Notes under the pieces: model-generated | What the model was told of the DNA's origin: nothing | The model's database searches: none | Seen by the model: the letters and a program-made list of their open reading frames with translations, nothing else | DNA from: Xestospongia muta | Lineage: Eukaryota; Porifera; Demospongiae; Haplosclerida; Petrosiidae | DNA length: 64,000 bases | Assembly (NCBI GenBank): GCA_963693285.1 | Contig: OY848917.1 | Span: 6,334,118-6,398,117 of the forward strand | Direction: 5' to 3' | In this document: positions 1-64,000 of the stretch, one piece after another | Numbering within the stretch: the stretch's first letter is position 1 | Layout of the letters: each line of letters starts with the position of its first letter | Translations under genes and position numbers: made by a program

Positions 1-2
1 GC

Positions 3-1061
3 TTAGCAATTATTATTAATACATTCTTGCCAGAGTATGACACTCTTTATTTAATAGTCTTGAGTATAGCTTTTATACTGGAATTGATTGGAGTTTGTTG
101 TTTCCAATCTAATATTGTTCAATTCAGTCTTGATCAAGTAATAGGAGCATCAGCTGATGAATTAAGAACTATTATCTATTGGCATACTGTGTGCATATCT
201 TTATCTTTTACCATTGTTGAAATTGGACAGTGTATGATGGAACAATTTTACATTGTGTTGTATGTCACGTCAGGTATGGCTGTGTCTGTAGTATTAATAA
301 GTAACTATCTCTTTAAACATTGGCTTGATACTACTCTAAACATTGTCAATCCAGTCAAACTCATTGGTCAAGTATTAAATTATGGCAGAAAAAACAAATA
401 TCCAAGAAATTGTAGTGCTTTAACCTACTGGGAAGATTATCCTTCACGTCTAGATTTAGGTAAAGAGAAATATGGTGGACCTTTCTCAGAGGAGCAAGTA
501 GAGGATGTTAGAACAGTTTTATGTTTAATTCCCTTATTAACCTCTGTAGTAGGTCTTTGTTGTGCACATAAATCAACAATATATAGCTTTTCTATTCAAA
601 ACAAAAGGTCACAGTTCATCTCTTGTTTTGTCAGCAAAGATTCATTCCACTTACTAGTAGCTGTAGTTCTTATTCTTCTTTATCAGTTGTTGATATATCC
701 ATGTTTCTATAAATTCATTCCTAGCATGCTCAAGAGAATTGGTCTAGGACTTATTTTTGCGTTATTGACTACATTATGTCATGTTGTCATATTGGTTTGT
801 CGAGACAGTTTAAATTTAAATACCACATCATACAAAGCAGTTGTTGTTCCCCAAATTTTGTATGGGATTGCTTGTGTCTTAATTCTTCCAACATCATTAG
901 AGTTCACAATAACTCAGTGTCCACATGAGATGAGAGGGTTTTTGGTTGAACTGTGGACTGCAGCATTTGGAGTTGGTTATCTCATTAGTATTAATGGAAG
1001 GTATCCGTTTAATTGCCAAGAAGAAACGCATTGTCAGAATCCATATTATTATATATTATGA
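3..1061 (+). CDS. POT/PTR (SLC15-type) proton-coupled peptide transporter, C-terminal part, 5' end outside window
   Basis: The frame is open from base 3, so the gene begins upstream of the window. About 350 residues are visible, rich in membrane segments (roughly eight, for example residues starting LYLIVLSIAFILEL and VLCLIPLLTSVVGL). The hydrophilic loop with TYWEDYPSRLDLG and KYGGPFSEEQVEDV is the loop I associate with invertebrate proton-dependent oligopeptide transporters (POT family, SLC15-like), which import di- and tripeptides across a membrane. Family members have about 12 membrane helices, so the first third is missing. The frame ends at a TGA just after QNPYYYIL. The expected last helix and cytoplasmic tail (SIIIFIILIIFLIL, then EEHYERYLDQ) lie immediately downstream in another frame, at 1050-1216. 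The protein is therefore either naturally short by one helix or frameshifted. The gene converges on the MINDY gene. Family confidence is good; functionality is uncertain. Confidence 0.72.
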   Translation, partial: LAIIINTFLPEYDTLYLIVLSIAFILELIGVCCFQSNIVQFSLDQVIGASADELRTIIYWHTVCISLSFTIVEIGQCMMEQFYIVLYVTSGMAVSVVLISNYLFKHWLDTTLNIVNPVKLIGQVLNYGRKNKYPRNCSALTYWEDYPSRLDLGKEKYGGPFSEEQVEDVRTVLCLIPLLTSVVGLCCAHKSTIYSFSIQNKRSQFISCFVSKDSFHLLVAVVLILLYQLLIYPCFYKFIPSMLKRIGLGLIFALLTTLCHVVILVCRDSLNLNTTSYKAVVVPQILYGIACVLILPTSLEFTITQCPHEMRGFLVELWTAAFGVGYLISINGRYPFNCQEETHCQNPYYYIL

Positions 1062-1216
1062 GTATCATTATTTTCATAATCCTTATTATATTCCTGATAC
1101 TAGCCAAGTGTTACAAGTTTCAAGTCAGAGAAAATGAAATCAACATATATTTCATAGCTGAAGAACATTATGAAAGATATTTAGATCAAGAACATCCAAG
1201 AGAAATGGAAATTTGA
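1047..1216 (+). pseudogene. Frameshifted last helix and tail of the POT transporter
   Basis: This segment encodes MSIIIFIILIIFLILAKCYK and then a hydrophilic tail with EEHYERYLDQ. It is the expected twelfth helix and cytoplasmic tail of the transporter, but it is one reading frame away from the upstream coding sequence. The break lies in the low-complexity run near 1038-1052. The same break is present in the second copy at 6611-6625. Confidence 0.6.
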
Positions 1217-2843
1217 TGAATCAAAAGACTTACAACAGATTTACTTTGTAAATAAAACTAACTAATACCTTTTCAAAATAATGTCAATGTACATCAGCAA
1301 TGGTGTTTATTGTTTTTTACAGAAGTGTGAAATGAAAACTGTATGATCTAATTTTTATGAAGTTACTTTCAAATCATCAGTCTGATAATACATTAGGAAT
1401 GAAAACAGTATAATGTTTGTTTTCAGTTTGTATCAGTAATTTGTTACATTACCATATATAGGTTAAGTCAAACAATCAATTTTTACAGAGTAATTCTCCT
1501 ATTAGCTTAAGCTTCCATATTTCATTAGATCACCATTTGAAATTAAAGTGCATCTATCAGACATGAGGTAAAGATGCCCATATGAGGGTTTTTCAGATTG
1601 TCTATTGAAATGTATTGTCATTAAAAACACCAAATATCTCAGTCAGCTAAAACGTTTAAGAATGACATAATCACTGATACTTGGCAAGGTTTCTCCTACA
1701 ATAATTCCCAAGTGATGACTGATTACATTAAGGAATGTTTCTAAGCATTATAGCAGAAAGTTGGTCATATTTCTGTTTCTTTGATTTTAGCCTTACCATT
1801 ATTCCGATATTTGCTTGACTTGGTTAATTAGTTTAGAGAGGAAGCTGAGAGATGCATGCTCAATGATGGGAAAACACTTCCTAGCCCTCCTAATCCATCG
1901 CTTTACTTTTTGTGATGTCTACTACCCTCTTCTCCTCCCTTAGAGGAGCATGGGTATGAGATGGTACATCAGAAGGTCTCTGCTTTGCACAGATATGCGA
2001 CATGTAATGATGTCATGCTACCACATTCTTTCTCACATTACACCACTATAACTCTTTATCTCTACCAATTCACAGTCAGTGATTGATTATATTTGTATCA
2101 GAAAGTAAAGAATTGAATTAGTCCTACATATCACCATCCTAACATGTGTGGTGGCTGCTGTATCAGTCTTTTGTAACATGAATTGAGCTTTTCAAGGAGA
2201 ATTCTAATACATATTAAATACACTTCACTATCCTACCTATTTGATGCCTTGATAAGAGAGTCTTCTACATCGGATGTCATTTTTAATGAGGCCAGAATAT
2301 TTGGCATGATCATACATACCCAAAGAAGTGTCAACATTTGCTGGACTTTTCAACAAAGACTTTCCTTAGATATTACAGAGGGAGGGAAAAGGGATTAGCA
2401 ACAGTCATTAGTCCAGGTACATCCATATTTTGCTATTTCATGTTAATACCCAAGGTGTTACTCACTGTTAAGAAAGTGCATTACTAAAGATGCTGATAAT
2501 ATACTTTCTCCTTCTCTTCAAGCTTCTGTAAAAGAGATCATTGATGACTTAGACTTCCAACTCAATATGGTGCAATGTATGATTGTGGGAGAAGAAGCAT
2601 TGAAGATTACCTGGAAGAGATACAACAGTTTAGAGACTAAGTAATGGTCAAGTTTATACCAAAGGTATGAATTTTAGCTCAGCAGCTTTTTATAAAGAAA
2701 GACAAAAATTATAAAAGTTACTACCCATGCTAATTAATCAAATGGTTTTACTATGTGCTCATTAATGATGGCAAGTAAAATAAATTAGAGTTTAGGGATG
2801 TGATTTAGTGTTGCTATATGCACATATAATGTTTAATGTATAA
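1217..2843. other. Noncoding stretch inside duplicated block, copy 1
   Basis: I see no convincing gene. Short open frames (for example 2183-2398) exist but contain no recognisable domain and are not kept at matching length in copy 2. A 26-codon frame near 2555-2640 containing YDCGRRSIEDYLEEIQQF is kept in both copies with one silent change, but I cannot assign it. Confidence 0.4.
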
Positions 2844-3075
2844 TCTTGAACATATAGACACAGCCAGGCATCATGTTAAAAGAACATATGACTCGATGCT
2901 GGTTTTTATCGAAATTTTGTCTTGTTTGGTTTGAATGGTGGCTAAGTATCTTAAGAGAATCAAGTACAAGAAAACATAAGGGAGCAGTGATGATTATTGA
3001 TCATGACCTCACTGACTGGGTGTGGTGTTTAAAAGAATGGCCTTAATTTTAGGTGTAATAAAACTGGTTGTCATT
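2844..3075 (+). pseudogene. Relic of the C-terminal end of a flavin-containing monooxygenase, copy 1
   Basis: Translation gives a segment with MLVFIEILSCLVWFEWWLS followed by DLTDWVWC. It lines up with MLVIIAILRLIWFEWWLSHL and LINWVWCYPKR at the end of the intact FMO gene at 26895-28595. Nucleotide similarity continues into the AATAAAACTGG segment that corresponds to the intact gene's NKTG codons. No FAD or NADPH motif is present and the frame is broken by stops, so it is a fragment. It is on the opposite strand from the intact gene. Confidence 0.65.
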
Positions 3076-4347
3076 TGTTGCTCAGACTTGTTCACCACTA
3101 CATGTACAGTATTTGTCTTTTATTAAATCCCTTCGCTGTTTGTTGTAGTTTTAGTTTAGAATGATTCACAGTCAGTGGCAAGTGAAATAATACTGTAGGT
3201 GTGGTATACTGACATTGTCAAACATCAGCAAAGACTGACCAAATATATGCTGTTGTTACAATTTAACAAACACAGGTGTTTTTCCAGACTAACCAACATT
3301 ATACTATTAAAAATATGTTATATTAATAGATATCACATTGTCATATATTTATTGTACACTGCATCACAACATTATATTAATTAAAAAAGTCAAAATCCCT
3401 TGAATATCACGAGATACTGCAATCCTAAAAGACAAAAGGAAGATCATATAGCACAATCAAATCATTAATGTTTGTTCATGTTTACTATGACCTTGAAAAA
3501 CACTTCAGTGATTGTCATGCTTTTAATACACAAATTTATATATATATTATGTTATTTTGTGGCAATATTTGTGGATAATATAGCTAACGTTGGTACAGTC
3601 AAATATATTGGTCACAGACTTACAACTAAATTTAAACATAAATAATTTTGGAATAAATTGGTAACTCATAATTGAACAAGAAAGGCAAAGGTATGATAGC
3701 AAAATGAAGGTTAAAGTTAACATGAACAATAAAGTGAACTACTGTTATCTATTTTATATCTCATATTGCTGGATTGTGTAAGTGATCTAATATTTTATTC
3801 ATAGTATGATGAATGAGTAGATCAAAGCTACCCACTAACGTGTATTAAGAACATGTTTGCTACATAAAGTCACATAGAACTGGTAGGTGTACTACTCAAA
3901 TGAAGGTTGTAAATGTATTAGTGCCTTCATATTTTAGAATAGTACAGTTTGCAACAGACAAAAGAAAATTTGTTGCTTTAAATCGATTCTCCCTTAAATT
4001 ATTTACATTTATAATTATCACAAGCAGTTACAAGAACTATCACACTTTTCTGTGGCATTGTTAAGTACTTTTGATTAGCCTAAATGTCCTTATAGAACAG
4101 TTATTGTGTTGTTCTGTTCTCATGTTTTAAAGGAATACAATAGAAGAGGAATGTTTCCAACCAAACTTTAGCACTTCATTAAAAGTGATGAAAGTATAAG
4201 AAATTTAAAAAGTAAGGGATCAGAGCTCTCATGTAATTATATAACAGGTCAGAACAGAAACCGTTTATGTGATAATAAAAGACCATAGTGGTAATCCTAA
4301 CTATAGCCAGTATAGACAATAAAAATCACATTACATAAACGTAATTA
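3076..4347. other. Noncoding stretch, including the copy-1-specific 442-bp segment
   Basis: This is AT-rich DNA without a recognisable gene. The part from 3692 to 4133 is missing from copy 2, where the flanks join at a single AAAGG. Copy 1 has AAAGG at both ends of the extra segment. Confidence 0.4.
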
Positions 4348-4594
4348 TTAGTAACATATCAAATGTACACATATGTGCTGATATCTCACATTTATACTTA
4401 GTCTTCCTCTTCTTCTCTCTGTCTGAGCTACCTGTTCATATTCCTCTTTCGTTGTTGGAGGAGGACCACGTATTGGAGAAGGATCGTTTACATGTATAAT
4501 AGCTGGAACTATCGGTCTTCTTTGTGGTGACTGTGTAGATTGAGGTTGGAGTTGACTGAGCTCTTCTTCTTGTAATCTCATAGCAAGTTCCTCA
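4348..4594 (-). pseudogene. Orphan duplicate of MINDY terminal exon 10 (copy 1)
   Basis: This 247-nt block is the duplicate of the last exon of the MINDY gene. It keeps the acceptor AG, the same phase and an open frame starting DEELAMRLQEEELSQLQPQ, the MIU-like ubiquitin-interacting helix. Several amino-acid replacements separate it from the proximal copy. The first eight MINDY exons were not duplicated, so on its own it cannot make a protein, but it could serve as a distal alternative last exon of the MINDY gene. Confidence 0.7.
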
Positions 4595-5543
4595 CTAAAA
4601 AAAAGATGTAAGTCCAGTCTTATTTTTAAAACTCTACAACATCGTAAACATTGATAACAGTGTCTTCCTTTAACATCATTGTAATGTACAGTAAGTCAGT
4701 ATACATGTAACATACATGTACACGAAACCTTCAGCAGTATAAACTTGTTTGTTTACCACTTGATCACAAGTTGACCAATGTAATTAATTCACCTTTATTT
4801 AGGTCTGAACGTGGCTGATTGAGACTTTAGTATTCTGTAATATTACACTGAAAATGATACTTGGTATTGAGTAGCATGGTGTCTCCATTGATTAATAATT
4901 TAATTACAATGCAAATTAAAGAACCTTGGTAACTATTTTTCCACCGGCATACTCTGGTATACTTGTATGACAATTTTATATGTCACTGTTTTATGGTTGG
5001 TTAATGAGTTTGAAAAGAAATGATTGCCAATACACTCCACAACCAATCTATTTAAATACCAATACAGCAGGTGCTATGACAATGAGCAATTATTTGTGTT
5101 TTCCTGTACACTTGTGCAAGGCATCATCTAGGATTCTAACCTCACTTATAGTAAACTGCTAACATAAACTTCAACATTGGCGTATTCTTAGGACGTTTAT
5201 AAGTCCCATCTTTATAATTACGTGTATATCATTTATAAATTATGGTGTGTCAGTATCTCCCCATTTTATAGTTGGCAATGACTAACTATCTCCCCAAGAC
5301 AAGATCTGCCCACAACCCAACCTCTCCTTTTTCCAATGCTATAAGTAACATGTTTTTTTCAGTTTCTTTCTTGCTCTATAACTGTATGAAATTTTATTTT
5401 TAAAAGTTGTATGGTCTTCTAACATAGGTTACCTTAGCTCAGATGAACAAACGTTTATAAGTCCCATTTTTATAGTGCCCCACATAGTGTCATTTGGTAG
5501 CCTCCTATATAGTACTATAGTGTTGCTATTCTTTATAACTTAC

Positions 5544-5657
5544 TCTGCAAGTAAAGTGGAGGTTGTAGTAGTCTCTGGAGATGGTGCTGGTACAACTGTC
5601 ACTATGTCAGATACTAAGGCATCTTCATGAGCTTGTAGTCCAGCTGCTATTTCGATA
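5544..5657 (-). pseudogene. Orphan duplicate of MINDY exon 9 (copy 1)
   Basis: This 114-nt exon copy has an intact acceptor, an intact GTAAGT donor and an open frame encoding IEIAAGLQAHEDALVSDIV and a Thr-rich end. It matches exon 9 at 10649-10762 with almost no changes. It precedes the orphan exon 10 copy on the same strand, with the same spacing as in the functional gene. Confidence 0.7.
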
Positions 5658-6039
5658 CTACAAAGAAAATTAAAAAAATATAACAATGAACAATAGATTG
5701 GTTGTGAAAATATCATTACCATACTTATAATTTAAATAAAAATTATTTAAAGACATTTATTAACAATAAAACAAGTTAGCTTTCAAATTTAATATTGATT
5801 TCACGCACTCTTTGTGGTTCCTATATGTATACACTGTCATTCCTACTTCAGACTAGATTGAGATGCTCTTACTACCATCCTTACATTTATGTCTTTAGAT
5901 ACTAGTGCTTGGTGCTAAAATTACATACAAATGTTAATTTTGAGACAAAGAAAAGAAGTGATAATGGAGAGCATACTCATTATACAAAATCAACTTTACT
6001 ATATAATAAATATGGCCAATAAATATGAATATAATATAA

Positions 6040-6825
6040 TAAATATGGTGGACCTTTCTCAGAGGAGCAAGTAGAGGATGTTAGAACAGTTTTTAAGTTT
6101 AATTCCCTTATTAATCTCAGTAGTAGGTCTTTGTTGTGCACATAAATCAACAATATATAGCTTTTCTATTCAAGACAAAAGGTCACAGTTCATCTCTTGT
6201 TTTGTCAGCAAAGATTCATTGTACTTACTAGTAGCTGTAGTTCTTGTTCTTCTTTATCAGTTGTTGATATATCCATGTTTCTATAAACTCATTCCTAGCA
6301 TGCTCAAGAGAATTGGTCTAGGACTTATTTTTGCTCTATTGACTACATTATGTCATGTTGTCATGTTGGTTTGTCGAGACAGTTTAAATTTAAATACCAC
6401 ATCATACAAAGCAGTCGTTGTTCCCCAAATTTTGTATGGGATATCTTATGCCTTAATTCTTCCAACATCATTAGAGTTCACAATAGCTCAGTGTCCACAT
6501 GAGATGAGAGGGTTTTGGTTGAACTGTGGACTGCAGCATTTGGAGTTGGTTATCTCATTAGTATTAATGGAAGGTATCTGTTTAATTGCCAAGAAGAAAC
6601 GCATTGTCAGAATCCATATTATTATATATTATGAGTATCATTATTTTCATAATCCTTATTATATTCCTGATACTAGCCAAGTGTTACAAGTTTCAAGTCA
6701 GAGAAAATGAAATCAACATATATTTCATAGCTGAAGAACATTATGAAAGATATTTAGATCAAGAACATCAAAGAGAAATGGGAAATTTGATGAATCAAAA
6801 GACTAACAACAGATTTACTTTGTAA
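6040..6825 (+). pseudogene. Second, 5'-truncated and frameshifted POT transporter tail
   Basis: This is a duplicate of the last ~250 codons of the transporter. It begins at YGGPFSEEQVEDVRTV without a promoter or the N-terminal half. Frames are broken near 6092 (altered T run), near 6513 (one T fewer than copy 1, giving GFWLNC instead of GFLVEL) and at the same site as copy 1 before the last helix. Membrane segments remain recognisable. It is a dead duplicate. Confidence 0.8.
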
Positions 6826-8417
6826 ATAAAACTAACTAATACCTTTTCAAAATAATGTCAATGTACATCAGCAATGGTGTTTATTGTTTTTTACAGAAGT
6901 GTGAAATGAAAACTGTATGATCTAATTTTTATGAAGTTACTTTCAAATCATCAGTCTGATAATACATTAGGAATGAAAACAGTATAATGTTTGTTTTCAG
7001 TTTGTATCAGTAATTTGTTACATTACCATATATAGGTTAAGTCAAACAATCAATTTTTACAGAGTACTTCTCCTATTAGCTTAAGCTTCCATATTTCATT
7101 AGATCACCATTTGAAATTAAAGTGCATCTATCAGGTATGAGGTAACGATGTCCATATGAGGGTTTTCCAGATTGTCCATTGAAATGTATTGTCATTAAAA
7201 ACACCAAATATCTCAGTCAGCTAAAACGTTTAAGAATGACATAATCACTGATACTTGGCAAGGTTTCTCCTACAATAATTCCCAAGTGATGACTGATTAC
7301 ATTAAGGAATGTTTCTAAGCATTATAGCAGAAAGTTGGTCATATTTCTGTTTCTTTGATTTTAGCCTTACCATTATTCCGATATTTGCTTGACTTGGTTA
7401 ATTAGTTTAGAGAGGAAGCTGAGAGATGCATGCTCAATGATGGGAAAACACTTCCTAGCCCTCCTAATCCATCGCTTTACTTTTTGTGATGTCTACTACC
7501 CTCTTCTCCTCCCTTAGAGGAGCATGGGTATGAGATGGTACATCAGAAGGTCTCTGCTTTGCACAGATATGCGACATGTAATGATGTCATGCTACCACAT
7601 TCTTTCTCACATTGCACAACTATAACTCTTTATCTCTACCAATTCACAGTCAGTGATTGATTATATTTGTATTAGAAAGTAAAGAATTGAATTAGTCCTA
7701 CATATCACCATCCTAACATGTGGGATGGCTGCTGTATCAGTCTTTTGTAACATGAATTGAGCTTTTCAAGGAGATTTCTAATACATATTAAATACACTTC
7801 ACTATCCTACCTATTTGATGCCTTGATAAGAGAGTCTTCTACATTGGATGTCATTTTTAATGAGGCCAGAATATTTGGCATGATCATACATACCCAAATA
7901 AGTGTCAACATTTGCTGGACTTTTCAACAGACTTTCCTTAGATATTACGGAGGGAGGGAAAAGGGATTAGCAACAGTCATTAGTCCAAATACATCCATAT
8001 TTTGCTATTTCATGTTAATACCCAAGGTGTTACTCACTGTTAAGAAAGTGCATTACTAAAGATGCTGATAATATACTTTCTCCTTCTCTTCAAGCTTCTG
8101 TGAAAGAGATCATTGATGACTTAGACTTCCAACTCAATATGGTGCAATGTACGATTGTGGGAGAAGAAGCATTGAAGATTACCTTAAAGAGATACAACAG
8201 TTTAGAGACTAAATAATGGTCAAGTTTATACCAAAGGTATGAATTTTAGCTCAGCAGTTTTTTATAAAGAAAGGCAAAAATTATAAAAGTTATTACCCAT
8301 GCTAATTAATCAAATGGTTTTACTATGTGCTCATTAATGATGGCAAGTAATATAAATTAGAGTTTAGGAATGTGCTTTAGTGTTGCTATATGGACATATA
8401 ATGTTTAATGTATAATC

Positions 8418-8650
8418 TTGAACATATAGACACAGCCAGGCATCATGTTAAAAGAACATATGACTCGATGCTGGTTTTTATCGAAATTTTGTCTTGTTTG
8501 GTTTGAATGGTGGCTAAGTATCTTAAGAGAATCAAGTACAAGAAAACATAAGGGGAGCAAGTGATGATTCTTGATCATGACCTCACTGACTGGGTGTGGT
8601 GTTTAAAAGAATGGCCTTAATTTTAGGTGTAATAAAACTGGTTACGTCAT
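8418..8650 (+). pseudogene. Relic of FMO C-terminal end, copy 2
   Basis: This is the duplicate of the relic at 2844-3075. It again shows the VWFEWWLSIL and DLTDWVWC segments, with extra small indels. Its only interest is as evidence that the FMO fragment was in place before the block duplicated. Confidence 0.6.
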
Positions 8651-9484
8651 TTGTTACTCAGACTTGTTCACCACTACATGTACAGTATTTGTCTTTTATT
8701 AAATCCCTTTGCTGTTTGTTGTAGTTTTAGTTTAGAATGATTCACAGTCAGTGGCAAGTGAAACAATACTGTAGGTGTGGTATACTGACATTGTCAAACA
8801 TCAGCAAAGACTGACCAAATATATGCTGTTGTTACAATTTAACAAACACATGTACAGATGTTTTTCCAGACTAACCAACATTATACTATTAAAAATATGT
8901 TATATTAATAGATATCACATTGTCATATATTTATTGTACACTGCATAACAACATTATATTAATTAAAAAAGTCAAAATCCCTTGAATATCACATAATTCT
9001 GCAACCCTAAAAGACAAAAGGAAGATCATATAGCATACTCAAATCATTAAAGTTTGTTCATGTTTACTTTGACCTTGAAAACATATCAGTGATTGTAACG
9101 CTTTTAATACACAAATTTATATATATTATGTTCTTTTGTGGCAATATTTGTGGATAATATAGCTAACGTTGCTACAATCAAATATATTGGTCACAGACTT
9201 ACACTAAATTTAACCATAAATAATTTTGGAATAAATAGGTACCTCATAATTGAATGAGAAAAGGCAAAGGAATACAATAGAAGAGGAATGTTTCCAACCA
9301 AACTTTAGCACTTCATTAAAAGTGATGAAAGTATAAGAAATTTGAAAAGTAAGGGATCAGAGCTATCATGTAATTATATAACAGGTCAGAACAGAAACTG
9401 TTTATGTGATAATAAAAGACCATAGTGGTAATCCTAACTATAGCCATTATAGACAATAAAAATCACATTACATAAACGTAATTA

Positions 9485-12400
9485 TTAGTAACATATCAAA
9501 TGTACACACATGTGCTGATATCTCACAATTGTACTTGATCTTCCTCTTCTTCTCTCTGTCTGAGCTACCTGTTCATATTCCTCTTTCGTTGTTGGAGGAG
9601 GACCATGTCTCGGAGAAGGATCGTTTACATGTATACTAGCTGGAACTATCGGTCTTCTTTGTGGTGACTGTGTAGATTGAGGTTGGAGTTGACTGAGCTC
9701 TTCTTCTTGTAATCTCATAGCAAGTTCCTCACTAAAAAAAGGATGCAAGTCCAGTCTTATTTTAAAAACTCTACAACATCATAAACATTGATAACAGTGT
9801 CTTCCTTAATCAGTATACATGTAACATACATGTACACAAAACCTTTACAGGATAAACTTGTTTGTTTACCACTTGATCACAAGGTGACCAATGTAATTAA
9901 TTCACCTTTATTTAGGTCTGAACATGGCTGATTGAGACTTTAGTATTCTGTAATATTACACTGAAAATGATACTTGGTATTGAGTAGCGTAGTGTCTCCA
10001 TTGATTAATAATTTAATTATAATGCAAATTAAAGAACCTTGGTAATTATTTTTCCACCGGCATACTCTGGTATACTTGTATGACAATTTTATATGTCACT
10101 GTTTTATGGTTGGTTAATGAGTTTGAAAAGAAATGATTGCCAATACACTCCACAACCAATCTATTTAAACACCAATACAGCAGGTGCTATGACAATGAGG
10201 AAATTTTTGTGTTTTGCTATACACTTGTGCAAGGCATCATCTAGGATTCTAACCTCACTTATAGTAAACTGCTAACATAAACTTCAACATTGGCGTAATC
10301 TTAGGACGAATCATATTCTCTTTATAATTACGTGTATATCATATATAAATTATGGTGTGTCAGTATCTCCCCATTTTATAGTTGGCAATGACTAACTATT
10401 TCCCCAAGACAAGATCTGCCCACAACCCAACCTCCAATGCTATATATAAGTAACGTGTTTTTTTCAGTTTCTTTCTTGCTCTATAACTGTATGAAATTTT
10501 ATTTTTAAAAGTTGTATGGTCTTCTAACATAGGTTACCTTAGCTCAGATGAACAAACGTTTATAAGTCCCATTTTTATAGTGCCCCACATAGTGTCATTT
10601 GGTAGCCTCCTATATAGTACTATAGTGTTGCTATTCTTTATAACTTACTCTGCAAGTAAAGTGGAGGTTGTAGTAGTCTCTGGAGATGGTGCTGGTACAA
10701 CTGTCACTATGTCAGATACTAAGGCATCTTCATGAGCTTGTAGTCCAGCTGCTATTTCGACACTACAAAGAAAATTAAAAAAATATAACGATGAACAATA
10801 GATTGGTCGTGAAAATATCATTACCGAACTGTTAATTTAAATAAAAATTATTTAACGAAATTTATTAACAATAAAACAAGTTAGCTTTCAAATTTAATAT
10901 TGATTTCACGCACTCTTTGTGGTTACTATATGTATACACTGTCATTTCTACTTCAGACTAGATTGAGATGCTCTTACTACCATCCCTACATTTATGTCTT
11001 TAGATACTAGTGCTTGGTGCTATAATTACACACAAATGTTAATTTTGAGACAAAGAAAAGAAGTGATAATGGAGAGCATACTCATTATACAAAATCAACT
11101 CTACTATATAATAAATATGCCCAATAATGGAGAAGCAGTAGCTTTGATAATAAAATGTAACAATAAAATGTACTTAGATGCTCTTATACCATCCCTACAT
11201 TAATGTCTTTCGATACTAGTGCTTGGTGCTATAATTACATACAAATGTTAATTTTGAGACAAACAAAAGAAGTGATGCATGGAGAGCATACTCATTATAC
11301 AAAATCAACTCTACTATATAATAAATATGGCCAATAATGGAGAAGCAGTAGCTTTGATAAGCCATTTGAACAATAAAATATTCATTAAAAATAAAAAAAA
11401 TTATGGTGACGAACAAAATGTACACGTTAGGAAAAGGTAATAAAATAATCTAAGTTGACAATTACTGTCTGTGCAGATATCATAATAAGTATAGGTTATA
11501 TACCGAGGTAAAGGTTTCCATGAGATTTATCAACCGAGCGACGAAGTCACGAGGTTGATAAATGCCATGGAAACCGTACCGAGGGCATATAACTGGCTTG
11601 TACCATGAAATGGTCAGCCATGGCAACAATATCACGCACAAACCTGCTATATAAAGGTCGTCTAGCAACATTTTTTTCATTCTAACAACGCAAATTCAAA
11701 ATGGAAGACGAGTTGGACTATATTCTTTCTCAGGTAGACGCCCATTTATTTGACCACGCCTTGACCGATATTGTCGCTAGCTACTCGGCAGTTCCTTCAG
11801 CTCTACCACATTCATTAATTATTGATTTATTATTTATTTTTATTTTATTTATTATTTATTATTTAAATTACCACCACTAGTAAAAAAATTGTCAACCTCC
11901 TCTAAAAAAATGTCAACCTGACTGATAACAATCAGAGGTTGATATGAAATTTATCAACCTCATTTACAGCAATCTGATTGGTCAATTCATACTAGTCATG
12001 GTACAATAGTAATTATTGTCTTTGTATAAGCTAAAAGCTATAAGCTTTGATTATATTGTCTGTACTACTAATATTAATTAGTAGAATAAAGAATTTAGAT
12101 GTGACAATAATAGCGAGTGACTGAGGTAATGTACAAAAAAGCATCTCTTTGACAACGATGTGGCAGTGTTAGGATATACGACTTGATTACAATGAGGATT
12201 ATTGTCATGATAATCAAAATATTGCCAATCTTTAGTACATGTACATGTACACTGTACAATGTAGTTCGTGTACAAACAACTAACTGGGGACAGGGTTAAC
12301 TACAAGTACATGTACTTACTCTAAATTGCCAGGCTGTGGTATGATTGTCTCGTCTTCGTCGATTACTGTCTGGTCTATCAATACATGTAGTCCTGTCTCA

Positions 12401-15400
12401 TCATTATCCATAGTAGTCCTAGAGTGCATATTATAGAGAAACACAATAAGAAGAAGACGAACCAGTTGTTAACCCTATAACAAGCATTGATGCTTATACG
12501 CGACATATGTGACCACACCTTATCTTTCTGTTTAAAACTTCTACATGCTTCAAGGTATTTCAATGAAATCTTTATAGAGGATAGCCAAATTATTGTGCCC
12601 TATAAATAGTAGAAAGCTGGAAGATATATGGCTAAGCATTGCAAAGATACACAAAATAAATTTGAATATATGATCAAAACATTTTGAAGTGGGCATTGGC
12701 CATCGACTGTCAGTGATTCAAACACTCGCTTAACTACTTTCTTGGCCTTCATTGATTTGATATCATTGAATTCTAATTGTATATACTATTCATTATTATC
12801 GCCAAAATATAAAAGTGAAAGTTGTAAGTCATGGAGAAAGACTATAATTTTCCACCCACTCAAATTAATTTTTTAAAATTGATGTGGTCATTAAAGGGTT
12901 AAATTCCCTGACATTGGGAAGTAACTCAAGTAAGATATATTAAACTGGATGTTAATTTCAATGTAAAGAAATCCCAACATTTCCAGTCTTGGTGACTGAC
13001 TGATTTATATAACATATAGTTGTTAATGCCAGCATTATTTCTTTGTTATGTGTACTCACAGGCTCACTTATAAGTTACTTTCCATAATAATTAATAGAGA
13101 ACCTTACAATTTAAAAGCTCATTATATTATTTATCCTATTATATACATTAAACAAATAATGCTTAACAGAGTAGTTACTTGACCTAAGTTGTATTAACTT
13201 TATATTTCTACTATAGTATAATATGCGATTCCTCAACTAATTCTATATAAATAGACTAACTTGTACCACCTAGTATCCTTACATAAATGTACCTGGTTTG
13301 TTGTTGCGTTGTCACAGTAGGCTCTGTACTACCTATTCCCGTAGAGAATTGAAACTGAGCATCAAGGAAGTCACCACTGTCATCAATATCACTGAGTACA
13401 TGCCACACATGACCTAGTTCATTCAAAAACCCGTAATCAGTTACTAACAATAGGAGTTCCCCCTAAATAAAAGAGAGTTATATAATAATGCCATAGGATT
13501 GTTTAGTCATAAATGGTTTTGTTAGAAAAGAAACTATCAAACTGATATGTAAACTTTTTAACAATACTTTCTAATACTTTTATATGTGTAGTCATTTTAT
13601 TATTAATGTTAATTACAATCTGTTGACCAAAGAGTTTCATTTGAATTACGGCATTAAATTAATTAGATTTTAACTTAATCATCACCCCTTTTGTAATTAT
13701 CATGAGACAGTGATGGAATGGAGTATCTGAGAAGAATCATAATGTCTTTGCCTACGTGTACATTTCTTTGCCTATATTTGTATATAAAAGGACTACCTAT
13801 ATGCAATAGTACCATGTTGTAAATTTTGTACACGAATATACATATATATGTTTCATAACTTTACCTTTCTTTTAAACATAGTATTGAAGTGATTGTTTCT
13901 AAAGAAGACACAGAATTCTCCTTCATCAACTGACCTATTTAGTTCATATAGTCCATGATATGTCAATTGAGTAGCTGTGTCCTCTAAAAACTGATGTGCC
14001 AAGAGTGCTATTGGAGAATACAAACATCTTTGGTAATAAGGTTAGAACGATAGAACAGATACATACTCTGTATTATATTTCTACTGTACATGTTTTCTGT
14101 AGACAGGATACTGCTGACTTATTGTGTAAAGGAAATAATTGGTGCTACAACAATAACTCTAAACACTTAATGAAAATTATGTACATATATGAACTAAAAA
14201 TTAAAGTAACATAACATACACAAGATTTGTTGTAACACCAGTTCTACTTAATTTAGTATATGCCTTACTTTAGAAGTACATGACAGCACACAGTGTATGT
14301 ACCTTTTTGGGCTATAACACTGTCTTCTGAAGAAGCATTATTGATAGCATATTCCACCAGTTGATTATATGTATAAGGAGCTATTGCATCATAGGAGGTG
14401 TGGTCATTAGGATCCACTAACCAGCCATGATATAACTGAACACTGAGAAGATCAAAGATTGCTAATTCCTGTGTAAACTCGAACCCTGAGACACTAAAGA
14501 AGTACAATAGAAATCATAAATAATAAACCATTGTACTATTACAACATGTAAGGTCATAATAAATGTTTGTAATGACAAGTATCATATAATATAAAAAATG
14601 GTAAGGATTTGAATCTAATTTGTTGATTTAGTGATTTTTTTTTACTATTACTTTAATAAATTACCAAATGGAACTTGCCAAATACCATTTTGAAAGCAAT
14701 TCATTTTAATTATCCAAAATTAGTCTAATGTACAAGTTTGGCATATGAAATCTGTGCTCTATAATCTGTACTGACTCAATGTCCATAACAGATATGTGTA
14801 AGCTTCATAGTAAGAAGCCACAATCATACATGTAATTTCTCGTCTTAACAAAAACAATTAGATGGATTAACCATAATTTGTTGTAGAATAGTCTAATAAG
14901 TTAGTGTCTCCCCCATGTTGATTGGTCAAGCAAAGGTCACTGTAAAGCTTATGATAAAACAAACTATATAAAACCACAAACAGCATACATAATAGAAATG
15001 ATTAGAGATTAATAGTGATAGAGTTATTAGACATTGTGTATTAGCATACATAACACAAAGTTGTTCTTGTGTCAATCATGTGAAAGGTAAATTAAATTGG
15101 TCAGTCAAAATTAATTTAAATCAAATATGAGCTTTGTCTAGATCCTTCTCATTTAACAAAGAGAATGGTCTACATGAACTTATGTACATAAAGTAGACTG
15201 ATAATCTAGTCGTAGACTTAATACTGACTTTAGTTACTAATGTACCACAAACCTGGTAAATTTCACATTAACATCTAGGCCTGTTAGAAGACAAGGAAAT
15301 ACAGAGATAGCATCCTGCATGTTTTGTTCGTAATTACACTCATCACACTCTGGTAAATCCTGAAAAATAACAAAATATTAGTAACTGTAAATATACTTAA

Positions 15401-17059
15401 ATAACTATACTAAAAAAGGCTGTTATTATACATAGAAATTGTACTGCAAATAATGACACAATGGTTTACAAAATAGTTGTCATGACAACACAAACATACA
15501 TGTATTGTTATTATTACAATTGACCACCAGTGATATTGGTATTGTAAGATGTTATCCCTTAGAGGATAGAATGGCTGATATAGCATATTGTATCAATACA
15601 CTTACAGGAATTACATGTACACTACCCTAACATGTATTATATACTGAATTTTACCTTGGGTCTACTTTGAATAAGACAAGATCCTAGTAGATCCATTAGT
15701 TGCTGTGATGTGACTACAGTCTCACCTATAGATAAAATAAAGTAACACTAAGATCATTGAAATATATGTAGCAGCTGTGTTTGTCATTTTTTTTCATAAT
15801 TGAGGATTACTAAAAGTAGTGGTGACATATCCAGACCTGCAATCTTTAATATGAAACTGATCCAAAACTATAATAACAAACAGTCCTAGTATGGTTGTTT
15901 ATACTATGCTAAATGATATTTACTTTAAGTGGTCACTCAATTGTACATCATTAAAGTGACAGTAGACACTAAGTTGGTTTATAATAATGGGATGTATATT
16001 GATTTCTATTGCTGGTGGGAATATTTGACAGTATGTTGTTAAAGTTGTTAAAATTTAAATGTGACTTTGTTTTTTTAAACAGCAATTAAAGCCATTTACA
16101 CTCCAATTAATCTTGTACTTTTTGTAGAGTATATTATACATGTACATTTAAAACTATACATGTATGTAGAAAACATGTAGACTCACCTGGTGTTATTTTT
16201 ATCATTTTCGTCAATATTAGTACATTACATAATGCCAAAAGTGGACAGGGACCATTCTCATTTTGTGTGACAATAGGTATAAATCCACCTTGCCAAGGTA
16301 TCCATTTTAATTGATGAATGCTTGATGTATTAACATCCTATAAATGACAAGATAATTAATAACATTGTCCAATTACATTGTGTAGTAATAAACACACTTA
16401 ATTAACAAGACATAATAAAATTAATGTCATTCAATACACATGTTATGATACAAGCCATGTTTACATGTTATGTTTTCATGATCATAATTATAGTATACAA
16501 TAACAACGGTAGTTTAGATTTCAATAAATACAAACAATGGTAGTCATAAAACATTGTTGAAAGGAACAGTTGTTAAGTGTTGAATAAAGGACCGATATTC
16601 ATTTACTGCTTACTTCACATGATCAGTAGCAGTTTTCTGTATTGCTTGAACATCAAAACTAGTTAATTGTTTATTTCTAACGTATTCTTTAAAAAGTGGC
16701 AATAATGTGTTAGTCATTGGATATTTCTAAGTAGAATTTTGGCCTGCACATGTACATATTGTAAGGTCCTTCACATAGTTCATAGATACACTACTGTCTA
16801 TATAACTCTCAAAGACAAGCTCCACCTATTATCCATTATAGCTAAGTAACCTCTATATACTATACTCGTACTACATGTAAGTGTTAAATGCAGCCACTTA
16901 TATATTGTATAATGGATATATTAACTTATACAGTCTACTATACGGAATGTCATCTCACGATACCTGTTGAATAGGTTGGGCTTTTACGTTTTTAGTAGTT
17001 TTTTCATCACTGTGAGGAGTACTTTCGTTAGGAGACTCGTCAGACAAAAACTCATCCAT
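9485..17059 (-). CDS. MINDY-family (FAM63-like) Lys48-chain deubiquitinase, 10 exons
   Basis: Exons, in transcription order: 17059-16964, 16337-16187, 15725-15655, 15359-15253, 14493-14303, 14007-13865, 13462-13293, 12418-12320, 10762-10649, 9731-9485. All donors and acceptors are GT-AG, all phases agree, and the product is 462 aa, close to human MINDY1. MINDY enzymes trim Lys48-linked polyubiquitin. TQNENGPCPLLAL in exon 2 carries the oxyanion Gln57 and catalytic Cys63. FRNNHF in exon 6 carries His245. The Cys-to-His spacing of 182 equals that of human MINDY1 as I remember it (Cys137, His319). LYHGWLVDP and LLLVTDYGFL are family blocks. The last exon begins with an MIU-like helix (EELAMRLQEEE) expected to bind ubiquitin. 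The first ATG with an acidic N-terminus was taken as the start. The last two exons also exist as a distal duplicate (5657-5544 and 4594-4348). Confidence 0.9.
10967..11370. repeat. Local ~205-bp tandem duplication in MINDY intron 8
   Basis: The block with ATCCCTACATTTATGTC, the line GGAGAGCATACTCATTATAC and AATGGAGAAGCAGTAGC occurs twice, at about 10967-11170 and 11179-11370. It extends the copy 2 end of the larger duplication. There is no coding content. Confidence 0.75.
11495..12005. mobile_element. Hairpin-forming nonautonomous repeat element
   Basis: The left arm at 11495-11535 and right arm at 11552-11593 are near-perfect inverted complements of about 40 bp with a GC-richer loop (GAGCGACGAAGTCACGA). 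A second inverted pair, GAGGTTGATA and TTATCAACCTC, is at 11936-11963. CTTGTACCATGA near 11599 is answered by TCATGGTACAA near 11998. Similar short strings (AATTACTGTCTGTG at 11459, AATTATTGTCTTTG at 12010) flank the region and could be an old target duplication. A short frame from 11701 (MEDELDYILSQVDAHLF) lies inside. It sits in MINDY intron 8. A foldback or MITE-like element is the best reading; the exact ends are uncertain. Confidence 0.5.
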
Positions 17060-17687
17060 TGCTCGAGTGTTACGACCACACCCAATGCCGACCCAGCATT
17101 AAATTATTAATTCAAGGTCGAAGGTGAAATATGGCATATAAAATTTAACCCTCGCCGCTCACTTTGTGGGCGAAGATACCGTGTCTGTCTGTTAGGCGAC
17201 AATGCACTTTGAACTGGTCTAACTTGGCAATGACAGTGTCTACAGCTACAAACGTTCACCGAGAAATGAAAAGAGGTAAGTACTAGCAGATTGGTGTAGA
17301 TAAAAGGCTGTCGACGGAAGACAAAGCTTGAAATGTCAGAAAGACTTTTCAAAAAAGCACAGCAAGACCGAACAAGTATTTGCTCCACTAAAACTTCTGT
17401 GGGTACAAAAACAATTATCTACAATTTCAACGTGGGAATTTTCGCTAAAATGTTTCATTTTGAAGTTATGACAAATTTTACTTGGCAGCCTACTTTGCCA
17501 ACAGTTGTGGTGGTTATATAAGAGATACATAAAACATGAAAACACTGTTGACGAACGGTCAGCGTAAACCACACCGACAAAATTTAATCTAATAAACTAA
17601 CACAATTGTTAAAATCTACTTAAATATTTCTTATTTCCATAAAACCTATACACACAAAATGAGAGTCTAGAAGAAATGGTGTATCGA
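17060..17687. promoter_or_regulatory. MINDY upstream region
   Basis: The sequence upstream of the MINDY ATG is more CG-rich than the surroundings (for example CCCTCGCCGCTCAC near 17150 and TTAGGCGACAATG near 17192), as expected for a promoter region. Open frames on both strands here lack domains and were not called. No TATA element was recognised. Confidence 0.3.
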
Positions 17688-18045
17688 TTTGATTCAGATT
17701 TTTGTCAGGTACAGAGTATATCAATGCTGATGAAGAGATTCCAACATCAGCCACATTTGAAGATGATGAAAATTGGAGAGAAGAGCTTCATGATATAGTG
17801 ATCTCAAGTAAAGCTCTAAGTCATGTAGACGAGTAAGAAAGTGATGAGGAAGATTCAAAGGATGACAATGTTTCAGCATTGTCTACGTCATGAAGCAATC
17901 AGAGTTGCTGATGATTTGTTGTTATTCATAACTTAAAGAGGAGAGGAGAAAATATCTGAACAAATGTTTGATGTTGTACAATTGATAGAACAAGCAAAAT
18001 TAAATCAAGTCCAACAAAAATCTATTTTGTAGTACTTTACCAACT
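17688..18045 (+). pseudogene. Relic of a Tigger/pogo-like transposase C-terminal tail
   Basis: Broken frames read EYINADEEIPTSATFEDDEN, then an acidic ESDEEDSKDD run, and finally SEQMFDVVQLIEQAKLNQVQ followed by a QKSIL-type ending. The order acidic linker, helical segment, then a short final motif resembles the C-terminus of Tigger/pogo DDE transposases. Stops and a frameshift interrupt it, and no DDE core is present. This is a family-level inference from pattern only. Confidence 0.35.
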
Positions 18046-18750
18046 CCCAATAACTAACTTTAAGGAAATTGCTAAGTGGTTTTCAGCTGTGTATTTCATA
18101 CTTGTTTATTATTGACAAGAATATCTTGTTATTGAGTTATCACTTTGTATAACAATATTTTAACCTGCTAACAATGCAGGAAGCAATTTTCACCTGGTTA
18201 TAAAGCCTCTGTATAAAGAAGTCACCTCTGTATTACAACCACTTTTGTTGGTCCCAAGGGTGACCAGTGTATACAGGTTCCACTGTAAAATATATAAATG
18301 TTCATGACCTTGTGTTACCAACTCCTAATATTATTAGTGTAGGAGGAGGACCCTCTCACTGTATTGTAATGTGATTGTAAGATAGGACAACATGGACCTT
18401 CTAGTCTCTTTATCAATAATGCTGCTGTATTTCTAGTAACATAGGAAAGACATTTCATTTAAAGATAAAACTCACATTAGATATATCCTCTAAACCTGTT
18501 GACTAAATCCTCAAATATTTGTTGATAAGAGCAATTGCAATAGCATCAGTCCTACATCATAGCATGCAATACAAATAAATCACTTTATTAATGTCCATTA
18601 TTGTTAAGGACTTTTTTTATTTCTTTGTGTGTGCTGTATACGTAGGGATGGTGCTATTGCCATTGCTGCATGTAAACTTAATTACATTCTTTTAGATTGA
18701 TATATTGTTTTGTTTACTAGTATTTTCCAAATGTTCAGCTTGTTATTAAT
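18046..18750. other. Intergenic, nothing recognised
   Basis: AT-rich DNA between the transposase relic and the tandem repeat. No gene, RNA or repeat was recognised. Confidence 0.4.
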
Positions 18751-19113
18751 AAGAAGAGTGATCTCTGATTAAGTTGAAGTAACTTATTGACAAGAAGAGT
18801 GCTCTCTGATTAAGTTAGAGTAACTTACTGACAAGAAGAGTGATCTCTGATTAAGTTGAAGTAACTTACTGACAAGAAGAGTGATTTCTGATTAAGTTGA
18901 AGTAACTTATTGACAAGAAGAGTGCTCTCTGATTAAGTTAGAGTAACTTACTAACAAGAAGAGTGATCTCTGATTAAGTTAAAGTAATTTATTGACAAGA
19001 AGAGTGATCTCTGATTAAGTTAAAGTAACTTATTGACAAGAAGAGTGATCTCTGATTAAGTTAAAGTAACTTATTGACAAGAAGAGTGATCTCTGATTAA
19101 GTTAGAGTAATTT
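18751..19113. repeat. 41-bp tandem repeat, about 9 copies
   Basis: The unit starts GACAAGAAGAGTGATCTCTG and ends AAGTAACTTATT. Copies differ at a few fixed positions: TGATC or TGCTC, and GTTGAAG, GTTAGAG or GTTAAAG. An alternation of two variants suggests an 82-bp higher-order unit in the first part. The array ends about 300 bp before the fibrinogen-domain gene. Confidence 0.9.
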
Positions 19114-19408
19114 GAGAGAGGATGGATACCTTAGCAATGAGAAATAATGAATACCTTAGAGGATTAGTTATTTGTGAGTTGCTAAAGAATTCAGCCTGTA
19201 ATTGACAAAAGAAGGATACTTAGGTATAAGGAATACCTTAGAGGTTTGGAATTAGTGAATGGCCAGATGTTCAGGTTGTTGTTTAGAAGATAAGGTGAAT
19301 TACCTTCCAGAAAGGAGTGAAACTATAAAAGATGCAAGGATTTAGTAAACTGATCACGATCACAAGGAAAGGTGATGCTCATAGCTTACTTCAAAAATTG
19401 ATACTCTC

Positions 19409-20296
19409 ATGCATTATAACCCTGTGTCCTTCCTCCTTTGTGCAGTAACAATTCTGCTTTACTTTACAACTTTTGCTGAAACTTGTTGTACATGTAATAA
19501 AGTCTTCTATTGGTGTGATGCTGTGAGGGCAAAACCAGGTAGTATCATAAAATGATATAATATATCAACCAATCTTTTTAATCCCATTAGTTTGTCCTGT
19601 AGCTTGTGACTGTATGGAATGGCTTAAAGCTGGTGTTAATAAGAGTGGCGTGTATCCTATCAATCCTGATGGAACAACTCCTTTTCAGGTACACAGAATT
19701 ATTGTGTTTAAAAGATGTAAGCTTACACTTTTTAGGTCTACTGTGATATGGAGACTGATGGTGGAGGGTGGACTGTATTTCAGAGGAGACAAGATGGATC
19801 TGTTGACTTTAATCGTAACTGGGTTGAGTATGAGGAGGGTTTTGGTGTACTTACTGGAGAATTTTGGCTAGGTTTGAGTAAAATATGTCGCCTTACATCA
19901 AATCGAATAAAAACTTTACGAGTGTGTCTTGGAGACTTTGAAAGTAACAAAGCTTATGCCCAATACTCTTTATTTTTCATTAGAGACAACACTACTGAGT
20001 ACACACTTAATGTAGGAGGATATTCTGGTACTGCTGGAGATGGACTTATTGATGGTAATTCAGGTTATAACCACAATGGTATGAAGTTTTCTACTAAAGA
20101 TAATGACAATGATAATAGTAAAGGCTCATGTGCTATAGACCACAAAGGAGCCTGGTGGTTTAATAACTGCCAGCAGTCCCATCTCAATGCACCTTATCGC
20201 CATAAAGGGCCAGGTACTAGTTGGAGAGGAATACTATGGTATGATTGGAAAGGTCATAGCTACTCCCTCAAGTTTACCGAGATGAAACTTCGTTGA
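19409..20296 (+). CDS. Small secreted fibrinogen-related domain (FReD) protein, 3 exons
   Basis: Exons 19409-19538, 19591-19688 and 19736-20296 join in phase to give 262 aa. Introns are 52 and 47 nt. The first exon encodes a hydrophobic signal peptide (SFLLCAVTILLYFTTFAE), then a Cys-rich stretch (CCTCNKVFYWC). The rest is a fibrinogen C-terminal-like domain: VYCDMETDGGGWTVFQRRQD, NWVEYEEGFG, GEFWLGL, the Asp/Asn-rich calcium-loop region (STKDNDNDNSKGSC) and AWWFNNCQQSHLNAPY near the C-terminus. This matches ficolin/tenascin/angiopoietin-type FReDs, which bind glycans or receptors outside the cell. There is no collagen or long coiled-coil region, so it is shorter than ficolins. A lectin-like secreted role is inferred. 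It is divergently oriented from the MINDY gene. Confidence 0.88.
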
Positions 20297-20950
20297 TAAA
20301 ATTAACAGTCACTCATTATTGTTTAACAATGTCTAATGTTGTGTTATGTAGTTGATATAATTTAAAATTTTTCTTTACAATTTATATCTTATCAACTGGT
20401 GTTCTTAATTAATTCATGTCTCTCTTAAGATTATAAGTGAATATTTTGTTTAATATGCATATGTTGCCACAATATGATGAGAATTATCCTGTCTCTGTTG
20501 ATAATATAATAACATTAATTAAATGGTCCTTGCAAAAGTATGGCTTTATAAAAGAGAGTTAAAGCATTACTCCAATCATTTTTGATCAACTTGCCGTCAC
20601 TGCTGTTTCATTTTTAAAAGACTGTTGATACTCTTGTCCATTTAACAGCTAAATTGTAATTTTTCTATATTGTTCTAAATGTCAGCATGTACATTGATTT
20701 AATTGGTGGTAATAAAGGATGTGTTGTGTTCGTATATATCTACTTATGATAATTCTCTTAGAGGTGAAGAATGTCTCATAACCATTGAAAAAGTATATTG
20801 TGTAAGTACATTAGTTAAATTAACATTGATTGATGTACACACAACTAGCTATGCATACTAAAGAGAAACACATCTTATCAAAAATAATTGAATTAAACAA
20901 CTTTTGTATATAAAAATAGGAATTCCTTCTATAGTACAAAATTGATATGT
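20297..20950. other. Intergenic, nothing recognised
   Basis: AT-rich spacer between the FReD gene and the 72-bp repeat. No feature was recognised. Confidence 0.4.
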
Positions 20951-20958
20951 AATGCATT

Positions 20959-21170
20959 TTAGGGTTCATCATGTACTGTTAATTACCACTAAAATATTCA
21001 GGTATGTAACCACACCCTATCTAGATTATGTTAGGGTTCATCACGTACAGTTAATTACCATTATACTATTTAGGTGTGTAACCACACCCTATCTAGATTA
21101 TGTTAGGGTTCATCATGTACAGTTAATTACCATTATACTATTTAGGTGTGTAACCACACCCTGTCTAGTC
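20959..21170. repeat. 72-bp tandem repeat, about 3 copies, just upstream of the death-fold/LRR gene
   Basis: The unit contains AGGGTTCATCATGTACAG, TTAATTACCATTATAC and TGTGTAACCACACCC. The period of 72 is a multiple of three. A frame starting at 20952 therefore stays open through all copies and runs in frame into the putative ATG at 21189, as a 24-residue peptide repeat (RVHHVQLITIILFRCVTTP). It may be 5' untranslated sequence or a real N-terminal extension. Confidence 0.85.
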
Positions 21171-21188
21171 TGGTTGACCTCATCTAAT

Positions 21189-24100
21189 ATGGAACTGCCT
21201 CAATTTAAGCAACTATGTGAGATACAAAACTTGATAGAGTTGTCTTAATCTGTCTATTTTTCAGATACTTATCCTACTAAACTTGATGTACTCAATCTGT
21301 TAGCTGATATTAATGACAAGTGGTATGAGATTGGGGTGGCACTCGATGTGTCTCAAAATGTTTTAAATGGTTTAACAAGTAGTCAGTTAAGTAATACTTA
21401 CAAACTCAACCAAGTTATTGAGAGCAGGCTAAATAGATCACATCTTGTTACCTGGGAGACAGTAATTGCAGCTATTAAGGGTCCTATTGTAAATAATATC
21501 AAGAAAGCTACTGAAATACATGAACATTTAACTAGAGGTTAGTGGAACATTGTATTCATTAGATCTACCAAAATGTAATTATTAGATAACACTGACACAC
21601 CAAGTTTAAGAAAGAGAAAGCGAGATGATAACAAAGTGGAAATTGAACAAAAACATGAAAAACATGATTTGGAAATAGGTATAAATAAATGTTAGTAGTA
21701 CATATATAATGTTAATATTCATGATTTATTTTTGAATCTTTCCACTTTAGCTTGTCAAATGTTACAGAAACACTCTGATAGGCTTTCACCACTTACTCTT
21801 CCATCAAAGATTGTTCAGATGTTATATACAGAGAGAGTGATCTCTAAGGAGATGGTAGATGAAATAAATAGATTGGGAGGTGTACTAAGCGATGGTCTTT
21901 TGAGAGCATTACATACTACGGTGTCTGAGGAACCTAGCAAATTAAAGGTACTCGCTAGCATCCTATTGAAATTTGAACAAACAATACCTATTGCTAAAGA
22001 TATACTCAAGGAGTACAGTAAGCATATTTTTTGTAGTTATTAATAATTTATTTTGTCTTTAGATCAAAGATTTCTTCAAGTCACTCTTCAGCCCACATAT
22101 CAATATGATTTTGATCAGATGAGAGTGACTTTTGGAAATCTTATTGAGGCTGTTGTACCTCTCATTGCTAATGGTATTCCTTCACTTGAAGAGCTAAAAA
22201 GGTACCTTCAAAGATGTTTCCGAGAACTAAAACCTCAATTAGCTCTAGCTGAATCATTCGATAATGTAATGGAGCTGGTAGAAGACAAATGTACCATTAT
22301 TAATATTTGCTGTGTGGAGGCGATTGTTGATCACTACAATATCACTGAGGCTAAAAAGCACATTACATAGTTCAAGACAACAGTTGATGCATTTTGCGAA
22401 AATATTAAACTTAGTATATGCTGTAAAGAAAGTTTTAAAAGAGTCTCATCATCTCATCACCTTATTTGTGAGACTATTGAGTTTGTTTTAGAGTGGAAGG
22501 CAGATGAGCACACCCTTAAAGACATTAGGGACTTGTTAACAAAAGCCTTTGAAGATATAGTGAATAGTGTCCAAGTTCGAGTTATAAAAGAAGGCAACTC
22601 TATCATTGTTACGTGCTATGCCCCACACCATATGATGGAATTTCTACTCCTGACACCAGTGGAGAATCTTGATTTATTAAAAGAGATTGGATTAATGAAG
22701 CTAACAATAAGCCATGATACAATTTATGATAAATGTAAAAGAGACAAGGTATAAGTTGAGTATTATTAGACCAATTTACTACATGTGTTGTTTATTGATA
22801 CATAGGAGGTTAGACTTATTGTAGAAAAGAACACAGAGGAGCTGAGAAGTAGACTGGAACTACAACAAATCATTAGTAAAAAGATGACTTTGCAAATATC
22901 ATCTGTTGTTCAACAAAGTGAAGGTGTGATTTAACAATAATTATGAAGATCATAATATCTTTTAAAGCTATGCATATCTGTCTATTATATGATATATCTG
23001 ATTTATAATTGTTTCTATATAGAAACAAAACAAACGAAAGAGAAAACAATAAAAGACTTGACATTACTTTTAAGATGGAAAGAAGGTATCATAAAATAGC
23101 TATCATTAACATAGTCAATGCACGACCATTGGCTTCTTTTTATAGTTTCTGAGAATGAGTTCCTGTCAGTGTCTGCTAAGAGAGGCAGAGAGCTAGAGAC
23201 ACTAAAGGAGATAATAAGATCATTGAGTTTACGATTAAGAGATAGAGGAAACCAGATAAAGGAGTTACAACAGAGCTTAAGTGGTAGGAGAAAATTGTCA
23301 ATTGTTATATTTATGACATTGTTATTAGATCTAGAATTCAAACCAAAAGTTCATAAACCAATAAATGATCAACAAGGACTTGAGGAGACCCAAATACTGC
23401 TGAGTCAAGTACTGTCCATACCACTTAGCAGTGAAACTACAGGTAATAATCCAATATAATTCATATACTAAAATTAATATAATTATATTTTGTTATGAGT
23501 AGAGGTTCTGTCCATATCAGAGTTAGAAGAAAGGTGTTCAGCTAATGACAATTCATCATGTCAAAGTAAGTTGTGTGTATACACAAACTATATTATTATT
23601 TATTTTTGACGTATAATTACATACAAATTATAAATAATTGGCTTTTGAAGATACTATTGTCACAGTAATCCACTGGAATATTAAAGATTAGAGAAGCTGT
23701 AGGGTTACCACCATGTATTATACACAATATTAGAATAAAGTGGTCATAGACATTACTAGCTTATCGAGGTTATTTATTGGGTATGACTTTAGCACTATTA
23801 TTTTAATGATAAAGGTGGTATATATTGAAATTGTCCTTGTATGTGAAGAACAACTCACCATTTTGTCTTCATGTCAAAGAATGCTTCATTCTTCTGATTA
23901 CAGTGTTATGATTGACACATTTAATAGAAGAGAGTATATAACTGACCTATAATAGCTGATGCATAAGCACATAGTCTCATGTTCCATATACTAAACACAT
24001 ACTTATAATTCATACCCACACATCCATTCATACTCATACATAATATCTCTGGCTACATAAAACTAACTATTGATTCACCCAAATAAACATGCAAGACCAT

Positions 24101-25957
24101 TTGGGGACTCTTCATTTAAAAAAACTAGCCAGGTAGAAATTTCATTATCTGTCTAGTCACTTTTCATGCATGAGTATTAATGATTTACCCAACACTAGAA
24201 AGGATTATTATAGGCATGATAAAACAATGCTAATAGACACACTCACTGTTAGTATTGTATCTGCTCTTTCAAACATACATCAAAGTTTAAGATTTTTGGA
24301 AAGTTTTACCAGAAGCAAACTTTTTTGTCTTGTATAAATACTCTGTAGTCGACTACATGGTTTTATAGGTATAGAGCAATTTCATTTGCTACACATAATT
24401 CAGCAATAATGCAAAGGATTAAAGTAATTAAGACCATCCTACGAAAGGCAACTTGTTGCACACAATATGTTGTACACAACAACAAATATGGAGATGCTTT
24501 TTATTTTGTAGCAACTCGCCAGTTACAAAACAACTGATAACAATCTGATACACATTGGACACTTTTTTAAACACATTAGATACAAGAAGGTACCTAGTGT
24601 TTGGTGGCCTTCATACTTTTCCCAAGTACAGTGGTCAATATTGAGGCTATAATCATACTTTTGTAGAGTGATCATGAGTCCATCCTTGCTAGTCTGATCA
24701 TTGGATTGAATTAAAAGTGTAGTATTAAGAATATGTTGCTGTGGTATTATTATTCATTGATAATTGTAGGCCTACTTCCTCAGAGCTAGTGGATCAAATT
24801 GAAAACCCCTTCTACATAACCTTCAATTGCTGCTATGTAGTTAACTTTTATATATCTCATTTTTATGTTTCTTTCAATAGCATTTGTTATGTGATTAGCA
24901 TTTTCAAAGTATTCCTTCGACAAACACCTTATAATTATGTGTATTATCTCTCATCGTAATCGCTTTAATCTTCAAAGTCAAAATTAACAGAGTGTAGGTT
25001 CTAATAGTACACATAATGTCCTATGTAGAGATACAAACAATAGATAATAAACAGTAATGGCTTCCTCCCTCCTTCAGTGTTTTGCCTGTGTAGTATAGTT
25101 TGTTATAGTATATATTACTATGTTTGTACTATACTATATGCTAACTCTGTTTTATAACAGGAGATACTGGAAATGTTGAGTGGAGAGATGATCCCAGTAG
25201 AGTTAGACTCATTGGACCAAGTCTTGTAGAATGTGAAGATGTTATGAGTACATTAATAAAAGAACGACAAGCAGAAAGAGAATGGAACATTTATTTCAAA
25301 TCATCATCTCCTGAAAGTACTGCAATTATTATGAACAATCTTAATAAGTGTACAGTGTGGAGACTTGATTTAGTGTGCACACCACTCGACAGTAAGTGTG
25401 TATCCATATTGTCGGAGATATTAAAAACTAATAAAACAATAAAGAGACTACAGCTGGTGTCCTCTCCTCTTACTGGTGGCATCAAACAAGTCAGTGATGT
25501 TCTCTTAACTAATACAACAGTTGAGAAGCTAGTAGTGTTGTATGATGTTACTGGTATCACAGATGAAGATATGTTTCACTTGTCTCTTATGTTGGCTCGA
25601 AATACAACTTTAAAAGAACTATGGCTTTACAACTGTAGCATCACTGATAAGGGTGTCCGATATATCTGTGAAGGACTTTCTAAAAACCAAACACTGACTA
25701 AGTTGGATGTTGGATATAATCATCAGATCACTTCAATTAGTACCAGTACAATAGCAGATCTAATAGAAACAACTACATCACTGACAGTACTATGGCTCAA
25801 CAATACTTCACTGAACAATGATGATATCAAGACCATATGTACGTCACTTACTAAAAATAATACAATACGGGAACTACACTTATCAAGACAACGTGAAGAG
25901 TATTGCAAGAAGTTAGACTGTTATGAAGCTATTAAAGACAGACTTCAGTTCTGGTAA
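21189..25957 (+). CDS. Death-fold / coiled-coil / leucine-rich-repeat protein, 11 exons, with one in-frame stop
   Basis: Exons: 21189-21216, 21265-21537, 21586-21678, 21751-22017, 22063-22748, 22806-22923, 23023-23085, 23146-23283, 23329-23442, 23503-23565, 25161-25957. All join in phase (880 codons including the stop). Exon 2 encodes a death-like domain (YPTKLDVLNLLADINDKWYE). Exon 3 is a basic linker (RKRKRDD). Exon 4 is helical and CARD-like (KHSDRLSPLTLPSKIVQML). Exon 5 is a ~225-residue domain I do not recognise (EGNSIIVTCYAP is its most distinctive block). Exons 6-10 are mostly coiled coil. Exon 11 carries RI-type leucine-rich repeats (NTTLKELWLYNCSITDKGV). The order suggests a cytosolic sensor or adaptor of an NLR/death-domain type but lacking a NACHT. 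Codon 323 (22368-22370) is TAG inside exon 5, while the frame is open on both sides. This is a null allele, a young pseudogene, an error or a readthrough site. Confidence 0.75.
23566..25160. other. Long last intron of the death-fold/LRR gene
   Basis: This is a 1.6-kb intron, far longer than the gene's other introns (about 45-100 nt). Frames such as 23740-23952 show no domain. I see no recognisable insertion with inverted ends. Confidence 0.4.
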
Positions 25958-26894
25958 TTAATAATAAGTAGTTTGTAATTATATTTTCTTACTCACTTTT
26001 AATTTCAGTTTGAATTTCTTTTGATTCTATTTTCTCTTCTTATATAACAATTTTTTTCTCTAACAAACTAGTAGACAAATAAAAAGAACAGTTTTGCTTG
26101 ATATCTATCTCTCTACAAAATGTTCTAACTTCACACTTTTAGCTTGTCACTTGGCACATGACTGTTGTAATATTATTGTGGGTATATGGCATAATTTATA
26201 ACCCTAATGTTTGTGTTGTGTGTGTGTTGGGTTTGTTTTTGACTCTTCTCAGTGCGTCTGTATAGAAACTAAAATGGGCCCCAAAACCTTCACGTATAAT
26301 CAGGTTATAGAGATTAAAAATTAAGTTGCTGCAATGTTCACTAACCAATTTCATGCTATATATATATATATATATATGGTCTTAGTAGTACCATATCCAT
26401 TTTAGCAGAGCTAGCAACAAAGCATTGTATGTTTATTAAAGCAAATTATTGAAATAACAGAAGATGTGGTTTATTACTAATTGTTCAGGATAAGGTGATG
26501 GCTTTTTTGTTTTGTAACTACTTACAAAGTTATTTAAATGACATATATTGTGATAAACTAATATGATGTCACTTGCATGCATTCCCTTCTTTGGAACCAA
26601 GGTCTGAGACAGATAGTATAACCACAAGGAAAAGACTTAGGGTGGTCTCTCTGATCTGCATTGAAGGATTATTCTATTATGTATGTAATTAACTTTGCCG
26701 TTTTATGTGGTATCCACATGGAACTTGCACCAATCCTTTCAGCTTGCAAATGCTCTATATATATATATAAAATTTGGCTACCTACAATATTATGTTTCTT
26801 GACACAAACTACATAAATTATCACAATTAAGAAACATTGAAGACTTTAATAAAAGATACATGTACTGATAACACAATAGTAACATACTCTTCAT
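25958..26894. other. Convergent intergenic region with short TA microsatellites
   Basis: This lies between the ends of the LRR gene (+) and the FMO gene (-). (TA)n runs are at about 26357-26378 and 26753-26770. No gene is visible. Confidence 0.5.
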
Positions 26895-28595
26895 CTACTT
26901 AGTCTTAAGAAGGGGTAAACCAGTTTTGTTATCAAAGCCCATTCTTTTAGGGTAACACCACACCCAGTTAATTAATTGGATAGGTTGAGTATCCCTAACT
27001 GCTGGCCAGTGCTTGGATGTCTGTATTTTGTACTTGATTCTTTCAAGATGACTTAGCCACCATTCAAACCAAATGAGGCGTAAAATGGCAATAATAACAA
27101 GCATCCCGTCAGCAAGTGTTATGTTCTTTCGATGTCTGGCCATAGTTGCAATGACTTTGTCTTTGTGTTCAGGTTCATTTAGCCTTAAATAACCACAATT
27201 GAATGGAGCAGTAATAACTGTATGCCAATCGGAAAAATTTCTCCTGAAAAGAAGAGAAAAATTTGGATAGCTTTTAGCCAATTTAGCAATATCCCAAAAA
27301 TACATAATTCCTTCCACTATCTTATCAAAACGCTGTGAACTTGCTTTAAAATACTTAGCCCAGTATCGAGCATCTGCTAGCGTATCCTTCAACCTCTCCT
27401 CTTTGGGTTTTAAACAAATTTTATTACTGTAGACTCTGGCTACCCATCTTGATTGTACTTCAGCTAAAGAAGGAACGGAACCTAGGACTGGACGAACAAA
27501 TCCAATGAATGCTAAAGATGGATCATCATTATCAAAGACTTGCTTGTATCGTTGACGAAATAATTTCTGAGCAAACTGCTCTGGAAGATATTCAAATGCT
27601 GGACTATATCCAGTGGACACGATAATAACATCAAACTCTTGCTTGGAACCATCATTAAAAGTGACTTCTTTCTCATTACAAAGCATAATATCTTTTTTTG
27701 GAACAAGTTTTTTGTAATCTATGAGATCTAAAACTTTCCCATTTTTATTTATAATGTAGTGCATGGGCTCAGAGTCATTCCTCCATTCTGGTATGCCATG
27801 GCCTTGATAGGCAAGTAGTGAGCCACTAGTAGTCCACTTGCACATCCATATCCATCCAGGTTTGCTCTTTTCTGTAGGTCCAATCCAGAGCAATGAAAGT
27901 GATGATGCTTGGTCAAATGCCATTGGTATTCTATTCCATGGATAGCTTTTTCCATATCGTCTTAAGAAATGCTGACCTCTTGGAGCACACCAATAAATTA
28001 AACTCGTGTGATTTAACCATTCTTCACAAATATCAGCTGCACTTTCCCCTCCACCATACACTAAAAGCCGGCAGTTTTCATGCTCTTTAATTGGCTCTTT
28101 GATATTTTTGGCATGGTATATAGGACCTGTAAAGCTAGAAAAGACAGGATCACGTGGATATTCAGCTACAGGTTCGCCAGTACAGACAATCAAATATTTG
28201 CTGGTAAAAGTTATACCTGTGGAGGCATATGTGTGCCATATGTCATCTATCTTCTTGACTTTTTCTACAGTAGTGTTGAAAGATATATGACGAAATAGAT
28301 CAAACTTTTTACAATAAGATTTCAAGTAGTCCATGACCTGTGAATGATGTGGAAACGGTCCCATCTCTTCTGTCATGGGAAAATCGGACATTTCCGTAAA
28401 CGAAGAAGAAGATGTAGTTCGCGTGGACTTCATGACAGTTTTCTCTTCTTGGTCGTTAGAGTAGTACCATAGCCCTCCAATGCCATCTCTTTTCTCCAAT
28501 GCAACTACAGTGAGACCTTCTTCTTTCATGTACTTAGTGGCTAATATACCAGACCAACCAGCTCCCAAAACAGTCACATCATGGTAAGCCTGCAT
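26895..28595 (-). CDS. Flavin-containing monooxygenase (FMO), intronless
   Basis: A single 566-aa frame, slightly longer than typical FMOs (about 530). The N-terminal Rossmann motif GAGWSG binds FAD. VYGGGESAADI near residue 180 is the second dinucleotide fold (NADPH). FTGPIYHAKNIKEP is the FMO/BVMO-type fingerprint between them (FxGxxxH). DVIIVSTGY corresponds to the ATG-like linker motif. The enzyme is expected to oxygenate soft nucleophiles (N or S) with NADPH and O2. The C-terminal part has a hydrophobic helix (MLVIIAILRLIWFEWWL) that could touch a membrane. The gene lacks introns although most neighbours are intron-rich, which fits a retrocopy or ancestral intron loss. No poly(A) tract or target duplication was noticed. 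Two tail relics of the family lie at 2844-3075 and 8418-8650. Confidence 0.9.
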   Translation of the reverse strand: MQAYHDVTVLGAGWSGILATKYMKEEGLTVVALEKRDGIGGLWYYSNDQEEKTVMKSTRTTSSSSFTEMSDFPMTEEMGPFPHHSQVMDYLKSYCKKFDLFRHISFNTTVEKVKKIDDIWHTYASTGITFTSKYLIVCTGEPVAEYPRDPVFSSFTGPIYHAKNIKEPIKEHENCRLLVYGGGESAADICEEWLNHTSLIYWCAPRGQHFLRRYGKSYPWNRIPMAFDQASSLSLLWIGPTEKSKPGWIWMCKWTTSGSLLAYQGHGIPEWRNDSEPMHYIINKNGKVLDLIDYKKLVPKKDIMLCNEKEVTFNDGSKQEFDVIIVSTGYSPAFEYLPEQFAQKLFRQRYKQVFDNDDPSLAFIGFVRPVLGSVPSLAEVQSRWVARVYSNKICLKPKEERLKDTLADARYWAKYFKASSQRFDKIVEGIMYFWDIAKLAKSYPNFSLLFRRNFSDWHTVITAPFNCGYLRLNEPEHKDKVIATMARHRKNITLADGMLVIIAILRLIWFEWWLSHLERIKYKIQTSKHWPAVRDTQPIQLINWVWCYPKRMGFDNKTGLPLLKTK

Positions 28596-28674
28596 GGCCT
28601 ATCACATAAAAGCAACTTATCAACTGTCTGGTTTAAATCCTTATTAGGAGTGCAACATTGTTTGTTTTGTGTCT

Positions 28675-28919
28675 ACACTGTAAAAATTGATTTGTTGATT
28701 TAACTAATATATTGTTATACAGGTTGCATGTAGAAAAAGTAGTGTAATGTAAAAGTAAACTTAACATTGTTTTTACTACTAATGCTCTATGGCTGCACAA
28801 ACAGTAGTATGTTAGTAATAAAAACAGTGTTATATTTACTTTCACATCATATTAAGTTTATTACATGCAACCTGTATAACAATATATTAGGTAAATCAAC
28901 AAATCAATTTTTACAGTGT
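28675..28919. mobile_element. 245-bp foldback MITE
   Basis: The two ends are inverted copies of about 60 bp, beginning ACACTGTAAAAATTGATTTG. The inner halves also pair imperfectly, so the whole unit is one long palindrome centred near 28795. It has no coding capacity. A clean target-site duplication was not identified. It lies upstream of the FMO gene. Confidence 0.8.
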
Positions 28920-29851
28920 GTTTGTTAGATGTAAATTGCTATGTATAGTTTGAATATTATAATAAAAGTCCCATTACAGAATTTGCAAACAAATGTCCAT
29001 TTTGTCAATGATTAAGCAAACATTGATGTTATTTTATATAAGAGATCAACAACCTTTCAACTGAGTAGCTTCTCTAGTTCAAGAACATCAAAGCCATTTA
29101 TCAAGTATATACATGTGGCAAATAATAACATTAAGAGTTACATATTGTCTAGTATTAATCTAACACAGATATAATAAATATAGTTTGTGTCACAATTGGT
29201 TGTAATTATCAAAGCAAGTGAAGTAAATATAATAGAACTTCTGGCTGGTACAACATTGACATCATGGACATCATGGACATGTCATGTCGCAAGTAAAATA
29301 GATCTGTGTTTATTCTAGGGGCATACAATGTAGTAACTTCAACATATTACTTAAACTTAGACATAATCATTATGTTCCACTTTGCTATTTAATTATTATT
29401 ATCAAGATTTCTGTCTTAAAGATTTACAGACATTATTATAAGTAAACGTAATTTGTTTTATAAAAAAATTGAAGACGTTGAGAGCTGTCAACAGATCACT
29501 GTTTGTTTATGTTTTAAAAACAAATACAAATTTAATTATTACATATGCATATCTTATGTAATGGCAAGAATTAACTTGTATATTGCAATAGCTCCGAACT
29601 AATAATTGTGCCTAAAAAAGTATTGGTGGTTTTGTAGAAAGAAAATCACATGTTAATATGTATTGCAAATCATGATAATTAAGTATTGGAAACTTTTAGG
29701 TTGGAAAATTACACAAAATAAAAAAATCTAATGAAATGTAGGGATGACTATTAATTAGAGAGTACAATTATATTGTAATGACTCAATGAAGTCTTACTTA
29801 ACATGCTCAGGTTTAATATAAATATAAATTATATATATATATATATATATT

Positions 29852-29882
<31 letters not shown>

Positions 29883-30175
29883 TTTATAGTCTTAGAAGCA
29901 ATTTCTTGCTTGCTCTCTTTTCTTATTTTATTACTATAAACCAATCCTATTATTATTACCCTGTATATATCATCACATAACAACAAAAACAGACATGTAT
30001 ATCTCTTGATCTAAAGGAAGGACTGTATTTGGCAACAGGTAACTAGTTGAAGTATTAGCTGTTAGCTGCATAAGTGCAATAGCATGTTGGTTTAGAGGGT
30101 TAAATATTGGATCAATACATTGTATGGTATACATTAATTTGTGATATAATATATATCATTTCAAACAATCTGTAA

Positions 30176-30226
<51 letters not shown>

Positions 30227-31393
30227 ACTTCACAAAGAAAAGAGGGAACATAAAACTCTGGATCCTGTTTGAAAGCAAAGCAATCATACATGATCATGCC
30301 AAAATTATGAATATAATTAACAATGCTATGAAATAATTAAACATTTCTTTATATAGTAGTCATTCAGAAAAATGTTAGTTTGATGCTTAATAGTTGTACA
30401 TGCCTTCCAGATTGTGACCTAACAGTACATATATGTTATGTTCTTGTTCCATTAAACTGATACTTGCAATTAAAAAGTGCATGGCAAGAGACTTATATAT
30501 CTCTGTTTCTGTTTAACTATGGCCTAATTGAAACTTGTGTCTTGTGTGTTCTCCTATAGAACGTTATGTGTATTTATTTGATTTTTAAAGTTGTTAAATA
30601 ATGATCAGAATTATAATAATGTATTGTGAGTCATTACTAAATGTGAAACTGAAGTTATTTATTTTGTTATGTATTACTCTACTGTTATCTTGATTGGCCA
30701 TACTAAATTCCAGATAGATGATTCTGTTATGACCAGAGTGGTGCTGGAGACATCATCAAACATTCTTGTTGCTTTGGGAGCTGTTTTACTTTAAATATGT
30801 GGATTACTATGGAATCTAGATATATGGATTACTCACTGTATAATTTGTCTGCATGTAAAGTACAACATACCATCAAATGCATAGTTAATAATTCACAAGA
30901 ATTCTATATTTCATAGTAACCATTCATGATAGATACAAATTAATTGTTAATCAAATAACATATTAATTTCTACAGTGTAAAATATTGCTGATTTACTTCT
31001 GATAGTTTCACCAAACCCATGGAGTGTAATTCAAGCTAACCTAAACTATATATAACTAACTGTCTATTATTTTCTTATTTAAAGTAAATGGCAACCATAA
31101 TTTTACACAATAATTGAAGATAACATACATGTTATATGGACGATGCACAAATTCACAACATCTGCAGATATTCACTTTTAATTCTAATTCCGACAATGAT
31201 ATACCTAACATTATTGTATAATAAAAGATACTAACAAACTAAAGAAGAAAATACACTTGTTAATCATGATGGCTATATAGATAGATGAAGGCGAGGTGAC
31301 CTTTCCACATGAGGGCGCAGCTTAGTTTGTTAGAATGGGTGGAAGTCATTTAACACGCCCTAAATTGTTTGTTGATCACAACAGCTGACAATT
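28920..31393. other. Intergenic region with (TA)n microsatellites; upstream of paralogue A
   Basis: This lies between divergent genes (FMO, -, and paralogue A, +). TA repeats are at about 29830-29883 and 30178-30224. The last ~100 bp before 31394 is less AT-rich (GAAGGCGAGGTGACC, CACATGAGGGCGCAG) and probably promoter or 5' UTR. No gene was recognised. Confidence 0.5.
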
Positions 31394-34300
31394 ATGGCAC
31401 ATCATGCATTGAGTGGTCTCACTGGTCTCGCCGGCCTCAGTCTTCTTCGTCATTTGTCACAGGAGCAACAGAACCAAAATCGCAATTACGACGAAACAAC
31501 ACTACGTCAATCTGCTATAAAAGTACTAGCAAAGGAATTAGAAGTACTCACTCACAGCCAAACACTTTTGTTGGGAGACCTACTTGGAGTACCAAGAAGT
31601 GCTTACACCTCTGACATGTTAGTAGATTACAATGGCCAACCAATGTTGAGAAGACCAGAAGTATTTCAGAAAATCATCTCACTTTGGTTGAGTCATAGAC
31701 CAGACGTTACATGGCATGAAATTGTTGTCAATCTTATCAAAACAGACCAGTTGCTATACCGTCTTGCATACTTTATATGGAAGAAATATATACATTTTAA
31801 CTCATCACACTTATGTGAAAGTAAAAGCTATATTAAAAATTAATTACAATTGTGACTTGATTTGCTATAAGGGACCACTTCTGTCAAAACATTTATGACA
31901 CGATTTATGAAAATGGACCACTGCCAAAACATCTCAAAAAGGTTTTGTATACATACAGTTACTATATATGCACAACTAGTACTATTCATAGTTACTGTAT
32001 GTAAAGAAAGGTGTTTTTTAAGTGTTTTAATAATGGTCCCATTTCACAAATCAGTCCACAAATGTTTTGATAGAAGTTGTCCTTTGTTGTGAATCAGCTC
32101 ACACTTAAAAAAGATATCAAGTATCATGTATATTGATAAGTATTATCTGTTAATTTATCATGTGTGATATCAGTCACATTTAAATTGGGTGTGGAATGAT
32201 GTGATAAAAAGTCCACTTTTTCATGTAATATTTTACTTGTTTTATATTTTTAACAGATCACATAAAGCCATTAATGATAATTGATCTTATGGATTATTTT
32301 GGGGAAGTTAAAGATATTGTAAAAACAGGAAACATCTTTAAAATCCCATCGGAAGAGTTTACTAAATTGCAGAAAAATTATCAAAGCTGTCAAAAACGAT
32401 ATGCAATTGTACTATGCAGGTTTTTAATTGAGCATAGCTATACGTGGGAAGCCATAATTGGGTGTCTTGTTGGATCTAAACTTGAGGACATAGGGAAACT
32501 CATATGGTTTGAACATATAACACCACGCATTGTTGGAGGTTTGTCAGTTAATTTATCTATTAATAGTAATGATTTTTATACAGACTATCTTCCAAAACCC
32601 ATTCCTTCCTTACCTGTTCAGTGTGAGTCTAATTTGTTGATACTACATATTACTCTAAAACAATTATATATTAATTGTCTTATTTATTACTACAGTAAAT
32701 GTACAACCCACCCTTAGTAGTTTGACCTTAAACTTTCACAATTGTGGGTTGGATTGGTTTGTCTTTGGCATATGTTTGTACTTACCTGAGGAAGAGTTAC
32801 TAGATCTTGAGAAAAGAAACTACAACAACCAGATGATATATTTAATAAAGACGTTTAGTTTGTGGCTAAGACTATATCATAATGGTCGTTGGAATGATAT
32901 ACTTGCTGCTGTTTATAATGCTGGAGAAATGGAATGTGCAGCAAGTTGTATCAGTAAGATTAAAACAGAAGAAGAACATAGTAAAGGTAATTGTTTGCTA
33001 TTGTATTTTTTGCTGGTATTTTTATTTGACAATTAAGTTAATAATTTGAATTTTTATGATAGGTCCAGTAGATCCTCTAAAACCGTTTAAAAATATCAAA
33101 AAATGTTTTCCAAACTTCAATTGGTACATTTTTGGAGCAGCACTCAATGTTCCACTGATATTTCTTGACGAAATTGGAATAACAAAGAATGGAGATCCTG
33201 AAGCATGCACTATTGAGATAGTTGACTATGTTAATAGGACTCATCTTGCACCATGGGTAATGATATGTAAAGCACTTTATAAAATGAGTGAATATGACTT
33301 GGCTATGGAAGTTGTAGCTGTTCATAAACTCCCAATACCTCATGAATGTAAGAAATTATAATAATTAAACTATTGTATTCATTATATCACTAATGACATC
33401 ATACATTTAATTGAGCCTATCCCCTTTGTATCTGTTTACAATTCTTAGTATAATTATAATGTATTTCAATATTAACATTTTAAAATTAACTACAAAACTT
33501 AATTGCTTGTATATTTCTTTAATACACATCATTAATTAATAATATATTCATTACTATAAAACATTTCCATAGTACACACTCATGTAGTACAGAAGATGCA
33601 ACAGCGAAGAGAGAGTTTTCCAGGACAGGATCATGCTACTATTGAAGGTCAGTCAGTACATAACATTTAAATTTATTTTCACATTGTTGACACTATAGGA
33701 ATAGAATTGAAAGAATTGCAGAAAATTCTGTCCCTGCAATCGCAGGAAGAGCAAGTGCTAAGAGCAAAAATACATGAACAACAGGAGCAGCAATCACAGT
33801 TTGAACTAGGTAAAAAGGTGTTATAATCTTCAGTGTTGTATTATTGTAGCAAACAGCAAACTATAGTAATTTACAGTTAAGAGTTTTTTGAAACTAAAAA
33901 GCAATATATTTATTTCAACTTTATCAAAATTTTAAGTGTGCAAACATACTAATGACACTCAGTGTACAGATGCATAAGTTAAACATCCTATTTAATTCAA
34001 TGTCTTGAAAGTTGAGTGCTAAGAGATAGTTCAATTAATTTTGTTTTGTGCAATAATTAGCCATACTCCTTAAGTATTAACAATTAAAAATCAATTTTCA
34101 GACTATATACTTTTAATTTTAAACACTTAAATTTTATTTAATTCGATGCTATCTTTTATATGAATGTCAAGATGCTAAATAAGATATTAATAATATTAGG
34201 AAATAAGATATTATTTTAACTAAACTGTTGTGCTTCTGGGGTACTTGTAGAAAAACTTCAAGAAGTAACTCAATTGAGTCATGAGTTAACTAAAAGCCGA

Positions 34301-37300
34301 GAAAGATTATTGGAAGTTGAACAAAGTATATTAATGAATATAATACATGTCACATTAGTGATTTATAATCATAGTGCTGGAGAAATGCTTAATTGAAAAG
34401 ACTTTTAATGAAGTGGCCATACAGACTGACAGTGAAGGTATAGTTTATATGCAAATAAATTTTCATTATATAACTTTTTGTATTAATTGATATAATATCA
34501 TAATGCTATCCAGATAATTAAATCTTCACTTTTCCCTTTTAGAACAATCTGAAGAATTTTTTTTACTAAGAGATGAATTAGCTAAAAGCCAGCAAAGAGT
34601 ATATGAAGTTGAACAGAGTATGTATAAATACAACTTCACATTATTAATATTATCTAGTGTTGGAGCATCAAGAAAAACTAGTTCAGGGATTAAGTATATC
34701 ACGAGTTAGTCTTGAGAGTGGTGGACTTATAAAGACACAAAGCCAAAGTGATCAAAATCTGAAACTATCTACTGATGAAAGTTAGTACATTTTCTACTTT
34801 AATAAGGTAATATTGATATTTGGATTAGAATTACAGGAAATGCAACACAGTCTTTATGTTCAAAATGAAGAAAACCAAACATTAAAGTTAAAGATAAATG
34901 AATTACAGAAACAGCTATTTTCAGCAAAACAAGGTATGACATTGATTTAAAATGAATGAAAAGTAAGCTAACACATAGTTTATAACAATTTGCAAATTGA
35001 TTACACACATTAAACACTTGAATACTCTACTTTTCTTTATATGATGTATATTGTATAATGTAGCTTTATTTAAAACATTTATGCCTTTTAGAAAATGATG
35101 AAGTTTGTCAGTTGAGAAATGAGTTAACAAAAAGCAAAGAAAAGATTTCTGAACTTGAGCAAAGTATGAAAATCCATGTTAACTTGTGTGTAGTTTAGAC
35201 ATCATTTTAATAATTAGTAGAGAAAGTTGATGTTGACAACAAAAAGGTGTTGACTGAAACTTTATACAATCAAGCAAAAGAACAGGAAACACTAAGAGAA
35301 CAACTTGAAGAATGGAGAACTAGTGCAAAAGATGGTTTGGAAATAATCAATGATTTAACTCAAACATGTGACAAACTACAATCATTTTTATTGGAAAAAG
35401 AAAGTGTTGTCACTGATACAGGAGTACAAACTGACAGTCAAGGTATGTATATGTGTTGAATATGCATAGGCGGATGAGGCACTTATATTTTGGGAGGGCT
35501 CACATCATAACTATGTGATGAATATGCAGACACAAATGTGCCCATAATGCAGAAAGTATGTTTGATATAATCACAATCAGTATTACCAACATTAATTTAA
35601 AATGTACCAAAATATTATTTCCTTCACTCATCATTTACCATAACAAATTCCTTAGCTATTTCAACAAGATCATGCTCATTAGTTGTCCATTTGTGTACAT
35701 GAAGGACCAGACAATTGTTAAGCTATTTTTCCATCATTGTGGCCTGCAAATGTCAAAACTGACAGTTTCATCAACACCAATAAGATTAACTTAGATTCTT
35801 TTTGTGGGGTAAGTAGCAAGCAATAAAAATTTGGAGGGGCTGAGCCCCCTCTTTCTAAATATTCGGGGGGTCTAGCCCCTCCAGACCCTCCCCCCCTTCA
35901 GCCTCCTATGATATGAAACTAGTCAATTATATTGCACATTCTAAAAATATGAGAAAGGTTTTTATAGTTTAATGTTGCAATATATGCATAGCAGCATAAT
36001 TTTAGTAAGTGTCACATGACTGTGTTTTTTCACTTTGAAGAACAAGCTAAAGAAATTATGCAATTGAGAACTATGTTAGCAAAAAGCCAAGAAAGAGTTT
36101 CTGAAGTTGAACAAAGTATTAAATGTATATGTGTTGTCACTTTACACAAACACAACGTTTACAGTGTTAGAGAAACCTAAAGAACAACTAGAAACTGAAT
36201 TGAAACTCAACGTAACTGATATGGCTATACAAACTGATAATAAAGGTACAATATTTCTACACTTTGTAGATTTCAATAACACACTTAATTTTATTTTAGA
36301 ATGCGCTGTAAAGTTTACACAAACTGATCAAATTATAACATCTGATGAAGGATCATCACTTGTTATTCTCTTTATTCATACATTATTTACATTAATGCTG
36401 TGTCTTCCATTTCTTGGACAAGACATTGCTAGCATTCGTGAGTATACACTTTACCACATGCATGCATTAACTTTATAATTAATTGTTATTATTAGCTCCA
36501 TTACCTGGTGTGGATGTCCTTGCATCTAAAAAACTATTAGTAGTTGGTGGTCAAATGACTCAATTACATTGGGATGAGTTTGGATTGAGGATAGACATAC
36601 CAGACAATGCACTTCCTCCAAGAATGTTGGCTCAGATAGTAATTCGTGTTAGCAGTTCTGGACCATATGTATATCCTAGTCCTGATTATTGGAAACTAGC
36701 CAGTTCAATCTACTGGATATCCAGTACTAAAGACTTTGTTAATCCTATTAAACTAGGAATATGGCATAACATCAGGATGTTCAAAAATTCATCCCAGCTT
36801 CGTTTTGTCACAGCATCAGACGAACCTCAAAATGGAAAATACACTTTTTTGGGAACATCTAGTGACAGCTATTTCGATCCTAAAGATTCATATGGATATA
36901 CATTTTTAAAGCATTTTTCAGCCATGGCTGTAGAATCAACTGAAGAACAATTTAGTGGTTGTCTTTATCACCGATTATCAAAACCTGACAAAATGTGGGA
37001 GTATAGCTTTTTAATATATAAAGAATCAAGTGAAGCTGTTCATGAAATGGTAAATATGAATTGTTTTTAAAGCACACAAATGTACACTTGTATTGCATAG
37101 CTCCTGTTAAGAAATGGATACAGCAGTTGGGCAAGAGATTCTCTACCCATATCAGTAGAATTTGACAAGGAAGAAATTACAATGGATATAGGAATACCTC
37201 AACTTGATAAATGGAAAATTATTGCTCGTTATCCACCTCCTAAAGTTAGTAAATAAATTCATTTAGTAATATACGACAAACACGAATATTATCTATTGTT

Positions 37301-38178
37301 TGTAGTACAATAGAAATCGCCTACAAAGTGGTGAAATTAAGAGCAATATGCAATTATTTGTTATATGGGAAGGAGAGTCATCACCAAAATCATCATTAAT
37401 ACAGTTACCATTACAAGGAGCAAAACAACCCACTAGTATTACATTTCAAACATGTCCAGGTATGTGAGTATTTTAAAAAAAATATTATATATGTTAAGGT
37501 AATTTAAATTTAATCCTGTTAAAAATGAGATGAGGATTTTACAATAATAGGTCTGCTATAAAACAGGTCAGAAATAGTCAAGTAATGCTTTATTTAAATT
37601 ATATATACTTAAGGGTATGCATTGGAATACACTATAACTTTGAAATGATCATTTGGGTCTCAACTTACATAATTGTAAATTTGTTATAATATATTTCATC
37701 AATTACAATGAATTAATGAATATTACTGTTAGTGAGGTTTTTATCTTTATTGTGTATATGTAGATAATGATGTTCAAGTAAGTAACTTGGCAAAAGTTGG
37801 TGATGGAGGTATGTTATAAATAATACAGTGTCATAGGGCAATCTTGATACTTTAGGTTCTATTTCATCTAATGTTAACAGTTTAGTTGTTGAGTTACAAA
37901 GTGTTACTGAGTTTTTACCATTCTGTATATATCTTGGAATGGAGTTCTCTGATTGTCGTAAAGTTGAGACTGAAAGACAAGGAGAAGTTGAAGAACAGAA
38001 AATTGTTATGTTACAGAAATGGCTTGAAGGAGGAGATCGTACATGGAGAGATTTTATGCGACCTTTTGCACTTTTAGGAAAATGTACTAAAGCAAAAGAA
38101 TTATCAAATGATCATTCTGTTTATTTTTTTGAACATGAAGTACTCAATGCTTGTCCTAACATAAATGATATGAATTAA
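31394..38178 (+). CDS. Paralogue A: multi-death-fold, coiled-coil, ZU5-UPA-like, death-domain scaffold protein (22 exons)
   Basis: Exons: 31394-31820, 32257-32538, 32584-32622, 32696-32986, 33063-33347, 33573-33647, 33699-33809, 34251-34325, 34375-34437, 34543-34617, 34658-34780, 34829-34933, 35092-35163, 35221-35442, 36041-36115, 36165-36245, 36300-36437, 36496-37049, 37101-37244, 37306-37459, 37764-37808, 37856-38178. All phases agree, giving 1252 aa. Exons 1, 2, 4 and 5 each encode one six-helix death-fold-like module (for example NWYIFGAALNVPLIFLDEIG). Exons 6-17 are coiled coil built from similar small exons ending EVEQ or ELEQ. Four QTD motifs occur (VAIQTDSE, GVQTDSQ, MAIQTDNK, KFTQTDQI). 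Exon 17 adds a hydrophobic stretch (LVILFIHTLFTLMLCLPFL). Exon 18 is ZU5 (GGQMTQLHWDEFGLRIDIPD), exons 19-20 are UPA-like, and exon 22 is a terminal death domain (FCIYLGMEFSDCRK). The ZU5-UPA-DD order recalls UNC5, ankyrin and PIDD. The function is inferred to be a signalling scaffold. Confidence 0.8.
35465..35910. mobile_element. 446-bp inserted element in intron 14 of paralogue A
   Basis: The ends are inverted copies (CATAGGCGGATGAGG at the left, CAGCCTCCTATG at the right), flanked by the direct repeat ATATG (35460-35464 and 35911-35915). The interior has an unusual G/C-rich foot (GGAGGGGCTGAGCCCCCTC, CTCCAGACCCTCCCCCCC). The homologous intron of paralogue B (about 43380) reads GAATATG followed by TGACTAGTC with no insert, so it is an empty site. 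There is no coding capacity. It is a nonautonomous DNA element or a SINE-like unit. Confidence 0.78.
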
Positions 38179-39920
38179 TAATACTATAATATTTGCAATA
38201 ACATTGAATAATTGTAATCTTTTATCGAATAACTTCTGAGATATGTTAGGTATAGTTAACACTGAATTGGAAGCAAGTAATGTTAAGGTTGTGAATATTA
38301 ATTCTGACATTGAAGTTAAAGTTGCATTAATGGAACATTATACTCAAGTTAGTAAAGTCACTGCTGATTTATAAATTAATGCAGATGTTATTATGATTTC
38401 AAAGACAAGACTTTAAATATATGACTATTTTGGTTATTAACTTTTAGTAAAAACCTCATGCATTGCTAAAGGTAACAGATTCATGGTATGTAATAACTTT
38501 GTTACTCTCACCACCATATATTTTTATAAATAGTTAAAAATGCTAGTTAGAAAGGTTCTACATAATAAACCTTCATTCTTTATTATAAGGGTGCTATCGT
38601 ATGACACCACTTTCTATAGATACCCCTGTTCCTAATATCAAAATTACTATTTAGCTGTATTAATACTTCCTACTACATTCTATTTTATAGAAATGAATTT
38701 CTCTAGCAAAATGTGATGTACAATTGAAGTCTGTTTGCTTCAATTTTGACCTTTTTTCTATCATAACATTGCCTTATTTGTTCAATTTACATTTTCAGGA
38801 TAGCACTTATAAAGGTCATGATAAACTGATCATGAAGTTAATATTTTAGGATATCCATAAAAGATAAGTTACAACCATGTATGACTAAAGATATCATTAT
38901 GCATTGATGCTAGTATAAGCTTTATTGATATGTCTTCATTAATAGAATGGATGGTGAGTATAAACAACATATGATTATAGCTATAATAATGCAAATTTTT
39001 ATTTAATTATTTTTTACTCAATTTTCTGCTGCTGCCACTGCTTTTGTTTGTCATGTTATTAACCATATATAAATGCTTTATTTTGGTGATTGCAATAAAT
39101 TTCCTTTATGCTGCTGCCAATGCTTATAATAGAGTTTATCAACTGCAAGATTGGTGTTTGGTATAACTATGCAATATGTTTAGTAACAAAATAAAATGTA
39201 CATACTTTGTTCAATGTCATTATCCTTCCATCCTCATTACAATAGTGACTTTTAATACATAGAGTAAGCTCTACACAATTCTATATACATATATTTTTAC
39301 TTTAAATGATACAGATCATTAGAAATAAAGAATAAGTTTATTATCAAGTTGAGCAGAATGTACAAGGAATTTTGTATATCATCTCTGTTTTAAGACTTGT
39401 GTACTGGGTCCTTTAAATAAGTTCAATATTATTTGTGTTGGTGAAAGATCAAAGACTGACAGATTGATGAATGAATTAACTAATGAACACATACAGGACA
39501 AAAGAGGCACAGCTTCAATTCCTTAGTCTGTGAATTGAGTGTCTAAGATACTATTACTTTGTACCAATTGAGTGCCTAAGATACTACTACCTTGTACCAA
39601 TTATCTCGTAGCTAATGATATATGATTTGACATGGTATGTATGTATTAAGTATTTCTTCAGGTTCATGTGTAATAGTCTATTTGCTATACGGAATGATGC
39701 TTTTTGGACAGGCTATTATAACGCCACGCCCCCTCCTGCAACGAGTGAACGGTGGATGATCCGACTTCCTATCTCCGATATAGTACAATAAATTATTTAA
39801 ATTAATTTATTAGATTAATCTGGTTATATGCCTGGATGGAAGGTTTCTGTTTATACTTTTGTGGTTTGTGGAGACGTCCATTTTTGCTTCTGTTTTCTGA
39901 CTAAAGTTTGGTCTTTCAAT
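38179..39920. other. Intergenic spacer between paralogues A and B
   Basis: A stretch near 38248-38370 reads as a broken continuation resembling coding sequence (TVNTELEASNVKVVNINSD) but has no clear homologue in B. The last 200 bp before 39921 contains a short CG-rich block (ACGCCACGCCCCCTCC near 39720) that may be the promoter of B. No other feature was recognised. Confidence 0.4.
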
Positions 39921-42900
39921 ATGGCACATCAGGCTCTTGGTGGTCTTGGTCTTCTTGGTCTTGGCTTAGGTCGTATGGCTGGTCGTCAGGGTGGTCATCA
40001 GGGTGGCTATGCAGCACATCCCCAGGCAAGAACATCACCTTTACAAGATGCCACCTCATTACTGATGAAAGCTTTAGGGACTCTTACTTTCAATGAATTG
40101 TACTATTTAGGGGGTCTACTCGGAGTCCCAGAGGGTGTTTACACTCCTGAGATGTTAACACCTAACCAAGGAACAATGGCAAGTAGGCCAGTGATATTCC
40201 AGCAAGTTATATACATTTGGTTGCAATATTTGCAAACCTTACATGGGAAGATTTAGTCAGAGCACTGCACAGAATGGGCAAAATCAATCTTGCCTTTCAT
40301 ATATGGATTGAATATATGACATCATCACAGACAAACCAAGGTAGGATTTTGTATTGACTTATTAAGCCATCTTTTTAATATGTACTTTTTCTTGCTATAG
40401 TTATAAGTAGTAACATGTAGAAATTAAAGCCAAAATTATATTGCTTAATTTATGAGCCATGGGTAAAACTTTTGTTATAACTAGTAGGTATGTATTTAGA
40501 TAAATAGTTTCAATTTATATTTGTAGATTCAACAAAGCCATCAATGTTAATTGAGTTGATAGACGTTTTGAAAGAAATTCCAGATAAAACAAAAGTTGGT
40601 AGTATCCTGAAAATTCCATCAAGCGACTTTAAAAGAATTCACAAAACCTATCAAGGATCTGTAATACGATACAGAGCAATGTTGAGCAAGTACTTGCTAG
40701 AACATGACTTTACTTGGGAGGGTATGGTCAGATCCCTTGTTGATACCAAACAGGAGAAATTAGCAAAGGACATATGGATCAAATATATTACACCATGTTA
40801 TTATGGAGGTTTGTTCCTTAATTAATGTCACATTTTAAGTTATAATATAATTTACATACAGGTGTTCCTCCTCCTTTTATCCCTTTCCTCCTTTCAGAAT
40901 GTAAGTCAAACCGAGCAGTTAAAATATACCACTGTTTAAAATAATTAGATTGTTTAGCCAATTCATGGTCATTTAAGTTGTATAATATGTCTACAATAAA
41001 TACTGAATGTATAAAAGAGATATGTCTAGTGTAGAGGGTGTCCAATTATAAATTCCATAGTGACAAACACTCTCAGCATCCATGAAAGTTCTTTTGTCTA
41101 ACTAATAATGGGGAATTAAACAAAACCTTTAAAGCATTAATAATTACACAATTAAGTACATGTCAGTGTCAATCAACACATCATTTAAGGAAACAATATG
41201 ATGTTTACTACTTCTTAGTGTTTCATTCATGCAACATAAATGAACATGGATTAGTTAAATTAACCAACTTATTTTCAGTGTATGATGAAAATTTCGTTCT
41301 CCATTTGATTAAATCTTTATAGTTAATCAACAGCCTACTCTCTCTGATTTGACATTAAAGTTTTATAACATTGACCTGGATTGGTTTGTTCTTGGTGTAT
41401 GTCTCTATATATCAGAAGAAGAGTTACTAAGGATTGATAAAGAGAACAACAACAAACCAAGGAAATGTATCATCAAATTGTTTAGCTACTGGCTAAAGCT
41501 ACGTCGCAGAGGTAATTGGAATGATATACTGGCTGCTTTGACTCATGCTGGTGACAGAGAATATGCTATAAGTATTATGAGTGGGCTTAAAACTGAAGAC
41601 ATGAACAGGAAAGGTATTATAGTAATTGATACAAAGTGTGCAATTATAATAGCTTTATACAATAGGTCCTTTGAATCCTTTCAACCTATTCCAGAACAAC
41701 CTTCTGAAATACCTACCAACTTTAGATTGGTACATCCTTGGAGTAGTACTTGATATTCCACTATTGTTTCTAGATGAAATTGAGATTGCTCAACATGGAC
41801 AAACTGAATTATGCACACTAGAAATAGTGGACTATGTACATAGGACCAATTCTGAGACAACATGGAGTACGATTAGTGATGCACTTTGTAGAATGAGGGA
41901 ATATGGCTTAGCTATGGATATTATAACAGATCATAAACTACCAGTACCCTACAAATGTGAGTTTTAATTATAAGGACATTGTAGTTGCTACATTTGTAAT
42001 CATTTGTAATTCTGTCTATTTTTCATTGGACGTGCGTATACTATATCTGCATGAATTTTTTTACTAATAGACTTTATGGGCACTTTTGCTTTAAAACAAA
42101 GTAATAATAAAAAATAAAAATAAAAACAACAACAAAAAAATAAAAACATAACATAAACATGAATTATTAGTATTATCTAAAAATCTGTGTTATTTTATAT
42201 ATAGTGCATACACATGTAGTACAGACAGCATTAGAGCAAAGACGAAGTGGTCATGATCTGGAGCTATCTACTGATGAAAGTCAGTATATCTTCTACCTTT
42301 TATTAAAATATCATATATATTGGTACTATAGGAATAGAAATACAGGAAATACGTGAAAACCTTCATATTCAATATGAAGTAGAACAGACTTTAAAAGCAA
42401 AGATAAATGAATTGCAGAAACAAGTAGAGTCAACTAAACAAGGTAGATGTGTATATTGCATTAGTTAAAAATAAAGTCTGGCACACAAGTAAATATTTTG
42501 TAGAATTAATTGAATGAATGTGTTAAATAAAATAAACTTGTAAGATATTTTTTATCATGTTTGTTGCTATATGAGATATTAATTGTTAAAATAACAACTT
42601 TACAAATTCAATTAAAATTTAAGATTATTGTGCCTTACAGAAGAATCCGAAGAAGTTTTCAAATTGAAAAATGAGTTAGCTCAAAGTCTAATAAGAATAT
42701 CTGAAGTTGAACAAAGTATGAAATAAATACATTATAATGCTATATGTTTGTTATATTGGTAGTATTAGAGCAAACAGTAATACTTAATAAAGAAAGCAGA
42801 TTAAATGAAGTAGCAATACAGACAGACAATGAAGGTAAGTTCACTCACATTGAATATGTTAATGAATTGGAATGATATAATAAGAGAATCCTAAAACACA

Positions 42901-45721
42901 TGCAAACAGTGTAATAGCAGCCATTTTTTAGTTGTAGCATCATCAGCATATTTTCTGTTAATAGAATGGGCAGAAGAAATTGTCTATTTAAGAAATGAGT
43001 TAACTAAAAGCAAAGAAAAAGTATCTGAGCTTGAACAAAGTATGAAAAATGTATGCATGTGTGTATTTTATAGCAACATTGTTTTAATAATCAGTGTTGA
43101 AGCAGAGTCAAGAACATCTAGAGAAAGCAGAGAAAGTCAATGTTGAGAGTCATCATAATGAAAGTGTGTTCACTGAAACTTTATACAATCAAGCAAAAGA
43201 ACAGGAAACATTAAGAGAACAACTTGAAGAATGGAGAACTAGTGCAAAAGATGGTTTAGAAATAATCAATGATTTAACTCAAACATGTGACAAACTACAA
43301 TCATTTTTATTGGAAAAAGAAAGTGTTGTCACTGAAGCAGGAGTACAAACTGACAGTCAAGGTATGTATATGTGTTGAATATGTGACTAGTCAATTATAT
43401 TGCACAATATAAAATAGATTTATAATAATTTATATTCTAATATTGGAGGAAATGTGTAAATTATATGATTAATTGTGTCATATAACAATTATTATGACTG
43501 TACTTTTTACTTTTAAGAAAAATCTGAAGAAGTTATACAATTAAGAAATATGTTATCAAAAAGCCAAGAACGGGTATCTGAAGTTGAACAAAGTACATCA
43601 ATGTAAATGAATTATCAATTACACAACATTAACACTCACAGTGCTAGAGCAAACTCAAGAACAACTTGAAAATGATTTGAAAATCAACCTATCAGATATG
43701 GCTATACAAGGTGACATTAAAGGTACAGTAATGTCTCTATAATGTTGGGCAAATTTTGAAATTTGTAGATTTCACTTGACGTACACTATTACTTAATTAA
43801 GGTCTAAATATATTTAAATTTATAAACCATTTCCATTTAATTTATTTTGAGAAATATTTATATGTATACAACTAGGGCAAGTAAACCATTATAATATTAA
43901 TTTATAGGTTGATTTGAGTATTCATTAACACGCTTCTTTTTACCTTTTAAAACTCAATTGAAAGTTGATGTAACTTATATGGCTATACAAACTGATAATA
44001 AAGGTACAATATTTCTACACTTTTTAGATTTCTATAACACACTTAATTTTATTTTAGAATGTGCTGTAAAGTTTACACAAACTGATCAAATTATAACATC
44101 TGATGAAGGATCAGCACTTGTTATTATCTTCATTTACACATTATTTACATTAATATTGTGTCTTCCATTTCTTGGAGAAGACAATACTATCATTTGTGAG
44201 TATACACTTTAGCACAAGCATACATTGAGTTTATAATTAATTGTTATTATTAGCTCCATTACCTGGTGTGGATGTTCTTGCATCTAAAAAACTATTAGTA
44301 GTTGGTGGTCAAATGACTCAATTACATTGGGATGAGTTTGGATTGAGGATAGACATACCAGACAATGCACTTCCTCCAAGAATGTTGGCTCAGATAGTAA
44401 TTCGTGTTAGCAGTTCTGGACCATATGTATATCCTAGTCCTGATTATTGGAAACTAGCCAGTTCAATCTACTGGATATCCAGTACAAAAGACTTTGTTAA
44501 TCCTATTAAACTAGGAATATGGCATAACATCAGAAAGTTCAAGAATTCATCCCAGCTACGTTTTGTCACAGCATCAGATGAACCTCAAAATGGAAAATAC
44601 AATTTTTTGGGAACTTCTAGTGACAGCTATTTTGATCCTAAAGATTCATATGGATATACATTTTTAAAGCATTTTTCAGCCATGGCTGTAGAATCAACTG
44701 AAGAACAATTTAGTGGTTGTCTTTATCACCGATTATCAAAAGCTGATAAAGTGTGGGAGTATAGCTTTTTAATATATAAAGAATCAAGTGAAGCTGTTCA
44801 TGAAATGGTAAGAGAGCAATAACTATTTCTGATGCACAAACAAGTACTTTATGATCTTAAAAATGTATTTGTACATGTATAGTTACTGTTAAGAAATGGA
44901 TACAATAGTTGGACAAGAGATTCGTTACCAATCACTGTGGAATTCAATCACAATGACATTGCTATGGACTTAACAACACCCCAGTTTGAAAAATGGAAAA
45001 TTATTGCTCGTTATCCACCTCCTAAAGTTAGTTACTCAGTTATTGGTGCATAATATTATCTATTATTTGTAGTACAATAGAAATCGCCTACAAAGTGGTG
45101 AAATTAAGAGCAATATGCAATTATTTGTTATATGGGAAGGAGAGTCATCACCAAAATCATCATTAATACAGTTACCATTACAAGGAGCAAAACAACCCAC
45201 TAGTATTACATTTCAAACTTGTCCAGGTATGTGAGTATTTAAAGGTATCAAACTTGCTAATAAATATTTTCATGTGTATTGTTGTCATTTTTGATTTTAT
45301 AGATGATGATGTACAAATGAGTAAACTGACAGCAGTTGGTAATGGAGGTGTGTTACTACTACATAACTTGTATAATGCATAAGCTTTGGACTCTTTAGGT
45401 TCTATTACAGCTAATGTTAACAGTATGGTCTTTCATTTACAAAGTATTACTGAGTTTTTACCTTTTTGTGTATATCTTGGAATGGAGTTCTCTGATTGTC
45501 GTAAAATTGAAACTGAAAGACAAGGAGAAGTTGAAGAACAGAAAATTGTTATGTTACAGAAATGGCTTGATGGAGGAGATCGTACATGGAGAGATTTTAT
45601 ACGACCTTTTACACTTTTAGGAAAATGTACTAAAGCAAAAGAATTATCAAATGATCATTCTGTGTATCATTTTGACCCAGAGATTCTTAAAATTTGTTCT
45701 GACATTAATAATGAAAATTAA
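39921..45721 (+). CDS. Paralogue B: multi-death-fold, coiled-coil, ZU5-UPA-like, death-domain scaffold; frameshift in exon 1
   Basis: Exons: 39921-40340, 40527-40808, 40862-40900, 41323-41613, 41666-41956, 42205-42279, 42332-42442, 42641-42715, 42763-42834, 42965-43039, 43095-43361, 43518-43592, 43642-43722, 43965-44003, 44058-44195, 44254-44807, 44883-45026, 45073-45226, 45303-45347, 45399-45721. This is the same architecture as A, with about 1183 aa if exon 1 is read through. Exon 1 starts MAHQALGGLGLLGLGLG and is 1 nt short: the frame breaks after IYIWLQY near 40223. The next frame continues the homologous FANLTWEDLVRALHRMG, pointing to a lost T in a T run. Exon phases elsewhere are intact. 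The QTD motifs are VAIQTDNE, GVQTDSQ, a decayed MAIQGDIK, MAIQTDNK and KFTQTDQI. ZU5 and one UPA-like exon are almost identical to A, whereas the death folds are diverged. Confidence 0.75.
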
Positions 45722-45959
45722 GTAACAATTACACTTAATTGTATTTCCAATTAGGATTACCTTAATCAATTTTTAACAATTCAGTATAATAGTTCTATTA
45801 AATGTATAATAATATGTGTGCATGGTAAAAAATACCAAATGAATACACATAGAAAGACAGTTCCTATTAATTCACACTACAATTTACAAAATTAAATTGT
45901 ACTAATACAGTAGATATAAATAATAGTAAATTTAAACAATTGATACCATAAAATGTACT

Positions 45960-47250
45960 ACAGATAAACATACAAATGTATATATAAATCATATAAAGCA
46001 ATCCCTCCACCATAAACGCCTGAATTGTTTACAAAGATGTTATTTTTCTGAAAGGTCAAGGCACTACTATAGCTACATAAACCAGTTGTGTCATGATAGC
46101 TAATCTGAATTTGTTCAAATGTAATGTAACAAATGTTTATTAATGTCAAAGCATATTTGGTTTTTCCAATTTTTTGGGGACATTATTGGAATGAAATAAA
46201 CATCCTTTAAATAAAAATGTAGTGATGAATCATCTCCAAAGACTTCATGAAGAAATAATCCTGTTCCAGCTATGTATGCAATGTTATTGCATATCATGCA
46301 CTTACGAAACTCAATACTACTAGAGCCTTTGTGCCAATATATGTAAACTCTCCCTCCATATTGTGTAGCAACATTGTGTAAAAACTGGCTATTTTCAATA
46401 ATTACCTTGGATTTTGAATCATGGTCATCAGTTAACAAAGCCATGCCAGGTCCATAACCACAAAATATTTTTGAAAGTAGACTTTTGCCATACATACTAA
46501 TTGTATTGTTTACTACTAAATGATAATGACCTTTACGAGCATGAAACAAAAATTTGCTCCTACATCACTACTGTTACTGTATAATACAACTGAGTCTATA
46601 GAAATCAGTACTTTATAGTGTAAAAAATACTTAAACCACCACTTGATCTAATATTACTTGCTTCTCTTATGAAACAGTCTTAATGATTTAAACCAAATGT
46701 AAAATTCAATTTCACAATATCAAGTGTGTGTACTCGACCTTTTTTTAGCATCTTTGTAGAGATAGTTGATAACAGCATTGCCTCTAAAACAATTTCTACA
46801 TTTCTTATGATGTTGATTATTAGCAAATGAGGAGTTAGCAATTGACACATTAATAGTATTAAATAGATAGAGTCCCAAACCTGAGCTATTCTGGACTGAA
46901 ACTGATTCTAACGTAACATGATGAGTGTCAATAAAAACTAAGCTAACAGCATTAATTAATTTGAACTTTTGATATGAGAGCCCACACTTGACAATTGTTA
47001 AGAATTTCAATACAGCATGTGTGCCCTCATCAAATACTATGTCTCCATTGTGATTATTGCATATTAATACTGAAGTAGATTGTTTAACAGTATCGTGGAA
47101 ACCTTGTACTATATGACCCCCTCCCTTTAGAGTTAACTTACTGACACCTCTGATTATCAATGGATGATCAAGAGTATGAGTTCCCTCTAGGAAGTAGAAG
47201 ATTGTGTCATTAGCGAAGTATTGGTTATGATGATTACATTTTGGCTTCTA
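45960..47250 (-). pseudogene. Decayed beta-helix (PbH1-type repeat) surface or secreted protein gene
   Basis: Reading from 47250 downward gives KPKCNHHNQYFANDTIFYFL, EGTHTL, GVSKLTLKGGG and a series of short beta-strand turns rich in Asn (VQNSSGLGLYLFNTINVSIA, NSSFANNQHH). It then changes frame near 46740 and again near 46560 and 46150, with later pieces NSQFLHNVATQYGGRVYIYW and NNIFVNNSGVYGGGIALYD. The pattern of a strand followed by NSSF or NNxA and then GGG is that of right-handed parallel beta-helix proteins abundant in sponges and cnidarians. No intact start, signal peptide or complete frame remains, so I call it a pseudogene. Confidence 0.55.
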
Positions 47251-48184
47251 GTTCGCTTTATATATTGAAATAGACTAGTTTTGAATATGTTGAAATAGTA
47301 TCTGCTTATGACTTCTCTTAATGAGCATATACTACAAAGATTACTTGGTTGAAATTACACAAGGCCTTTATAAGTGAACAAGATAGGATAACAGTGATGT
47401 AGCTCTATAGAGTAATATAAATTCATTGCTTCTTGGTATATGCAATATAACATGCTATTCATATAGTAATTTTCAAAATATCTCCTATCTCAGCACATAT
47501 TTAGTGCTTAGTATTGTAGTACCATGTACACACACAAACATGTTAGAAACAACTGCTATATATTGTTTAGATATAAAATGTAACTGAGAGTATATAAGTA
47601 ATGTCACCTTCTGAGTAACCTATAATATTTTTAAAATTAATTGGTCAGATTATGGATAAGTTTGTAGTTTACTTTAAGAGATTGCATTTATATAGATATA
47701 ATTATTATATATTATGCTGAATTAATAATACTCTGTAAAGATACAATTGCATGTACAAGTGAAATTGGATTGTTGACTATATATCACTGTAAAATTAATA
47801 TGTTATTTGTAGTGTACATGGATGGTTACTATGGAATGTGTCAGTATGGCATACTATTACAAAGCAACAAATTACATAGTGAGTAATTCACATAATGAAT
47901 TTTATATTCCATCCATGTAAGGCACAAATTATTCATTAAAATAACATCATAATGAAAGGGTTTATGTATAACCTTAAGTTATAATAAAAGTTGTTGTTAT
48001 AATTATTATTTGCTAAAATAATAATCCTCTTCAAAGATACAATTGCACTTACAAATAAAATTGGATTGTTGACTATTAATCAACTATTATTGACATGTAT
48101 GGTATTAAATCATAATAAAGGTTTATGTATAATCTTGGGTTAAAATAAAAGTTGCAGATTATTTGTAAGCTATTGGTAGCCACC
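47251..48184. repeat. Diverged direct repeat in intergenic DNA
   Basis: AAAGATACAATTGCATGTAC followed by AAATTGGATTGTTGACTAT (about 47737-47782) recurs at about 48035-48080. The segment with GGTTTATGTATAA and AATAAAAGTTG recurs at about 47960 and 48120. This indicates an old local duplication. No gene was seen. Confidence 0.55.
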
Positions 48185-49258
48185 TTAAATTGTACTTTCA
48201 TTTTCAGGCTCATATTCTGTTGGAGATGATGTAACTGTTTCTGTTCCACTTACTATTGTATCAAATGTATTATACCTTGCATTTTGTGGAAGATTTGATA
48301 TCTCTTGGTAGGGTTTCATACAACAAGAAAATAACTGTCTTGCTTTGTAAAGTTTGAATTTTCCAAGAAAAAAAAGATGAAGTAGAAATGTCATTCCACT
48401 AAAAAATCCCCAGCTAGGATCGGCCATAGCATGTACAACCCAAAGGACTTCTTCGTTTGTGTAGCTATCAGAAATGGCGCGATAGAGACGATTAGCTAGA
48501 GCCAACCATCCAAGTATCTGAAATATAATAGGATATGCTATGAGTGGTAATGTTTCTTTCAAAGCTTGTCTGTAGCGCATGGTTTTTTGATCAACATGAT
48601 CATATGACGAAGACTTTTTACATCCTCTATAAGATAGAATAAAAGTCATGACTATGATAAGGCCAGTATTAAATGTGCAGAGAATTAACAATGGAACATA
48701 GCACAATGCAAACTGCTCTATTAGTCCTGCCAATATTAAGTTACAATCTTCATCATGTGTTCGAATCCAGCACCATCCGCCAGCCAAACCATAGGCGTTA
48801 TTTAGGAATGGTATCCATGTGAAAGTGACAGGAAATAAAAAAGAAAATGGGACATAAAAGTATTCAACCTTTTGCACAAGACAGTAACATAAAACTAAGC
48901 CAGACAGCACAACTACAACAACTGTAGTGAATAAAAATTTAGTCCATATTGAAAATTGAACCATAAATGCAACAATAGCACAAAGGAAACTGTTTTCATA
49001 TTGTATCTTATTCACTACCATTTGAAGTAACATTGTAGCGGAGCATAACAATGCTGATATCAGCAGATACAAAGATAATCGATGAGTGAGATTTTTTTGT
49101 AACCTGAAGAAAACGAATAAACATATACCAATGAGACATGATATTGTAGAAATAATGGCTGTGGTTCCACGTGCTAAAAAGACCTCTTGTTTAGTATTGA
49201 ATGGAAGAGAACAAGAGGAGTTATTAAATGATGAGGTCATCCTATTGCTAAAAAACAA
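48185..49258 (-). CDS. Intronless seven-helix GPCR, cAMP-receptor-like (cAR/GPR157-like) class
   Basis: A single frame of 357 aa with an extracellular N-terminus containing NxS/T sites (FNNSSCSLPF). Seven hydrophobic segments begin near AIISTISCLIGICLFVFF, LSLYLLISALLCSATML, FMVQFSIWTKFLFTTVVVV, FYVPFSFLFPVTFTWIPF, ALCYVPLLILCTFNTGLII, TLPLIAYPIIFQILGWLAL and SWGFFSGMTFLLHLFFLGK. GGWCWIR in the second extracellular loop with a partner Cys before helix 3 (NSFLCAIVAF) is the pattern of Dictyostelium cAMP-receptor-like and GPR157-like receptors. The cytoplasmic tail is Ser/Thr rich. The ligand is unknown. The second in-frame Met (residue 7) could also be the start. Confidence 0.8.
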   Translation of the reverse strand: MFFSNRMTSSFNNSSCSLPFNTKQEVFLARGTTAIISTISCLIGICLFVFFRLQKNLTHRLSLYLLISALLCSATMLLQMVVNKIQYENSFLCAIVAFMVQFSIWTKFLFTTVVVVVLSGLVLCYCLVQKVEYFYVPFSFLFPVTFTWIPFLNNAYGLAGGWCWIRTHDEDCNLILAGLIEQFALCYVPLLILCTFNTGLIIVMTFILSYRGCKKSSSYDHVDQKTMRYRQALKETLPLIAYPIIFQILGWLALANRLYRAISDSYTNEEVLWVVHAMADPSWGFFSGMTFLLHLFFLGKFKLYKARQLFSCCMKPYQEISNLPQNARYNTFDTIVSGTETVTSSPTEYEPENESTI

Positions 49259-49464
49259 AAATTGAAGTATATTAAAATACTAAAATATAACACGTATATA
49301 GCTTCAATGGCTTTGGGCATTACAACTCGGATGCCAACATTAATCGAGAATACTCAAATAGTATAAACTGTCCGACATACCTTAGTACAACGTAGAGCAT
49401 CCATACATAGAAAACAATTAATTACGGACCGTAAATTACAACATCAATTCGTATATTAACTCAG

Positions 49465-50097
49465 CTATTTAGCTATAGACCCTCCTCTTTGCTGATGCTT
49501 AATTGTAAAAACTGTTTGTTCGATTTTGGAGTTAATTCCCTGGCTGAATACTACATCTTTTACTTTGCACTTAACTCTTCTATTCCAAATTGTGAGATAT
49601 GCATGTTTAAATTTAACTTGCATACCTATTGGGGATAATAACTTTTGTAAGGCCTTCTTGAATGAATAACTCATCACGATAGTTCCAAAATAGTTTGGGT
49701 TTCCCAAGTCACGTTTTGGGTTACCTTATGCTTTGATATGTAAGCTCTTTATAATGTTGTGTACTACTTTGTCATCGCCTGTTTCATCCCAAGTAAATGC
49801 ATTCTATATATTTCTATAGATATTAGAGTAAAGACACATATTACACTGATACCAATGGGCCACAGTATTTTTGTATGGATTTCTACATTCATCCCAACCT
49901 TGATCTTTTCTTTTTGTCACTGAAATTCCTACAACCCCTTTTATTTCTTTAAAACGTTTTTTTCTTATGCTTGTATATTTAATATTGATAGGTTTATTGA
50001 GGAAGAAGTGCCTGTATGGTTGCAAATATTTATACCCAAAGCTGTGAAACAATTTATTACAAAACAAAATCCTGCAGGCAAAGACACAGAGGACCAA
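49465..50097 (-). other. Unrecognised broken coding relic
   Basis: Two adjacent frames (50097-49804 and 49707-49465) are joined by a stop-interrupted stretch (AFTWDETGDDKVVHNIIKSL). Blocks such as IRKKRFKEIKGVVGISVTKR, WYQCNMCLY and KKALQKLLSPIGMQVKFKHA look coding-like. The last block vaguely resembles the thumb region of some non-LTR or Penelope-type reverse transcriptases, but I cannot support that. It lies directly upstream of the GPCR, in the same orientation. Confidence 0.3.
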
Positions 50098-50392
50098 GTG
50101 CTTAATATGCTCTGTAAGTCTTCTTTCTTTTAATTCACTACAAAATGTATATTTTTATATAGTCACAATGTGTATAAGCATTTGTCTGTATACCGTTTCA
50201 TCAAACACAACTTTTGCTAACTTTTATCTGCTTAAATATAAAGTACACTCATGTAAGTTGGATTAACTATTATCTATTATAGAACAACCACAATGTGTAC
50301 CTTAGTGCCTGCTGTAAGTAGCATTGATTAAACATGGCTTTCCTCTATATCAATGGCATTTATCTATTTAAACACAAGAACACACGCGCAAT

Positions 50393-53043
50393 TTATTCAT
50401 TATTAATATGTATATAATTGTTCCTTGTTAGCTGTCTTCTTTTTAAGAACACAATAACTGCAATAGTAGCTAATATCATTATTAACACGACACAAATTGT
50501 AGCAGTAAATGGTACAAGATTTGACCCTGTACAAAACAAAACCAAAATGGGAAATTATTACAAAAAAATAATATGCAAAAATATATTTCAGCAAAGTTCA
50601 TTATGTAGTATTTTACATATACTTGTATATGTTTTATGTGATTAATTAATTAATGCATGTAAGTACATACATAATCTTAATATGACTATACCAATGAAAG
50701 CACATTACTGACAAAAGAGAGGACTTCACTGTATGTGTGTCCTATTATTATAATTAAGTACAATACAATACTCACTCAAAAATATCGATTATGCTCATGC
50801 TTTGATGTTCGATGGATGTCTAAAGGAACATTCATATCACTGGATGGATAATATATCTTTGGTAATCCATTATTAATATACACTTGAAATTGTCCATTAT
50901 TTACAACTACAGAGTCAGAAGTATCTAGTTGATTGACCAGGTCTTGATTGGAGAATATATAGTAATAGAAAGCAATATGAACATACACATGTGAATAAAC
51001 AATAATAATTATATATCAGCGTCTTATTTACTGATAGCAATACAATCCTACTCACTAGTTCCATCTGAGTATGGATGATATGTGATGGTACGAGTAAAGG
51101 ATTGCCCACTTCCAAGGTTGGTAGTAGCCACAAACACATTACCACGAGTAAAAGCAAAGAACTGATCATCTACATATCTCTGTACTTGATCTGACTCATA
51201 TAATGAAGAGCCAACACTCTTCCTGAATTTCAACATTGTAGCAATAATTTGATAAAGTGTGTGATTAGTATTATAATGAGGCCATAGTGACTCTCTATTA
51301 TTAGGATCCTGACTACCACTAAATCCTTGTTCAGTTCCATAATATATAATAGGAATACCCTAAACAATGAACAGTTATATATTTTACTTTACTAAATAGG
51401 GTAACTTAAGTAAACAATCAAATCAATTTAAACATTTGTCAAGAAATATATAATTAGTTATATTGACAATACTAAATTGTTTTCAATACCTTAGCAAACA
51501 AATTATAGGCCAATGCATTTTGCAAAGTATTCCAATCTGAATTTTTGCTTAGAAAGCGTGGATTGTCATGATTATCCAGAAATCCACCAAGAATACTGAC
51601 ATCACTAAAAACTTGATTCTATGGGACAAAACATATAGCAATTAGAAATGTACCTATACATATTGTTCTCACTGCAGTGACTCCATCATGTATATTATTC
51701 ATTGTCTGTTTCTCTTGAAAAGCATTGTAGAGTTTATAGTACATAGGGTAGTCTAGTACAGCATTTAGTGGTCCTTGATATCCTGAACAGTAATTAGGAT
51801 CTCCATTAAAGACTTCTCCAATAGTAAACACACCAGCAGATTGTGAATACTCAGTCCAAAAATCTTTAGGTACCTATTAAATGCCAAGCAATATATTTAC
51901 ATGTACACAAATATATACATAATTATTATTGAGTATATGACTTACCTCTGGTGTTGTGTCAACTCGAAGTCCATCTAAATCATATTTTTGAACTTGCTCT
52001 TTGATCCAATTATTAAGAGTAGATCGAACAAAACTGTTACTTTGATCTAAATCTGGCAAATTAGCAAGTCTACAAACCTCAACCTATAAAGGTATATTAA
52101 AATACCTGTGAAGCAATATATCAACAAAGGTATTACCAAGAAAAATGTCTTGTGATCACATCAGCCATCATGTGATATATGTGATATCATAACATATTAT
52201 TGCAAGCCTATCACATGTATTACCTTATTTAGAATACTTTTAATATTATATACTGTGCATATGACTCATGATTTACCATATATGCTTTGAGAGGAATTGC
52301 AATTATATTTTTTGCTAATATATGAGTAGTCTTTAATTGTATTTACTTGATGTTGGTCAGTGAAGTCAGTGATAAGACAATAACTGTGATAGTGCTCTGA
52401 CTCATTGAATGGAAAGAATTTGGCAAAATTTGACCAGTCGCCATATTTTTGATTCCCCATATGATTACCAACTCTATTAAAAGACAATAGATAAATTGTT
52501 ATGATATACAATAAAATAATCCAATAAAAATGTGTGTTAATATAAGCTATAACAAACCAGATTTACTTCATATTTAAGTTGATAAAGACAAACTTACACA
52601 TCTAACATGACCCAGATGTCCCTGCTATGACATGCTTGGACTAAGTCCTTCAAATCCTGCTCTGAACCATAGTTAGGATTGATTTGAGTCAAATTTTGCT
52701 GCCAATAACCATGATAACCATTGTCAGTTTGTGATGGTATTGGAGAAATCCATATAGCATTAGCTCCAAGACCTTGTATGTAATCTAACTTCTGTGCCAT
52801 CCCTTTAAAAGTGCCCCCACAGTAAGTACTTAGATTATCACATGATGTAGAATCATCAGACTCCTTTGCAAATCTATCAGTTAGTAACTATAAAGCAATG
52901 TACAAAGCAACAAAACAATATTTTAGCTAGTTGTATGTTATTGTACTTACTTGATAGATGACTCTGCTTTTCCATTCTTCAGCAGAACGACTATCAACAG
53001 TGACTATGATGAATAGAAAAAAGAGACACAAGATTAACTTCAT
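50393..53043 (-). CDS. Secreted GH13 alpha-amylase with probable C-terminal membrane anchor, 9 exons
   Basis: Exons in transcription order: 53043-52951, 52887-52598, 52473-52347, 52083-51946, 51873-51673, 51618-51490, 51359-51056, 50942-50841, 50526-50393. All phases agree, giving 505 aa. Exon 1 encodes a signal peptide (MKLILCLFFLFIIVTVDS). The four GH13 regions are complete: DVVGNHM, GLRVDTTPE (nucleophile Asp), FTIGEVF (acid/base Glu) and FLDNHDNPRF (transition-state Asp). AIWISPIPSQTD and GYHGYWQQNLTQINPNYGS resemble the fungal Taka-amylase type (GH13_1) more than animal pancreatic-type amylases. It hydrolyses alpha-1,4 glucans. The last exon encodes a membrane segment (PFTATICVVLIMILATIAVI) and a basic tail (FLKRRQLTRNN). 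An alternative end, without splicing at 50841, stops at a TGA near 50776 after KHEHNRYF and would be soluble. Confidence 0.85.
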
Positions 53044-53632
53044 TTCTGTCACTAACAGTACTTACTATGAGGGGTGTGGCTGTTTGCTTTGCAGACAATT
53101 AACTATAGTTAGTCTCATCCCCAGACTATCACGCCCCCAAGCTAAAAGCATTGCAGGCAAGACTAATCAACTATTGGAGTATGTACTCTCACAGTTAAAT
53201 ACTGACACCATTCACTGATAGGCTGACACAAACTCATAATATAAAGATGCAGTAGTTATAGCAAAGTAGATTGTTGAATATATTTTAGTGGGCGCTAATC
53301 TGGTGTGTGGCTAGTCTCTTGTATCTGGAAAACGTTTCGAACTTACAGGAATCACTTTTTATGGAATTTACGTTTAGACTATTTATGACCCTTGTTAATA
53401 CACTCGACTGCATATACTTAACACAGAATAATTCAGTCTGACTTTCTTCACTAATGTCACATTTCGACGGACTTTCCCTGGGGACCCCCCTACCCGTTAC
53501 ATAGCATGTTAGTATAATGTTGGTAGTAATCTCAGGAAGTCATAATTTATTGCGTATAGTTAATTCAGGCATTTTAAACGCTTTCAAACAATTGATGGGC
53601 TTTTGAGTTCCTTGTCAGTACCAGATCAGAAT
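53044..53632. promoter_or_regulatory. Head-to-head intergenic region (amylase / PARP14-like)
   Basis: The 589 bp between two divergent start codons must hold both promoters. It is less AT-rich than the introns (GGGCGCTAATCTGG, GGGGACCCCCCTACCCG). CGGACTTTCC at 53468-53477 is one base off the classical kappa-B site GGGACTTTCC. No TATA element was identified. Confidence 0.4.
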
Positions 53633-56600
53633 ATGGCCAGCAACGTTATACAGTCAACGCTACAACTTCTAGGAGATGCTAGTGATATCAATGAAGACAC
53701 TGTTAACAAAATAATGAATAAATATGGAGGTGAATTGGTACAAGTGAAACAAGTGAGAATGTTGTCTGATGTCGTCGGCTCCACATTGGTAACTATAACA
53801 GCTACTGAGAAGGGTGAGTTCTACTCAGGTGATACTAACAAACCCTTAAGAATTGGCTTTTTTTCGGAGTTCTATTCAAGCTATTTCAATTTATGTAACA
53901 CGACCATGGGGGTAGGAATTGCATGGGGAGTTTTTGCATGTACAGATACCATTTAAGACTTACCTATTAAACTTTTCATAGTTTTTTAAAGCTATTTCAT
54001 TTATCACAAGACAATAGGGGTAGTGATGTTATTGGGTTTGTTGAAGCTAACATGGTCTTGCATTATCATCTCCTCGTAGGAGAGAGGAGGGGGTTTGGAT
54101 ACTGTTTACCATATATTGATTAATGCTCATATTGTATCAATTGTTCACTGTCAAACTACCATTCTTTTTATGACAGTTTTGTTATAGTATAATTAAAATT
54201 TTATAAAAATATGCATTATGTGTTTGGAGCAGTATGACATGTAGGGTAATTGTCCTATTTAAAATTTTGGGAATATTAATAATTCGCCACCATTTGAAAT
54301 GAGTAATTAAGTGGTATTGGTGAGATAACATTTTGAGACCTAGTTATATATATATAATCCTCTGAAAGCTTTCTAATTTTTATAGTTTTGAAATGCTTGT
54401 ATTAACTGGTTTTTACACATTTATAATAATTGACTACACCCTTGTCATAAAGTAATTAATACCAAACTTTCAGCAAACTTTCGTGTGTCAGTTTCCTTGC
54501 CGTATCATTCTTATTACCCTTTTGATAATCATAGTATTAGCCCTTTATATTTATGTAAGTTGGAAGTGAGGAAGAGGATCACTGAAGCTATCTTAGTCCC
54601 TTTTCCTCCCATTTGAACACGATCATTGAATGTTGTTTTTACAAACATTAATGGCTTTAATACTTCTAAATACTTGACAAATGAACTCTAATATAACTCA
54701 ATATAGTGTTATGATTATCAAAAGTTTTTGATGTCATTTATGAAATGAAATGAGATATTTAAATTTTGAGTACAGTATCACTAATTTTATAAACTAAAAT
54801 ATCTGAGAACTTCAACACAACTGGGTATGTTATTATGCGTATCGTAGTATGTTGGAATTGTAATATCTCTCCAACAGAAGCGTTATTACAATCACAATGT
54901 TATCAATTGTATAAACTGTGGTCACTTTCAGTTTGATAACAAGTAACCTTTTTATCACAAAAAAGATTATAATTGAAGAAATCATGCTATAATTGTTTTT
55001 AAAGATAGTATCTGTACAATGAAGCACTGACTCGAGCTACAAGATCAGATAATTAACAACAGTGTCTGTGAAAAACTAATAGCTATAGAATGCTAGAAAT
55101 ATAGGTATAGAAGAAACTTCAAGTACAATCAGACACACTCATTGTCATACCACTCACATTTAACATTAATGGATGCAGTTTAATTTCTTTTGTCGCTTTT
55201 AAAACAAATGGATATACATAAAATGTGGTCCAAAACTATTATAGAAATCCTTTTAAAGCCTGTGAAGCTTATTGCCATTTTTAATAAACATAAGCATATC
55301 TAAATACTTATAAATTATATGTAAAGCCAATATACTTCTTTGATTTGGGAACAGTAAAAGTGCTGGAAATATATTTAATACATTATATTGTATTGAGGAT
55401 CATAATTACCTTTTATTTAGATCTTGAAGATTTTCTAAAGCAGTTTCCTATACAATTTAATATGAAGCAAGTTACAGTGGGTAAAATGTGGCATCATACA
55501 TCAGAAGAACCTTCTACTGTTATACTGGAAAACCCACCTGTTGAAGTACGTGTTCAAGATGTCAAAAAGTATCTGGAAAATATTGGAGTAAATGCTACAA
55601 CAACTGTTAGCCAAAATTCTGTTGTAATAACACTAAATGATCCATCAGGTAGTAACACTATGTATTCATTATATATAAAAATAATTAAGCTTTCATTTGT
55701 GTTATCATATACTATAAACAATAGTATGATACACTATTATGGCATTACAAACTGGTATTTCTTCTTAAATGAGGGATTAATGAAATGTAAATAAAATTAA
55801 TAAAATCTAAGTATATTGGACTAATTAACATATGAGCCATGACCAGAGTATAAATGTCAGTATGAAATTCCTACATGTACGAACTAATCCAAAATCATTG
55901 ATGAGAGATATACAAGTTTAATCTATTAAAGCAATAGTTTACTATGTGGGTATGGACTAGTATGTAAAGATCTTATACTGCCACAGGATACTTTGAGTAT
56001 ATACATTAAAGAAATTCGAATATGTTGACTGAGAATGTGCCAAAAATGTATTAAATATCTAATATCATGAGCTCTAAAACAACGATCAGTATTGATCCTG
56101 TTTATAGGCCTATTGAGCTCAATGTGACTGCTTAAAAGGAATAATCAACTCAAAGATCTTTGATTATAACTATATTTTATCCATATTGCACTATCTATTA
56201 AATATTATCAGTCTCTAAGCAACTATAAAGGATGACAGTTTTTTCCTATAATCCTTTGCTATACCAAACATCTGCTAACTCAACAATTAGCAGATTGTTA
56301 TTATACTAACAGACAATACTATTACTACATTGTCACAATTTATAATTAAATTAAACATTTCCTATTTTCAATAGACCTTCCATATTTAGTCACCAACTGT
56401 CACACAGTTAATGATCATCGTATTTTCTTCAAAGAAATATCCTCTCAAAACCCCCAAAATCTAACATGTGATACACAAAATGACTCTGTGTTACAGCACT
56501 CTCAAAGCTCGACTGCAATTGATATTCCAAGGAATCGTAGTGGTAGTGTGCTACATATTAAAGACCTTCCAGAAGACGCAAATTCTTTGTCAATTAAAAC

Positions 56601-59600
56601 CAATTTTAAAGAATTGTTTCAAGAACGTGGACACACTATGACAGAATTTGTACATGTACAACATGAAAATGTTGCATATGTCAAGTTTAAAGATGAAAAC
56701 TGTAAGTCTGTTTTTTACTTATACCCACAGTCACATTTTGATATCTCAATGAGTTGTAGTGCATGTGGGTTTGATCATTCTTCTCCATATCCTCATTAAA
56801 TAAAAAGTACCAATTTTAATGCTGTTATAGTATATACTGTAGTCTATAGAATACAAATTAAATCTTGCTTGTTGAGATATGATTAAAAATAACAATGACA
56901 GCTTTGGCCTACATACATGTATTTCTTTGTTGCTTGCATTGCATATAAGTCTTCCATTTGTAATAAACCTATGATGATTATATGAATATATATCTATCTA
57001 TCTTAATGTGAGCATGCTGTTTATTTTCAATAAGTTGATGTGAACACCATAATGATATTTTAAAATAATTGTAAAGCTGTATAGTTATTACGTTTGTGTT
57101 ATCTTATCATCTTTTAGCAATACCTCAATTATTTTCTACTCCACCTGATAGTAGTACGCTACTTGGACATCCAATTAAGTATTCTATTATTGAGGAGTCA
57201 AAAGTCAAAACACCTAATGTGTTAGTTGTGGATGGACTCCCTTCTCACGTCAGTGATATTGATCATTCACTTTGTAAATACCTGAAAAATACAACAAAGA
57301 TTCGATCAATTAAATCCTGCAAGGTTGTACAACAGAAGGCTTTTGTTGAATACGAGAGTCCTGAAGGTTAATATCCATATATATTCACTAATATAACTAC
57401 TTACACATAGGCTATAGAGAAATTACTACTGATTATACCAGGATCTAGCTTGCAAAGTTTTAAAAAATGAGTAGACTAACACTTACAAGAGTCATATATA
57501 ACAGTATGTGGTTCTGATGTTGAGCATGGACTGCTGTGATGTTTTAGATGTTTGTCAATTGTATATTGTTAGCCATTTAAGTTGAACGGTAAAGATATAC
57601 TGGTTGGTTTGTTAAACTAAGTTAACTATATTATGTAATATAGTGCATCATTTCTTTCTTTTTAGATGTTCAAGAAATTGTACAGTCACCACCTAAAGTG
57701 TCATTCTTTGAAAAGAGTCTACAGTTTACACAGTCAACTGTAATTTTAGCAGTAAATGGAAGAACAGAATTTGTCAATGCAGAAACATTATCCCCAACAT
57801 TATCAGGTTTGGTACATACATGCTAGCTGTATGGATATTATCAAGTATATTGTCTATGCAAGCATAGATGCTGTATACTTTTAACTCTGTATGATCCATA
57901 CTTATATCATTTCCAAAGAGAACTTAGCTGTTGTCCTCACAATGTCATTTAATTGCCTCTCTAAATCTTTGTTGGCATATGGATTCAAATTTAAAACAAT
58001 TGTTAGACAATTAGTACCTGTAAAAAAGTACTTCTTACTTCTATAGAGGAAGTACTATGAGATGAGTATCACAGTATTGTTTAAACATCTACAGTTTAGA
58101 CAGATAATTGAAGTGGTGGGTAATTTTCTTCTTTCTTTTTCAAAGTAGAAGCAGAAGATCAACTCATTGTTAATCGATGGAAATGGCAACTGATTATGAA
58201 GCATCAATCTGATACAACACTTGACACAATTGAACATGAAGCTTCTAAAATGAAAGTCAAATTAACTTTTCCAAATGATGATAATTCAAGTGATGTTATT
58301 TGTATTTGTGGTGACAACGTGTCAGTGCAGAACATTAAAAGACAGTTAACAGAATTATTAAATAAGGTTTTTATCACAGAGCTTTTAGTAAGTCCACTTA
58401 CTCTACATGACCTTGTTAAGGATGGAACCTTCAAAGCAGAATGTCAACAACTGGAAGATAAGCATAAACTTTTAGTTAGTTTTGATACCTGTGAGCTGCC
58501 TAGTAGGCTTAAGTCTTCTGAAAATGACCCCACTGTACCTACTTTACTTGTCAAGGCCACATCTCGTACGGGGTCAAGAGTCACTGTATATAGTGGCGGT
58601 GCTTTCACTTACGTGAAATGTGATGCCATTGCCTGTTTTATCTCTACTACTCCTAAAGTTGATGACCTTGTGCTGCTATCTCTTGTGTCTGCTGGTGGAT
58701 CAGAGTTAGAACAAGAGATAAAGAGTTATTTACAATCAGCATGCAACTTTTTGCCTGCCATTCCTCGTAGTATTTCAACTGTGGGATCATTAAAGTGTAA
58801 AGTTATTTACCTTACTGCACTACCCTGTTATAATAATGATCTCGAAAATCTTGTTGCCAAGCATCGATCAAGTTTAGAAGTAGCTATCAATGAGCTTATT
58901 ACTAAAGCCATTGTTTATGGTACTGACATTGTTATTGCGCCCATTTCCTGTGCTCCTCTCAACTATCCAGTTGAACTTGTTGCTGAAGTTATTACAAAAG
59001 TCCTGACTGATCGTAAAATTGAAGCTGAGAATGACTTAAATTTTAGCGTTTTTGTTGAAAGCTCATCTTGCAAGGAAATTTTTGAATCAAAGATGGCAGA
59101 TTATGGTTATCATATACACCATCGGCACATACCTAATCAGTCCCAGTCTCCAAATGAACCTGGTTATCATATACACCATCAGCACTTAACTAATCGGTCC
59201 CAGTATCCAAGTGAACCTGGCTATCATCTACACCATCAGCACCAACCTAATCTGTCTCAGTCTTCGAATGAACCGTCTTTTTCAGTTACTGTTCAACAAT
59301 TAAAGAAAACTGTAAAGATTACACAAGGTGACATGATGTCAATTGAGGTAAGAATACTAATATAACTAAGCTAATTATCAAACTAATGATACTCTCTTAA
59401 GAATCTATACCATATGGTAGGACATTTCCGAAGGCACTGCTTGGTTTTCACTATTTTGCAATTTTTTTACATACTACAAAGTTAATACTGTGAACTTTTT
59501 CAGCCACATTTCCTGTCAACGAGCATTATTACAAGACTCTTCGTCTTCCACTTGATATCATTCATCCATAGTTTTACCTTATGATGTGTGGAAAATATGA

Positions 59601-60543
59601 ATGGCCTGCTCTTATTATGCAAGTCCTTAAAATTTTTGCAATATGCTTCATTACAAGTAAACCTCCTGCTAATTAGTAGGTTCCTTTTATGTTAATGTAA
59701 GATGCATAACAATAGTATGTTTATACTAAACATACATAATTTTAATGATAATAGCCAGTGTAAATTTAATGATTAAAACATCTTTTGTATATAGGCTGAT
59801 GTTTATATCAACTCAACTAATCCAAAATTTGACCTCTCCAAAGGAGTGCTTTCACAAAAATTTAAACGTTTATGTGGTCGAAAACTGATTGATGAAGCTC
59901 GTGAATATATTCGAAAATCAGGAAAGCTAAACCCTGGTCAAGTAGCAATGACATCAGCAAATAACACTAAAGCAAAATGTCTGTTTCACATAGCTCTACC
60001 AAGATATAATGAAAACGATTCTCTTAAAGTAAGTGTCAACATAATGTATGTTGAAATATTTATTTAGTCAAAGTGCATAGTCAATCGACCTGCATATTTA
60101 TTTTGAACGCAATATATTTAGAAAAAAGACACTTTTTTCATAACATAATATCAATACCAGCACCAAAGTGGTCATAAATCAAATATAGCACATAATTTTA
60201 AACCTTGCTTGCTGTTGTTCTCAGTACAGTATATGGCATAATCAGTAAGTACTGAGGATCTACAAATGTTTTAAGATAAAGTTCTGATAACTACTGTATA
60301 GAGTCTAAACTTGTATAACAAAATTGGGTAAAGTATTACAAAATTCTTTCATAATTAGTCAATATATGAAGCTAACTTTAGTGCACTTTAGTAATTGCTT
60401 ATCATGTTTAAGAATCTCTCTCTGTCTCACTAATATTGCAGAATGGTATTAGGCAATGATTACTTAACACATAAGTGATAAAAAGTCTTTGTTAATACAT
60501 TGGTATGTAATTACATAACATTATTTTAATAATAATATGCTGC

Positions 60544-60589
<46 letters not shown>

Positions 60590-63500
60590 GTGATCTGTTA
60601 TAAGACTAAGGACAATACATTTTAAACTGTGACAACAAGACAAAACTATAAAAATTATGTGTAATTTTGTCATTGTAGACTTTTAGAGAAACTATGAAGG
60701 CAATTTTTCAAAAGGCTAAAGAAAATGCCTATTGCTCTATTGCCATTCCATGCCTTGGTTCAGTTGGACTTGGATACCCAGCTTCCGAGACGGCTAAAAT
60801 TGTGTTCGAAGAAATTATCACTTTTTTATCAGAGAATACCATCATGAATTTTCATATTATTGTTTTTCGAGACTCAGATTTTAGTGCTTATGTGAAAGAA
60901 TTTGATAGTTGTCTAAAGACACAAGACTTCATTGAACTAGTCAAAAAACATTTAAATCCTAAGTTATACATAGTTCAAGACAAGAAACACCTAAGAGACT
61001 GTCATTCTGGAAAACAGCAAGAAAATCATTTAATTGTCAAGCTGTGTAATGGCAGTATAGTTGACGAGGATACAAATGTTGTTGTTACAAATACACCTGT
61101 TGATATGAGACCTGATTCAAAAAGTATTACTAAAGCCATTCATGAAGCTGCTGGCCAGGAATTCAAGAAAGCATATCAGTCTCTTTTAGCCAGTGGTGCA
61201 ACCTTTGTAAAAGGTATAGTTATTCCAATAAATGCCTGTGGGACATTAAAGTGTGACAAAGTATACCATGTACAATTACCGGGAAAAATGAAAGGAAAAT
61301 CTCCCAATCAAGCACAAAATTGCTTTTTTGAAAATTATATTTATAACTGTCTTCAACTGGCTGAAAATGAAAAGCAAAAGTCTATATCCTTCCCTGCATT
61401 TTGTGCAGGTAGTGGGAATTATAGTATACCAGAGTCAGCAGAACCAACCTTTAAAGCAATACAAAAGTTTACTGCAGTTAATCCAATGCATTTGAAAGAA
61501 GTTCATATTGTTATTTCTGATCAAGAACTATACGAAACATTTTGTTTTCATTTTCGTCACATGTTTCCATCATTTGTCGAGAAAAACAATGAATTAAGTG
61601 TTTCTTTAGGATTACAGTCGAACATATTACCTCATTTTCCAAGACATTTTTGTAAGACACCAAATTTAAGAGAGTGCAAACTTAGCATTTGTTCTTTTGA
61701 TCAAAGTACACTAATTGAAGCTAAGAGAGAGCTAAATGCTTCTATCAATAAACGAATTGTAGATGATATGGTAGATCTCGGTGAAACAGCTTTTCTTATC
61801 AATGAATCTGATATTGACGAGATCATAAAGTTAGCAGAAAAACATAATATTGATGTCAAATTCCAACCAAGTCTAAACAGAATTTTGGTATCTGGAGTAG
61901 AGACTAATGTTAAAATTGTATGTCAACTTATACAGGAAAAAGTAAACAAGCTCTCTCATTTAGCAAATGAGTTACGTCCCTACGAATGGTCCTCAAAGGA
62001 CATGGATGGTACAATAGTACTTTATACTCTTGATGTAACAATGCAGTTAGAACTTGAATACCTGCGAGGGAAAAGTGAAGTTGAAGTTGTAATTGATGGT
62101 ATTCAGTGCACTATGGATCTCAAGGCCATGGAAGAACGTCGTGATGGTGGGATTACAAGGACAATTAAGAGAAATGTGAAGATAGAAGGTATGTAACATC
62201 AATGGCTATTTATCCAGCAAATAAATATCCATACAGTGCTGGTAATATTGTTTAGGGTTTTGAAAATGTAGATCAGTTTATACATGCTCCTACTGCTGGG
62301 CAAGTAATAGTCACTATGTTTTTATAAAGACTAATAATTATAAAATGCTGCTAACCTTTTCTTATTGGAATGTATTTGCTATATTGATAGTGCTTATAAT
62401 AACAAAGAAGGTAGTAGTAGGTGATTGGGATTTGATTTACTTATTTTCTTATCTTAGACTATCCACCAGAGTGGGATCGTGATGCAATGACATCTGACTC
62501 AGAGGTTGTCTATTATGTTAACATTTCCACTAAATCAAGTGAATATAAAAAAGCTACTTCTTTATTCCTTGAAACTTTAGGTGAATCTCATCACCATTAT
62601 GAAATAGTTAAAGTGTGCCGAATACAGAACCCTGCAGAATATATGAGATACCAGAGTGTAAAAACGACTTGGTTAAGTCAAGGTAGCGTTAAAGAGAAAG
62701 AGCTCTTTCATGGCACTAAGAAAGATAACATTAAATCGATATGTTCAACTGGTTTTAACAGAGGTTTTGCTGCTGAATGTAATGGTAAGATAGGCATTAT
62801 GTCAGTACTATTTTACCTGTCTCTTCTTATTAGCTGCTAATTTTGGTAAAGGGGTTTACTTTGCTTTACATTCATGGTACTCACTTCAAGATAAGTACTC
62901 ACCTAAAGACTCTGATGGCTACAAACATATTTTAGTGTGCTCTGTACTTGTTTGTAACACAACTCGTGGAAAAGGTGACATGAAAGTACCCCCTCCTTTA
63001 AAGGAAAATCCCCAGGTTAGTGATACATATATCATATTGGTGACAATATTCTTATAAAGTTAATGGTGGAATGCCCCTCGCCCCTCCCAATATAATTGTA
63101 AATGTTATATTATACTAGTTTTAGAAAATAGTCTGTTTATATGCTGCTTTCTTTTATATTCACACTCAAACTTAAAAGTTATAAGATATAAAATAAGAGT
63201 ATAATCATCCTATAATAGTTTGAGGTCCTATTGCCATAGTAATATCCTTGAATTTGATGATTGAAGAGGTGATGGAAGCTATGGAGTAACTGAATGCCAG
63301 AAAGCAAATGAGCAAGCTATAACTAGAAACTTTATAGCATGTCAGTCACAACAGCTAGAAGACAAAGAGGGAAGTTAGCATGGCTGTGAGAAACGTCAAA
63401 GCTAGCCATAGCCATTGCCATAGTGCTTGCTCTGAAGGATAATGAATTAATTGGTTACTAAATGGTCAATTGACGTGGTTTAATCTCATTCTATTTGTCT

Positions 63501-64000
63501 CATATGACAATAGTGTAAAATGAAGTTATATACAACTGCCTGGTACGCTTTGTGTGAGATTTAAGTTTTATTGAATTGAACAATGTTTTGGCCTAAAAAG
63601 ACCTTACAGTAGTCTGATGTTGGGATTTTTCAAATATTATTGAGATGTACTTGCTGAGTCAATCTTCAGATATAAAATCAGTGCTGTATTTATCTTCATC
63701 TCTCTGACTAAGCTTGCTGTACTCTGTAATTATTCACATGTAATCATCATTGTATTGCTTACTCTGTTTACAGTGCAGTTTTTATTTCATATGTCACTTA
63801 CTTGTCACATACAGTTATAGAATAAATTGCTAAAAACAGACAAATTAATATATACTGAACTTGGGATCTGGCAAGATTAACATAAAAAGCAATAAAAACT
63901 GTAGCCTCATTTGATAAATTAAAACAATGTTATATATCTTAGGACTGCAAAGTAACTACAGGTTCAACATTAATAAAGGATGGGCACTATCGTCTTCTTC
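53633..64000 (+). CDS. PARP14-like macrodomain ADP-ribosyltransferase, first 11 exons, 3' end outside window
   Basis: Exons: 53633-53813, 55421-55648, 56375-56701, 57118-57366, 57666-57806, 58146-59347, 59795-60028, 60679-62188, 62458-62784, 62834-63015, 63943-64000 (continues). All phases agree; 1546 residues are visible. Exons 2-5 hold RRM-like alpha-beta repeats (VLHIKDLPEDANS, NVLVVDGLPSHVSD). Macro-type domain 1 (about residues 516-690) is degenerate at the NAAN position. Domain 2 starts VKITQGDMMSIEADVYINS and has a PCLGSVGLGYP phosphate loop. Domain 3 starts near LIVKLCNGSIVDEDTNVVV. A WWE-like region follows (YEWSSKDMDGTIVLY). The catalytic ART domain shows ELFHGTKKDN (His of the triad) and FGKGVYFALHSWYS (Tyr); the third position lies beyond the window. 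PARP14 relatives are mono-ADP-ribosyltransferases linked to interferon and antiviral responses in vertebrates. A His-rich 20-residue repeat (three copies, 59104-59272) sits between macro domains 1 and 2. Confidence 0.85.
60547..60588. repeat. (TA)n microsatellite in PARP14-like intron 7
   Basis: About 20 uninterrupted TA units. The same dinucleotide class occurs near 26357, 29838 and 30178. Confidence 0.9.

Follow-up and report, generated by a model that had tools for sequence, protein, structure and literature searches.

A plausible noncanonical LC8 client in a sponge: one convincing-looking QTD motif and three borderline ones in a coiled-coil protein with a divergent, ZU5-like domain

The window, the whole stretch of sponge DNA analysed here, is 64,000 nucleotides long (C1:6334118-6398117), and the genome that we searched comprised 158 Mb in 28 contigs. 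Two related genes on the plus strand, gene A and its tandem paralogue B, are the subject of this report. The exon model of gene A was built by hand and by eye, and its splice sites and phases were then checked. In this hand-built model, gene A has 18 exons from 31394 to 37049, encoding 1,030 residues up to the end of exon 18, and all 17 introns are GT-AG introns in phase 1. Further exons toward the C-terminal domain are visible in three frames, and that domain (37855-38175 by its match) lies outside the joined model. Coiled-coil exon 8 (34251-34325, plus strand) has phase-1 introns on both sides, and exons 10 (34543-34617), 13 (35092-35163), and 15 (36041-36115), on the same strand, are related to it. 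In blastn pieces, these four coil exons were 76 to 84% alike to several coil exons of B. The first exon of B (39922-40340) is out of frame by one base relative to that of A in this assembly. Therefore, B may be decaying, or the assembly may be in error at this place.

Exon 18 (36496-37049, plus strand) encodes the ZU5-like part of the protein. Pfam PF00791 (ZU5) gave no direct match in gene A. Relatives of exon 18 at C7:6981113 and C1:3945220 overlapped PF00791 matches above the cut-off (31.4 and 27.2 bits), and it is through such relatives that exon 18 is supported as a divergent ZU5 domain. Pfam PF00531 (Death) did not directly match any of the five exons searched, four N-terminal and one C-terminal. 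The C-terminal domain matched C2:10841126-10841335 (E = 0.002), which overlaps a Death match of 36.5 bits. The first-pass annotation had described a scaffold of ZU5 and death domains. Its ZU5 domain holds up through relatives and its C-terminal death domain through one weak link, whereas its N-terminal death domains found no support. Exon 18 had at least 150 matches in the genome (150 scored of 304 candidates), many of them in tandem clusters on C1, C3, C6, C7, and C9, and these numbers point to a large expansion of the ZU5 family. Pfam also gave a match with a tail protein of crAss-like phages, which at 20.9 bits fell short of the cut-off of 27 and was taken as a coiled-coil artefact. A structure model of exon 5 was unusable for domain identity (pLDDT of 52.5), and in a PDB sequence search this exon matched designed proteins, TPR designs among them, over short lengths only. 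Relatives of the exon 5 domain (33063-33347) occur at eight tandem places in C4:9620142-9644561, with long open frames of 660 to 797 residues.

Exon 17 encodes a hydrophobic membrane-type segment, LVILFIHTLFTLMLCLPFLG, which ends LCLPFLG (36359-36418, plus strand) and lies between the last QTD motif, described below, and ZU5. Its mean hydropathy of 2.44 over 19 residues is the highest in the 1,030 joined residues. Similar segments precede ZU5 in four stretches on C2 (L050, L051, L056, and L057), for example IVIIISILFSFLLCLPYMG. A relative on C13 (L067) has a hydrophobic segment between a Pfam Death domain (49.1 bits) and a domain like the C-terminal one of A, and we infer that all three belong to one gene. 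Death-like domains on both sides of the segment in this relative pose a topology puzzle. The N-terminus of the gene A protein, HALSGLTGLAGLSLL, is mildly hydrophobic (mean of 1.31 over 15 residues).

Four QTD motifs are encoded on the plus strand of gene A. Motif 1, NEVAIQTD (34407-34430), is at the 3′ end of exon 9 (34375-34437), with its glutamine at residue 543. Motif 2, TDTGVQTD (35412-35435), is at the 3′ end of exon 14 (35218-35442; glutamine at residue 743), and motif 3, TDMAIQTD (36215-36238), is at the 3′ end of exon 16 (36165-36245; residue 795). Motif 4, AVKFTQTD (36305-36328), is in the 5′ part of exon 17 (36300-36437; residue 807). The motifs had been placed at the ends of separate small exons. 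All four are real and lie in GT-AG exons (34375-36437), with three at the 3′ end of their exon as proposed, but motif 4 sits close to the start of exon 17. They had also been likened to ligands of the dynein light chain LC8, and all four do fit the natural LC8 core [TVI]Q[TV][DE], as given in the available part of PMC3078936.

This core occurs four times in the 405-residue coil region of gene A. When the composition of that region was shuffled 20,000 times, 16,018 shuffles had no core, 3,572 had one, 377 had two, 33 had three, and none had four. However, exon 16 and exon 9 seem to have been copied from a single exon, and the four motifs are therefore not independent. Three origins is the fairer count, a number reached in those 33 shuffles. 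Across the whole window, the core occurs eight times in the three plus-strand frames, each time within A or B, and four times in the minus-strand frames. The distances from glutamine to glutamine in gene A are 200, 52, and 12 residues. With spacing this uneven, a short cluster ahead of the membrane-type segment fits better than the ladder that had been envisaged.

LC8-likeness was scored with a purpose-built matrix, not with LC8Pred, from 35 binders and 28 non-binders among published peptides. The binders were 11 from table 1 and 7 from table 2 of PMC6607443, 6 of the 9 rows of PMC5746249, 6 of the 7 peptides of PMC5963919, and one phage-selected consensus from PMC3078936, to which a second version of the matrix added nNOS, two GKAP sites, and one gephyrin site. 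Four "weak" rows, one table 1 duplicate, three N-anchored rows, and one TMT peptide were left out of the binders. The non-binders were 28 of 43 "N" rows; the other 15 were without a Q[TV] anchor, duplicates, or shifted peptides. The matrix separated binders from non-binders moderately (leave-one-out AUC of 0.82).

Motif 2 scored 15.8, above 20 of the 35 binders (leave-one-out) and 26 of the 28 non-binders, and it was the single best of 72,361 octamers in six frames of the whole window. Motif 3 scored 10.9 (above 7 binders and 18 non-binders), motif 4 scored 8.8 (above 2 and 14), and motif 1 scored 7.9 (above 2 and 11), all in the range where binders and non-binders overlap. Scoring of the kind that the first-pass annotation proposed, here with our own matrix, thus gives motif 2 a score like those of known binders and leaves the other three borderline. 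At the score of motif 1, four sites were seen versus 0.46 expected from the shuffled region. Seven known I/V-anchored binders scored 8.8 to 17.3 (leave-one-out); motif 3 is inside that class and motif 1 just below it. Motif 4 equals the lowest of these binders in score, but its anchor is T. The second matrix was made after the first had been seen, and it raises motifs 1, 2, and 3 and slightly lowers motif 4. With the first version (31 binders, without the IQV class), motifs 2, 4, 3, and 1 were above 14, 2, 1, and 0 binders and above 27, 16, 13, and 4 non-binders. The exon 11 octamer GLIKTQSQ, tried as a decayed motif, scored -2.6 and was rejected.

According to PMC6607443, an LC8 site should have a large side chain at -3 and P, D, or E at +2, and neither a large hydrophobic residue at -4 nor a bulky aromatic one at -2. 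Judged by eye, motifs 1 and 3 satisfy these flank rules, and so does motif 2 except for T at -3, as in nNOS. Motif 4 fails at -4 (V) and at -2 (F) despite its canonical TQT. Its KFTQTD had been presented as an exact fit to the LC8 pattern, but given these two unfavourable residues and its low score we rejected it as the leading site. The F at -2 counts less firmly against motif 4, given that in Drosophila ASCIZ, a site whose -2 residue is Y binds LC8 at 15 µM (PMC5963919). In the tables of PMC6607443, all three IQT peptides were non-binding, which is evidence against motifs 1 and 3. The nNOS peptide DTGIQVD binds LC8 at 5.4 µM, and GKAP LSIGIQVD and QSVGVQVE bind as well (all in excerpts from PMC12797016). 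Motif 2, as DTGVQTD, is close to the nNOS site described there.

The exon 14 peptide, folded alone, gave one helix over residues 2-68 (mean pLDDT of 90.8). Block means of pLDDT were 76 for residues 61-70 and 53 for residues 71-74, and the last six residues, VQTDSQ, were non-helical at low confidence. Therefore, the first residues of the motif 2 octamer would be in the frayed end of the helix. A crude heptad score was 0.24 to 0.35 at the four motifs versus mostly 0.36 or more in the coil exons between them, but it does not discriminate, because it was equally low (0.30) at a fifth TQT within a confident helix. The claim that the motifs break the coiled coil is thus retained for motif 2 only. 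The fifth TQT, DLTQTCDKL (35358, exon 14), which the first-pass annotation did not list, was rejected as a site: it is inside the confident helix and scored above none of the 35 binders.

A highly conserved LC8 is predicted from the genome sequence. It is encoded at C5:8534010-8534312 (128.7 bits), and 59 of the 62 residues of its second exon, counted from the alignment, are identical to a solved dynein light chain 2. There is a second Dynein_light match on C10 (66.7 bits).

No homologue was found at an E value of 0.001 among 7,992 candidates scored in the protein collection. The coil region had 16 matches in the genome at E values up to 1, and all 16 were in A or B. We examined ten stretches at ZU5 relatives (L049-L058), including one with a relic (L054) and one with a distant relative (L058). 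When the sense strands were scanned for exact cores, no motif ladder was found, and none of the ten had two cores. A single core occurred in two of them, as QVE 7 kb before ZU5 (L049) and as QVE after ZU5 (L056), neither at the coil position. By a matrix scan of nine stretches (L049-L053, L055-L057, and L067, with L054 and L058 left out), 1 of 42,016 octamers reached the score of motif 3, and it had F at -1. Therefore, within this genome, the array is a novelty of A and B. Conservation of the motifs, which the first-pass annotation proposed to check in sponge orthologues, finds no support in these ten stretches at relatives, and B lost one motif.

In B, all on the plus strand, the counterparts of motifs 1 to 4 are NEVAIQTD (42804-42827), TEAGVQTD (43331-43354), SDMAIQGD (43692-43715), which lost T at +1, and AVKFTQTD (44063-44086). 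B also has a partial second copy of exon 16 (43952-44002, with MAIQTDNK at 43988) without an acceptor in the right phase. Two tracts of A and B are highly identical (35243-35464 versus 43161-43383, 97.3%; 36192-37477 versus 43950-45243, 90.3%), with surrounding pieces at 72 to 89%, and by their sequence they are products of recent gene conversion or local duplication. The counterpart of motif 2 is in the first tract and that of motif 4 in the second. These two counterparts and the second MAIQTDNK copy are uninformative about selection, because of the shared tracts and the lack of a right-phase acceptor. Among the informative motifs, B keeps one (motif 1) and lost another (the motif 3 counterpart). 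We compared codon changes in tests that were post hoc, with the motif chosen first, and that involve a handful of codons and a gapped alignment: between A and B, the NEVAIQTD codons of exon 9 had three synonymous and no amino-acid changes, whereas the other 12 aligned codons had two and seven (one-sided P = 0.045), and between exons 9 and 16, the AIQTD codons had three and none, whereas the rest had one and 12 (P = 0.007). Exons 9 and 16 look like derivatives of one duplicated exon in which AIQTD was kept through synonymous changes only.

The array might be a by-product of exon duplication in a coil rich in Q, T, and E, in which one AIQTD exon end was copied, the other motifs arose by chance, and none binds LC8. 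We take this to be a serious contender, although short of an even chance. The likeness of exons 9 and 16 is what it predicts, but it does not readily account for an AIQTD that was kept by synonymous changes while the rest of the exon changed. It agrees with the overlap-range scores of motifs 1, 3, and 4, with the absence of the array from relatives, and with the motif lost from B. Even so, a copied exon does not explain motif 2, which is yet the best octamer in the window, and three cores were rare in the shuffles. Alternatively, the QTD ends could bind a partner other than LC8, such as a TRAF MATH domain, or serve as hinges, short non-helical joints between coil segments. Motif 2 does end a helix, and TRAF-binding peptides occur in death-receptor settings. 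However, the TRAF2 major consensus, [PSAT]x[QE]E, does not match at the glutamine of any of the four motifs, and so specific a core as [TVI]QTD exceeds the needs of a hinge, so we consider this explanation unlikely.

Whether LC8 has access to the motifs depends on how the hydrophobic segment, which lies between them and ZU5, is oriented. The motifs could be LC8-like and still never meet LC8, if the N-terminal part of the protein is outside the cytosol as in UNC5-type receptors. In those receptors, the ZU5 and death domains are intracellular and come after the membrane segment. The gene A protein resembles them in having a membrane-type segment, then ZU5, then a death-like domain. It differs in having a coiled coil after exons without a proven fold, instead of immunoglobulin and thrombospondin domains, and in a ZU5 too divergent for Pfam. 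This domain order, the hydropathy of the segment, the similar segments in relatives, and the mildly hydrophobic N-terminus all speak for such a topology, whereas the C13 relative, with its Death domain and a basic stretch N-terminal to the segment, argues for a cytosolic N-terminal side there. That argument is not directly transferable to A, because the corresponding flank of A is acidic. On balance, a non-cytosolic position of the motifs seems doubtful.

Compared with characterized LC8 clients, the gene A motifs are most like the nNOS and GKAP class, so far as the available text of PMC12797016 describes it, in that the anchoring Q is preceded by I or V, with G (or A, in gene A) at -2, and is followed by V or T at +1 and D or E at +2. 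GKAP likewise has two nearby sites in one scaffold, but its sites are in a disordered segment and have measured binding, whereas those of gene A are predicted from sequence (PMC12797016). Nup159, ASCIZ, and Chica also have several Q-anchored motifs per chain, and the octamers of motifs 3 and 4 are 4 residues apart, within the 3- to 9-residue linkers of multivalent LC8 clients (PMC5963919, PMC10046861, and PMC12797016, in the parts available). Unlike these three, gene A has gaps of 200 and 52 residues with much predicted coil, mostly weak motifs, and a ZU5 domain with a membrane-type segment. WWC/KIBRA and AMOT share with it a [ST]QT[DE]-type motif in a signalling scaffold with coiled coils, but as excerpted from PMC5746249 they have one or two sites with measured Kd values and WW, C2, or angiomotin domains instead of ZU5.

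We propose that the gene A protein is a plausible noncanonical LC8 client, with one convincing-looking motif and others that are borderline. The best explanation as a whole, with a probability of about 0.48, is a membrane-type adaptor dimer that would be clamped by LC8 at motif 2, with the weaker motifs filling by avidity. The product would begin with the part encoded by four N-terminal exons of unproven fold and continue with a coil of duplicated phase-1 exons and the hydrophobic segment. A divergent ZU5 and, at the C-terminus, a death-like domain would complete it, and its chains would dimerise through the coiled coil. Motif 2, where the exon 14 helix gives way to non-helical residues, would be a noncanonical site like those of nNOS and GKAP, and an LC8 dimer could bind two parallel chains there. 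Motifs 3 and 4 (52 and 64 residues past motif 2 and 12 apart) would be weaker sites, filled by avidity once motif 2 or the coil pairs the chains. Motif 1, 200 residues upstream of motif 2, is the most doubtful site. The outcome would be a clamped parallel dimer near the membrane, with the ZU5/death part held dimeric, and duplicable exons might add or remove LC8 sites. In our estimate, the odds that one or more of the motifs bind LC8 are about even, and the probability of a functioning multi-site clamp is near one in four.

An extension of this proposal, which we regard as improbable, is that the ZU5/death adaptor is specific to sponges and anchored in the membrane, and that phase-1 cassette exons, which can be duplicated, determine its LC8 valency, with each QTD-ended exon adding one clamp. 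Gain, loss, or skipping of exons, or their exchange between neighbouring copies (exchange is seen in B), would then tune how tightly the dimer is zipped, and with it the threshold at which death or immune signalling sets in. Should motif 2 and its neighbours prove to bind LC8, an early-branching animal would have a lineage-specific death/ZU5 adaptor tied to a universal dimerising hub, its valency set through exon duplication. In the open-licence literature covered, no paper combined LC8 and DYNLL1 with a death domain and a coiled coil, and none from a looser search was, by its title, on an LC8-bound death-domain scaffold.

Elsewhere in the window, at about 1384-1430 and 6958-7004 on the minus strand, the identical peptides FLMYYQTDDLKVTS and LLIQTENKHYTV are found at both places. 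This repetition suggests that the window holds another tandem duplication.
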